Assembly: GCF_000417875.1 (NCBI RefSeq)
Contig: NW_006920879.1
Coordinates: 625,211 to 689,210, forward strand
Source: Pseudozyma flocculosa PF-1
Lineage: Eukaryota; Basidiomycota; Ustilaginomycetes; Ustilaginales; Ustilaginaceae
DNA: 64,000 nt
Direction of reading: 5' to 3'
The translations under genes and the position numbers were made by a program. Below are positions 1-64,000 of the stretch, in pieces. Numbering within the stretch: the first letter of the stretch is position 1; the number at the start of each line of letters is the position of its first letter. The notes under the pieces were generated by a model, which saw only the letters and a list, made by a program, of their open reading frames with translations, was not told the origin of the DNA and did not search any database.

Positions 1-74
1 CGACGTACGTCCGACGTCCGTAACGTACGTACGTCGTACGGTACGTCGTCGTACGTCGTACGTCGTCGTCGTCG

Positions 75-230
<156 letters not shown>

Positions 231-391
231 GCTGCCGTCGTGGTCGTGGTCGTTGTCCTTGTCGTCGTTGCCGATTTCTCTCTCTATCTCCTTGATCGCC
301 GCGAAACCAGGCTCAGTGCGAGGACCCACCACCTGATCCCTCGCTCGGCTCGGCGACGTGCCGCAGAGACGGCCGAAGCCCCTCACGTGCG

Positions 392-3300
392 TCAGGCGCC
401 GGTGGTAGGGGCGTCGTGGTGGCTCGACAGGAAGAGGGAGCTCGAGGGATCGTCGTGGCTGCCGCTCATGGCGGGGCTCAGTGGGCCGCCGACGTCCGAC
501 CACTCGTCGGACGTGTGCTCGGCGCTGCAGCTGCCGTGCTCGTGCTCGTGCTCGCGCTCGTGCGACGTATCGGCCGCCGCCTGCACCGCATCGGTGACCG
601 GGCCCGCTGCCCGGGCAGCCGTGCCGTCGTGCGGCTGCTCGTCGTCGTTGACGTCTGCACGAGGCGGCATGGCGCCCTGCTGAAGTAGGGGCGTCGAGTC
701 GGCATCCTGGCCTTGACCGCGCTGCGTCTCGGTGGGCAGCCTCGTGTCGCGCTTGATCCGGCCGCGCGCATAGTCGAGGTCGCGGTAGATGGCCTTGATG
801 GCCTCGCCCACGCCGTCCTCTGCCCTGATCTGGGCGCCGAGCGCCCGGGCCCCCTCAATCTGCTTGGCGTTGGTCGTCGCCGTCCGGAGCGCCGCTGCGA
901 GGGCGTCGGCAGTGAGGTTCTTGACGCAGCTCCCCACGCCGAGGCTCTCGACCTGCTGGCCCCAAAAGAACTGGTCGCCAAAGTACGGCTTGACAATCGT
1001 GGGCAGACCGGCGCGCAGGCTGGCGCCCAACGTGCCGGCGCCGCCGTGATGGCAGGCGGCATCGATGAGCGGGAAGAGCCAGTCGTGCGGCACCGACGAC
1101 ACCTGAAAGACGTCGTCGAGGACGGCAGGGTCGGAGACCGTCGAGCCCGGGTTGGAGCCCGACGAGAGGCGGTCGGACCAGCCCTTGGAGATGATGGCGC
1201 AGACGCCGCTCTTCTTGACCGCCTCGAGCACGCAGCGGGTCATGGCCTCGGCGTCCGACACGACAATCGAGCCCCAACCAATGTAGACCAGCTTGCGGCC
1301 GTTGACGCGCGCCCGGTCGATGAACGCCACCAGGTCTGCCGGCGGCTGCCACTTGCGGCTCGATGAATTGTCTGGGCCGTCGAGGAACCAGAAACCTGTC
1401 ACGTGGATCCACTCGAACCAGTCCAGCGGGCGCGGCACCAGGCTCGGACTAAAGTTGTAGATGAACGGCACCTTGTGCTGCTCGAGCTTGTCGATGTTGG
1501 TCGAGCGCAGGCCCAGGTGTTTCTTGCGCCAGCGATTAATCTGGCCGGCTGCCGCGCGCCAAAAGATCTGGTCAAAGATGACGTACGACATGTAGTTGTA
1601 GTTGCCGCCGGCCTTGTTGCCTGGCACGGCAAAGGCGTGCGGGTAGGCGCGCGTGCGGGTCCATGGCATGGTGAAGGCGCGGTAATAGGGCACCTGGAGG
1701 GCCTCGGCGACATGGATGCCGGCGATGGCCGAGGGGCTCTCGATGATGACGTCGCTGCCCTGGCAGGCATGCCAGCTGGACAGCAGCAGGTCATCGAGCC
1801 AGCCACGGAACTGCGAGCAGGGGCGTAAAGGAACATGATCGAGCGTCAAAGACAGTGCAGAGGGTCAGCCGGCCGTGGCTTCCTTCCTGGCTTCGTTCTT
1901 AACTCGCCGAACGCTGCCGCACTCCGTTCACTCACCTTGGTGACGCCCTCCCTCAGAAACGACACCGTAAACGTGCCGTTCTCGACGCAGATGCGCATCA
2001 GCTCGGCAGGATCTCCGCCGATGCCACTAAACTCGATCCCGTGGCCCTTGACCCAGTCGCCAAACTCGGGGTGCGTGGCGATGCGCACGCGGTGGCCATC
2101 GGCCTGCAGGCCCTTGCCGAGGGCAATGTAGGGCTGCACGTCGCCTCGCGAGCCGATCGTCAGCATGGTAAAGACCAGCGGCTTGGCCGGCTTGAACGAG
2201 AGCAGCGCCGACGAGTCGGACCGCATTATCGAGGCCGACGACTGGCCCAGCATCGAGAGGTGCGACGACAGGGTCGAGGTGCTGGCCGAGGCAGAGTCGA
2301 AGCTTTGGTCGAGCTGTTCGCTGAGGTCCCGTAGCACGAGCGCGTTCGACCTCTCCGAGCCTGCCGCCGCGTCGCCTCCGACGGCGGCGAGATCGTCGTC
2401 GTCCGGGTCGTCTGCTCTGATGTGGTCGAGCTGGAGGTCGATCAGGGAGAGCATCTCGTCCCTGCGCTCTGCCGAGGCCAGTTCGAGGAAGACCTCTTCG
2501 TGCCCTCGAACGGTGACCACGACGCCGTGCTGCCCGAAGCGGAACGCCGGTTGCCGCGCGGCCGAGACGACGTCCGAGAGCGGGATCAGCATCAGCGTAC
2601 GCCCCACGGTCTTCTGCGCTATGCCCGAAGAGCGGAACGCGAGGTGGCGTGTCGAGACGAACGCCCTACCCGTGATGGGCAGGACCCGGAAGAGCGTGGC
2701 GTGGACGTGGCCGACCAGGCGCTCATCCTCCGGCAGCCCAAACGTCTCGCGGAACTGCTCTTCGAAGCGGCCCGCCTCGGTCGGGGCGTCTCGATCCTCG
2801 TCGGGGGCGTCGAGGACCGAGAAGGACGAGTAGCCCGAGTTGGACAAGTCCTCGCCCGCCGCAGAGCGTGCGTCCTGGTCGTCGTCGTCGCCGAGGTGGG
2901 TGTCCTTGGGCCAAAGCTCGACGATGCGGCGATGGTGACGGCGCGAGGTGCCTCCCATCCAGCCGGCGAGGGCATCGGCAGCCGAGCCGCCGCCGAGCAT
3001 CCGATTCGGCGTGTCCTTGATCCACTTTGGAAGGGCCCAGCCTCGTTCCGCCTCTTTCTGGACCTGTTCAAACGAGGGCGGGGGCTCGCTCCCGGTGGGC
3101 GATGGCGGATAGACGAAGGAGCTGTCTCCGAGGGCTCCTTCCATCGTCCTTGCCGTGGGCGTGCAGGACAGGTGGTCGGCGTCTGCATCCATTGTGGCCG
3201 CTGGCCGGCCCTTGGCAGCGTCGAGCCGCGGAATAGCAATCGGACGCTGCCCAGCCTCGCCTTCTGCCTTCAGAGCTGATCCTTTTGAGGCGTCTGCCCC

Positions 3301-5210
3301 CGCACGGGCTGCCGACATCGTCTTTGCCGAGGCCGACGAGCCCTGTCTCCTCAGCGTGGTGGAGATCGGGAGCGCGGGCACCTCGTCGAGCGGAGCATTT
3401 GGTAGCGTGACGGTGTTGGCCATCCCGCCTGTCGAGTCTTGGATGCTTGCCCGCGACCAGCGGAGCGGATCCGATCCGGAGCGGCTGTTTCCGAAGGCGA
3501 TGCGCTTCGTGGTCCGCAGAAACTCGTCGCGCCTCGACAGGTGCAGGAAAAAGTATTCGTCGATGGCGAAGCCGGCGAGCTCGTCGACCACCTTGATGCA
3601 CACCATCTCGGTCTGGTCGACGGACAGGGTCGTGTCGACGTCAATGACCGTCTCGAGTGGGATGCTGATCTTGACGCTCTCGCCCTCGTTGTGCGCCTTG
3701 AAGACCTCCTTCCTCAGCGCCGTGATCCAGGCATTGCGGCTGGCCTCGGACTCGACCTGGAACGTGAAGCGGCGATACGGCGTCGTCACCTTGAAGCGAT
3801 CCAGGTGCTTGGAGGATGCCTCGACGGCAGAGACACGCCGCAGGTCGATGAAGCCCTGCGGAAAGTAGGGGTCGCGGGCGCTGTCGAACCAGCTGAGCAG
3901 CCCGCTCCGGAGCGTGGCCCAGTGCTTGCTGAATCGGTGCGTCCGCCGCGTCAGCTTGGCGATCGGTCCGGAGCGCAGCAGGCGGTTCTCGCGCGAGGGA
4001 AGGTAGGCGTAGAAGCAGAGGTGGCCCGTCGTGAGGTAGACGTGGCCTTGGAGCAGGATAGAACGGAAGAGCCAGCACCGGTGCGCCGACAACAGCTCCT
4101 CGGTTGGCTCGAGATCGAACAGGCGGTGAAGCTGGACAAGCAGCTGCTCTACATCGTCGCGGCGAGGCAAGGCATCGTCGGCAGCGCCAGAACCTTCGGG
4201 CGGCAAGACCTCGAAGGGTGGTTGCAGTCGCGAGGTGGAAGCCTCGCTGGGCATCGGCGCTGATTTTGCTTCCGTGGTGTCATCCTGCGTCTCTAGCGAC
4301 TGTCTCGGTCCATCATCAAGATGCGATGGACCAGGAGCCGTGTCGACCGCGGATCGAGGCTCGTCCGTGCCGCTGTCCTCGGAATCGCCTTCTTCGCCCG
4401 TGTCGGCAGAGGCCTCGGCGAACGGATGCCGGCTGCTCTGCCTGCCGGCCAGGTCGTCCTGGCGCTTGGCGCGTGCCTGGGAGCGCCGCTGCGCTGTTTC
4501 GCTGTGGCTTCCAAAGGGGGATGTCGGTGGCTTTTTGGCGCGGTGTACCGAGATGGCCGAGGCCGCCAAGGGAGTCTGCCCGCCCAGCGGCGTCGCTTGA
4601 TCGTCGAACGCCTCGTGCCTGCCGGGATACAAGCCCCGATCGGTCCTCAGGCGGCGGCTGCGGGAACTCAGCCAGGCTGTCGGGTCCAAGGCTGCGGCAG
4701 ACTCGGTTTCCAGCTCGCCCGTGAGCGAGCGCCGCCGCGGAGGCTGGCCGAGGATGTCGTCGTCTGCCTCGTCGAGGTCGTCGTCCTCCATGATGCCCTG
4801 TCCCTCTGCGTCGAAAAAGCGGCTGCCGACCATGCTGAGCATCTGCATGAGGGCCTGGGTTTCCGAGTGGACGACATGCGGCTCTGCGTCGCGCGCCGTA
4901 TCTGGGCAGTCGTCGAGGCTGGATCTCCGTGCTGCATCATGGGCGCTGTCCGATTGCGGGCCGGCAAGGGGCTGCGCGGGGGGAAGGCGGACATGGGTCG
5001 GAAGGGGTGGGCCATTTCGAGGGAGCTTGCGAGGGAGGAAATGTTGGAGAAGCCCCGGGGAGATACGGGTTTGAGGGCGGGCGAGTCCGGCAAGGGTGGG
5101 CTGAGCCTGTCGTAGTCGAGCGCGGCTGGTGGCGGGAACGGTGGGCTCGAGGGCGCGGGAGAGGCTTGGCCCTGCGCGGGTGGTGCGGGTGGCGGTGAGG
5201 AGGATGACAT
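392..5210 (-). CDS. ATG26: sterol 3-beta-glucosyltransferase (Atg26/UGT51)
   Basis: Transfers glucose from UDP-glucose to ergosterol-type sterols at membranes; in some yeasts the enzyme is needed for pexophagy. My model has three exons, 5210-5067, 4971-1936 and 1810-392, giving about 1532 residues, a length normal for the family. The 95-nt first intron (donor GTATCT, acceptor CGCAG after a pyrimidine tract) and the 125-nt second intron (GTGAGT) both lie between codons and restore family sequence (VTK joined to FRGWLDDLL). A disordered N-terminus leads to a first GRAM domain from about residue 331, a PH domain at about 380-480, a second GRAM near 780, and the glycosyltransferase from about 995 ([11 protein letters not shown]). 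The UDP-sugar-binding motif HHGGAGT is at about 1314-1320, followed by [11 protein letters not shown]. The start at 5210 is the first ATG of the exon-1 frame. It is divergent from RPC31. Confidence 0.93.
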
Positions 5211-5732
5211 GATGCGGTCGCCTCGAGGGCGTGGGCTGGTCTGATCAAGCTGGTGCTGCGTCGGTGTCAGTGGGGAGCGGCAGGCAGCTCGACGTGGAGA
5301 TGGTGGTGATTGCGGTGGTGGCGGTGGTGATGCGGCCGCTGGCGATCAGACGAGAGCATTGGCGGTGCGGGCGTGTGTGTGGGCTGGGTGGTCCGGGAGA
5401 GGGGCGCGGGTTCAGAGGGGCATGACGAGGGGCGCAGGTTGCTGTATGGCGGCGTCGGCCCAGGGGTTTGGTCAGTTGAAGACGGCAGTCAGCGGTGGCG
5501 ACGGCAGTGGTGCTGGTGGCGGTGGGTGGCGGTGGTAGTAGTGATGGTGACGACTGTGGCCGGTTCGAGGGTGGGCCAGAGAGGCAAGCTGCCTGACCAC
5601 GTACGGCTTGGCTCCGAGGCGGGGGGGAGGAGGGGCAAGTCTGCGGCCACCAAAGCGCGGGGAAATGCCGCGAGCGTTGCGTCCCGTGGCCAGTCACAGT
5701 ACGTCGAGCCACAGGCAAGCCGCCAGCCCAGT

Positions 5733-5788
5733 CCAGCCCAGCCCAGCCCAGCCCAGCCCAGCCCAGCCCAGCCCAGCCCAGCCCAGCC
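5733..5788. repeat. CCCAG pentanucleotide tandem repeat
   Basis: About 11 near-perfect copies of a 5-bp unit, CCCAG, in the ATG26-RPC31 intergenic region. Frames through it read only Ser-Pro-Ala-Gln or Trp-Ala-Gly-Leu repeats. Confidence 0.95.
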
Positions 5789-6228
5789 TGAGGAGGCCCT
5801 TGCGCGCAGCAGGCCAGCAGCCAGGCGGGCAAACGCACCTCAGGGTCCAACCGCCAGCGGCCAGCGGCCATCCATCTGGCTGCTTGCCTGACGGGCACCT
5901 CACCGCCCGATGGCCTCCTCTGCCCTACTCTCTGCTCCCCTATCGACGCCCCTCTCGACTATTGACAAAATGACTGCCATCCTCCTGTTGATGCTAGGTA
6001 GCCTTTTTCATCTCCCTCCCGTTCATGCTCAAGCACACCATCCTTGACCCCCAGCACGCCGGCCAGAGCCCGTCAGGCATCCTCGGCGCCCGGCCAGGCC
6101 ATTCCAGAGCCCTCTGTGGCGCGTCGTTGGGCTGGCCTGCCTGCGCTGCTCGTCGACTTCCGACTTCCGCGCCCAGGTGCCCAATTTTGGTCGATTTTCT
6201 GGTGCTCGCTGCGCTGGCCCCACCTTCT

Positions 6229-6300
6229 TCTCGACCCTATCCTCGACCCTATTCTCGACCCTATTCTCGACCCTATTCTCGACCCTATTCTCGACCCTAT
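6229..6300. repeat. 12-bp minisatellite, six copies
   Basis: Six consecutive copies of a 12-bp unit (TCTCGACCCTAT; copies 2 and 6-flanking variants begin with C), ending 150 bp before the RPC31 start codon. It probably lies in the promoter or 5' UTR of RPC31. The unit is in-frame periodic, so a frame through it reads a four-residue repeat, but nothing supports translation. Confidence 0.95.
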
Positions 6301-6449
6301 CCTCGCCCCTCGCCCCTCGCTTCTCGCTCCTAACCCTTCGAGCGCTCGCCACCACCGCCGTCCGTCATCAGCGCACATCTTCTCCCTCACCTCAATCTCC
6401 AGGCCACGGCCCTCATCCGCTCCGCTCCCTTGCCCGACCCACCGCAGCC

Positions 6450-7539
6450 ATGTCCGGTAGAGGTGGAGGAGGTGGAAGGGGTCGCGGCGGCTTCGGTCGC
6501 GGCGGCGGCAGAGGCGGCGGGCCCGGCGCAAACCTTCCCCCCATGGGCCTCAGCTTTCAGGAGCTCGGAATGATGGACAAGACCCCGTCCAAACTCTACC
6601 CTGTGCGTGGCGCTGGCTCTCCGGCCATCTGCGCAAGCCTCGGCCCTGATTCCGGCCGCTGCTCGCCTGCTCACCATCTACGCCCCACGGCCCTCTCCCT
6701 CTCCTTCTCCCCACTCGCGCCGCAGAACCTCACATCCATGCCCAAGATGGACAAGCCAGACGAAAAGGAGCTCAAGGCCGCCACCTACCAGCTCAGGTAC
6801 CTCGAGGAACAGCGCTACTCGCCCTACTGGCCCGTTCTGGAGGAGCGCAAGCAGGGTGAGAAGTCTTGGCCCGGCGCTTCTCGCACATTGGGCCCGTGCT
6901 AGACTTGCGCTGACACCCTGCTTCTGCCCCACACATCCTCTGTATCGCCGCCCGTCTAGCCGACCTGACGAGGTTCACCGACCGGTACCGGCCCGAAGCT
7001 CGCGAGGCGCCCTCGCTCAAGACCATCAAGATGCAGGAGGAGGTTTTTCCAAAGGGCCTCTGGAGCTCGTTTATGGAGGGCGAGACGAAGCGGGAGGAGC
7101 TCAAAGGTGCGTGCAGAGGCACGCGCGCCCGCAAGCAACGACGTCCTGCTCGCGGTCGGCGACTTGAGCCCGAGACTGACGTGTTTCCATTGCATCCCCG
7201 CCGTCCGATCAGCGAGCAAGAAGAGGAAGCGCAAGGTCAATTGGGACAATCTCGACCTCGAAGACGGGCAAGGGGTGAGCCTTGTAATCCGCACCTCCTC
7301 TTTCATGGCGATGGCTGCGCAGCTTTGGCTGACCGTAGTGGCTGCTTGCTCCCTTTTCCCTCTTTGCCGCGTCTCTGATGCAGGGCGACGCCGACGACCG
7401 GGGCGAAGGCTCTTCGGAACCAGAGGACCTGGGCGACTACGAGGACGAGGAGGACGACGACTATGCCGAAAACTACTTTGACAATGGCGAGGACGACGAC
7501 GGCGGAGACGACGACGGCGGCGAGGCCCAGTTTGACTGA
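6450..7539 (+). CDS. RPC31: RNA polymerase III subunit C31 (Rpc31/C7 family)
   Basis: Subunit of the Rpc82/34/31 initiation subcomplex of RNA polymerase III, acting in the nucleus in tRNA and 5S rRNA transcription. Five exons: 6450-6602, 6726-6855, 6960-7106, 7213-7274 and 7384-7539, giving about 215 residues. All four introns are 104-123 nt with GTGCGT or GTGAGN donors and keep the frame. The family pattern is clear: a Gly/Arg-rich N-terminus, then LSFQELG, a central block with RYLEEQRYSPYWPVLEE and YRPEAREAPSLKTIKM, a basic KKRKRKVNW segment, and a strongly acidic Asp/Glu tail ending QFD. The acidic tail and the LEE..YSPYWP region are typical of Rpc31/POLR3G. The ATG at 6450 follows CAGCC and directly opens the RGG-rich N-terminus. 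Confidence 0.87.
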
Positions 7540-8078
7540 GTAGCCTGCGCGCCTCGACGACGACGACGACAACAACGATGACGACAGCCTGTATTTGTAC
7601 CCTGCCTTCCTGGCTCACGACCCCTTCATCGCCGTCAAGCAAAGATCGTGCCTGCCCGCTCGTGCGATGCTGCCGCGCGGATGAGCCGCGCAGCGTCAGT
7701 TGTGTGTGTGTGTGTCTGTGGGTGCAAGCAAGTGAGCGGTGGCACAATGAAGTGCCTGGCGGCGATTGCACGACAAAGTGGCCTGGCCGGGCCCATGCTG
7801 TGCTGTGCCGTGCCATGTCGTACGATGCGATGCGATGCCACGCCGCCTTATCTCGGTCCTCGGCGGGTCAGGTGGAGGGTAGAGGTGGCGCGGCGTGACA
7901 CGGAAGAAGAAGATGCCCGGCCCGGCCCGTGCTCCCCACCACTTGTTCGTCTTCCTCTTCCTCTTCGTCTTCTCCCATCACCACCATCACGGCCACCACC
8001 GCCATCACGACCCTCACTGCCACCCAGCTCACCATCGCACACCCCTCCACATCTCAGCCTGCCTCGTCCGTCGCAGCC
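7540..8078. other. RPC31-HEM2 intergenic region
   Basis: 539 bp holding the RPC31 terminator region and HEM2 promoter. It includes a short TG run (about 7698-7718) and CAC/CATCAC-rich sequence just upstream of HEM2. No gene or RNA recognised. Confidence 0.7.
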
Positions 8079-9664
<1,586 letters not shown>

Positions 9665-9988
9665 GGCCGCATCATCCGAGACAAGGAAGAGCAGGGACGG
9701 ACATAACAGGGAACTCGATTGCAAATGCGCAGGTGACTGTTCGATGACTATGCTGGGTGGCGATACGGGCTGATGATTGGGCGGGGGAGGATAACGACTA
9801 TCGAGGCCGACCGGCAAGCTCGTCCCTCGCCGACTCGGGACGATCTTCAAACTGGGTGGGTATCGTGCAGAGGGGTCGTTCAGTCGGCCAGCCGGTCGCT
9901 GGTCCGCCGCGGTCGTGGTGCTGATGGGCCGGGGGCGCGCGGACCAGCTTCGCTCCGATCGGCCTGGCCCCTCGGGGCGTGGTGCGGC
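9665..9988. other. convergent HEM2/monooxygenase 3' region
   Basis: 324 bp between two converging genes, so it holds both 3' UTRs. No gene, hairpin terminator or repeat was recognised. Confidence 0.6.
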
Positions 9989-11269
9989 TCACTTGGCCTT
10001 CTCCCTTTGCGAGCCCAACGCCTGGAAGGCCGGGTAGGCGGGCAGGGGGAACTCCTCATCGCCGTCGCCGAACATCTTCTTGAACACCCACGGGCTCCAG
10101 GCGAGGACCGAGATGGCGGAGGCCATGAACCCGATGACCCGCTGGAGGATCCAGCGCTTGAGGCCGGAACCCGGGTAGGTGACGCCGGGCATGAACGAGG
10201 GGATGTCCTGGATCTTGAGCACGTAGGGCTTGAAGGCGGCCTCGTAGGCCTCAAACGCCTTGGCGGGGTGCTGGCCGGGCTCGAGGCTGGCAATCTCGCC
10301 GGCGAGGATGTAGGCGCCCATCAGGGCGAGCGAGGTGCCCATGCCCGTGAGGGGCGTGGCGGCGTGGGCCGCGTCGCCGATGCACACGACGCGCGACGTC
10401 GACCACTGCTGCATGCGCACCTGGACCAGGGGCTGGAAGAAGAAGTCGTCGGCCTTTGCCATGCCGTCGAGGAGGCGCTCGGCCTGCCACCCGGCGCCCG
10501 CGAACTCGCGGCGCAGCAGGTCCTCCTGCGCCTGGCGGTCGCCGCGCGACACCTTGGCCCACTCCGCCTTTTCCGCGTCCGTCGTCGGCATCCGCGTCAT
10601 GGTGGCGCGCATCGTCCCGTGCGGGTCCGGACGCAGGCTCAAGACCTTGGAGTCGAGCGCCGTGTAGATGTACCACCAGTCGATGTCCGAGGGGACGCGC
10701 GGGATGGTCCAGTAGCAGTAGTAGGTCTCCTTGGACACGATCTCGACCGAGTCCTGCGGGAAGCACCACCGGCGCACGCGCGACCACTGGCCGTCGGCGG
10801 CGACGACAAAGTCGTACTCGCCCACGTCGCCGTTGCTCAGCTCGACCTTGGCGCAGCGCTCGTCGTTGGAGATGACCTTGGCGATGGTGACGCCGAGGAG
10901 GTACTTGACCTTGGGTAGGTCCTTTGTGGCCTCGTACAGCACGGCGCCCAGGTCGCCGCGGAGGATCTCGTGGGCCGACGTCAGGCTCGCCTCGATGCCG
11001 TCGCGCACGGGAAAGCTGGCGTAGACACGCCCCTTGGGGTCGAGGAAGTGGGTGCCCTTTTCGCTCGTGTTGAGGCGGTTGATCTCGTCGAGCAGGCCCA
11101 TGTTCTTGATGACGTTGAGCGCACCCGCCTTGATGTCGATGTTCTGCCCCTGCTTGAGCAGCGAAGGGTTGCGCTCCAGGATCGTGATCTCGACGTCGTC
11201 GATCGCCTTGGCCAGGTGCCACGCCAGCGTGGGTCCCGCGATGCCGGCGCCGCTGATGAGGACTCGCAT
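9989..11269 (-). CDS. FAD-dependent monooxygenase (aromatic hydroxylase-like)
   Basis: Single-exon gene for a 426-residue flavoprotein of the FAD-binding monooxygenase family (PF01494; relatives hydroxylate aromatic or secondary-metabolite substrates using NAD(P)H). The dinucleotide-binding GxGxxG motif is at residues 7-12 (ISGAGIAGPTLAWHLA), an ILERNPSL motif follows the second strand, a DG-type motif is in VVAADGQWSRVR, and the GD motif that contacts FAD ribose is in VVCIGDAAHAATPLTGMG. The frame stays open upstream to about 11590, but the ATG at 11269 places the Rossmann strand immediately at the N-terminus, as usual, so I prefer it. The substrate cannot be inferred. It is not in a recognisable biosynthetic cluster; its neighbours are HEM2 and CDC20. 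Confidence 0.85.
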   Translation of the reverse strand: MRVLISGAGIAGPTLAWHLAKAIDDVEITILERNPSLLKQGQNIDIKAGALNVIKNMGLLDEINRLNTSEKGTHFLDPKGRVYASFPVRDGIEASLTSAHEILRGDLGAVLYEATKDLPKVKYLLGVTIAKVISNDERCAKVELSNGDVGEYDFVVAADGQWSRVRRWCFPQDSVEIVSKETYYCYWTIPRVPSDIDWWYIYTALDSKVLSLRPDPHGTMRATMTRMPTTDAEKAEWAKVSRGDRQAQEDLLRREFAGAGWQAERLLDGMAKADDFFFQPLVQVRMQQWSTSRVVCIGDAAHAATPLTGMGTSLALMGAYILAGEIASLEPGQHPAKAFEAYEAAFKPYVLKIQDIPSFMPGVTYPGSGLKRWILQRVIGFMASAISVLAWSPWVFKKMFGDGDEEFPLPAYPAFQALGSQREKAK

Positions 11270-13935
11270 GGTGGTTGGGAGGTCAGAAGGTCGAGCCACG
11301 AAAGGGGTCTTCGAGATGGGATCAGGGTCGGGAGGCAGGGTGTCGCGTTTAGGGGATTGGAAGCGCAGGTGGTTGCTGGGGGAGGCGAGAGATGGGAAGA
11401 GATGTATGGCGAGGACGGGGGACAGACCGACCAGTCGTCGGACCAGGTTATAAGGAGATCCGCCGTCGAGACCGAAACGTAACGCACATCTCCGACCGCA
11501 GATGGGGCCAGCGGCAGCGGCAGCGGCAGCGTCGGCGTCAACGGCGGCGTCGGCGTCGGCGACGTCGAGGGGCGCTGGCAGGAGGTACACGGCTGCAACC
11601 TCTACGGGCCGCGGCCACGTTTCAGGACCGAGCGATCCGAGCCAGAGCGTAGGTGTGTGCTCGTTGGTTATCGTAGCTCGCTGGCTCGTTCAATTGTTAA
11701 AACCACGCTCAAAGAGAGATAGAGTGAGACGCGGCGTGGGCGTAGCCACCCTTGTAATGGCGGGGCATACGACAGCCCCCGCCACGCCTCTGATTGAATC
11801 GCTCCAGTGTGTCCCTGGGCGGCGGCCCTCGACCCGCCGGCCCGAGATTCTTCGGTCGAAGGCCTTTTCGATGCGTACGCTCCGAGCTTGGAACAAGATG
11901 CGGTGGCCAGCACAGGGCCGGGCCCAGGGGGCCCTGTACCCGAGCTTGGGCACGGTAGAATACGGGGGGGACGGGGCGTCGAAGCGATCGAGCTAATCGA
12001 CCAAGAATGGCGTGGCGACCGGACCAGGGTCGACTCTGACGCCGGCTGCTACCCTGGCTACGGCTGTGGGTCGGGCCGAGAGCGGCGTGGGGGGAGGGGG
12101 GCCGATGTGCGACCGTGAGAAGAAGTCCATACATACGTCTGCAATGGCGGTTGTCGTTGCGACGCGGTCATCTGCAGGCGACTGAGGTGCCAGAACTCGA
12201 ATGAAGCTGGGAACGCGGCGAGGCGCGGCCATTGTGAGCTCCCATTGTGGTCCATCGAGCGCAGTGGTGGGTGGACGGATGGGTGGGTGGGTTATTGGGT
12301 CCGCCCTCTCCTCCCGTCGAGGCAGATGAGCGAGGGTGACGCTTTGTGTGCCGTCGTGTAGTTACATACATACTCTTTCTTACGCTTGCCGTTTGGCAGC
12401 GTTTCCGTGTGCGTCTGTATATATGCGAGGCGGACATCGCGCCGTGCGTGCGAGCGTGTACGTACGACGAGTATGTAGCGCGGATTGTCGGAGCACCACT
12501 TCCGAGCCGATGCAAGGCGTCGGGGCGTACAGCTAAGACCGTAGTACGTGTCGCCGTAGCGGAGACAAGAGGGCAGTGGCGGCGGACGTCGGCGGTCGAT
12601 GGGCTCAAGCACAGAGCAAGATCCGGACCCAACGGTTGGCTGGTGCCAGAGTGGGGGGAAGGGGACTGACGACGATACGTAACATTGCGGCCTTCGCTCG
12701 CGACATGGGCGGCTAGCGACGAGGGCGACGCAAGAGAGTACGTACGTGCGACCCTCGCCTCGCCGAGCTAGCCGGAAAGTTAGGGGAATTTGCGGGCGGC
12801 TATACGACCGAGGGTCCGAATGTCCGACGACGTACTCTTGGCTGCGTCGCCGCTTCCTGATTGACAGCTCAGGGGGGGCGGGTCGGAGCAAAGGCAAACG
12901 GAGTGCTCGAGGTCGGACCTCCGAGCGGGTGGGCAGGGGATGAGGTCGCATAGCCGACCTCGGCCCGGCCTGACCCAGACAGATCCTACTCACGCTGCTT
13001 GGCCTCGTCGACGACCAGATTCTCCTTTTCGCCTGGACTAGGAGCTGCTATCCACTTGCCCCTTTGTCGTTGTCGGGAAAGAAAGGGCGGCGACCAAGGT
13101 CAAGGTCATAATCGAGATCAAAAGCAGCGCCCGGAAGACAACTTCCGTGCGGACTCGCACCGCTAGCGCCAAACGACATATATGCCTGTCTAGCTGCTTT
13201 TGCTGACCAGCGTCGTCGACAGCGATAGAAGGCGACGATACGGTACCCACCGTACAAAGACCCAACGTCCGCGTCCGGAGGCTTGGCCCGGGCTGGCCTG
13301 GCCTGGATGCTGTCGGCGGTTTTCTGTGGCGGAGCCAAACGTCGCCCGACGGCGAGGCGATATTCTCCGCGACGCTTGCTTCCGTGTCTCTGCTCCATCT
13401 TGCTGCATTCGGTGCATCAGCAAGGTGGAGCGGAGTTTACGCTCCGGCATCCTGGGTCAGGCAGCGCTGGCCCAGGGTGGGGACCAGAGGGGGCTGCGAT
13501 GAGGCGGCAGCCTGGCCATGCTCGACTGCACCGGCGGAAGTATCGTGCCGAAGCTCCGCCCCCTTACGTAAGCATGTCGGCGAGTCCAGCACCGCAGACG
13601 CGTGACGCGCCCATGGACCCCTCGGATCCGAAGCCACAGGAAAGGTGTTGGTTGAACGAGACTCTAACCCAACACTCTGCTCGCCGCAGGCTACGGCCAC
13701 GGCTACGGCCACAGCCGGCAGAAGAGGCGACAGCCAGGGCCGACTGCCCCCTCTTGCCTCGTCTCGACCACCTCTTCTCCTCCCCCTCCTCGCACCCACT
13801 TCCGTCCTCTTCACCACCTTGCCTTTCCTTTCCTGGCTCTGCCTTCCCATTCCTGCACTGCCCTCCCCACCGCTCCGTCTCATACCTCCGTGTTTCTTTC
13901 TGTTCTCTTCATCCACGCACACATACGCACACACC
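11270..13935. other. 2.7-kb gene-free intergenic region
   Basis: Between the divergently transcribed monooxygenase and CDC20 genes. It contains a TTATAA element at 11448-11453 about 180 bp upstream of the monooxygenase ATG, GGCAGC hexamer repeats near 11511-11537 merging into GGCGTC-type repeats to about 11570, and a slightly lower-GC segment around 12330-12560. Open frames here have repetitive or unrecognisable products and no family motifs. No tRNA seen. Confidence 0.6.
13598..13603. promoter_or_regulatory. candidate MCB (ACGCGT) site upstream of CDC20
   Basis: The ACGCGT hexamer, the binding core of the fungal MBF cell-cycle factor, lies 333 bp upstream of the CDC20 ATG and is followed by a second ACGCG-like core (TGACGCGCC). 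In DNA this GC-rich the hexamer is expected about once per 3 kb by chance, so the site is only suggestive. Confidence 0.3.
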
Positions 13936-15726
13936 ATGGGCCTCTCGCCAACTCGCTCCAGGCACCTCGGTGGCGGCGGCGGCGGCATCGGTGGCTCAGC
14001 CGCCGGCTCCGACCTGCCGCTCGCCGACCTCTCGACCAACCTCCGGGACATGAAGCTCGGCGGCTCGCCTTCCAAGGGCGCCAAGTCGGCCGGTGCTCGA
14101 CACGCCCCCCTCGGTCGCAAGGACAGGGACGATAGCGGCACCTTCAGCATCTCGGACCTCAAGACGGGCGTCACAAAGGACTGGCAGGGTCCGGACAAGC
14201 TGCTCAAGTCCAAGATGACGTCCAGCATCAGCGTGAGTGCCCGCTAGACGCTCGAACCGCTCCAATCAGCGTGAAGCATCGCTGACCCATGCACTGCCCA
14301 CCCGTTCATGTGAAGACAGCGGGGCGACCGATACATCCCCAACCGCGAGCTCAACAAGTCGACTGGCCCCGGCGCTGCCTCGTTGGCCGACGAGGATGCC
14401 AACGACACCATCCGCTCGCAGTCTTCGAGCGACGGCGTCGACTCCAACATCATCGCCGCCAACATCGCCGCCGTCAACGCCATCCCCACCGACCTCGAGG
14501 GCGGCCAGACGCTCGAGCAGGCTGCGCAGGCCGAGCGCGGCCAGAGGATCCTCTCGTTCTCGGCTGCCTGCCCGGGAACTCCCGCCGGACCCGACGTGAG
14601 GAGCCGGTACGCTGTGGCCAAGCCCAAGACGGCGCTGCCGAGCAGCCTCAACAGCGCCGGACGAAGGAAGATCCCCACCAACCCGGAGCGCACCCTAGAC
14701 GCGCCCAATATGGTCGACGACTACTACTACAACTTGCTCGACTGGTCCTCGACCAACATTGTCGCCATCGCGCTGCAGACGGGCGTGTGGCTGTGGAACG
14801 GCAACACGGGTGATGCCTCGCAGCTGCTCGACACGACGACCCAGTCGGAGCGCGTGGGCGGTAACGGCCTCATTACGGGCCTCCGGTGGGACGCCGACGG
14901 CAACATCCTCTCCGTTGGCCTTGAGGGCGGCTACACGCAGATCTGGGACGTCGAGAGCTCCTCGCGGCTGCGCACGCTCAAGCCGAGCGCCGAGGGAGGC
15001 GCCGACAATGCGGCGGTCAACGTCATGGCGTGGGCGCCAGACGGTACGCTCAACGCCGGCTTCCAGTCGGGCATCATCAAGGAATTCGACGTTCGCGAGC
15101 GCGACGCCCTGACGCGCACGCTGGAAAAGGCGCACTCGGGTCCCGTGTGCGGCATGGAGTGGCGCGCCGACAGCGCGCTGCTGGCGACGGGCGGCAACGA
15201 CAACGTGGTCAAGGTGTGGGACCGGCGCACGTCGGTGCCCAAGATGCGCAAGGAGAACCACCAGGCGGCGGTCAAGGCGCTTGCGTGGTGCCCGCACAAC
15301 CTGAGCATGCTGGCGACGGGAGGCGGCACGAGCGACCGCAAGATCCACGTGTGGAACACAACGCAGAACTCGCGCACGCTGTCGATCCAGACGAGCGGGC
15401 AGATTACGTCGCTCAAATGGTCGCAGCACTACCGGGAGCTGGTCTCGACGCACGGCATCGGCACCCACGAGAGCGCCAAGGGCATGATCAACATCTGGTC
15501 GCACCCGTCGGGCCAGAAGGTGGCCGAGATTGAGGCGCACGAGCAGCGCGTGCTCCACGCCAGCCTGAGCCCGGACGGCGAGGTGCTGGCGACGGTGAGC
15601 GACGACGAGGAGCTCAAGCTGTGGCGCGTATTCGAGAAGCCCGTCGAGGTGGGCAAGGCCGGCAAGACACCCGGCGCGCTCGGCGCAAAGAGCGGAAACA
15701 TGTCGAGCGTGCGCACCCTCCGCTGA
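13936..15726 (+). CDS. CDC20: APC/C activator Cdc20 (Slp1-like WD40 protein)
   Basis: Activates the anaphase-promoting complex at the metaphase-anaphase transition and is the spindle-checkpoint target. Two exons, 13936-14232 and 14320-15726 (87-nt intron, GTGAGT donor, between codons), 567 residues. The C-box DRYIPNR (about residues 102-108) immediately follows the splice junction. A Mad2-binding-like segment, GQRILSFS, is at about 173-180. RRKIPTNPERTLDAP then leads into seven WD40 blades (DDYYYNLLDWSSTNIVAIAL, GGNDNVVKVWDRR, WCPHNLSMLATGGGTSDRKI). IPTNPER..DDYYYNLLDWSS matches Cdc20/Slp1 better than Cdh1, which usually has IPRSPYK..DDFYLNL. The protein ends TLR rather than the IR seen in many relatives. 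Codon use matches its neighbours. Confidence 0.92.
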
Positions 15727-16581
15727 GCATCGTCCGCAGCCGGCCGTCGCCGCTGCCGCCGCGCAAGCCCCGGTGATAGGATCTTGGTTCGTCAGCGCGC
15801 AAGAGGATGGTCGACCGTTTCCGAGCTCGTCCGTCGATTGAGACGACGGCGGCTGTCCCTCGCATCCCCTGGTCGTCATGGCCCCGCCTGCGCCCCCTCG
15901 TTTCTCATTTGCGCCTCCAGCATGGGCCGGTACACCTAGGTCCCCCAGCGCTTCTCCTTGACCGCGTCTATTGTATTTATATATGAGCATCTATCCCTTT
16001 CCTTTGTACGCCGCCATGAACAGTAGTTTGATTATAGCATCGTTTGCTTGCGACCAGATCGAGGGGCGATCGTAGTGGGCCACGCCTGCCAGTGGCCTGC
16101 CTGGCTGCCTGTGCGCGGGCCCGGTCAATTTACGCGACGCGTCCCAAAAACCTCAGGCGGGCCCGCGGAGAGGGTAGGGCTGGCCAGGCAGTTGGCCAGA
16201 GGCCTGGCACTTTACGCGCTCGCCATTTCTCGGTAGCTCGGACTTGGAGGCGCAGGCGGGTGGGTGTGTGCTAGAGAGGGAGAGGGACCGATCCGGGCGC
16301 GCGCGCACGCAGCACAGAGACGATGAGGGCCCGAGGAGGGCCAAGCAGGACCAACACCTCGTCCCCGCCCCTCGTTCCCTGCATCCTCCCTCCCTCACCT
16401 TGTCGCCCATCCTTCCCGTCCTACCTCTGCCCCTACCTCTGCCCCTTCCTATCCCTCACTCTGCCACCCTTTGTACAGATCATCGTCTGGTCTGGCCTGC
16501 TTCTGCCACCTTCCTCGCTCCGACTCCTGATCGGCGGTCCTTGCAAGACGATAACCGACCACCCGGCCTAGCTCGCCCGCC
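15727..16581. other. CDC20 3' region and MCM4 promoter
   Basis: 855 bp between two genes on the same strand. An AT-rich patch at about 15969-15987 (TTGTATTTATATATGAG) probably marks CDC20 3'-end processing. Around 16085-16205 are GGCCAGGC/GCCTGCC motifs typical of intergenic DNA in this window. The 200 bases before the MCM4 ATG are CT-rich. Confidence 0.6.
16132..16142. promoter_or_regulatory. candidate MCB/SCB-like element upstream of MCM4
   Basis: ACGCGACGCGT contains a perfect ACGCGT preceded directly by an overlapping ACGCGA core, 440 bp upstream of the MCM4 ATG. MCM genes are classical MBF targets in ascomycete yeasts (established knowledge); that it works here is inference. Confidence 0.4.
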
Positions 16582-19500
16582 ATGTCAACGCCCGGCCCGC
16601 ACTCGGACGCCGATATGCAGGATGTTGAGCGGCGCAACCCGCTCACGCCCGGCGCTCGCTCCAACCGCGACCTCGCAAACAGCTCCTCGCCCCTCGCCTT
16701 CCCTTCTAGCAGCCCCGCAAAGAGCCAGGCCTCGGGCGCCCGCAGGCTTCAGCCCGGCGGCACTCCTTCCTCCCGCATCGGTACGTTGCCACTCCGGATT
16801 GCGACGGGCTGTCACTCACCATCTCGGCCACGCATGCTGATTGTGTCGACCTCTTTCCAATTCTCGACTCTCTCCCCCCTTGCTAGGCGGGTCATCTCCT
16901 CTGCATTTTCCCACGTCTTCCCCCTCGAGGACGCCGCGCGGACAGCGCACCCCTCTGGCCTCTGCCAGGCGATCTGCAAACGCCGAGAACCTTCGCATGC
17001 CGTCCAGCAGCGCATCCAGCCGGCTCGATGAGCCACTCTTCTTCCCTAGGTGAGCTTCCCCTCCAAGGGTCGATGTTGGCATGTGCGGACGATGCTGACC
17101 GGACACCGCTGCGTCGCTGTGACAGCTCCGGAGGCACGACCCCGAGACATCGCCGTGGAGAGATCCACTCTTCGGTCCCCCTGTCTTCCCCCTCGATTGT
17201 CCGTCGATCCCGCATGGCAGCCGCAGCCGGCTCCGATGCTCCTGGCTCGGCGATCGGCAGCAGCCATCCCTTCAGCGATGCCCCGAGCGACGCCATCAGC
17301 CTCTCGCAGCAGGCGCCCACGAGCGACGCCGGCGCCGCGGGCGGTCAGGAAGCCGTGTCCAAGGTCATCTGGGGCACCAATGTCTCGATTGGCGAGACGA
17401 TGCAGCTCTTCCGCTCGTTCCTGCGCGGCTTCCGCCTCAAGTACCGGTGGGCCCACGCCAAGAAGCTCGGCCTCGAGGTGCCCGGCTCGCTCGGTCCGGG
17501 CCTCCAGGACGGAGAGCACCTGGTCTACGACGGCTACCTGCGCAGAATGAGGCAGACCGACCAGACCAACCTCAACCTCCGCATCTCGGACCTCGAGGCC
17601 TTTGGCCCGTCAAAGAGGCTCAAGCTGCAGCTGATCCGGTACCCGCAGGAGATGGTCCCCATCATGGACCAGGTGCTCAAAGACGAGATGCTTGAGATGG
17701 CCTATGACGACCACAAGCACGGCCGCGACGGCATGGGCGGCGACCTCGGCCTCGCCGAGATCGAGATCATGGAGTCGAAGCTCTACAAAGTGCGGCCGTT
17801 TGGCGCCGAGGCCACCAACATGCGCGACCTCAATCCGGCCGACATCGACAAGCTGGTGACGGTGCGCGGCCTCGTCATCCGGGCCACGCCCATCATCCCC
17901 GAGATGAAGCAGGCCTTCTTCCGCTGCCTCATCTGCCACCACACGGTGCCCGTCGAGATCGATCGGGGCCGCATTGCCGAGCCGGACCGATGCCCGCGCG
18001 AGGTGTGCAACCAGCAGGGTTCCATGTCGCTCATCCACAACCGCTGCGAGTTCGCCGACCGCCAGGTGGTCCGCATCCAGGAGACGCCCGACGTGGTCCC
18101 AGACGGCCAGACGCCCCACACAGTCAGCATGTGTGCTTACGACGAGCTGGTCGACGTCAGCAAGCCCGGTGACCGCGTCGAGATCACCGGCATCTTCCGC
18201 AGCACGCCCGTCCGAGTCAACCCGCGCCAGCGCAGCCTCAAGAGCCTCTACAAGACCTTCGTCGACATCCTCCACATCAAGCGCAGCAGCGGCAAGCGCC
18301 TCGGCGTCGACCTCTCGACGCGTGACGAGTCCGAGCAGGCCGAAGGACGCGGCGCCCAGGCCGTGGGCGTGGGAGGCGAGGACGACGATGAGGACGTCGA
18401 TCTCCGCAGCGGGTTCGCCGCCGCACTCGAGGGCGAGGCGTCGCCCAGCCAGGACCTCGAGCAGCGGCTGCGGGGCATCGCCGACCGTCCGGACGTCTAC
18501 GAGGTCCTCGCGCGCAGCCTGGCGCCCAGCATCTACGAGATGGACGACGTCAAGAAGGGCATCCTGCTGCAGCTCTTTGGCGGCACCAACAAGAGCATCA
18601 GCACGGGAGGCGGCGCGGGTGGCCCGCGCTACCGCGGCGACATCAACGTCCTGATGGTCGGAGACCCGGGCACGTCCAAGTCGCAGATCCTGCAGTACGT
18701 GCACAAGATTGCGCCGCGCGGCGTCTACGCCTCGGGCAAGGGCTCGTCGGCCGTCGGTCTGACGGCGTACGTCACGCGCGACCCGGACACCAAGCAGCTG
18801 GTGCTCGAGAGCGGTGCGCTGGTGCTGTCCGACGGCGGCGTTTGCTGCATCGACGAGTTTGACAAGATGTCGGACGCCACGCGCAGCGTGCTGCACGAGG
18901 TCATGGAGCAGCAGACGGTCTCGATCGCCAAGGCGGGCATCATCACGACGCTCAACGCGCGGACCTCGATTCTGGCGGCGGCCAACCCGGTAGGGTCCAA
19001 GTATAACGTCAACCTGCCCATCACGCGCAACATTGACCTTCCGCCGACGCTCATCTCGCGTTTCGACCTGGTCTACCTCGTCCTCGACAAGATCGACGAG
19101 GCCAACGACCGACGGCTGGCGCGCCACCTGGTCGGCCTCTACCTCGAGGACAAGCCGCAGACGGGCGGCAGCGAGATCCTGCCCATCGAGACGCTGACGT
19201 CGTACATTTCCTACGCGCGCAACCGCATCTCGCCGGTGCTGACCAAGGAGGCGGGCGACGCGCTGGCCGCACGCTACGTCGAGCTGCGCAAGGTCGGCGA
19301 AGACCCGCGCAGCTCGGAGCGCCGCATCACGGCCACCACACGTCAGCTCGAGAGCATGATCCGGCTCTCGGAGGCGCACGCCCGCATGCGCTTCTCGGAC
19401 GAGGTCGTGGTCGACGACGTCGAAGAGGCGGCCCGGCTGATCCGCGAGGCGGCCAAGTCGTCTGCGACGGACCCGACGACGGGCCTCATCGACCTCGATC

Positions 19501-20173
19501 TGATCAACACGGGCCGCTCGCACCACCAGCGCAAGATCGAGGGCGACCTGCGGCGCGAATTCCTCCAGCTCCTCGACCAGCTCGGCGGCGGCGGCGCCCC
19601 GCGCNNNNNNNNNNNNNNNNNNNNNNNNNNNNNNNNNNNNNNNNNNNNNNNNNNNNNNNNNNNNNNNNNNNNNNNNNNNNNNNNNNNNNNNNNNNNNNNN
19701 NNNNNNNNNNNNNNNNNNNNNNNNNNNNNNNNNNNNNNNNNNNNNNNNNNNNNNNNNNNNNNNNNNNNNNNNNNNNNNNNNNNNNNNNNNNNNNNNNNNN
19801 NNNNNNNNNNNNNNNNNNNNNNNNNNNNNNNNNNNNNNNNNNNNNNNNNNNNNNNNNNNNNNNNNNNNNNNNNNNNNNNNNNNNNNNNNNNNNNNNNNNN
19901 NNNNNNNNNNNNNNNNNNNNNNNNNNNNNNNNNNNNNNNNNNNNNNNNNNNNNNNNNNNNNNNNNNNNNNNNNNNNNNNNNNNNNNNNNAGCTCGTCGGC
20001 GCCCCTCGCGGGCGGTGCGCTACGTCGACCTCGCAAAGGCGCTCAACGACCAGTCGTCGATCCCTGTCGACCCGACGGACCTCTACGACCTGGTGCGCAC
20101 CCTCGAGAGCGAGGGCGTCATCAAGACGGCCGGCGAGCGCGAGAGGAAGACGGTCCGACGCCTCCAGAGCTAG
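16582..20173 (+). CDS. MCM4: DNA replication licensing factor Mcm4 (interrupted by an assembly gap)
   Basis: ATPase subunit of the MCM2-7 replicative helicase. Exons 16582-16780, 16887-17049 and 17126 to the stop at 20171-20173. The Ser/Pro-rich N-terminal tail has the LxFPTSSPSRTPRG and GTTPRHRRGEIHSS blocks typical of Mcm4. Next come an OB fold with zinc cysteines (CLICHHTV..CPREVC), Walker A GDPGTSKS at about residues 633-640, Walker B CIDEFDKM, and the arginine finger SRFDLVY. 385 Ns (19605-19989) fall after EFLQLLDQLGGGG. The C-terminal winged helix (VRYVDLAKALNDQ..RRLQS) resumes in a different reading phase, so either the gap is mis-sized or it hides an intron. Homologues suggest few residues are missing. 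The upstream frame runs through the gap to 20594, but that tail is not Mcm4. Confidence 0.93.
19605..19989. other. assembly gap (385 N) inside MCM4
   Basis: Unresolved bases between the Mcm4 ATPase-lid region and C-terminal winged helix. The left flank is GGC-repeat-like (four Gly codons), a plausible cause of the assembly break. Reading phase on the two sides differs. Confidence 1.
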
Positions 20174-20495
20174 ACCGCCTCGTCGACCGTCAACCCCGGT
20201 GGTAACCCCCCTCGTTCGCTTCAGTCATCGGCCGGTTTGTGTCTGTTTCAGTGCTCTCCATCCGTCTCTCTCTCCCAGGCCTTGGTGTTCGATCTCTTGT
20301 ACTCTATTGTTCGTCAGCCGTGCTCGTTCTGTCATTCTGTTTGCTCGGCTGTTGGATCGCATCTGGTGTGGGAACGAGGCTAGGAGATCGGGCTGGTCGT
20401 ACAACAAGTGGTGGTGCTACAGAGGGTTCGGGAATCGAGGGGGGGGGAAAGGGCGGTCGGGGCGAGACGGAAGGAGGCGGGAGAAGGAACGAAGT
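20174..20495. other. convergent MCM4/zinc-finger 3' region
   Basis: 322 bp between two stop codons of converging genes, less GC-rich than its surroundings (TTGTACTCTATTGTTCG near 20297). No gene or stable terminator recognised. Confidence 0.6.
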
Positions 20496-22187
20496 CTAGA
20501 GGAGGCCACCGGACGACATCAAGACAGAGGGAAGATGAAAGGGCCGAACGGCGGTGGGCCTCGAATCCTCGACGGCCTCGTCGGGCTGCCTTAGCCGCTG
20601 GGGCGGGCGCGAGCGGGCAGGAGCGGGGTGCGTGTGGAACTTTCTGATGTGGCGTTTGAGGTCGCGGTGGTGGAAGTAGGCGCGGCCGCAGCCGGGCAGC
20701 GTGCAGACAAAGTCCTTGGACCGCGTCTCGTCGTGCAGCTTGACGTGCTGCGACAGGTTCCAGCGCGATGCGAATGTCTGCTCGCACCCCGACGCCTTGC
20801 ACGGGTATCGAGGACGAGGTGGGGCGATGGTGGTGACGTCGGCCGAGGACGAGGCCGAGGCCGACATTCCCGCTTCGCGACCTCCAGGGGGTTGCGAGGC
20901 GGGCGGACCGGCGTAGCTGAGCGAGCCATCGTCTTTGCAGCCGCTGCTGCCGCCGCTGCTGCTGATGTTGGCGGGTTGCGTACTGCTGGGCCAGGTCTGC
21001 GGTGTCAGAGGCAGATCGAGCGAGGACGAAGGCAACGAGTTGATCCGTCTCCTCTCGAAGCCAAACGGGCCCGCATCGTGATCGAGGGAGGGCAGGCCCG
21101 TCATCTCAGACCACGGCGGGCCGCGGGCGCCGACGCCGTGCGCGCTAAAAAGGAGCGAGGGGATCTCGTCCTCTGCGACGCCGTCTTCCGCCTTGATGAT
21201 GGGGTCGTAGGCAGGTCGGAGGAGGTCGCCGAACGTGTAGAACGGCTGTGGCGCAGCGAGCGACTCAGGCGGCGAGTCGGCTGACAGGGGTGGCAGCGCG
21301 TCCGGCGTCAACGGCGTCGAGGTCCTCGCGGCGGGGACTTGGGCGAGGTCGACGTCGTCTGCGCAGCCCCGTTCTTCGGGGGCGAAGACGAGGTCCATCA
21401 TGGCCTCGATGCCCTGCTCGCACCCCTGCCCTGTCGCCGTCGCAAACGTCTCTTCGGCCGGCATGGCACCGACGGGCGTCGGGTGGAGGCAGAGCGGCGT
21501 GGCAAAGCACGCGGGCACCGCACCGCGCAGTCCGTACGAGGTCGTCGCCAGGTGGATATCGCCTCGGTACGGGCAGAACGATGCCGCTTGTGCACTTGAA
21601 GCGGTGAGTTCGGCGGCACCGTCATCGAAGATCGGGCCAGCCTGCAGTTCAATCGACGGTGACGGGCGAGGGTAAGGCTGCGGCCAGGGTGCTTCGGGAT
21701 CAAGGTCCCACCGGCCGCCCTCTTGCGCAACGTCGATCGAGAACGAGGAGACGTTGAAGACGTCGAGAGCTTCCAGGTGGAGCAGCGATCGAGGTACCTG
21801 TTGCGCGGGCGGAGCAGCAGGGTTCATGCCCAGAGGACAGGCTTGCTCTGCGTGCGGCGAGATGAGGCTCGGGTAGACGACCTTGCTTGGCATCGCTTCC
21901 TCGTCCCCGTACGCTGCGTGCGGCAAGGCCGATAGCAGGCCGTTTCCGAAGGCCTGGAACGGCATGCGTCGAGGTGCTGCGGGTGCGCGGTGGCTTGCCC
22001 AAGGGATACTGGGATTGCGCCGGCCGAAGCGATGAGATCGAGGATGTCCTTGTTCCACTTCAGTGGGCGGGGAGAAAGGTGTGGTAGAAGGGTGACGAAA
22101 GAGAAGGTGCACGGAATGGCGAGCGAGGCAGGCAGGCAGGCAGGAAGGCAGGCAGGCAGGCAGAGAGTCGTCCAATGTTTGCGGCAT
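20496..22187 (-). CDS. C2H2 zinc-finger protein, probable transcription factor
   Basis: Intronless. Two tandem classical C2H2 fingers sit near the C-terminus: YPCKASGCEQTFASRWNLSQH and FVCTLPGCGRAYFHHRDLKRH, joined by an acidic-basic linker. They are at about residues 387-444 when counted from the ATG at 21965. The long N-terminal part is Pro/Ser/Ala-rich and acidic, with LTP and SLDLPLTPQT motifs, like an activation region; the C-terminal 50 residues are basic and then hydrophobic. Two starts are possible: ATG 22187, which would translate a CCTG-repeat segment into Leu-Pro-Ala-Cys repeats, or ATG 21965 (489 residues), which I prefer. No close family is recognised, so DNA target and function are unknown. 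Confidence 0.75.
   Translation of the reverse strand: MPQTLDDSLPACLPSCLPACLARHSVHLLFRHPSTTPFSPPTEVEQGHPRSHRFGRRNPSIPWASHRAPAAPRRMPFQAFGNGLLSALPHAAYGDEEAMPSKVVYPSLISPHAEQACPLGMNPAAPPAQQVPRSLLHLEALDVFNVSSFSIDVAQEGGRWDLDPEAPWPQPYPRPSPSIELQAGPIFDDGAAELTASSAQAASFCPYRGDIHLATTSYGLRGAVPACFATPLCLHPTPVGAMPAEETFATATGQGCEQGIEAMMDLVFAPEERGCADDVDLAQVPAARTSTPLTPDALPPLSADSPPESLAAPQPFYTFGDLLRPAYDPIIKAEDGVAEDEIPSLLFSAHGVGARGPPWSEMTGLPSLDHDAGPFGFERRRINSLPSSSLDLPLTPQTWPSSTQPANISSSGGSSGCKDDGSLSYAGPPASQPPGGREAGMSASASSSADVTTIAPPRPRYPCKASGCEQTFASRWNLSQHVKLHDETRSKDFVCTLPGCGRAYFHHRDLKRHIRKFHTHPAPARSRPPQRLRQPDEAVEDSRPTAVRPFHLPSVLMSSGGLL
22127..22162. repeat. GGCA/CCTG tetranucleotide repeat
   Basis: About eight or nine copies of GGCA with one GGAA variant, at the 5' end of the zinc-finger gene. 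If the upstream ATG were used it would encode Cys-Leu-Pro-Ala repeats, so it more likely lies in the 5' UTR or promoter. The same tetramer recurs at 24321-24352, 31317-31338 and 48400-48430. Confidence 0.93.
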
Positions 22188-24320
22188 GCCGTGGTGTCGC
22201 TCTTCAACTTCTTCCTCAGCGTGCACTTGGAAGGGACGCCTTCACCTTCTCAGTCTAGTAGCCGGTACGGTAAACATGCAGCATCGGCACACACACACCG
22301 CTGGTTCGGGTCAGAGGCCATCTGAATTGCAGGCGGAGACGACGAGGGAGGAGAAAGGGGGGGGAGCGGGAGCATGCGACTGCGCAGTTGCCAGGCGCCG
22401 ACAGACGGGCGGGAGCGCGCGCGTGCGCGTAGGAAGCGAGTGCTGCTGTTACCTGGTTGCCGCACCAAAGACGCCGCCTGCGCCCCAACGACGACGACGA
22501 CGGCGTGGTGCATTGCCGCCCGCTGCCCTGGCTTTGCAGGCGGCTCGTGTCCTTGGTGTCTATACTTCGCCCCGATGAACCAAGGGCCTGTCACGATGCT
22601 CGTCAATCCGCATCGTGGGACGAGCAGCAGAGCGGGTGACGAGGGCGATGGCGGCCGAGGTGACCAGCCGTGCGGTCGTCGGAAGTCGCGGAGCAAAGCT
22701 TGTACGAGGGCGGACGATGTCGATCAACGAGAAGACGTGCATGCGCCTGCGCCCGCTGGAGCGCGGGCGAACGAGCGGACGGGCGGGCCGGCGGGCGGGC
22801 AGACGGAGCGTCGTCGAGAAGAGGGGTCGGTTCGGCCCTCGGAGCGAAATGAAAGGGCTGCCCGTCCGGCTGGCCGGCTGTGCGTGGGTGGACGGTCGCA
22901 CCCTGAAATTCGGGGCGAGGCGGGAAAGCAGGAAGGGGGCGAGGTAGGGAGCGGCGCACCGAGCCCGCGACGTGTCATCGACCCAGCCTCGTTTGGATGT
23001 AGGGTGGGGCGGGATTAAGGCGGCCTACACACCACTACTCAACTTGTGGCGGCTGGTGCGGCGATTACCTAGCTAGCATGTAAGCGTCAAGCCGCTGACC
23101 CTCGTCTCGTCTCGTCTCGTCTCGTCCCGTCTCGTTTTGTCTTGGATCGGGGCTCGTCGACGAGGTGGCAAGTGTGGGAGGAGGGGCTGCGCCAGCTTCA
23201 TTTCGGCTCGTCTCTCCTTCCCGGTCCGCCAAAGGTGAGGCAGGTCGGCGCTGCTATCCCGGCCGTTCACCGATGGGAATCCGTGGTTGTCTCGATGCCA
23301 GAAGATGGACAGGCACGACGAGGCCAGGTCTTGCCTCACTGAAGGACAGGGGAGGCGACAAACGAGAACTACGCGTGTCGATGCCCACACGAAGCCCTGT
23401 TCTTCCACCACGTGCCGACTAGCAGAGGGCACCGGCACGCCGCCACGACAGCTGATCGCAGAGCCTGTCTGCCTCTGCTCGCGCCAACCGGCACTTTGTC
23501 CAGCCTGCTCTTCTTCTCTCTGCCGCGAGCTTCTTTCGCGCGTCGACGACGAGGACATGCGACCGACCATGTCGACGAGAAGGACAAGGTTCAACTGTAC
23601 GCCCTGGAGGGGATACGCCCATCCACCACGGGCCTCGGTCATCGACCGCGGCCGAGAGGAACCCCGCGAGAAGCTCGTACCACGTCAAGGCGCTCGTCGG
23701 TTTCAGCCTGGTCTGATGTGGGATCAGGTCCGTACCACCACCACCTCACGTTGCCTCGTCCGTCCATCCTTGGCTTCCCTCGATCCTGCATGAGGGCGTC
23801 AAGACCCAAAAAGGGGGCGAGCAGGCTGCGACACCACGGACACTACCAGCTAGCGTCGAGCTTGTTCCCGTCCCGTCTCGACCCTGTCCTGCTCCGAGTG
23901 CGCGCGAGTGTGTGTGCAGCCACATGCCATCGTGCGTCGGTGCCAGTCCGGCCCTTGCGATCCGCCCATGGCTGGCGTGTGACAGTCGATGCTACCGTGC
24001 GTAGCTCCTCCCCATCCGTCCGGGTTGCACGAGGCGTGACAACGACAGCACCTCAGCGTACGGCGCCGTCCAGTCAATCCGGAGGGGCTAAACGTACGTT
24101 CACACTGGTACACGACGCCGCAGCGATGAACCGCGTGGACAGCGGTGCCCGTCGGTGCCGGCTCGGTGCGGCGATGCAGCTGCCGAGGCTGCTGCTGCTG
24201 CGTTAACTTCGGAGGCAGGTGCCAACTCTGTGTACCAGGGTCTAACGACGCCGCGGCGTGAGCATCCGAGCTGCTCCACTGGGAGCTTGCTTAGCTCGCC
24301 TGCCTTAACTTGGATTCCCG

Positions 24321-24354
<34 letters not shown>

Positions 24355-24798
24355 TTTTGGCTGGTTCCGATCCGAGCGACGGACGTCGCACCCCTTTCTT
24401 TGCCCTCCCTCAGCAGGCTTCCCGTCCGATGGAGGCTTAAGCCAAGCGCGCCGCACCATCAGCCCCGGCTGGCGCGAACCCAGACGGTGGGCAGGCTAGG
24501 CTTTGGCTTACGCCCCAGGCTAGGCTGCGGCCACTTTGGCATCCGGTAGTCGCCGCTGCAGATCCATTCGCCGCATCCGGCTCGGGCGACCCACATCCTC
24601 CTCCGCCTCTCCTTCCTAGCCCTTGCCGCCGCGAGTGTCTGGCACCGGCAGCGCCCGCCATTGTACGCCCATCGTGCTCGCGGAAGCTCGCAGAGTCGGG
24701 GGCGCGCGCCGACTTAAACTTCAGCCTAGCTGGTGACAGCGGCGTCCTGATGACAAGCAGCTCCCAGCACATGGCACTGGTGACATCCGGCATCGACC
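22188..24798. other. 2.6-kb gene-free intergenic region
   Basis: Between the zinc-finger 5' end and the VTA1 stop. It holds a CGTCT pentamer run (about 23101-23136), a CCTG tetramer run (24321-24352), CTGCTG near 24189-24202 and an inverted-looking GGGCGG-rich patch around 22760-22810. Several frames of 100-260 codons are open only because the DNA is GC-rich; their products show no motifs. No RNA gene recognised. Confidence 0.6.
24321..24352. repeat. CCTG tetranucleotide repeat
   Basis: Eight uninterrupted CCTG units in the region downstream of VTA1. Confidence 0.93.
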
Positions 24799-26442
24799 TC
24801 ACTCGGCCACCCTCCCTTCGAGGATGTCGAGCGCCTGGCGGAGCTGCGCCCTTGCCGTGTCGAGGTCCTCGAAGTCGACTGCGCTCGCCGCGCTCTTGGC
24901 GAGCTTCTGAGCACGCACCGAAAGCTTGAGCGGCAGCGACTCGGGCAGCTTGGCTGGCGCCGGTAATGCAGCATCAGTGGCGGGGGCTGTGGACGCAGCG
25001 GTTGCACCGATGGGCTGCGGCGCAGAGGGGGCCAAGGCATAATGGACGATGGGTGCCGAGGATGGATGGGACGACCCCAAGTCGGCTCCGGGAGCACTGG
25101 GCACCGGGGCCGGAGGCGCCAAGGGCGTCGCGGGGAACGAGGGCTGGAAGATGTCGAAGCCGGGAGCCTGGGCAGGCCCTGCACCGACGCTGCTGCTGCT
25201 GGCCGCGTCGGCCATCTGCGACGTGCTGCGGAAGTTTGGCGAGACGGGAGCGGAAGGCATGCCGTTCGTCGAGCCTGGCCAAGGGGATGACGAGGATGCG
25301 CTCCCGCCGGCGCTCGTGGCGCGCTGGAGGTGGGAGGAGGGCGGTATTGGCAGCCCGTCCCGGTGTGGCGGCACCGGTAGAGGCCGCGAGCCGGACAGCA
25401 CGCTCGGGCTAGTCGCCTGGCTCGAGGCGGGGATGGGAAGGAAGTCGGCCGAGGCGTTGGAGGGCGCCCTTGTGCTGGCATCCTGCGACGGCGGAAGAGG
25501 TTGAAGGCCCGGAGCAGCGGCCGGCGGCGAGGAGAGCCTCTGGATGAGGCCGCCGCCGTCGCCTCCAAAGCCGGCGCTGGGAGGCGTTGGCGGCGTGATG
25601 CCGTCGGCCGCACTGCGGCTGCTGGCGCTGTCGGGCCGTCCCGGAAGCTGCGGTTGGAGCGGTTTGCTAAAGTTGGGCGAGTGGAGCGGAGAGCCTTCGA
25701 CGTGCAGGCTCATCCTCGCCTTGGACATGGCCCTCTTGCGGTTCTGGGTTTCGCCGTCAAACGGGTTAGCATCGCCGGTGTCTGCTGGACTGATGGCCTG
25801 AGGCACGGCGGGACCGGCAGCATCGGCCGTCAGCCTGGCCATCTCGCGGGCCAGGTAGGCGTCGTCGTCCTCCCTGCTCTCTTTGGTCTCGAGGCCGCGT
25901 GCGATGGCATCCTCGAACTTGGCCGCCTCCTCGTTGGGATCGCCGCCGGCGGGGCCCGGGTGTGGCTTGCGGCCTTCCTTGAGGGCTTTTGTGATGTCTG
26001 TGGCCTTGACCTTTGCGTACTTGATCTTGGCCTGCATGTCCGGATCGAGCTGGTTGAAGACCTTGAGCAGCTCGAGGAGCTGGCTGGCCGCGAGGAACCT
26101 GCTGGCGGTCTCGCGAGTGGCTCTGCCGGCGCGGTCCTGGTTGTCGGCCTGGACGAAGACTTTGAGCGCGAAGTTCTCGACGTAGGCTGCGCTTGCGATG
26201 TCGTTTGTGACGGCGTCGTTGTCGGCGAGCTGGGCCTTGAGCGCCTCGAGGGTGTCGAGGAGGCTGAAGAGGAACTGCTTGGATTCCGGTTGTTTTGCGT
26301 TGGCGCCGATGCCCAGCTGGGCGGCATAGTAGAGGCACCAGTAGGAGATGACCCTGTCTGCGGTGCGCAGCTCGTTTGCGCGTTGGATGAAGGGCTTGAG
26401 CGGCTTGAGCTCTGGCGGCGGGTATTCTAGAGGCTTGTCCAT
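24799..26442 (-). CDS. VTA1: Vta1/LIP5-like ESCRT-III regulator
   Basis: Cofactor that stimulates the Vps4 ATPase during multivesicular-body formation at endosomes. Intronless, 547 residues. Residues 1 to about 165 form the Vta1/MIT-like domain: LKPLKPFIQRANELRTADRVISYW, then YYAAQLGI, LDTLEALKAQL, ALKVFVQADNQDRAGRAT and KYAKVKATDITKALKEGR. The C-terminal 43 residues (SVRAQKLAKSAASAVDFEDL..ARAQLRQALDIL) are the two-helix VSL region that binds Vps4. Between them is a roughly 330-residue Pro/Ser/Ala-rich linker, much longer than in yeast Vta1 (330 residues in total). The ATG at 26442 starts just before the domain; the frame is open upstream to 26934, but that part is repeat-derived and not conserved. 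Confidence 0.88.
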   Translation of the reverse strand: MDKPLEYPPPELKPLKPFIQRANELRTADRVISYWCLYYAAQLGIGANAKQPESKQFLFSLLDTLEALKAQLADNDAVTNDIASAAYVENFALKVFVQADNQDRAGRATRETASRFLAASQLLELLKVFNQLDPDMQAKIKYAKVKATDITKALKEGRKPHPGPAGGDPNEEAAKFEDAIARGLETKESREDDDAYLAREMARLTADAAGPAVPQAISPADTGDANPFDGETQNRKRAMSKARMSLHVEGSPLHSPNFSKPLQPQLPGRPDSASSRSAADGITPPTPPSAGFGGDGGGLIQRLSSPPAAAPGLQPLPPSQDASTRAPSNASADFLPIPASSQATSPSVLSGSRPLPVPPHRDGLPIPPSSHLQRATSAGGSASSSSPWPGSTNGMPSAPVSPNFRSTSQMADAASSSSVGAGPAQAPGFDIFQPSFPATPLAPPAPVPSAPGADLGSSHPSSAPIVHYALAPSAPQPIGATAASTAPATDAALPAPAKLPESLPLKLSVRAQKLAKSAASAVDFEDLDTARAQLRQALDILEGRVAE

Positions 26443-28305
26443 CGTGCCGGAGAGGGGGGAGGGGTCGTCTCTGATGATTTGGAGAGGGATGGGGTGGAAG
26501 GTGACGTTCAGCTGCTCTTGAAGGGCTGGCACGAGCGTATGGCCGGATGGATGCGGGGGGAGCACAATGTGGTGGTCGAGTCGAGGCCGAGTTGTGGTTG
26601 AGGTGGCGGAGGGTGTTGTTGGCATCGAGAGGTGTTGGTCTCGGGTTGTCACCTGCCTGCTTGGCCTGGCCTGACCCTGGCCCTGGCCTGGCCCGGGCTC
26701 AGTCGATGCCTGCCTGCCTGCCTGTGCTTGGCATGGCGTGGCAGGCCTGCCCCAGCCGCGCGCACCCTGAACTGCTTCTCCACATCCTCGGCCCCCCAGC
26801 GCGCATCGGGCGTCCTCAGCCATCGGGCGTTCCCGCACCGCACTCATTCGACAGCACGACGGCAGGGCAGCAGGCCAAAACCGCTCGACTTCTCGACCCA
26901 CGGTCCAGTCGCCGCGGCCACGACGCATTGACAAGAGTATCCAGGATCGTATACACGGTGGAAGAAACGGTACGGGAGGGGAGGGAGCGAGGTAGGTAGG
27001 TGGCGAAAGGGCAAGGGAAGAGGGGCAAGGTCAAAAAGGAGATGACGACATGACAGAGGAAGTGGCGACGAGGGGAAAGCAAAGATTGTGGACCGAATCG
27101 ACGACGCAATCGACAGCCCGATGCCGCATCGACTGGCGCTTGGCCATCACCTCTGGACGAGGCTGGCTACGCACATGGCCGGCCGCTGACTGGCGAGTCG
27201 CCTCCAACGGTCGCAGCCCAAGGGCGCGCAGCCGACAGCGGATGCGCAGGCAGAGGCGAGGCCCCCTTTTGACAGACAGCCTCAGCCAGTAGAGCACCTG
27301 AGCCTACCAAGGCGCCGTCGGTCGATTGGGGAAACGTGGCCAGGGCAACCGGCGAGGTGAGGGGTATCGAAGAGTGTGGGTGGATGCGGGGGCGAAGAAG
27401 GGGGGAGAGGGGCAGAATGGAGCGACGAGTGCGCAAAGGCGCAAGAGGGGTGGCCCATGACGCCCTGGTGAGATGCGCGCCTTGGATCGGCGACTTGAGG
27501 GGGCGGCATCGAGCGAGTCGAGAGCAAGGCACCAGCTTGGCCAGACCGGGAAAGTAGTCGGTCGTTTGCCCATGGTGGTGTGAAGGATCGGATCGGATCG
27601 GATCGGAGCGGATCGGATGGGATCAGGTCTGGTGATTGTCCGTTTGGCTGTTGAGATCCCGGAGCGAGGCGTGGATGCGGATGCGTGGGTGCTTGATGCT
27701 GGAACGAAGGTGCATGTGTGGTCGGAACGTAGATGTGAAGGTGTGCGCAGACATGCAGAGGTTCGGTGTGCGCCCTCGACGAACAAAGGTCGCGAAACCG
27801 GAGGGGCGAAGGCCGAGATGTACCGGCAGGGGGACCCTGGCCACCTTGGCCGCCGTTTGAGGTAGCGTCCGAGGCATCGCCGCCCTTAGCTCCGTCCGCC
27901 ACCGCACTTGTCCGTCCTCGCCATCGAGTGCTGGGCGGACCGCGCCGGACCAACAGATCCTTTTTTCCACCGCTTGTCGAGCTGGATCCTGGCGCGGCCT
28001 CCTGGCGCAAGAACGTGATGTGGTGCTTCTGTTTGCCGGCGCTGCCGCATGCCGTCCAGGTTGGCCTCACATTTTGGACTCTGCCGCCTCCGCACCGCAA
28101 CCGGGCGCAGCACGAGGCAGGCTCCACTTCGTTCACGCCTGTCCTCGCCGGTCGACGAGAACGGGTCTGCCTTCGGCAAGCGAGTCCCACGCAGGGCGAT
28201 CGAGTGTCGAGCGGTGATGCCACCGCCGCCGCGCTGCCACAAGACGGCCGCCCCTCTCGCACTCCGTCCTCTTGTGTTTGCTGCGCACGCCAGGTTCCAA
28301 TTGCC
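26443..28305. other. VTA1 promoter and RAS 3' region
   Basis: 1.9 kb between two minus-strand genes. It contains GGCCTGGCC-type motifs near 26665-26700, GGTAGGTAGG at 26990-27000, and a GGATC/GATCG pentamer run at about 27587-27620. A long minus-strand frame (28262-27282) has no domain and is crossed by these repeats, so I do not call it a gene. Confidence 0.6.
27587..27625. repeat. GGATC pentanucleotide repeat
   Basis: About seven imperfect GGATC units (GGATCGGATCGGATCGG and variants) upstream of VTA1. Confidence 0.9.
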
Positions 28306-29538
28306 TCAGAGGATGTTGCAGCGTGACTTCTTCTTGCGCTCTTTCCCGCTCGTCGTGCCTTCCCGCTGCTCCCGGATCATGCGGACCACCGTGTAGTACG
28401 CCCGCTCGACGTTGACGCACGTCTTTGCGCTCGACTCGACAAACTTGCAGCCGAGCCGGTTGGCCAGCGCCTGCCCCTCTTCTCGCGAGACCTCCCTCTC
28501 GTTGACCTTGTCGCATTTGTTGCCCACCAACATGATCGGCACCGTGTGTGGTTCTTGGTCCTTGACCCGGCTGGCGGCAGCGACGCGGGCGGGTTCATAA
28601 GGGGCGAGGTGGTCAGCAGGATGCTCGCGACATCGGTGGCCAGGCGGACCTCGGCAGCAGAGGGCTGGACATGCATGGCACTTACGAAATCTGGCTTCGG
28701 AACCGCTCCACGCGCTCAAAGGTGGCTCTTGCCGAGATCGAGTAGACCAGCAGGAAGCCCTCGCCCTCGCGGATCCACTGGTCTCGCAACGCAGTGTACT
28801 CCTCTACAGGCGGCGCAGTGGGCACAAGGGGTGTCAAGATCGAGCGAATCAGCACACGTTCAAAGCCAGGCGGCGGTGGGACGAGGCGCCAGGCAGGCGA
28901 AGGCAAACGCACCTTGCCCTGCCGTGTCGAGAACCTCGAGCATGCACGGCTGGTCATCGATAACGGTCTGCTTTCGGTAGGAGTCCTCGATCGTTGGATC
29001 GTACGTCTGGAAAGGCGTGGCGAAGGTGACGAAGGTGGCGAAAGGTGGTGCAGGAGTCAGCATCGAACCTCGTCGTGAATCGGCAGTGCGGGACCCCAAC
29101 GGCATCGACTCACTTCTGATCAGCAGCGAAAGAGGCCAGGACAACGAGAAAGGCGCCGGGATCAAAGAGGTGGTCAGCGTGATGTGTGGTGCGTCGACAT
29201 CGGCCGGGGCAGCGCACACGCACCAACGAAGTGATTGAGACACAACTGCGGGTGCGAGTGTACGAGGGGCAACGGAAGGAAGCAGATCTCGTGTCAGCCT
29301 ATCGCAACGCATCTCGACGCCGCTGCGAGCACCATCGAGACGCCGAGTTTCCAGGTCGGTGGCAAGATTGGAGGCACGCGCGAACGGACCGCGGATGGAG
29401 TAAAAGGCCGCTTTCTGGCGTCGACGAGGACCTCGGGCAGATCATCAGGATCGGACTCACCTGGATTGTGAGCGCCGTCTTGCCAACACCGCCATCTCCC
29501 AGAACCACCAGCTTGTAGATCATCATCTTGCCGCTCAT
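28306..29538 (-). CDS. RAS: Ras family small GTPase with a 2-nt micro-exon
   Basis: Membrane GTPase that relays growth signals; fungal Ras proteins feed cAMP and MAPK pathways. Exons: 29538-29461, 29245-29224 (22 nt), 29115-29114 (2 nt), 29006-28913, 28803-28686 and 28570-28306; 192 residues. The P-loop GDGGVGKT is at 14-21, the effector YDPTIEDSY at 36-44, switch II DTAGQEEY from 61, then NKCD and SSAKT; the CaaX box CNIL is preceded by basic [23 protein letters not shown] resembles basidiomycete Ras. Exon 2 ends with one base of codon 34, and the next obvious acceptor (CCAG before ACGTACGAT) starts in frame with Thr35, leaving two bases missing. AA at 29115-29114, flanked by CAG and GTGAGT, supplies GAA (Glu), as in the usual VETYDP. 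Gene length is then divisible by three. See findings. Confidence 0.93.
29114..29115 (-). other. 2-nt micro-exon of RAS (predicted)
   Basis: On the minus strand the sequence reads GATCAG-AA-GTGAGT: a strong acceptor after a long pyrimidine-rich tract, two exonic bases, then a consensus donor. Flanking introns are 108 and 107 nt, matching other introns here. It completes codon 34 as GAA. Prediction only; no transcript data. Confidence 0.75.
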
Positions 29539-29760
29539 GTTGGCGAGGTAGTCCTCTGCGCAGCCGGCAGGTCGTGTCCGCTAGGAGCAGGGTAGTTGGG
29601 CCGATGCTAGAGGCAAGAGGCGAACAGCGATCGCGCGGTGCTGTGCTGTCGGGGACAGTCGAGACGGCGACGTGCGAAGGTGTCTGCCTGATCGACGGGC
29701 GCTTGCGGGTCGGTGAGGAGCGACGCCGGGCTGCTTCAGGCTGGAGGTTTCGATTGGAGG

Positions 29761-29840
29761 AGGCCTCGGTCGAAGCGTGGAGGATGAGGCGCGATGGAGG
29801 AGGCCTCGGTCGAAGCGTGGAGGATGAGGCGCGATGGAGG
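29761..29840. repeat. perfect 40-bp tandem duplication
   Basis: Two adjacent identical 40-bp copies (29761-29800 and 29801-29840), starting AGGCCTCGGT and ending GCGATGGAGG, about 220-300 bp upstream of the RAS start codon. Recent duplication or assembly duplication. Confidence 0.97.
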
Positions 29841-30389
29841 TGCTCGAATGAGCGAGCGGACAGGTGGAAGTTCGGCTAGAGGGGACGAGCGGTGAAAGCG
29901 ACGTCGTCAGACCTAAGCCGATGGGAGCCGCCGAAACGAGGTCGGAGAAGTACGGGGTCTGCTGATGATTCGGCGAGAGGGAAAGGATGTCGGGACGATG
30001 GAGCGAGGTCGAAGGCCGGGGGGTCAATGACACGACGCTGGTGTCAGTCGCGTCGAGGTGGTACGACAAAGACGGGGTCGAATCTCGAGCGGGCGCGGTG
30101 TGATGCCTCGGCCAGGATGCGCGGGATGAAAAGAGGAGCGGCGATCTGTGCGGCTTAGCGCGCACGGAGACGGGGTCGGTGCGGCAGGTGAAAGGGCGTC
30201 GCAATTCGACGCGCGGGCGGCGGCAGGAGATGCGCAATGAAGGTCGCGGCGAAGAGCGGAAAGCGGGAGAAGAGGGAGGGCGACTGGTATACGGCGATGG
30301 GTGCGAGAGATGGCACGTTGCACTGCGTGCGGAGAGGGCGACGCTGGGCGATGGGTGGATCGAAGATCCGTGGCGATGGCGGCAGTGGA

Positions 30390-30445
30390 GATGCTGGTGT
30401 TGGTGGTGGTGGTGGTGGTGCTGGTGGTGGCGGCGGCGGCGGACG
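30390..30445. repeat. GGT/GGC trinucleotide patch
   Basis: Seven or more GGT units (TTGGTGGTGGTGGTGGTGGT), then TGG/CGG-type units. Part of the intergenic region upstream of RAS. Confidence 0.85.
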
Positions 30446-31316
30446 TGGCTGTTGCTGGCTGTCGTCGCTGTCGCCGCAGGTGAGGGAGCCTGGCGCAAGG
30501 GGGCGAGGGGCCGGGCGGGCAAGGCAGAAGAGCTCGAGTGGGGCAATTTGGCTTGAGCTGGGGCCAGGCGCCAGGCTAGGGCTGGGGCCAAGGCCAAGGC
30601 CAACGACAGGCCAGGCCAGGCCAGGCGTGCGAGGCAGAAAGGGGGGCCAGGCAAGCGGGCGGCCGGCCGGGCGGACGGTCGGGGTCCGCACCTCGCCCTG
30701 CCTTGGTACCCAACCGAAAACGCCCCAGAGGCTGTGAAATGGCCAGGCAGGGGCCGCATTTGAATTTCCTTGGACTCTCCATTTTCGTCTTCTTTGCCTG
30801 CCTGTCAGCCCGCGGCGTGCTGAATTGGGCAACGCTTGCGTCCGCTCCCCGCCCAGCGCCAGGCTGGGGCGCCAGGCTGGGGCGGCGGCTGTGTGGCAGC
30901 GCCTGGCAGGCCAAGCTAAGGAGAGCCAGCAGGCCAGGCAAGGCCAGGGATGCGCGCGCGATGACCGCCTCGAACCAGCCTGGCCTGGTCTGGCCTGTGT
31001 GTGCGGCCTCCGTTCGACGCCCGACGCCACCACCGGGGCCGGCGTTTGCCCTCGCCCAGGCCAGGCCAGGCCAGGCCTGCCCCCCGTGGTGGGGGGTTCT
31101 GCTCGGGGAGCGACAGCGGCGGATGCACCAACAGGGCAGCAGCAACAGGTGGGTGGCCAGGCACCGCGACAGGAAAGGGGCAGGCTGGCTGGGCCCCCCA
31201 CACAACAGGAACCAGGACGTCGTGGGTGCGTGTGGCGTGCCTGGGACTGCCAGGCCCTGGCCCTTTCGGTGGGAGCGGCCAGACCGGGCCGAATGTCGAG
31301 CGCTCGTTGTCTGGAC

Positions 31317-31338
31317 CTGCCTGCCTGCCTGCCTGCCT
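31317..31338. repeat. CCTG tetranucleotide repeat
   Basis: Five CCTG units in the RAS-SDR intergenic region, same tetramer as at 22127, 24321 and 48400. Confidence 0.85.
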
Positions 31339-32077
31339 TGGCCTTGGGCGGTCACCATGTCGTGTTCGTCGTGGCCTGGCCCTGGCCTGCCAAACTCGGC
31401 CTCCGGCGACAGGCGGACGCCATCGAGGGTCGGGCGAGCGGAGAGCACGACAGACGCCGGCGTGTACATACCTGCGCGCAGGATCAGGATCCAGGTAGCC
31501 TTTCCGGCCTTCGTGCCCGCACATCTGTGGCTGACTTGTCGGTCACTGCGGTCTCGACATCGCCATCGAGGCTGGATCCCTCTCTCTCTCTGACCGGTAT
31601 CCGACCCGCCCGACCGGCTCTCTTTCTTGCCTTGTGCTCACTTTCTGAGAAGCAATCAGCTGGCCGCCCAAGGAAGGGAGAGTCTACTCGTTGCATCGAA
31701 ACGCCGGAACGCTCCGGCAGGCTCGCGGCACGACCCGAGGGCAGGCCTGAGATGCGTGCCGTAGACCCGTGCGCCGAGGGCCAGGGACCTGCCAGAACTC
31801 AGGCCGGGCCAGTCGAGGCCAGCCCAGGCCAGGCCGTGACGGGGGTCGAGGTGTCAGTCGGGAGCTGTCTCGCGTCGACCTGATCCGATGCCTGCGGGTG
31901 TAGCCTGCTGCCGTTGGCTGGTGCCAGGCTACGCGGGGTGCCATGAATAGCGAGGGCAAAGCCACTCAAAACGCACCTGCCATGAGACTCGACGATTGCA
32001 CGCTGGCCGACCGAGGGGCCCAAGACCCGTCGACATGGAGCAAAGCAGCAAGGGGTTGTGGTCAGGGCAGGCCCCGC

Positions 32078-32079
<2 letters not shown>

Positions 32080-32123
<44 letters not shown>
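32080..32123. repeat. GTC trinucleotide repeat
   Basis: About 14 uninterrupted GTC units in intergenic DNA. Polyvaline, polyserine or polyarginine frames result and are not genes. Confidence 0.95.
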
Positions 32124-32124
<1 letters not shown>

Positions 32125-34811
32125 TCGACCTCGGCCTTCATGGGCGCATCGGTTCGGCGTCGAGCTGTCGACATGCTGTCGTTCGGGCAGAGGGAGCCGC
32201 GACAACCGCCCCAGCGACACCACGTACACGTACTGCTGCACTACACTACTGCCGGTATTTCACCTCTAGCGTCTCTTCATGGAGATCCGTTGTAGGGTGA
32301 TGGTCACCGGTTGCGCTGTCCAGGCGTGCGCGCATCTTGAAGCTTCGGCTCGGGTTCGGTGGGCTCAGCACGGCACCGCGGTGTACGATACGACAACGTC
32401 CTCACCTGTCCGACGGAGATGGACGGCACGGCGGATCGACGAGCAGCGCCGCAAGTCAGCCGCAACTACGTGGACATAGTTACGTCGGATGCCTGTCACC
32501 CTTGCCGATGCTGTTGCCCGTGCCCCCGCCCCTGCCCCTGCCCCTTGACGCAAGCCGTCGTCGCTCAAAGTCGCATCAGCTCCAGCAGCTGCAGCAAGCG
32601 CAAACGCAAACGCGCAGCTGCCCACGGGCGCGTAGGTACGACGTACGCATGCCTCGATGCCCTCGACGAACAGAAGATGACGAAGGTCCGAGCATCGTTG
32701 ACGTACGTCGGACGCCTCGATGCCAGCGCTGAGCCTCTTCCCGAAGGCAGAGGGCGCTCCCGAACCCTCGTTTGCATCCGGCAGGCTCAGAAACGGCCGC
32801 CCGCCCGCCCCTGTGCCTGCCTTTCGTGATGGGGAGCGGCGACAGGGGCGACGCACGCCAAGACTGTCGGTAGCACATCCGAGCTCAGAACGGGTAGGCA
32901 GCAGGCCGGGGCATCGGTACGGCGGTATCGAGGCCGACGACGAGGCAAAGACGTGTATGTGCTCAGAGGCTGGTAACTCGGCATCAGCCTGCCTGCCTGG
33001 GATCGACCGCAATCAAACAGGGAGCCAGGCCTTACCTCGCCATCGCCACCAGCGCCAACGCCACCACGACCCTCTTGTGAAAGCCACTCTGATGAGAAGT
33101 CAAAGGATCAAATGGTATGCCGACTGGACCGGCACCTTGTCGTCCCTAGCCGGCGTGCCCAGGGAACGGTCGGATCATCAGACGAGGAAGGCTCCTGACG
33201 AGGTGGGCCGAGCGCCGCCGAGCTCCTCTTTGCTTGCTTTTCTCTCGCTTCACACCTCCGCCAAAGCCCGACCGACACCGCATGAGCACATACCTATGCA
33301 TGCGACGGCCAGGGCCAGGGCGCGGGTTCTCGAGAAGCCGCGCCGCGGAATCAAGTTTAGGTTCTTGGGCGTCGTGCCGCTTTGATCCAGCGATCCGACC
33401 GAGCAGGCCGACTTGGAGGCCGACGACTTCGGAGCGAGGCAGCCGCAAGCCGTGCGGTCGTGTTGCTCAACCCTCTCCGCAGCGCAGATGATGGATCGTC
33501 GAGGCGGTGTCGATGTCGTTCTGTATCACAGAGAGCGTAGCGTCGCCCACTCTGAGCGGGGACCGCGACCGCCCTCCTCAGGCGAGACCAGGGCAAGCCA
33601 AGTAGGACGGCAATCCGCAGCTTCCCTCTTCTTTGCGTCGAGAAGAGGTCGGCTGGCTCGGTCGGGGTCGAGGCGGGCCGGGTCGTGTAACGCGGCCCAA
33701 GGACACGCCACTGGGCAGGTCCGACCATAACGCGACGGGCGACGTGCGAAGGCCAGGCCATCACGAGCGGCTAAACAAGTCCTTCCGCCTGAACAATAGG
33801 ACAGGGGCTGAGGGGGGGCTGGTGCTCCGTACGACGATGTCGTGAAAGGGGATGGACAGGGGCCGCTGGCGAAGGAAGACCCCCTACGCCCCCACCCGCA
33901 CGAAGACGATCCCGCTTGATCGATAAGGTACGGTCCCCCTCTTCCAGCTTGCTGGCACGATGCAGCAGGCTTCTTGACGATCGCATGCACATATGTACAT
34001 ACATGTGTACACGTCCAAGCAGAGGCAGGACGGTGGGCGGGCAGCCATTTCAGATTCTCGTCTCGTATTTCGGTCGCTCGTCAAGCGCTTTGCCTCGTGC
34101 CACGGATAGCCGGAGGAAGAGGCACGCGGAGGAGGATGAGGCACGCGGGCGGGCAGGCAGGCGGACATGCATGCTCTTTGCGGTTCCAATGCGCTCCTCG
34201 CCCCTCCTTGCCTGCTCCGACCGCACCCCCGTCCAGACGGATGTCCTCGACGGATGTCGTCGTCTTCGTCCGGGGTACGGCGCCGATGCCGGTGAGAGGG
34301 GAGAGACGAGGCCGGCTCCAGTCACACGACCCGGACGCCATGGGGCGAGGTTCGGCGGCCATTGCGTCCTTCCTGCCTCGCCTTCGACGCGACACCTCTG
34401 TCCTACAAACGTACCGGTCGGATGAGGCACCTAGGTTCCGTACCACCGCCGGCTATAGACCCCCGCGAACGACCCGAGCCGATTCACGACGCTGCGCTGT
34501 CCTCTCGCTGCGCTCCACCGTCACCGGTCGGCCCACATGCCCGGGGCTGGTCTACTGTATCACGACCCCACGTGGCGTGGCGTCTGACCGGGCTCGTCGG
34601 CCCAGCAAGCCGAGCCTTACCGCTCCCGCCGTCGGAGGCTGACCAGACGAGCGCCGCGAACAAGGCTGTGGTGACACTCTGTTGCTTCGTTCAAGATCGC
34701 GACTGTGGGGCCGCTGCTACGTACTACCACTGACGGCGCTGCTACAGACGGACGGATGGATGATGGTTGGGTGGATGCAGCCCTGACCTGGCCCACCCCG
34801 GCCCGACCACC

Positions 34812-35928
34812 TTAGATGCCACGGCCGCCGGTGACCTCGAGCGTCTGGCCGCTGACGTACGACGCGAGCGGGCTGGCAAAGAAGAGGAGCGCGGCCGCGC
34901 CTTCCTCGGGCAGGCCAGGTCGGCCGAGGGGGATGTCCTCGGTGCCCGTCACCTTGCTGCCGGTGTCGGCGGCAGCGGCGGCCTTGCCGCGGCCGGGGAT
35001 GCCGAGCGCAATGGCCTTGCCGTTGACGACGATGCTCTCGCCATTCTCCTTGGCGGCCGTGAGGCGCGTCTGGATCCAGCCAAAGGCGACGCAGTTGACG
35101 CGCACGCCAAACGGTCCCCACTCCTTGCACATGGTCTTGGTCAGGCCCAGCACGGCCGACTTGGCCGCCGAGTAGTTGACCTGCCCGACGTTGCCGTGCG
35201 TGCCCGACGTCGACGAGATGTTGATGATCGACATGTTTTCGCGCTTGCTCGCGTCCTTGATGCGCATGTAGGGCGCCGCCGCCCGGATGATGCGGAAGGG
35301 CGCCACGACGTGGCAGTCGAGCATCAGCTGGAACGTCTCGTCGTCGGTCGTGTGCGCCATCTTGTCGGCCGTGAAGCCGGCATTGTTGACAATGATGTTG
35401 ATCTGTCGTCGTCGCCGTCGTCGTCGTCGTCACAAGACGGGGCGAGGCATGGGTCAGCTTGGTTCGCCGGTGAACCCGCCCCCGCTTCGAGGCCCGCGAT
35501 GACTCGACTCACCTTGCCCCACTTGTCGATGGCGCCCTTGACGACGCGCTCGCCGTAGTCCTTGTCCATGACGTTGCCGGCGATCGAGATGGCGCTGCCG
35601 CCCGAGTTGACAATCTCCTGGGCGACGTCGGCCGACTTTTTGGCGTCGAGGTCGCTGACGACGACGTGGGCGCCGTGCGCCGCAAACAGGACGGCGGCCG
35701 CCTTGCCGATACCCTGGCCCGAGCCGGTCACGATGGCGACCTGGCCCTTGAGCAGCGGACCGGCTGTGCAGTTGTTGCAAGGCGAGACGGGCGAGGTGCG
35801 GCCATGGATCAGCAGGGTCCCGAACGGTCCTGAAGAGACTGGCGGGAAGGCGGCATCGGAAGCGGGGGGCGGTACCTACGGGCAGTCTGGCCGAGGTGGC
35901 CGGCAATCTGGTTGACTCGCTGGGACAT
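34812..35928 (-). CDS. short-chain dehydrogenase/reductase (FabG-like SDR)
   Basis: NAD(P)-dependent oxidoreductase of the classical SDR family; the closest style is 3-oxoacyl-ACP reductase/HSD17B8-like, but the substrate is unknown. Exons 35928-35880, 35763-35513 and 35402-34812, 296 residues. The cofactor motif TGSGQGIG is at 29-36, with a following acidic SDLDAKK that could favour NAD. NNAG is at 106-109, catalytic Ser about 164 in NISSTSG, and Tyr177/Lys181 in NYSAAK. The C-terminus YVSGQTLEVTGG is the usual SDR end. The first intron has a weaker donor, GTAGGT; choosing it keeps the frame (TA joined to PGPLLKGQVAIVTG). An insertion of about 25 residues (PGRGKAAAAADTGSKVTGTE) lies before the C-terminal motif. 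The second intron is a CGA/GTC-repeat tract. Targeting is unclear. Confidence 0.88.
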
Positions 35929-36397
35929 GGCAGGCAAGTGTGGCGTGTGTGTGCGATGGGGTGCTGTAGGCGCAGGGGTTGAGGGTCGGGACAAAGAGGG
36001 TGAGGGGAGGCAAGAAGGAGAAGAAGAAAGAGGAAGGGGGGTCGAGGGACGACTTTTAGAGAGGTGGTCGTCCCGCGCGTGGGGCTCTCTCTCCGGGCCG
36101 GTTGCCCAAGAAAGAGGGCCGCCAAGGCACACGGCGCGGCACGGCTGGATAACCGGCTCAAAGTGCGGGGGTCGGCGCCGGTTAGAGGCAGGCGCTCGTG
36201 CCGGCTGCCTCGGCCTCGTCGCTCTCGCCCTTCTCCACATGCCGGGGGCTGGCGATGCTTATCGCACGAGACGAGGCCATACCGCAGGTCTTTACATCAC
36301 AATCTCGGCCTGGACTCGATGCTCTAGGTGCGGGGGACGGCGCTCTGCCCTTCTTCTCGCTCTCACCGACCCCCCTGGGACGGGGTTCACACGCTAT
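35929..36397. other. SDR 5' flank and IWR1 3' region
   Basis: About 470 bp. GA-rich on the + strand at 35985-36060 (CT-rich in the direction of SDR transcription), probably the SDR promoter/5' UTR. Nothing else recognised. Confidence 0.6.
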
Positions 36398-38378
36398 CTA
36401 GAAGCTGCCATCTGACAGGGCTGCTCGTCAAGGACGAGAGCGGAGGCAGCGGTCGCGGTCCGGTCAGCTTCGATGCGCGCAGCTGCTGCCTCGTACGGGC
36501 CAAGACGGCCGCCGCCGCCGCCCAGAGACTCACCGTACGGATCCTGCTCGTCGTCGTCGCTGTCGTCGTTGTACGCGCCGAAGTCGACGTCGTCCTCGTC
36601 CGGCAGCTCCTCTTCGGGATAGTCGTTGCGGTAGAAGTCCTCGTCGTTGCTGTCCTCGTCCTCGCCCTCGTCGTAGCTCTCGTAGCCCTCGGCATCGTCG
36701 CCGGCGTCGAGCTCGTCGTCGGTGTCCTCGAATCCTTCGAGCTGCGCCATGACCGTCTCGGCACCGGCAACGTCGAGGCCGGGGAAGTGAGCCGTCGCCG
36801 GAGGCGCCATCTCGGCGGGCACCACCGCCCCTCCCTGCACCCTGGGCAGCGCCATCGACTCGGGAAGCGACGACCTCGTCGCCAGCAGCCTCTCGTGCCC
36901 GGGGACCGCCGCCGGTTGCAGCCCCGACTCGGCCGCACCAGCAGGACCAGTCCTCGACGGGATCATGTCGCGGTAGTAGATGTCGTACACGTAGTCGTCG
37001 TCGCTGTCGTCGTCGTCGTTGGAGGCCGAATCCGAGTATGAGTCCGAGTCGTGGTCCCGCTTCCGGCCGCCGGTCAGGGCGGCACCCAGGTCCGCCGGCG
37101 GCTCGAGGTTGCTCGCTGGTGCAGACAAGAGGCAACCGGACGAGTGTCAGCGCCTGAGACGGTGAAGAAGGAAGCGTTCGCCATCCCGGCTGAGCTCACC
37201 TTCCAGGTAATTGCCAAGCAACTCTGCAAACCTCGAGTCGAGGGCGTCCATGTCCGGGTCCGCGCCCTTCGTCTTGCCGCCAACCCTCGGCTTCGCCTTG
37301 CCGCCCTTGCTGCGTCCCTCGCCTGCCTGGCTGACGGCGTCAATGATCCTGCCAAATACGGCCTCGGCGTCCTTCTCTTTCTTGGAGCTGCAGAGGAAAG
37401 GGTCCCGGTGAGCGATGGAAACGGCTGCTTCTGTCCGAGCAGGGGTGCTAGGCTCGTGCAACTCACCGAATCTGGGGGGGATGTCGCGAGTCTTGCCAGG
37501 GTCTGCTGGCGGCACCGACCCCCTTGAGCTTCCTCCGGAGGCTTCCGGTGCTGCCGGCATGGCGCAGCTGGCCGAGAGGCTCCTTGCGCACCACCTTGAA
37601 GCGCATGCTCGAGGCCATCGAAGACTTCTGCTTGATGCCCCTGTCGTCTTCCTTGCGAGCGACGTCGCTGCTGGCCCCGGCCGGCGTCTGGCGCGGCGCA
37701 CCATCGAGGGCGGTCAGGGCAGCCGGAGAGGCCAGACCGTCTCTTGAGCTGTCTAGCGATGCAAGGGATCTGTGCAAGGGGTCGCTGACGGTGCCAGATG
37801 GCGGTGCCGGGGATGCTGAGCTCCTCTGGGAGCGTGGCAGCTCGGACGCCGGCTGGCGGGCTGCCGGCAACGGAGCGATGGGCAGGGTGTTGGCGTCACG
37901 ACCTGCCCGACTGAGTGCAGTGATGCGGTCGTGGAGCAAGCGAGCGGCGGCGGGGTCGGAGAAGGACTCGAGCGAGACGGTCTCGGCCAGACGAAAGACG
38001 CCTGGTGGGTTTGCAGAGCAGCAAGTGGTGTCAGACGCCAGGTGTCCGGCAGCCACTCGAGGACGGACGGGAAAACTAGCCAATCTCACCTCGCGAAGCC
38101 TCTGGCCGCGCAGCCTGGTCGTCTTCGGCATCGGATGGCGCGCCGCTGCGGAGTGGGCGTGGTGCGGCTGAAGGGGAGCGCGACGGGTTGGCGCTGTGTA
38201 GGTTTGATCTCCTCTTTGCGCGGCGCTCGGCCTGCTGGATGACGAGGGCCTCGACAGGGTCCTGGCCCCGCTTCCTCTTGATGCGGAGGATGGTGTGGGA
38301 CACGTCGGAGTCGGTTCGCTGAGCCGGGCCGCCGGCGGCGGCGGCTGTGCGCGGTGAGGGCGAGGGAGAGGCGCTCAT
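36398..38378 (-). CDS. IWR1: RNA polymerase II nuclear import factor Iwr1
   Basis: Carries assembled RNA polymerase II into the nucleus. The family signature is present: HTILRIKRKRGQDPVEAL near the N-terminus (basic import signal), GVFRLAETVS, FAELLGNYLE, then the Iwr1 domain YVYDIYYRD and acidic EDEDSNDEDFYRNDYPEEE. Exons 38378-38090, 38001-37467, 37387-37200 and 37115-36534, then a short last exon, 36420-36398 (or from 36411). The last donor GTGAGT at 36533 and an intron of 113 or 122 nt give the ends DPYALSDGSF or DPYDGSF. Without that splice the frame reads to a stop at 36394-36396 with a 40-residue Gly/Ala-rich tail. About 538 residues, longer than yeast Iwr1 because of an inserted Ser/Ala-rich segment. 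It is divergent from the rhomboid gene. Confidence 0.87.
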
Positions 38379-39605
38379 GTCGGAGACCGGTCGAAAGGGG
38401 GTGCGGCGCGGCGCTGGCGATGCGAGCAGTCGAGGCGAGGTTGCGCTTGTGTCCAGGGCTTGTATGCCGTGGCCAGGCTAGCGGTACGTTGCAGAGGTAT
38501 AGATGAGAGGCGGACACTGCTGCGATTCGCTGTGCAAGGGTGTGTATGTAGAATACGTGGTGCAGGGCGTGGTGGTGGTACATGGCATCGGCGGGTGGCA
38601 GGCGGCCACGGCACGGGTGGACCCTGGGCCGCTCTACGCACATCCACACGTACGTCGGTCTTCTCGCGCCCGTGCGGCAAAGAAAGAAAAAAAGTGGTTG
38701 GATTGGACCAAGTGGAGCCCATCGGAGCCGAACCAGCTCGAGGGGCCAGGGCCAGCAAGGCGAGGCCAGGATCGGCTCAAAGAGGGGGAAGCCGGCTGGC
38801 AACCAAGCAAGCTTGCAACGCGACCTGACATGTGCCAACGGGCAGGCAGGCCACCCGTCCATCCCGGTCGTGCGTCTGCGTCGCGGCATGACGGCGTCGC
38901 CTCAAGTCACACGAGCTCGAGCTGGCTGGCCGGCCGGCCAAACGAGCGACCGACCGACAAACCAACATCTATCTAGTCGACCCGCCCGCCTGCTTGACGA
39001 CGTCGTCGAGGTCGGCCGTGTGCGCAGCGACAGGTGGATGCCTGCCTAGCCTCTCTCTGTGTGTGTGTGGCACGGGTAGGATGGTCCCAGGAGGCAGGCC
39101 AGCGTGAAATGGACGAGGACTAGGGAGGCAGCGGGCGCAGGCTCAGGCTGGCTCAGGCTGGCTTGGCAAGCGCTGCTTGTTGAGCGGCGCGGGGCTGTGC
39201 CGGCCAACGGCAGCCTGGCAGACAGCACAGCCTGGGCCCGGCCAGCAGCAGGGTGGCATGTAGGTGGGTGGGTGTTGGTCTATCGGGGTTTTGGGCTCGA
39301 GCCAGCCAGCCAGCCAGCCCGCCAGCGTCTTTTGGCCTGCAGCATCCATACACCTCGAGCCATGCCTATGCCGTACCCCATCATCTCAAAGTCTGGTTGA
39401 CAACCCTGTCGCCTCTCCTGCCGTGCATCTCAACACGCTACCGTACCCGGCCTTCTTCTGCTCCACCTCGTACGCCACCCTAGCTCATCCTCCAGGCCAC
39501 CACCATACATTCAATCCGCCCCCCACCAGCGCCTCTCTCTCTCTCCTCCCTCCTCCCCCTGTCTCTCTCTCTCCTCCTCCCTCTCTCTCTCTCCTCCTCC
39601 TCCTC

Positions 39606-39668
39606 TCCTCCTCCTCCTCCTCCTCCTCCTCCTCCTCCTCCTCCTCCTCCTCCTCCTCCTCCTCCTCC
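39606..39668. repeat. TCC/CTC trinucleotide microsatellite
   Basis: About 21 uninterrupted CTC units inside a longer CT-rich tract (39529-39668); a second, shorter run is at 39769-39791. Confidence 0.95.
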
Positions 39669-39692
39669 GTCCGTACCGTACCCGTACCCGTA

Positions 39693-39712
39693 NNNNNNNN
39701 NNNNNNNNNNNN
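39693..39712. other. assembly gap (20 N)
   Basis: Short run of N between CCCGTA repeats on the left and CCCTAA-like repeats on the right; the round number suggests a placeholder length. Confidence 1.
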
Positions 39713-39740
39713 CCTACCCTAACCTTACCCTAACCTACCC
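39713..39740. repeat. interstitial telomere-like CCCTAA patch
   Basis: Two CCCTAA units separated by CCTTA, then ACCTACCCGTACC. CCCTAA is the C-strand of the common fungal telomere repeat TTAGGG. It is short and degenerate, and merges into CCCGTA variants on both sides of the gap. Confidence 0.7.
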
Positions 39741-39810
39741 GTACCCCCCGACCCCCCTACCCGTACCGCCCTCCTCCTCCTCCTCCTCCTCCCCTCTCCC
39801 CCTCCCCTCT

Positions 39811-39888
39811 CGTCTCTCTCTCTCCCTCTCCCCCCTCGTCTCTCTCTCTCCCTCTCCCCCCTCGTCTCTCTCTCTCCCTCTCCCCCCC
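39811..39888. repeat. 26-bp CT-rich tandem repeat, three copies
   Basis: Three consecutive 26-bp copies beginning CGTCTCTCTCTCT and ending in CCCCCT (the last slightly different), 60-140 bp before the rhomboid ATG. Probably in its core promoter or 5' UTR. Confidence 0.93.
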
Positions 39889-39948
39889 TGTCTCTCCCTC
39901 TCTCTCTCACACAGAGGCACCCCTCACACGCACGCACACGCCGCTGCC

Positions 39949-41970
39949 ATGGACTCGCAGCCCGGCTACGTGTCGGCCCTCGACACCCGCAAGCAGGCCA
40001 CCCTCAGCGCAGCCATCGCCGCTGCCGCCCACCACGGCTCCGCAGGACTCGGCGCAAACGCAAACGCATACCGCTCCCACTCGTCCAAGGCACCACCACC
40101 ACCACCAACAGAGTCGCCCTCAATCTACACCGACCCCTACGAGTTCCAGAGCACCGCACCGCCCCCGCCACTCCCAAACGTCGTCTCCACGCGGCCCACC
40201 ACCCACAACTTTCTCGCCATGGACCCCTACGACGATCGTCCCCTCGGCGGCGGCGGGCCCGCAGACCTCGCACGCGCAGACACCCTAGCCCCCGGAGATT
40301 CCATCAGCAGCTACAACGTTCGCATCGGCAGCAACCTACACGGCGACGGCGACGGCGACGGCGACACCTACCACGACCACGCCCAGACCCGGGGGCGCGA
40401 CCCCAGCCACCCCACCGCCATCGACTACGAAGAGATGCACCACAAGGCATCCGCCCACGCCTACCCAACGCGCGACGACGGCTACGAGGCCAGGGACTTT
40501 TACGACGACAGCGGCTACGACCACCGCCCCTATGACTCGAGCGCCACCGCCCTCCCGCTCAAGCACCACGCCGGCCAGATGGGCTACGCAGAGGACGAGG
40601 AGGACGAGGAGCACCAGCTCAAGCGCGGGCCCGAACCCCTCTTTTCAAACCAGGTCCACCACCACCGTCCGGGCCTCTCGGACGAGGAGGCAAAGAGCGG
40701 CCTGCTGAGCCGCTTCACGGCAGGCGCCGGCGCAGGAGGGGCCGCCAGGACTCCCGAAGACAAGCTCCACGAGCAGATTGAGCGCCGTCGGCAGGGCATT
40801 GGGCGGCAGAGGTGGCCGATTGTCAGCTACGTAATGACGTGAGCATCGCGGCGACCAGAAGCGCGGCGCAGCGCAGCGCAGCTGATGGTTAGGCTAGGGA
40901 ACCGTGCCACCTCGACCAGGGCTGATGCCTTGCCTCTCCCCCCCCCCCCCCCCCCCCCCCCTCCTCTTTCCTAACCCCCTCGCGCTCTTTTTTGACCCGC
41001 CTCTCACAGCGTCGCCCTGGTCGCCGTCTTCATCGTCGAGCTGGTCAAGGCCAAGTCGGTGACGGGCCAGGCGGTGCAGACGCATCCCAACATCAGCCCG
41101 ATGCTGGGTCCGTCGTCCGAGTTTCTCATCTCGTTTGGCGCGCGCTTTGTCCCGTGCATGCGCGACATTGCCAAGCTGCCCGTGACGACCGAGCTGCCCT
41201 GCCTCAACGCCTCGGCGTCGTCGTCGGGCACCTACACCCAGGACCAGCTGTGCCCGCTGTGGCAGACGTGCGGCCTGGCGGACGCCAACTCGCCCAACCA
41301 GGGCTACCGCTTCATCTCGGCCATGTTTATCCACGCCGGCTTCGTCCACATCATCTTCAACCTGCTCGTCCTGCTCACGCTGTGCGCCCAGATTGAGCGG
41401 CTGGTCGGCTCAGTGCCCTACACGCTCATCTACTTTGCCGGCGGCGTCGGGGGCAATCTGCTGGGCGGCAACTTTGGACTGATCGGCCAGCCGGCTCTGG
41501 GCGCGTCGGGCGCCATCTACACGTGCATCAGCGTCGAGCTGGTCGACCTCATCTACAACTGGCAGTACGAGTACCGCGCCAAGACGCGGCTCGCCATGTC
41601 GCTCATCTTTACCGTCATCGGGTTGGCGCTCGGGCTGCTGCCGGGCATCGACAACTTTTCCCACATCGGCGGCTTCTGCGTCGGCATCCTCGGCGGCCTC
41701 CTCTTCGCGCCCGCCATCCACCCGACGCGGCGCCACCGCATCGTCTGCTGGCTCCTTCGCCTCGTCTCGCTCGGCCTGCTCGTCGGCTTCTTTGTCGGCC
41801 TCGCCGTCAACTTTTACAACTCCGCCGACCCCTTGACCGCATGCACCTGGTGTCGCTACCTCAGCTGTCTCCCGGTCTTTAACTCGTGCAAGGGCGACGG
41901 CCTCACCACCTCAACCACCACCACCACCACGACAACATCGCCGAACAATAACTTCTTTGTCGGCAACTAA
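39949..41970 (+). CDS. rhomboid-family intramembrane serine protease
   Basis: Polytopic membrane protease. Two exons, 39949-40838 and 41010-41970, 616 residues. The first 290 residues are hydrophilic and disordered (His/Asp/Gly-rich, with a short Gly-Asp repeat and acidic DEEDEEH). The membrane region starts at the splice junction (YVMTVALVAVFIVELV). It holds a cysteine-containing extracytoplasmic loop, then FISAMFIHAGFVHIIFNLLVLL (HxxxN loop region), the catalytic Ser463 in GASGAIY and His515 in FSHIGGFCVG. The layout, with a long N-terminus and a C-terminal Thr-rich tail after the last helix, resembles eukaryotic secretase-type (RHBDL) rhomboids, not the mitochondrial PARL type. The 171-nt intron contains a 24-C run. 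The substrate is unknown. Confidence 0.9.
40938..40961. repeat. poly-C run (24 C) in rhomboid intron
   Basis: Homopolymer of 24 cytosines about 45 bases upstream of the acceptor of the 40839-41009 intron, effectively part of its pyrimidine tract. Confidence 0.95.
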
Positions 41971-42546
41971 GACCCCCCCCCCCCTTTCCTCGCGTCCGCC
42001 ATAGCCCTCTAATACCTATCCCAGTCGACAGTCGACTACATCGAGACTCGTGCCAACATGGACACTCGCCTTTCGTCTCCCGCCCCACCCACCTTCCTTT
42101 TTCCTTCTCTCCCACCTCCCAAACGCACCCTGTACTCTGACCCGGCTGTATACATACCACTTCCCCCCCTCCTCCCTCGGGACCGACAGGCATCCCTTGA
42201 CTTGCTTCGTGCACACACTCATTCGCACCTCGAACCTCGCCGCCCAGCGTGGCTGCGCAACCGCAACGGCGACGGCGATGGCGACGGCGAAAAGCTTTGA
42301 TTGTCCATGCGGCAGGGCTGGGTATCCGAGGACCTCTCTCCATCCACCTGCGTGCAAAAGAGGCGAGACGGAGAGCGGGTGGCGATGCGTGCGGAACGGG
42401 AGGGGTAGCGTGCGCGTGAAGGCGTTGCGGCACGAAGACGAAGGACGAAGGACAAAGGCGGGTCCGCAGATGGGCGGCGGTCAAGGGAGCGTGATGGGCC
42501 AACGTACGCCCGAGGACAGAGCAGAAGCAGGAGCGCGTGACGAGGC
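41971..42546. other. convergent rhomboid/GAS1 3' region
   Basis: 576 bp between converging genes. It starts with a ten-C run and CT-rich sequence. No gene recognised. Confidence 0.6.
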
Positions 42547-44292
42547 CTAGAGGAGAACGGCGATGCTCAACGACAGCAGTGCGGTGGCCGCTACGGTCGG
42601 GAGGACCAGAGAAGCCGCCGGGCCCGAGACGGCCGCGTTCGAGTTTGACGACGAACCGCCAGAGGGCCTGGCCGAGTTCGAGGCTGTCGACCCGCTCGCG
42701 CCGCCCGACGACGACGACGAGGGCGGCGAGGGCGGCGACGACGACGTCGACGTGGGCACCTTGACGCCGATGGGGAAGCGGGCCAGGCACCGCTCGTAGC
42801 CGGCATCGACGTCCGCGGGCGACGACACGGCGCGGTGCGCGGTGGCGTTGCCGGCAAAGTCGCACGACTGGGCGTCGAAACTGGAAATCTCTTGGTAGGT
42901 CGACATGGCCCACTCGAGGCGCTGCGCCACGCCGCAGAACGAGTAGTTGCCGTACGTGCCCGCCTCGCCGTCGGCAATGATGGCGTTGCAGCCGGAGCCG
43001 GCCTCGTCGAGGTAGCCGCACGCCGTGCCGATCAGGCTGCCCAGGATCGTCGGCTCGTTTTCCGTCGCGGCCACGACGTGGCATCCAAACGCCTCGTCGC
43101 TCAGGCAGCTGCACAGCTCGCGGTTGGGCGTGGGCGGCAGCTGCGGGCTCGCCGGGAAGCTGTCCGACGCCTCGGCGCACGCCGGGAAGCTGGGCGCCGC
43201 GCTGCTGGGCGACGTCGCGGGCGGTGCGGCCCGGGCGTAGGCGGCCTTGAGGTTGTCCCAGGCCGGGTTGCGCAGCGTGACGCTGTCGCCCGAGACGGAG
43301 ACGAGGCCGTAGTCGAGGCCATAGTCCTGCGGAAAGTAGCTGAACGCGATGCCTCCGCTAAAGGTGTCGGTCATTGGCGCCGACAGCAGCGAGGCCACCT
43401 CGGTCCAGGGCCGGGGCTGGCCATCGAGGCCCTGGACGCAGCCAAACTCGGACAGGTAGGCGGCGACGGGCAGGTTGGAGAACTCCTGCACCAGCGAGTC
43501 GTAGCCCGATGCGTCGTAGCTGCTGTTGCCGCACCAGGCGTACGAGTTGAGGCCGTACAGGTCGATGCTGACGTCGTCGCTGCCGCACGTCAGGAACTGG
43601 GCCAGCTGGTCGCGCCAGTTGTCGAGGCCCGAGGCGCCGTCGGTCGAGGCGTAGCTGGTGAGGATGCGGTCGTGACCCTGGGCGCGCAGGTAGGCCTTGA
43701 TGTCCCGCGCGGCCGCCTTGATGAACGGCGCGGCGTTGGCGTTGGAGCTCTGCGTCACGACCTCGTTGGCCAGGCCGACGGCCAGCAGGTTGTCGTAGCC
43801 CGCAAACGCGTCGATGGTGGTGATATAGAGGTCGAGCAGCCCGACGTCCCAGGTGGGCTCGGCGCGGTTGATGGAGCCATTGAGGGGCAGGGCCAGCTCG
43901 AGGATGACGTAGATGCCGGCGTCGCTGAAGCTCTTCATGCACGCATCGTGGTCGAGGGCCGAGTTGACCGAGTAGACGCGGACCGTATTGACGCCGAGGT
44001 CGCGCAGGTTGGCCACGTCGCGCGCGCACGCCTCGGGCAGCGCCAGCGGGTCGGTATAGCTGTCGGGCTCCGGGAAGCCGCCGTTTTCCTCATTGGCCTG
44101 CGTCGACTCGGCCACCGCCGCCGCCTCCTGGTAGGCGATGCCCTTGATGTAGAATCGGTTGTCGCCGTCGTAGAGGTACTTGCCGCGCCTCGTGATTTGC
44201 GGGATGGCCGCCGACGGCTTGGCCAGCAGCAGCGCGGCCGAGGCGGCCAGGGCGACCGAAGCAGCCGCCACACGGTCCAGCAAGAGCTTCAT
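42547..44292 (-). CDS. GAS1: GPI-anchored beta-1,3-glucanosyltransferase (GH72 with X8 module)
   Basis: Cleaves and re-joins beta-1,3-glucan chains at the outer cell surface, elongating wall glucan. Intronless, 581 residues. An N-terminal signal peptide (residues 1 to about 28, hydrophobic LAASAALLLAKPSA) leads into the GH72 domain: YDGDNRFYIKGIAYQ, acid/base Glu177 in VGLANEV and nucleophile Glu282 in YLSEFGC. A cysteine-rich X8 (CBM43) module covers about 393-482 (LCSCLSDEAFGCHV..CGYLDEAGSGCNAI..YSFCGVAQRL). A Ser/Pro-rich stretch (TSTSSSPPSPPSSSSSGG) precedes a C-terminal hydrophobic tail (VLPTVAATALLSLSIAVLL), consistent with a GPI signal. Presence of X8 places it with the Gas1/Gas2 type. 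The frame is open upstream to 44454, but ATG 44292 starts the signal peptide. It is divergent from FKS1. Confidence 0.94.
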   Translation of the reverse strand: MKLLLDRVAAASVALAASAALLLAKPSAAIPQITRRGKYLYDGDNRFYIKGIAYQEAAAVAESTQANEENGGFPEPDSYTDPLALPEACARDVANLRDLGVNTVRVYSVNSALDHDACMKSFSDAGIYVILELALPLNGSINRAEPTWDVGLLDLYITTIDAFAGYDNLLAVGLANEVVTQSSNANAAPFIKAAARDIKAYLRAQGHDRILTSYASTDGASGLDNWRDQLAQFLTCGSDDVSIDLYGLNSYAWCGNSSYDASGYDSLVQEFSNLPVAAYLSEFGCVQGLDGQPRPWTEVASLLSAPMTDTFSGGIAFSYFPQDYGLDYGLVSVSGDSVTLRNPAWDNLKAAYARAAPPATSPSSAAPSFPACAEASDSFPASPQLPPTPNRELCSCLSDEAFGCHVVAATENEPTILGSLIGTACGYLDEAGSGCNAIIADGEAGTYGNYSFCGVAQRLEWAMSTYQEISSFDAQSCDFAGNATAHRAVSSPADVDAGYERCLARFPIGVKVPTSTSSSPPSPPSSSSSGGASGSTASNSARPSGGSSSNSNAAVSGPAASLVLPTVAATALLSLSIAVLL

Positions 44293-47200
44293 GGTGGAAT
44301 GGCGGTCGAGTGACGCTGTGCCTGGTGGAGCGGTGCAAGGACGGTGCTTGCGCGATGGCGATCGATGGAAGGCAGGAGTAGGAGTGGTCCAGGCGCCGAA
44401 GTGAGGATCGAGTCTGGGCGATGGGAGGATGGGTATATGGTGGAGCAGAGGCAAGAGAGCTGGACGGTGGCGGTCAAGGTAACACTCCTATGAGGCGGCA
44501 GCGGGCAGGGCCGGGGGAAGACAGAGGCTTGGGAACCACGAAAGAAGGACAGGACGGACGAGGTGGTACGGGTGCCGACCGGCGCCAAGACGAGGGGCGG
44601 CAGATGCACGGAAGGGCGGCCGTGATGGCACGAATAGCGCGGGGAAGCGAGCAGGAGGGTGGGGGCTAGGTAGGTAAGGTGGGCTAGACACGGGCTTCCA
44701 GCATGAGCCCACTCCGCTCTGGAACCGACTCGATCTTACTCCTCGACCACCGGGACCAAGGCTTGACACGCCAACCAGAGGGGCGCCTGAGACGCGTGTA
44801 GGAATCCTGCCTATGTAGCCTGTCCCGTCCTCGCCAGGCCAGGCGTCGCCGCTCAGTCGGTCCTCGGTCCTCGGCCCTCGGCCCGGCGTTGGCTTGCGTG
44901 GTCCTTGAGCTCCCCCTCAAGGCTTGGTCGAGACATAGCCCCGCCCTGCTTCAGGACGGCTCTCTCGTGTCGAGGTGAACAACATGATACCGCGTCACTT
45001 GTCGCTCTCTCCAAGGGCGAAGGGGGCCCGACTACGGCGACCCCGCTGTAGGACGCAGCGGGTTCTGCAGCTGAATGCCAAAAAGAAATAGAGGCGGCCG
45101 ACATGAGGCGGGCGGCCTGGCCAGGCAGCCCAACAACAGGAAGCAAGGCAAGCAGCGTGGATGCGGATCTCGCATGATCCCAGGCTTAGACAGCCGAAGA
45201 AGGCACCCCGCTCCAACACCACAGCATCCACTCCCGCCCGTTCTTGGCCAGGCCCACTGAGTCGCGATAGAGTGTCTTGGCGGCGGCGGCGGCGTGGCGG
45301 CTTCGTAGAACGATTCTTGGATTCTGCCAGCCCTGACCTCTGCTTGCAGCACTACACTACTACTCCGCCTGCTGGCGCTTGGCCTCGCCGTCCGGCTGTG
45401 GGCTGCTCGAAGGGCCAGGCCGCGCCTCTTTGCCCCTGCCTCCTCGTCTTGTCGCTCGCACGGAGGTCGCGCTCCTCGCTTGGCTCGCCACCTCCTGTCT
45501 CTTTTTCCTCGCTGTACCTGCGCGCAAGCTCCTGTCGAGGCATGGTGCCGTTGCTGAGCTTTCGCAGGGCACTCGCAGAGAGGTGTCACACGGACGTCAC
45601 AAGTTGTGTATGTGGTCTCCTGCCCTGCTTCGCTTGTGCGGACCGCGTGCTGGCTGGGTACCCGGAGAACCGGCGAGGCGGTCTCGGTCCCGCCGAATGG
45701 AAGCACCGCCTTCCTTCGGCGAGCTTGCTCTCGTCAGCTTGCTCGCCTGCGCGACAAGGCGAGCGTCGTCCTGGCCTGTCTCTTCTCGAGACCGCCAAGG
45801 AGACGGCGTGGCCGCTGCGGTAAGTGGTTAGAGCCGGCTGAGCAAGGCGTCGCGGCTGTGTTGGATGTTTGCTCATGGAGCAGCGATGAAACCGGTGCGG
45901 GTTCTTGGCGCGCCGCGCTACGATCAGGTCCAGATTGGGTCGGGTCAGTCCGGATCCGCCCAGCCAGGTCATCGGACGAGGCTGAAGCAAGGCGTGTGTC
46001 TTCGTCGGGAGCAGGCAGCAGGCTACCGCGCCGTCAGGACCGTGGTGGCACTTGGCGTCCCTGACGGCTTACGTCTTCCAGCGCCAAGGGTGTGTGACGA
46101 TCGCTGTTGTTCGAGGTGGCGCGCGGAAGCTCTCCCGAGTCTTGGCATCCCCAGAGGGCGCCGGTCCTCGACATCGTGGCGAGCAGACAGCCTAGGGTAG
46201 GAACGCGCGCCGCCGTCGTCGAGCGTTCTTGGCAAGCATGTCCTAACTAACCAGGCCGCGCGATGTCTGACCGGGTCCCTCTGCCCTACCGTGGCTTCGT
46301 GTGTGGCCGGCAGCAGCCTAGCTTGTTGCCTTCATCATTCTGACCTCGTGATGCGCGACGCAGCATCCAAGTCGGATCCGTCAACACTCGGAGCCGGCAG
46401 CATGCACCATCGCAGGCGGTTTTGCCACCGTTTTTGTCGTGGATTTTACACAGCCGTTTGGGCCCGACAAGGCTGTGCCTGGCCAGGCGAAGCCGCTGGC
46501 TCTGGCATCGTAGGGGCCTGCCGTGTCCTGCCTCGGTCGCGCTGAGACTGCCCACTACCGTCACCGCCGGTCTTCCATACAGGACAACGCCTGATCCGGG
46601 CCAGGTTGAGCTGAGATGATGCGGTGCCGGGCACCATGCCGAGCGACCCCCGTGGACATCCCGAGGTGTTGCTTCGCGCTCTGAATCAGCGAATCCCGAC
46701 CCACCATGCCGAGATCGAGTGGACAGAAGACGTCGACCCGGCGGACAAAACCACGGCCGAATGCCCGTCTAGCCACGGCCCACGGCCCACGGGCAACGGC
46801 CTTCCATGCCGCGGTGTCCCTCGAGGAACGACGCAGACCACGGGCGACGGCTCACCCGCTGCACGCTAGGGATTCGACGGAGACGTCTGCGTCCCGGGCA
46901 AGGCGCTCATTTCTTGGATTGGTGGCGACGACGGCGACTGCGGCGGCGGGTTTCCGTCGTGCTCGGACAAAGGGCCAACCTGGCCAGACGACCTTCGCCA
47001 GCAGCTGTGCCTGCTTGCCGCGAGAGCATCCAGCAAGCAAGGCTAGGTCGGGAGCGCGCGAGACCCTGCTCCTCGTTCTGGCCGCCTGTTCAGCCTGCCA
47101 GCTGTGATCCGACGATGAAGCCGGCAAGCTGTCGTTGGTGGTGCGCCCGACCTGCAGAAGGTGGACGGACGTCTGTCGGCGTCGATATCGACGTGCCTGG

Positions 47201-48397
47201 CAGCTGGCTCGCCGCCGCCCTTCGTCAAGCTGCGCTTTGCCTTGCCTTGCCTGCGATCTCGATCCACCGCCGTGGATAGGGGCCAGGCCGAAGCGTCCAA
47301 GGCTCTCCGTGGCCAGCCGGCTGGGCAAGCAGAGGCCAGGCAGGGCGGCGTGTTTGGTTGTGCGTGGCCGTCTCGAATTGCCAGGTAGGCTGCCTGCCTG
47401 CCGGCCTAGCCTGTTTCCCTCTCTGGCCTGCGCCCGCCTGCCTCACGCACGCCTGGCGATCGCGGCACGCCCGGCCCCCGAAGTGCGTCGCCCTGGCCAA
47501 GCCCTCACTTGGCCGCCTCCGCCGCCGTTGGATCGACGCTCGGTGCCCCTGATCGCCTCTGCGACCTGCTCTACGCCTAGGTGGTGTCCGTACGTACTCG
47601 CGATCTGACGGTCAGCGAGCCGTTCCGCCGTCATCAAGTCAGAGGAAGCCCTTTCGAGGAGGCCTAGCCTGACCCCGCCCTACGGCTCACGATTAGAGGT
47701 TGATGAAGGCAGGCGTCCTGGTCGGCCAGGGACGAAAGAAAGAGGGATTGCCTGTGAGGCAGGCAGGGTTGCTTTCACTTCGGCCAAAAAGGTTTGGAGC
47801 TCTGCCAAAGTCTCCAAGCCCGGGCCATCTACCTGTTTGGCCTGGCAGCGGCCCGTCAGAAGGCAGGCGAGCCAGGCCAGGGGGCTGGAGCGAGAGGCGG
47901 GGGATCGACGCGCGCGTCGGGCAGAGGAGAGGCAGGGGTCGGCCAGGCAGTCGGCGGGCTGAGGAGCAAGCTAAGGCCAGGGCAACACATACAGCCGTAG
48001 CCTGGCCGGTGCACGCCTTGCGGCAGGCGGCTCCTTGTCACCGTCTCCTGCCCGCCAGCCGCCCTGCCCGAGAAAGGGTGCGTGCCGGGCCAGCGTGAAG
48101 CAGGAGACTCTGAGGAGAGGCAGGCAGGCGGGCGGGCGCCGACGAAACCCTCGCTGCACGCCGTTGCGCGCTGGCCGGCTCGCCCTGCCTGCCACGCCCT
48201 GCCTGCCTCGCCTGCTCGCTCGGTCGTTGGGTTTTTCGCCAGCTTCAGGGCTTCGAGCCAGCTTGCGTTGACTTTTTCCTGTTTCTTTGGCGTGGTCGCC
48301 CAAGGTCCGGCCCCCCTGCGTCGTGTTTGCGTGCGATTTCGAATCGAAGTGCCTATCCGCGGCCCCTCGCACCTGCTGGAGACAGCCCCGTCACGCC

Positions 48398-48429
<32 letters not shown>

Positions 48430-49172
48430 CCGGCGCCGCCTAAACTCGACCACCACCTGCCTCAGCCCCTACCCTCGCTGGCTCGGCCCTCGCTCCGTAT
48501 CGCACCCTCACCCTCTCGCTCACCCTCTCCCTCTCCTGCGAAGCCATCGTGCTTGTTCCTCCGACCCTTCCGCCGCCCGCCCGCCGCCGCCAGCCGCCCA
48601 AACGCCGCGCCCGCCAGTCCTGCCTGCTCCCAGGCCAAACGAACCACTTGCCACCACCACCACCTCCGTCCCGCACCCCTCACCTCCCGCCAACCACCCC
48701 CCTCCTCTCATCACCAACCGCCTGTCCCGACGTCCTTGACCGCCTCTCCGACTGACGGTGCCCAAACGCAAGGCTAGCTTGATTCCCTTCTCTGATCGCA
48801 TCAGGGACTTGGGACAAGGCTGCTCTTGCCAGCGACGTAGCGTACGGACAAATCTGTACAGAGACCGCTGTGCTCTGCTCCTTGGCGCTCCCCCACCGCC
48901 TCTTTCTCGCGACGGCAAGCTTCGAACTACACACTCTGCCACGACCGGCCGAGACAGCGTCTTGATCCGCACCGCCAACAGCCTGGACAATTGAACGGGG
49001 CGATCGCGGGCGACGTCGAGACTCGACAGTCTTCCCTTCACGAACTTCCCTTATCTTCCCTCTTTCTCTCACTCTTCGCTTGCACCGATCCACCATCATC
49101 GCCCTTTCTCTCTCGCGCTTCCATCCTCGAGCTCCCTAGGCCGACGCTAGCGGGCTAGAACAGACCGCCGGC
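44293..49172. other. 4.9-kb gene-free region between GAS1 and FKS1
   Basis: Divergent promoter region of two cell-wall genes. It contains an ACGCGT at 44792-44797, many GCCTGCC/GGCCAGG motifs and a GGCA tetramer run at 48400-48430. A CT-rich leader of about 600 bp before FKS1 is probably its long 5' UTR or promoter, with in-frame stops. Open frames of up to about 230 codons are GC artefacts with no motifs. No RNA gene or transposon seen. Confidence 0.6.
48400..48430. repeat. GGCA tetranucleotide repeat
   Basis: Seven or eight uninterrupted GGCA units about 740 bp upstream of FKS1. Confidence 0.93.
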
Positions 49173-52100
49173 ATGTCTTCACATCACGGCCCCGGCGGCG
49201 GCCACCCGCCCCAGCAGCCGCCCAATCCGTTCAACGGCCCCGCCTACAACGACGACAATGGTTCCGAGGCCAGCTACTTCCCCAACGAGAGGCGCGACAC
49301 GTTTGCGTCCGAGGGCAGCGTGGCCGAGCTTATCCCCGGCCAGAGCTACGACGGCGACTCGTACGAGGGCGGCTCTTACGCCTACAGCGGCGAGCAGGGC
49401 GGCCAGCGCGCCTATGGCCACGGGCCCGCCAGCGGCTTTGGCCAGAGCTCGTACGCCGCCTCGGGCATCTCGAGCCCGTACCCGGACATGCCCGCGGGCG
49501 GGTATCGTCAGAGGGAGCCGTACCCGGCTTGGACCGCCGAGCACAACATCCCGCTTTCCAAGGAGGAGATCGAGGACGTCTTTATCGACCTCGCCAACAA
49601 GTTCGGCTTCCAGCGCGACAGCATGCGCAACATGTACGACCACCTGATGATCATGCTCGACTCGCGCGCGAGCCGGATGAGCCCGCAGCAGGCGCTCGTC
49701 ACGCTCCACGCCGACTACATCGGCGGCGAGCACGCAAACTACCGCAAGTGGTACTTTGCCGCCCAGCTCGACCTCGACGACGCCATCGGCAAGTCGCAGA
49801 ACCCGGGCCTTGCGCGCGCCGCCAGCATTGCCAACCGCGGCGCCAAGACGGCCCGCGGGCCCGCGGCCAAGCTGCAGAACGCCAGCGCCAAGTCGCTCGA
49901 GAGCGCCTCGTCGCGGTGGCGCGACGCCATGAACCGGATGAGCGACTACGACCGCCTCCGCCAGATCGCCCTCTACCTGCTCTGCTGGGGCGAGGGCGGC
50001 CAGGTCCGGTTCGTGCCCGAGTGCCTCTGCTTCATCTTCAAGTGCGCCGACGACTATTACCGCTCGCCCGAGTGTCAGAACCGGATGGAGCCGGTGCCCG
50101 AAGGCCTCTACCTGCGCGCCGTCGTCAAGCCCCTCTACCGCTTCCTGCGCGACCAAGTGTTTGAGGTGGTCGACGGCAAGTTTGTCAAGAAGGAGCGCGA
50201 CCACGACAAGATCATCGGCTACGACGACGTCAACCAGCTCTTCTGGTACCCGGAGGGCATCGGCCGCATCATCCTCAACGACAAGACGCGCCTGGTCGAC
50301 GTCCCGCCGAGCCAGCGCTTCATGAAGTTTGACAAGATCGACTGGCCGCGCGTCTTTTTCAAGACGTACAAGGAGAAGCGCTCCTTCTTCCACCTGCTCG
50401 TCAACTTCAACCGCATCTGGATCCTGCACATTTCCGTCTTCTTCTACTACACGGCCTACAACGCGCCCAAGGTCTACACGTCGCTCAACCCGACGCCCGC
50501 CCAGGCCTTCTCGGCCGCGGCCCTCGGCGGCGCCGTGTCGACCCTGATCATGATCGCGGCCACCATGGCCGAGTTTTCCTACATTCCCACCACTTGGAAC
50601 AACACGAGCCACCTGATGCGCCGCATGATCTTCCTCCTGGTCTGCCTCGCCGTCACCGTCGCGCCCGCCGTCTACATCCACGGCTTCAACAACTCCGGCA
50701 CCATCCCCAACATCATCGCCTACGTCCACATCGCCGTCAGCGGCTGCATCACCGCCCTGTTCTCCATCGTGCCCTCTGGCCGCATGTTTGGCGACCGCGT
50801 GGCGGGCAAGGCGCGCAAGTACCTGGCCAACCAGACGTTTACGGCCAGCTACGCGCCGCTCGACAAGAAGCACCGCGCCGTCAGCATGCTGCTGTGGGCG
50901 CTCGTGTTTGGCTGCAAGCTCACCGAGAGCTACTTCTTCCTCACCCTCTCGTTCCGTGACCCGCTGGCCGTCATGGTCACCATGAAGGTGCAGGGCTGCA
51001 GCGACAAGTACTTTGGCACCGCGCTCTGCTCCAACCAGCCCGCGTTTGCGCTCACCATCATGGTCATCATGGACCTCTCGCTCTTCTTCCTCGACACCTT
51101 CCTGGTGAGTGCCGGCCTGCGTCGGCCTGTGGGCCTCTGGCGATCTCGCCCCCCGCTCCGCCGCTTGCGAGACCGACCGCCGCCCTTTTCTCTGCGCGAC
51201 GCTGACTTTTTCTTTGCACGCTTCCGATGCCCGCCTCATCTCCCGTGTTCACTGCGCTCCTTTCCGACGCCCGCAGTGGTACGTCATCTGGAACACCGTC
51301 TTTAGCATTGGCTGGTCGTTTTCGATGGGCCTGTCGATCTGGACGCCCTGGACCGACATCTTCCAGCGCCTGCCGAAGCGCATCTACGCCAAGCTGCTCG
51401 CCACCGCCGACATGGAGATCAAGTACAAGCCCAAGGTGCTCGTGTCGCAGGTGTGGAACGCCATCATCATCTCGATGTACCGCGAGCACCTGCTCTCGAT
51501 CGACCACGTCCAGAAGCTCCTCTACCACCAGGTGCCCGCCGGCGAGAATGGCAAGCGCACCCTCCGCGCCCCCACCTTTTTCATCAGCCAGTCGGACAAG
51601 GGCATCAAGCCCGAGTTCTTCCCCAAGGGGTCCGAGGCCGAGCGCCGCATCAGCTTCTTTGCCCAGTCGCTCACCACGGCCGTCCCCGAGCCGCTGCCGA
51701 TCGACGCCATGCCGACGTTCACCGTGCTGGTGCCGCACTACAGCGAAAAGATCCTCCTCTCGCTGCGCGAGATCATCCGCGAGGAGGACCAGAACACGCG
51801 CGTCACGCTGCTCGAGTACCTCAAGCAGCTGCACCCCGTCGAGTGGGACAACTTCGTCAAGGACACCAAGATCCTCGCCGAGGAGAGCCAGGGCTTTGGC
51901 GGCAGCTCGCCGTTCGGCGGCGACAGCGACGAAAAGTCGGGCACCAAGGGCTCCGCCAAGACCGACGACCTGCCCTTCTACTGCATCGGTTTCAAGTCTG
52001 CGGCGCCCGAGTACACGCTGCGCACGCGCATCTGGTCGTCGCTGCGCGCCCAGACCCTCTACCGCACCGTGTCTGGCTTCATGAACTACAGCAAGGCGAT

Positions 52101-54690
52101 CAAGCTCCTCTACCGAGTCGAGAACCCCGAGGTGGTGCAGCTGTTTGGCGGCAACACCGAGAAGCTGGAGCGCGAGCTGGAGCGCATGTCGCGCCGCAAG
52201 TTCAAGTTTGTCATCTCGATGCAGCGCTACTCCAAGTTCAACAAGGAGGAGCACGAGAACGCCGAGTTCCTGCTGCGCGCCTACCCGGACCTCCAGATCG
52301 CCTACCTCGACGAGGAGGCGCCGCGCAAGGAGGGCGGCGAGTCGCGCTGGTTCTCGGCCCTCGTCGACGGACACTCGGAGCTGCTTCCCAACGGCAAGCG
52401 CAGGCCAAAGTTCCGCGTCGAGCTGCCCGGCAACCCGATCCTCGGCGATGGCAAGTCCGACAACCAGAACCACGCCATCATCTTCCACCGCGGCGAGTAC
52501 GTGCAGCTCATCGACGCCAACCAGGACAACTACCTCGAGGAGTGCCTCAAGATCCGCAGCGTGCTCGGCGAATTCGAGGCCTTCAACATCCCCAACCAGA
52601 ACCCCTACGGCAGCGGCCACCAGGAGTTTGCCAAGGCGCCCGTGGCCATCCTCGGCTCTCGCGAGTACATCTTCTCGGAGAACATTGGCATCCTCGGCGA
52701 CGTTGCCGCCGGCAAGGAGCAGACGTTCGGCACCATGGCCGGCCGTGGCCTGGCGCAGATCGGCGGCAAGTTCCACTACGGCCACCCCGACTTCCTCAGC
52801 GCCATCTTTATGACGACGCGCGGCGGCGTCTCCAAGGCGCAGAAGGGCCTCCACCTCAACGAGGACATCTACGCCGGCATGACGGCCTTTGGACGTGGCG
52901 GACGGATCAAGCATTGCGAGTACTACCAGTGCGGCAAGGGCCGTGACCTCGGCTTTGGCACCATCCTCAACTTCACCACCAAGCTGGGCAACGGAATGGG
53001 CGAGCAGATGCTGTCGCGCGAGTACTACTACCTCGGCACGCAGCTGCCCGTCGACCGCTTCCTCACCTTCTACTACGGCCACCCCGGCTTCCACATCAAC
53101 AACATCCTCGTCATCCTCTCGGTCCAGCTCTTCATGTTCACGCTCGTCTTCATCGGCACGCTCAACTCGCAGCTGCGCGTGTGCGCCTCGACCAACAGCG
53201 AGTACATTGTCGGCACCGGCGGCTGCTACTACCTCAACCCCGTGTTCCTGTGGATCAAGCGCACCGTCATCTCGATCTTCCTCGTCTTCATGATCGCCTT
53301 CCTGCCCCTCTTTCTCCAGGAGCTCTCGGAGCGCGGCGCCGTGTCGGCCTTTGTCCGCCTCGCCAAGCACTTCATGAGCCTGAGCCCCATGTTCGAGGTC
53401 TTCTCGACGATGATTTACTCGCACTCGATCATCAGCAACCTCACCTTTGGCGGCGCCCGCTACATCGCCACGGGACGAGGCTTCGCCACCACCCGCCAGA
53501 GCTTTGCGCTGCTCTACAGCCGCTTCGCCGGCCCCTCGATCTACTCGGGCATGCGCCTGCTGCTGCTGCTCCTCTACATCACCCTCACCCTGTGGATCCC
53601 GCACCTGATCTACTTCTGGATCAGCATCGTCTCGCTGTGCATCGCGCCGTTCCTCTTCAACCCGCACCAGTTCTCGATCTCGGACTTTATCATCGACTAC
53701 CGCGAGTTCCTCCGCTGGATGTCGCGCGGCAACAGCCGCAGCCACGCCAACTCGTGGATCGGCTACTGCCGCCTCAGCCGCACCAAGGTGACGGGCTACA
53801 AGAAGAAGCGCCTCGGCCACCCCTCGGAGAAGCTGGCCGGCGACGTGCCCCGCGCCGGCTGGAGGACGATCCTGTGGGCCGAGGTCGTCTTCCCCATCTG
53901 CCTCGCCATCATCTTCGTCGTCGCCTACTCGTTCGTCAAGAGCTTCCACACCCGCGGCGACCCTGCCCAGGGCGCCATTGTGCGCATCGCCATCATCGCC
54001 CTCGGCCCCATCGTGTGGAACGCCGCCGTGCTGCTGGTCCTCTTCCTCATCAGCATGTTCCTCGGCCCGGCGCTCAACAACTGCTGCGCCAAGTTTGGAT
54101 CGGTCATGGCCTCGATCGCCCACCTGCTCTCGGTCGTCGGCCTGATTGTGGCCTTCGAGTTCCTCTGGTTCCTCGAGCTGTGGAACACGTCGCACGCCGT
54201 CCTCGGCGTCATTGCCGTCATCGCCATCCAGCGCGCCATCTTCAAGATCCTCATCGCGCTGGTGCTGTCGCGCGAGCTCAAGCACGACGAGACCAACCGG
54301 GCCTGGTGGACCGGACGCTGGTACGGCCGCGGCCTCGGCGGCCACGCCTTCAGCCAGCCGGCGCGCGAGTTTGTCGTCAAGATCATCGAGATGAGCCTCT
54401 TCTCGGCCGACTTCCTCACGGCGCACATTCTCCTGTTTGCGCTGTCGCTGCCGACCTTGATCCCCTTCTTCGACAAGGCGCACTCGACGGCGCTCTTCTG
54501 GCTGCGCCCGTCGAAGCAGATCCACGCGCCCATCTTTTCGCTCCGGCAGAGGAAGCAGCGCAGGTCGATCGTGTGGCGCTACTCGCTCCTCTTCATCCTC
54601 GCCTACGCCGTCTTCCTCGCGCTCATCGTGCTGCCCGCCATCTTCTCGTCGACGATAGACCTCAACTGCAGCTTCTGCAAGTCGATCTGA
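49173..54690 (+). CDS. FKS1: 1,3-beta-glucan synthase catalytic subunit (GT48)
   Basis: Polymerises UDP-glucose into beta-1,3-glucan at the plasma membrane, controlled by Rho1. Two exons, 49173-51104 and 51277-54690 (172-nt intron between codons, GTGAGT donor), 1781 residues, normal for FKS proteins. A disordered N-terminus leads to the Fks1 N-domain ([38 protein letters not shown] region, here [20 protein letters not shown]). A first transmembrane cluster follows, then the cytosolic catalytic region ([85 protein letters not shown]), and a large C-terminal membrane domain. The echinocandin hot-spot-1 position reads FLTLSFRDP (589-597). Hot-spot 2 aligns with LWIKRTVIS (about 1302-1310), unlike the DWVRRYTLS of ascomycete yeasts. 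Confidence 0.97.
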
Positions 54691-55835
54691 GCAGTTGGCC
54701 AAGCGCCCGACGCATTCCTCCGCCACGCAAAAAACGCGCGTCCTGCCTTCCTCTGACGCAACGTCGCTCCTTTGCCCTCGTCAGCCGAGGGGGCCCCGTC
54801 GCTCGCCATCGCTCTCTCCGAGGTCGACGACGACCCCAGCACTTCCTCTCTCTCTCCTCTCTCAAACTTGTAGCATCGCGATTCCACAACCACAAGCCGC
54901 CGCATACCGCGCCGCGACGATTTCGACGGACATCGATCGACCGGCGAGGCGCCCGGCGCCCTAGCATACCGTCGGCTAGCTCGGGGGGATGCGAACGAGC
55001 TTAGTCCCCGCACATATCCTCGAACCCCCTGCTCTGCAACGTTCTTTCCACATGCTTGCCCCGCCCTGGGTCGCAGTCGGCGGCCGTCCGGCGGAGCACG
55101 CAGCTTCCGGCCCTCCGGCCTTGCTCGAAGCACCGCTCCGCTGGAAGAGGACGACGCGGTCGTCGCGGATGGCTGGCGCTCGAGGGCGGGCGCTACTCGT
55201 CGCATGCACGCAAGCAGGCGAGCTCCATCGGCGCCTCCCATCCCGCCTCGCTCTGCCCCATGGATCTCCGTGGCGCCGTGTCTCGCTGCCCTGTCAAATA
55301 CGCGCACCGTCCCTTGTGTTTTCCGGCTTTCGTCTCGTTCGCCATCGTTTCCCCGCCCATTGTCTCCACTCCCTCCCTCTGCTAGGCTCACCCACCCACC
55401 CGCAGTCGCCTCATTCTGTCGCTTCTTGTCGTGCATGCTTACAAACGAATGGACCATCTGACTTTGCAGAAAGCTCGAGCTCGAGGGCCGCCATTGCCTC
55501 GTGGCCTGGGTGCCCAGAGATGCATGTGAGCGGTGCTGTGGATGAGGCGAACGAGAATGGCGCAGGCGCTCTCGGGTTGGTTGGGCCCGCCTGCCATTTT
55601 CATTTCCCCGCCCACGACGCGTCTGGGCTGACGCGCCCCGGCACCCTGGACCTCCACCACCACCACCACATCCTCTCTCCTCCATCCTCTGAACCACCCG
55701 CTTCGTCCAGCTCGGACCCCCCTCGCCACCGCGCCTCGTCTCTCCGCACGCAATCCGACTGCCTACCCCTTCCTTAGCCTGCGCACCTGCCATCATCAGC
55801 TCAAAACTGCTCGGGGATCCGCTCCTGCCGCCCAA
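54691..55835. other. FKS1-CENP-L intergenic region
   Basis: 1.15 kb, both genes on the + strand. It holds the FKS1 3' UTR and the downstream promoter, with a CACCAC patch at 55651-55669 and an ACGCGT hexamer at 55617-55622. Long minus-strand frames overlap it but show no domain. Confidence 0.6.
55617..55622. promoter_or_regulatory. candidate MCB (ACGCGT) site upstream of the CENP-L-like gene
   Basis: Perfect ACGCGT 214 bp upstream of the start codon. Only suggestive given the high GC content. Confidence 0.25.
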
Positions 55836-57627
55836 ATGCCACCCAAACTCGACCAGGGCATCTCGGCCTCTCGCGCAGGCTCAGCCCAGAAGCGGCCCCC
55901 ACAGACCGCCAGAAGGGGCAGGCCGCTCGGTGTACCAAGGCCCGCTGCCGCAAGGCGCAGCAACGCCGCAGACGACTCGAACGCATCCACGGCCACGACA
56001 AGGGCGGCGGCGGCGCCGAGAAGAGCCAATGCCAAGGCAAAGGGCAAGCAGAAGGCCCCGGCGCCGTCCGAAGACGAACGCGACTCTTCAAGTCGCGCCG
56101 ACGACAGCGTCTCCAGCCAGGCCGGTCCAGGTGCAAACGCCGAATGGTGTGTCCCCGACAGTGAGTGAGGCGCTCTCGAGCTGACATCCAGGCCGAGACC
56201 CACCGCTTCCACCAAGCGCCGCTGACCGGCAAGCGTTCCTCTGGCCCGCTCTCCGACTGGCAGGGATCCTGCTGGACCGCACGCTGCACCTCTACTCGAT
56301 CTCGCCGCTGCACTTTTCGGGACTTCCCGGATCCATACGCAAGGTCTCGCCGGCGCTCTTTAGACTGCTGCGAGCCGAGCTCTACCAGTACGTCAACCTG
56401 CGCCTCAGCGACGGTCTCGGCTTCCTCGAGGACGCCAACACGCTGTCAAATGCCCGAGACAGCTCCAGCGGCGACCTGATCCCGCCCGCTAGGCGCAGGC
56501 GCACCGATCTGGGCAAAGTAGGGCGGGTCCGCATCGACTTTGTCAAGGACGAAGACTTCCTCGACGGCTTCGACGGCAGCAGGCCGGCGTCGGACCTCGA
56601 GGATCAATACAGGCCGTGGATCATCGAGATGGAGCTTGGCCTGCCCGTGACACGGGATGGCGTCGGGTCGTCCAGGGCCATGGCGGCCGAGGCGCAGTCG
56701 GCAGAGCTGTGCCACATCGTCTTCCTGCCCGGACGATCAGGCTCGGACCCGAACCTCGACTCGCACTCCTACCCCTTGATCCTCACAAAGGCACCCTCGG
56801 TGGCTCTGGGAGGCGACCAGCCGCTGGGCACGTCGAGCAACGCGGGACGCCTGATCCTGACGCACGCGCTCGACTGGCTGCAGAAGCGGTTCGACTGCCG
56901 GATCTCGCAGGGGAGCGGGGCCATGTCGATTGCCTCGATGCTGCGCGGGCCCTCGCTCGAGGCGCTGGCAGAGGTGGTGGTCAAGCAGACGAGGATGATG
57001 AGCGGGGCCAAGAGGGGCAGGATGCGCTCGGCCAAGCAGCAGCAGGTCGACGCCGACGTCAAGCCCGTCGAGATGTCGTTCGCCTTCCCCATCACGATCG
57101 ACGATCCGAGCGGGCCGGCCAACGGCAGGGCTCCCAGCAAGATGGACGGCCCGGCGCCTGAGCTCGCCACCATCACATTGACGGTCCCTTGGGACCTTTG
57201 CATGCAGCTCGTCGACGGGCTATCCGAGGGTGAGTTGCAGTCGTCGCCGTCGTCGCGTTTCAGCCCGCGCGCAAGAATGTCGTCTAAGTGATCACCGACT
57301 CAACCTCGATGTCTCTCCCCTGCGTGCACATTCTTTCCGCCGTCAGATCAACCGCTGCTGCCGGCCTTGAATCACTACCTGGCGGCGCATACGTCGATAC
57401 CGCTGGATCGGCTGGAGCTGGTGCGGATCGGAGTGGCGGGCGTCAATGTGGGGGCCGGGCAAGGTTCGGTGCGCCTCAAGGTGAGCGCCGTACCCTCGGC
57501 GGCTGCGCAAAAGGAGGCGGGCGCCAATGCGCAGCAGTCCAAGAAGTCGACGTTGAACGAGGCGGACAGGGCTCGGGCCGGGATCGTGGTCGGGTTCCTG
57601 CGAGATCTGGCCGATGGCGGCCGTTGA
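55836..57627 (+). CDS. probable CENP-L/Fta1-like kinetochore protein
   Basis: Three exons in my model: 55836-56160, 56264-57229 and 57347-57627, about 523 residues. The N-terminal 108 residues are basic, Ala/Ser-rich and disordered (AAPRRANAKAKGKQKA). After the first intron (103 nt; branch-like CTGAC, pyrimidine tract, GGCAG) comes ILLDRTLHLYSISPLHFSG, then an LFRLLRAELYQYVNLRL helix, SYPLILTKAP, and LTHALDWLQKRFDCRIS. The combination LYxxSPLxxF, later PL..L..LDWL...FDCR, is the pattern I know from the CENP-L/Fta1/Iml3 family, part of the inner-kinetochore CENP-N/L (Mis15/Fta1) module. The C-terminus (VGVNVGAGQGSVRLK-like) fits a beta-rich end. The first-intron acceptor could instead be at 56191 or 56233. 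A further GTGAGC at 57481 is left unspliced because the frame stays open. Function inferred from motif memory, not a search. Confidence 0.55.
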
Positions 57628-58158
57628 GCCGCAGTGGCGGTGGCGGTGGGACGGGGTCGTCTATGTGATGGCCCGGGTGGTGGCAGGACACTGGCTGCCC
57701 CACCGTGGATCCGCATTGTGCTGTGCTAGATGTTGTCGGGGTCGACGCCGTCGCAAACGAGGGCCAGGCCCAGCGACAACAGACAACGCCTGGGAGGTTG
57801 TGTGGGCAGGGCAGTCTTGGCTGTGGGCTGAGGCGGCCGAATGACGGTGGCAGCGGGCGTGAGGTTTGTGTTGCGGGCGGGCGGCCAAAATCGCGCTGCG
57901 GCTCGTCAGGGGCTGCCCCGAGACCCCAGCCGGCCCTCCACCACCACCACCATCATCATCACCGTCATCGCCGCTATCGTAGTCTACAACCCATCGAGTA
58001 CTTGATACCACCTCGACGCTTCCAACAACCACGACGCCGCACCTGGCCTCACGATACAGCGACCCGTCCTCACCACTGCACCCGGCCTGCCCCTCGACCC
58101 GTCCACCGCTTCGTCCCGACCACCGACCACCGACACCCACACCCACACCACCCCGACC
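57628..58158. other. CENP-L-like/YKT6 intergenic region
   Basis: 531 bp on the + strand with CACCAC/CATCATCA near 57937-57966 and CACACC before the YKT6 ATG. No gene recognised. Confidence 0.6.
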
Positions 58159-59296
58159 ATGCAGCTCTACGGCCTCCTCATCTTTGCCAACCCCCCCGGC
58201 GCGCCCGCCGTACCCCTCACGACGGCCTGGGAGCTCGGGAGCTTCGGCTGGCTGCAGAGGGGAACCGTGCAGGACATGATGGGCTTCATGGCCAAGGTCA
58301 GTCGAGCCCGGCACGCCCTCTTTGCGCGGCAACCGCCCCCCATCACTGACATCCGAACTCCAATGTTACTTTGCTCTCATCCTCTTCTCATGGCACCCAT
58401 TGCAGACGGTCGCCGAGCGCACCAAGCCGACGCAGCGCCAGAGCGTGCAGGAGAACTCGTACGTGGCCCACGTCCACAGCCGACCGGCCTCGGACGGCAT
58501 CTGCGGCGTCCTCATCTCGGACACCGAGTACCCCGTCCGCGTCGCCTTTTCGCTCCTCAACAAGACGCTCGACGAGTTCGTCATCAAGGTGCAAAAGAGC
58601 CAGTGGGAGTCGCGCGTCAACGCCATCACCACCGGCTCGGCCACTGCCCCGCCAAAGGGAGAGGCCGTCCTCGGCATCAGCGCCTTTCCCCAGGCCGCCG
58701 ACTACATCAAGCGCTACCAGGACCCGAGGCAGGCCGACACCATCATGAAGGTCCAGCAGGAGCTCGACGAGACCAAGATTGTGCTGGTGGGTGGCGGCCG
58801 TCGATGCCAGATCCTCGCCGAGGCGCCTTTACCTCGGACGTGTGCAGTGTGCTGACCAGCTGGTCATATCCCTGCCTGCTTGCTTTTCTGTCTTTGTCAT
58901 GGCAGCACAAGACCATCGACTCGGTGCTGCAGCGTGGAGAGGACCTCGACAAGCTCGTCGAGAAGAGCGGTACGCTGAGCGAGCAGAGCAAGATGTTCTA
59001 CAAGACGGCAAAGAAGGTGGGTCGCCGTCGCTTGCTTCCTCCTCGCTTGCTTCCTCGTCTGGGCGTCCATTTGAGTTGATGTTCGAGCTGACTCTTGCAT
59101 ATCGCCGGCGCCCTCTCTGGCCGCCTACAAACTCGACCCCCTCCCTGGTGTGATTGCAGCAAAGTGAGTGGGCTGCCGCCGAAGACGGACAAAGGCCGTC
59201 GACGTCGCTTGCGAACGAGGCGCTGACCCGGCGACCGTTGTCTTCTTGCGCTTCTGGTCGGTCGGTTTGGCAGATTCCTGCTGTGTTGTCATGTAG
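58159..59296 (+). CDS. YKT6: R-SNARE Ykt6 with a 4-nt micro-exon
   Basis: Longin-domain SNARE acting in ER-Golgi, vacuolar and autophagosome fusion; reversibly membrane-bound through C-terminal lipids. Exons 58159-58296, 58406-58786, 58906-59016, 59160-59163 (4 nt) and 59274-59296, 218 residues. The longin domain spans about 1-130 ([36 protein letters not shown]). The SNARE motif runs from about 158 ([35 protein letters not shown]) with the zero-layer Arg in VLQRGEDL, then [13 protein letters not shown]. The fourth exon, CAAA between CAG and GTGAGT, plus the fifth exon give QNSCCVVM, the conserved palmitoyl/farnesyl CCaaX end. Without the micro-exon the last exon is out of frame. Introns are 109, 119, 143 and 110 nt. 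Confidence 0.94.
59160..59163 (+). other. 4-nt micro-exon of YKT6 (predicted)
   Basis: TTGCAG-CAAA-GTGAGT: acceptor, four exonic bases, consensus donor. It codes Gln and the first base of Asn in the invariant QNSCC tail. Prediction from protein conservation; no transcript data. Confidence 0.82.
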
Positions 59297-59896
59297 ACGT
59301 CGGGCCTCGTACTGCACGGCGCTGCCGTCGTCGGCGCCCCTCTGTGTGGCGTACCGCCTGGCCGCGCTCCCTCCCATCCGCCCATCCGCGCAAGCCGAGT
59401 TTGGCTGCGCACGCATGCTCGAGCTGCTTTGTGCAGCCTTGCCGCCTTGATCGCATGTACATAGCTTTTTGAATACCAAGGACCTGAACTACTACTCGAT
59501 CCCAGGTGCCCGGTCGAGGGTGGCGAGGTTCGTGCTGAGCTGCGGTGCGAAGGCAGGCAGCCACCGGTGTCAGAGGTCAGGTCAGGTCGGGTCGGGTCAG
59601 GGGGCTGCATCAGGCTCGGTCGGGCTTGCGGTCGGGCCATGCGTTGCGCCCATGCACGCCAGGGCCCTGCGAGCCTCTGGCAACTTTTTGCAGCCGCATG
59701 GTTGGCCACAGCTCACCCCTCTCTGCCTCAGCACCATCAACCTCTGCCACCACGACCACCACAGCCACAGCAACGACGACGACGACCACCACCATCGCAA
59801 GCCGGATAGACCTGCAATCTGCATCGATGGGCAACTAGACTGCCACTGCCACCCCCGCTCGCTCGAGGTCCTCCTTTGCTCGATCTGCTACGCCCC
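59297..59896. other. YKT6-PFA4 intergenic region
   Basis: 600 bp holding the YKT6 3' UTR and PFA4 promoter. GGTCAGGTCAGGTCGGGTCGGG near 59573-59600 is a short pentamer-like repeat; CCACCACGACCACCACAGCC-type CAN repeats lie at 59740-59800. No gene recognised. Confidence 0.6.
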
Positions 59897-62276
59897 ATGA
59901 CCATCACGGAGCCCGCAGCCAGCTCCGGCTTGGGCGGCGCCAACCATGCCGCGCAGCCGCAACATGGCAGCCCGCAAGCAGCGCAAGAGCCCTCTGGCCA
60001 TCTCCAACGACCCGCATGGTCGGAGCGCAGCGCCTACCGCGACGAGCAGGACTCCCAGTCCGAAGGCGACGGCGCCGAGGACCAGGAGCAGCCGCTGCTC
60101 GAGCATGACCAGCTTGCCTCCAGCTTGAAGGGTGCCGCTCCCTCGACGCTCAACGGCAGGAGGAAGCCGCTCAAGTGGAGCGAGGTGCTTTGGTGCGTGT
60201 CCCGCCGCCCCCTACCTCTTGTCATGGCGACGAACACCTGCTGGTCATCGTCTTCGGCCAGCTGACCCATCCCTTCCCCCCGCCCCGACACTGCACCACC
60301 ACACCGCTTCTCTCCACGCTCGCCCAGGGTGACGGGCACCCTGCTCCTGATCTGCTTTCTGGTCTACACTTCACAGCTCTTCATCATCCTACCCTACTAC
60401 CGCAACACGGTCACCTTCACCCTGCGTCAGCTCCTGGCGCTGCTCGTCCCCTTCAACCTCTGCTCGCTGGCCATCTTCTACAACTACTACCTCTGCGTCG
60501 TGACCAACCCGGGCGACGTGCCCTCGGGGTGGCAGCCTGACTGGACCGCGCTCGACCCGGCTCCCCAGGGGCAGATTGGCGACGGACGGGCCGGCAGCGC
60601 CGCGACGATGGAGCTCAAGAGCTACATCCACCGGCCGCGGTACTGCAAGGGCTGCCGGGCGTTTAAGCCGCCGCGCTCGCACCACTGCAAGACGTGCGGC
60701 AAGTGCGTGCTGCGCATGGATCACCACTGCCCCTGGGTGGCCAACTGCGTCGGCTTCCACAACCACGGCCACTTTATCCGCTTCCTCGCCGCCGTCGACG
60801 TCACCTGCACCTTCCACCTGGTCATGCTCTCGATGCGCGTCCTGGACCGCTGGAACCGCTTCGGCTACTGGCGCGAGCCGACGACGCGCGAGATGCTCTG
60901 CCTCGTCGCCAACTACGCCCTCTGCATCCCCGTCCTCCTCATGGTGGGCATGTTTTCCGCCTACCACTTCTACTGCATCGCCATCAACCAGACGACAATC
61001 GAGAGCTGGGAAAAGGACAAGGTCGCCACCCTGATCCGCCGCGGCAAGATCCGCAAGGTGCGCTACCCCTACAGCGTCTCGCTGCTCGCCAACGTCAAGT
61101 CGGTGCTGGGCCCGTCGCCGCTGCTGTGGTGCCTGCCGCAGAGGATGCGCGGCGACGGCCTCGTCTACGACGTGGCAGAGGGCATCGGTGAGTGTCGACT
61201 TGGCTCGCACCGTCGCGGATGCGGACAGCGCAGCGGTGCCGAGAGCGAGAGCGATGGTGGGCGGGATGGGGAAGAGGGAGTCGAGCTGGGCTGCATCAAC
61301 CCAGAGGTCGAGGCCATCGCCATGGCCCGGCTGAGGCACTTGAGGTGGCAGGCTCAACGGACGTTGCCCGGGTGACAACCGCCAGCACTTTGCGCCGTAG
61401 CTTTACCACTGCCGCCCGCAACCGGCCCCAAGGGAAGGAGAGGGAAGGCGAGGGAGGGAGGGGCGAGACCCGTGAGTGTCCCCGTCTCTCCGCCTACTCA
61501 ACCCTCCCTCCCCGATCCTCGTCTATCTGTTTCTGATATTGCTGCGTGGCGTTCCCTTTGACACCGGTGTCCAATTGTCGATGCTGACGCCTCCGTGCAC
61601 CTGCTCCCACCATGCGTCGCCAGACCCGGGCGCGCAATACCGCTGGCCGCCGCGGGACCCAAGCCGCCTCGCCCCCTCGTCGCGCGCACCGCCGCTCTTC
61701 CCCAGCTTCCGAAGCGAACGCACCAACGACGTCCACGTCGACGACGGCGGGGCGTCGCGAGGCGCAGGCTCGCCATGGACGTACGGCAACGGCTTCAACC
61801 CTTCCCTCGTCCCGTCCAACTCGGCGCTGCGGTACCGTGGCGCGTCGTCGGTGCAAGTTTCGTCGCGCTATCCCGGCGAAGCGGACGAGGGCGAGGGTGA
61901 AGACGAAGAGTCGTCGATTTCGTCGGGATCCGATGACGACGACGACGACGACGACGACGCGGTGGGGTACCGCCGTCGTGCTGCGGCTGGGGGCAGGGGA
62001 GGGTGGAGCCAAGACCTTGCTTCCTGGCACGATGACGATGACGACGAAGAAGGGGAGGAGGTGGTGGGAGGGCAAGGGGCGGGGGGAAGGGTGAGGGTGA
62101 GGAGGGGAAGTGAGGGGTACGAGGTGCGACCCTCGGTCTCTAGGTGGGTCGTCGATGACGATCCACCTTCGTCTGACGAGGCGTCGCCCGTTCTGATCGC
62201 GCAGGGGCAGGAGCAGCGACAAGGTCGGTACAATGTCGCCCTGCCCTCGCAAGTACTGCGGGATCGACGCGGGTAG
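59897..62276 (+). CDS. PFA4: DHHC palmitoyltransferase, Pfa4-like
   Basis: S-acyltransferase of the ER membrane; yeast Pfa4 palmitoylates chitin synthase Chs3. Exons 59897-60192, 60328-61187 and 61624-62276, 602 residues. The N-terminal 95 residues are disordered, then come two transmembrane helices (TGTLLLICFLVYTSQLFII, LLALLVPFNLCSLAIFYNYY). The cysteine-rich domain RYCKGCRAFKPPRSHHCKTC contains DHHC at about 230-233, then two more helices and the NQTTIESWEKDK (TTxE) motif. After the long 436-nt intron (61188-61623) the protein continues GIDPGAQYRWPPRDPSR and SPWTYGNGFNPSLVPSNSALRYR, a signature of fungal Pfa4. A highly acidic, Ser-rich tail of about 150 residues follows. If the intron is kept, the frame ends at 61374 with a different short tail. 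ATG 59897 is the first in frame. Confidence 0.9.
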
Positions 62277-63073
62277 AAGGGGGGCCAGACCGTCGAGGCT
62301 AGCAAGTGGTGGTGGTGGTGCCCTTGGACCTCGCCTCCCGACTGACAAAGCATAGACTCAGATCGAGGTGCAACACGCGCGCACACAACCAACAGAACAG
62401 ATATTGCTGCCGCCACTGGAGCGCGCGCTGAGCGGGAAAACGGTGGATGCGTTGATATTTTGTTGTTCGAAGGGCAAAGAGAGAGAGGCGGGCAAGAGTG
62501 AATCGCGCGGGGCGCGAGGGGATGCATACAAATACGAGAGAGAGAAAGAGGTGGGGAGGGAAGTTGGGGGGGTGACATGGTGGTGTTTGCCGTCATCGCC
62601 TTCGACCCTTCGAACAGGGGTTGAGGGGGGAGGAGAGAGAGAGAGAGAAAAGACTCGTGACCGTCGTATCCAGGGCTGCCAGGCCGCCGCATGGGCGCCC
62701 ACACGCCCTCGGCGTCATTCGTTGTCCCTTCGACAGCGGTGTGGCGGGCCTCGCGACGCCGCCGCCGCCGCCCCGACGAGACTGGGCGCGGATCCACCGT
62801 TTTCCTGTGCCTTTTTCTTGGGTGTATGCTGGTTGCGTGTGTGTTTGTGTGCGTGTGGGTGCGTGGTGTGCGCACCGCGGCGGCGACGACGTCGCCGGTG
62901 GCAAAAGAGAAAGGCTAGAATGACGCCACAGGAGGCTCTCCCCCCACCGCCTCCTCCTCCTCCTCCTCCTGTCCTTCTGTTCGTCTCACAGGTTCACGTC
63001 ATCTCGGCCATCTTGCACAGCCTCCGCGCTCAGAGAGCAGACGGCGGCGGCGTGTTGGGACGACACAAGACGC
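62277..63073. other. convergent PFA4/RPS27 3' region
   Basis: About 800 bp between converging genes. It includes a GAGA-rich patch (62620-62650), CCGCCG near 62757-62772, a TGTGTGTGCG-type run (62838-62866) and CCTCCT at 62952-62970. No gene recognised. Confidence 0.6.
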
Positions 63074-63436
63074 TTATGCCTTCCTGCGGAAGGAGCAGCC
63101 TGCAGTGCCAAAAGCAGCAGGATGGGTGTCGAGACAAGGTCAGACTTTCGTTTGCTGAGATGTCACAGCAGCAGGGCGCACGCGATGCGGCTTCGGAACG
63201 TCCCGACACTTACCCTCGGTGAGGCGGGCCTTACCACCAGTGGGCTGGCTGAGGACCTGGGCGCAGCTGCCGCAGACAACGACGGTCTGGGCGTGCGAGA
63301 AGACGGTGGTGATGGCGAAGCAGCCGGGGCACTTGACGTCCATGAAGAACGAGTTGGGGTTCTGCACAAGCCTCTTGAGCTTGTGGCAGCGAGCCTGGTG
63401 CTCGGGGGTGGGGTTGAGAAGGTCGATGGCGAGAGT
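63074..63436 (-). CDS. RPS27: 40S ribosomal protein S27 (eS27), 5' end not found
   Basis: Zinc-ribbon protein of the small ribosomal subunit. Two exons are clear: 63436-63214 and 63099-63074 (114-nt intron, GTAAGT donor; phase restored as GGC). The protein reads [59 protein letters not shown], then [11 protein letters not shown] joined to CSFRRKA. The zinc cysteines are CPGC and CGSC. Basidiomycete S27 usually starts MTLA, so only the initiator Met should be missing. An ATG directly followed by GT is not found between 63437 and 64000, so the start exon most likely lies beyond the right edge, as in ribosomal-protein genes with an intron after the start codon. A minus-strand frame at 63953-63732 is not homologous. 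Confidence 0.92.
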
Positions 63437-64000
63437 CTGAACGAGGTACGAAACAGGGCGCGGAAGGTCAGAGCGAGGTTAGCTATCATTCCTATCACAC
63501 GCGGCAAGACTGTCGCAGCCGATGGCGTCGTCTCCGGCGAAGGCGAGCAGACGGCACAAACGACAGCGAGCAGCAGCGACAGCAGACAGCAGCAGCAGCA
63601 TCGATCGGAGTGGCGGGAAAGGCAAGGGATGGCGGATGTGTCGCGAGGTCGGTGTAGAGTGGCTCAAGAGCCGACGGTCGATGTGAAGTGGCGGCCAGGG
63701 CGATGTGCAAGGTTGACCGTGGCCCGAGGGCTCATACCAGTTGCGAGTGACGGTGGTCTGCCGCAAGCTGAGAGGCCGTGGGCAAGGATCGTGGGTGTCT
63801 TCGCGAAGAAACCAAAGAACCCGACGGCTCCAGGCAGTGGGTGGCGTCACGACTCGAGTGGCAACTGCCAATGGCAATCATCCTCTCTTCGCCCGCATTC
63901 CGCCAGGATGTCGCTGGCGATCTGATCGTTGTCGGTGGGTGGCTGCTCGACATGAGCCAATCAAGGTGTCAAGTCGTACGACCAGAGGGTGGCAAATCCG
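63437..64000. other. probable first intron or 5' region of RPS27
   Basis: 564 bp upstream (minus sense) of the first RPS27 exon seen. A CAG/GCT-repeat patch lies at 63566-63600. An acceptor (TTCAG) at 63437-63441 shows that the region to its right is intronic. No other gene recognised. Confidence 0.5.

Follow-up and report, generated by a model that had tools for sequence, protein, structure and literature searches.

Ras2 Gene Structure and Identity

The Ras2 gene of Pseudozyma flocculosa PF-1 raises the question of how a reading frame is carried across the edge of the effector region, where the second exon ends one base into codon 34 and the following coding exon starts in phase 0. The gene lies on the minus strand of a 64,000-nt stretch of DNA, referred to here as the window, and it very probably holds a constitutive 2-nt exon, AA, located between two ordinary GT-AG introns. 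The gene model consists of the following features, with positions counted along the window:

28306 to 29538, minus strand: Ras2 gene from ATG to stop, with six exons including the 2-nt exon, modelled from the splicing script, Pfam and own-genome search
29461 to 29538, minus strand: exon 1, 26 residues, ending in phase 0, with the ATG at 29538
29246 to 29460, minus strand: intron 1, 215 nt, GTGAGT...CAG, with CTGAC 49 nt before its end
29224 to 29245, minus strand: exon 2, 22 nt, TTG TGT CTC AAT CAC TTC GTT G, encoding LCLNHFV and the first base of codon 34
29116 to 29223, minus strand: intron 2, 108 nt, phase 1, GTGCGT...GATCAG, with CTGAC 59 nt before its end
29114 to 29115, minus strand: predicted 2-nt exon AA, which with the G of exon 2 would form GAA, Glu34
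29007 to 29113, minus strand: intron 3, 107 nt, phase 0, GTGAGT...TTCCAG, with CTGAC 51 nt before its end
28913 to 29006, minus strand: exon 4, with first codons ACG TAC GAT
28804 to 28912, minus strand: intron 4, 109 nt, GTGCGT...TAG, with CTGAT 46 nt before its end, an ordinary intron for comparison
28686 to 28803, minus strand: exon 5
28571 to 28685, minus strand: intron 5, 115 nt, GTAAGT...CAG, with CTGAC 43 nt before its end, an ordinary intron for comparison
28306 to 28570, minus strand: exon 6, with C-terminal CaaX-like CNIL and the stop, which ends at 28306

The phase mismatch between exon 2 and the next coding exon had been noticed in the original prediction, which proposed splicing in AA from a minus-strand GATCAG-AA-GTGAGT at 29115-29114; the coordinates all check, and the motif is present at that position. 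Inclusion of AA makes the coding sequence divisible by three, as had been claimed, with 579 nt corresponding to 192 residues and a stop, and the two introns expected from it, of 108 and 107 nt, are borne out, each with a GT donor, CTGAC and CAG. The branch-site spacing of these flanking introns (59 and 51 nt) is like that of the other introns (49, 46 and 43 nt), and the GTGCGT donor of intron 2 is also that of intron 4. A loose branch-site pattern has extra matches at 200 nt in intron 1, 5 nt in intron 2 and 28 nt in intron 5; that in intron 2 is a CTGAT 5 nt from the end, too near the AG.

The predicted product contains a Ras domain (PF00071, 188.7 bits, residues 9-171) and shares 96% identity with U. 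maydis Ras2 in the protein search and 98% identity in alignment with the Violaceomyces palustris protein P0005. The C-terminal CNIL is called CaaX-like on the basis of the CaaX box rule. A search of the organism's own 23-Mb, 33-contig assembly found a single Ras2 locus, and since only one locus was found and the other exons are intact, the gene is not an obvious pseudogene. Intron 1 (29246-29460), at 215 nt, is about twice the length of the other introns, and neither the frame nor the protein alignment needs an exon inside it. A 40-bp tandem repeat of 2.2 copies with 100% matches is located at 29755-29840, approximately 220 bp ahead of the ATG of Ras2.

Reading Frame at Codon 34

Direct joining of exon 2 to exon 4, with AA skipped, loses the frame and ends the product at residue 50, so inclusion of AA is needed for full Ras2. 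Single-intron solutions, as distinct from twin introns, were enumerated using GT or GC donors from -11 to +59 around the end of exon 2 and AG acceptors no further than 12 bases inside exon 4. This enumeration returned 21 in-frame solutions, none of which gives VETYDP: one deletes VE, one changes E to G, and the rest insert residues, from 2 to 46 across the nine solutions measured, which include the shortest and the longest. When the outer splice sites are kept constant, three of the possible micro-exons of 1-30 nt preserve the frame, and VETYDP is obtained from AA only. These results support the 2-nt exon as the only solution found that restores both the frame and the conserved residue.

The residue at codon 34 is Glu in 112 of 115 script-matched homologues, the others having Asp (two) or Lys (one). 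The Glu had been predicted from the VETYDP said to be usual in fungal Ras; this expectation is correct for Ras2-type proteins but not for the Ras1 paralogue, which reads VDEYDP. In an alignment with KRAS, Glu34 pairs with the Asp of VDEYDP, which is Asp30 in the usual Ras numbering, and adjoins switch I.

A single 215-nt GC-AG intron with the donor GT|GCGTGT would also keep the frame, giving Gly34 (VGTYDP). The consensus for such introns is AG|GCAAGT, and the donor is a poor match to it past the GC. The product, HF(V/I/L)GTYDP, is found in 0 of 191 listed homologues, a list that pools the top 120 hits from each of three protein searches, as 90% cluster representatives and not species counts, a few of which are not Ras2 (e.g., the fish protein P0154). 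A GC-AG intron would also leave the internal CAG|AA|GTGAGT and a second branch site without explanation, and we regard it as extremely unlikely.

The frame would likewise be kept by a [D1,2] spliceosomal twin intron, in which an internal intron at 29223-29113 is taken out first and removal of the external intron then brings GTT and ACG together, giving HFVTYDP with Glu34 alone dropped. The internal intron would be 111 nt long and end in CAGAAG, and the split after the first G of the donor would rebuild G|TGAGT (GTGAGT); passages of PMC5639578 document spliceosomal twin introns in fungi. As described in those passages, the two introns are adjacent and spliced consecutively, like the Ras2 pair, whereas nothing exonic is left between the parts of a twin intron and Ras2 keeps 2 nt on the favoured reading. 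Use of the internal intron requires an AAG acceptor three bases past a CAG, however, and the CAG comes first; HF(V/I/L)TYDP is found in 0 of the 191 listed homologues, and the dropped residue is the Glu of 112 of the 115 matched ones. A twin intron is therefore considered very unlikely, and the AA exon is preferred.

Occurrence of the Splice Motif

The pattern YAG-AR-GTRNGT occurs once in the window, counting both strands, and this occurrence is at the predicted exon. With 0.42 occurrences expected in 64 kb and at least one in 35 of 100 shuffled windows, a window-wide match is not rare, and thus the position of the match is telling and its count is not. When the 217-nt stretch holding the exon was dinucleotide-shuffled 20,000 times with the splice sites at its ends fixed, the same pattern was never obtained (0/20,000), while the looser YAG-AR-GT appeared in 22 shuffles and YAG-NN-GTRNGT in 17, of which 5 and 4, respectively, had two branch sites; all of these patterns were picked after the site was seen.

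Predicted Order of Intron Removal

Each of the two flanking introns is short and complete, and would be recognised alone by intron definition. The two would be removed in sequence, as there is hardly room for two spliceosomes 2 nt apart, and either order of removal would work, the base before AA being G whether it comes from the AG or from the end of exon 2. The AA exon would be constitutive because skipping destroys the frame. Passages of PMC4674806 argue for sequential intron removal at the 1-nt exon of Arabidopsis APC11. Comparison with shuffled sequences found no unusual RNA folding of the intron pair (z = +1.29), and no structural aid is claimed; the window has no Rfam matches at gathering thresholds. 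A function that hinges on two bases would offer a clean test of how the spliceosome handles an exon too small to define.

Comparison with Paralogues and Known Small Exons

In the Ras1 paralogue of the same genome (L010), an intron lies at TIE|DSY and none at VDEYDP, and the Rap1/Rsr1-like gene (L017) reads through the junction without an intron. The absence of an intron there from both genes indicates that the 2-nt exon is not common to these paralogues.

Several known systems resemble the Ras2 exon in part. The 1-nt exon of CYP621A in Fusarium, as presented in passages of PMC12940212, is likewise an ultra-small exon of a fungal gene, with phase-mismatched neighbours and a conserved motif, that was missed by gene models; it differs in being a single nucleotide known from RNA reads in one P450 subfamily, whereas the predicted Ras2 exon has two nucleotides, with indirect signs of it in several phyla. 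The same passages call the CYP621A exon the first of its size in a fungal gene and cite exons of 2-5 bp in Arabidopsis, Drosophila and human, which, as compared through this citing paper only, fall in the same size class as the Ras2 AA in other organisms. The 1-nt exons of plant APC11 and VPS55 (passages of PMC4674806 and PMC8831610) are tiny like the Ras2 AA, and are conserved and often mis-annotated, as the AA may also be; unlike it they are single nucleotides in other genes, in plants, and validated by cDNA. A micro-exon has also been described in another fungal gene, Xlr2 of Trichoderma virens, and is presented there as a glucose-dependent switch (PMC11121469), in contrast to the inclusion of the Ras2 AA, which would be constitutive.

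No published 2-nt exon in a fungal Ras was found in the open-licence literature searched. The kind of exon is already known, from examples of 1 to 5 nt; what is new is its apparent depth of conservation, and its place.

Ras2 Proteins at the Junction

Among the 191 listed homologues, 121 are intact at the junction, 68 are altered and two double-domain fusions (P0011 and P0071) were set aside, with P0162, P0175, P0180, P0188 and P0191 sorted as intact by eye; the second protein query was without the N-terminus, and the list is thereby enriched for altered N-termini. The best 120 of the full-length search alone contain 30 altered proteins. A stricter pattern agrees with the sorting, giving 122 intact proteins (P0071 counted) and 68 altered, with P0011 in neither group. 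An intact protein record may come from a gene with both introns, one or none.

The 68 altered proteins fall into several kinds: 11 are without VE (HF|TYDP), nine are without LCLNHFVE (TIQ|TYDP), eight break off after VGK, 15 run on or change past HF, two start at TYDP, 15 have unrelated sequence upstream, and eight are missing TYDP itself. The altered rows P0143 and P0153 are partial records simply beginning at TYDP. The HF|TYDP and TIQ|TYDP classes both agree with the predicted 2-nt exon; for the latter, exon 2 and AA together make 24 nt in the gene of the window, and dropping both keeps the frame. The altered proteins represent the Basidiomycota and most of the early-diverging groups of fungi; they belong to Ustilaginomycotina (3), Pucciniomycotina (11), Mucoromycotina-type (14), Calcarisporiella (2), Mortierella-type (12), Glomeromycotina (11), Zoopagomycota and Basidiobolus (5), chytrids (8) and Piromyces (1), with one unnamed. 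No altered ascomycete Ras2 is found among the 191 listed, the listed ascomycetes being intact. One further record, P0010, is filed under the fern Adiantum nelumboides and is 90% identical to the smut-type Ras2 of the window; the fern assembly is probably contaminated by a fungus.

Insertions and deletions in the best 120 homologues of the full-length search, counted in 6-residue bins, number 28 at residues 30-35 and seven at residues 24-29. Other bins from 6 to 107 hold at most four each, and those from 120 on at most two, while the bins 108-113 (99) and 114-119 (12) reflect a two-residue length difference between the query and most listed proteins. There is no peak at residues 65 and 105, the positions of window-gene introns, which serves as a partial control, introns there being known for the window gene only.

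Some records permit a closer comparison. P0005 of V. palustris, also a member of the Ustilaginomycotina, is annotated without exactly Val-Glu at this position. Two proteins of R. irregularis, P0027 and P0051, show no mismatch over 205 aligned residues, their sole difference being VE, and a second pair, P0017 and P0129 of Rhizophlyctis rosea, share 176 of 179 residues and differ by the eight residues LCLNHFVE. A gene finder unable to place a 2-nt exon must break the protein at the junction, and the garbling at this one place of public Ras2 records from many fungal groups points to a tiny exon that is old and widespread and that gene finders often overlook.

These records also bear on a possible error of 2 bp in the assembly, or a real deletion of that size, just before ACGTACGAT, with a single intron in the gene. 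Such a loss would account for the frame gap too; however, it gives no reason for an acceptor, AA, a donor and a second branch site in mid-stretch, nor for V. palustris and many other fungi being altered at the same junction, and we give it hardly any credence. Both this deletion and the GC donor, the alternatives named in the original prediction, fit worse than the 2-nt exon.

The annotation of V. palustris corresponds to a donor inside the Val codon (TTC|GTTGGT), which deletes Val-Glu. This splicing is in frame, and 11 of the 191 listed public proteins are annotated in this way. The donor consensus is GTRNGT, however, by which GTTGGT is weaker than the adjoining GTGCGT, and the two residues removed adjoin switch I; the occurrence in R. 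irregularis of both versions of an otherwise identical protein indicates a prediction artefact. A donor inside the Val codon is considered exceedingly improbable. If the exon is as widespread as these records suggest, many public Ras2 proteins would carry an error at the margin of the effector region, affecting structure prediction, phylogenies and experiments, and a simple gene-model check at the junction would reveal the wrong records.

Possible Age and Distribution of the Exon

It appears fairly probable from the protein records that the ancestral fungal Ras2 had a 2-nt exon (A-A or A-G, completing the Glu codon), kept in parts of Basidiomycota, Mucoromycota, Mortierellomycota, Glomeromycota, Zoopagomycota and Chytridiomycota at least, and causing systematic errors in the records. 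If true, the Ras2 AA would be among the smallest deeply conserved exons known. With less certainty, the phase-1 and phase-0 introns may both be old, which would date the exon to no later than the split of several fungal phyla, with one or both introns since lost in some lineages. The pattern could have arisen by intron gain after some of the splits or by repeated intron loss, with repeated loss more likely. If the exon is as old as the proteins suggest, many lineages would be available for comparing its retention with intron loss. Searches for Ras2 DNA of relatives matched five stretches in viral contigs and 70 in genome contigs, of which none was confirmed.

Residues Read through the Junction

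Seven listed proteins continue as FVG, and six of these (Thamnocephalis, Calcarisporiella, Mucor, Linnemannia and two Powellomyces) then agree with G|GT-RNG-T, as expected of a GTRNGT donor placed after the first base of codon 34, the misfit being Actinomortierella (GSP); the background for this fit is 104 among 2516 G-x-y triplets of these proteins. When all 21 proteins that run on or change past LCLNHF are taken together, six fit the phase-1 donor, two a phase-0 donor and 13 neither. The Microbotryum proteins P0069 and P0152 read IEVS, as if Glu were completed in exon 2 with a phase-0 intron only, and the Microbotryum lineage may be without the 2-nt exon.

At the acceptor, P0096, P0124, P0130, P0137 and P0140, which have foreign sequence upstream, carry Ala, Thr or Val ahead of E|TYDP, the residues expected from (C/T)AG|AA. 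This acceptor test is a weak one, as seven of the 20 residues would pass: all seven proteins examined fit it, P0158 among them and likewise the fusion P0011, whose residue there is natural Ras sequence. P0049 has CRGKL upstream of LISQ|TYDP, a reading that would allow TGCAG|AG|GTAAG followed by CAG|AC, as judged from the protein. In P0018 the region is apparently one exon, judging from the translated ends.

In eight proteins (P0161, P0163, P0168, P0171, P0182, P0183, P0088 and P0117), TYDP before DSYRK is also lost. Microbotryomycetes and some Mucorales may thus have an additional phase-0 intron at TIE|DSY, where Ras1 of the window genome is also interrupted, and a 21-nt exon encoding TYDPTIE. 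The Ras2 of Phenoliferia, P0158, reads HFIVLAVRAE|TYDP, and might represent another form of the junction in Pucciniomycotina.
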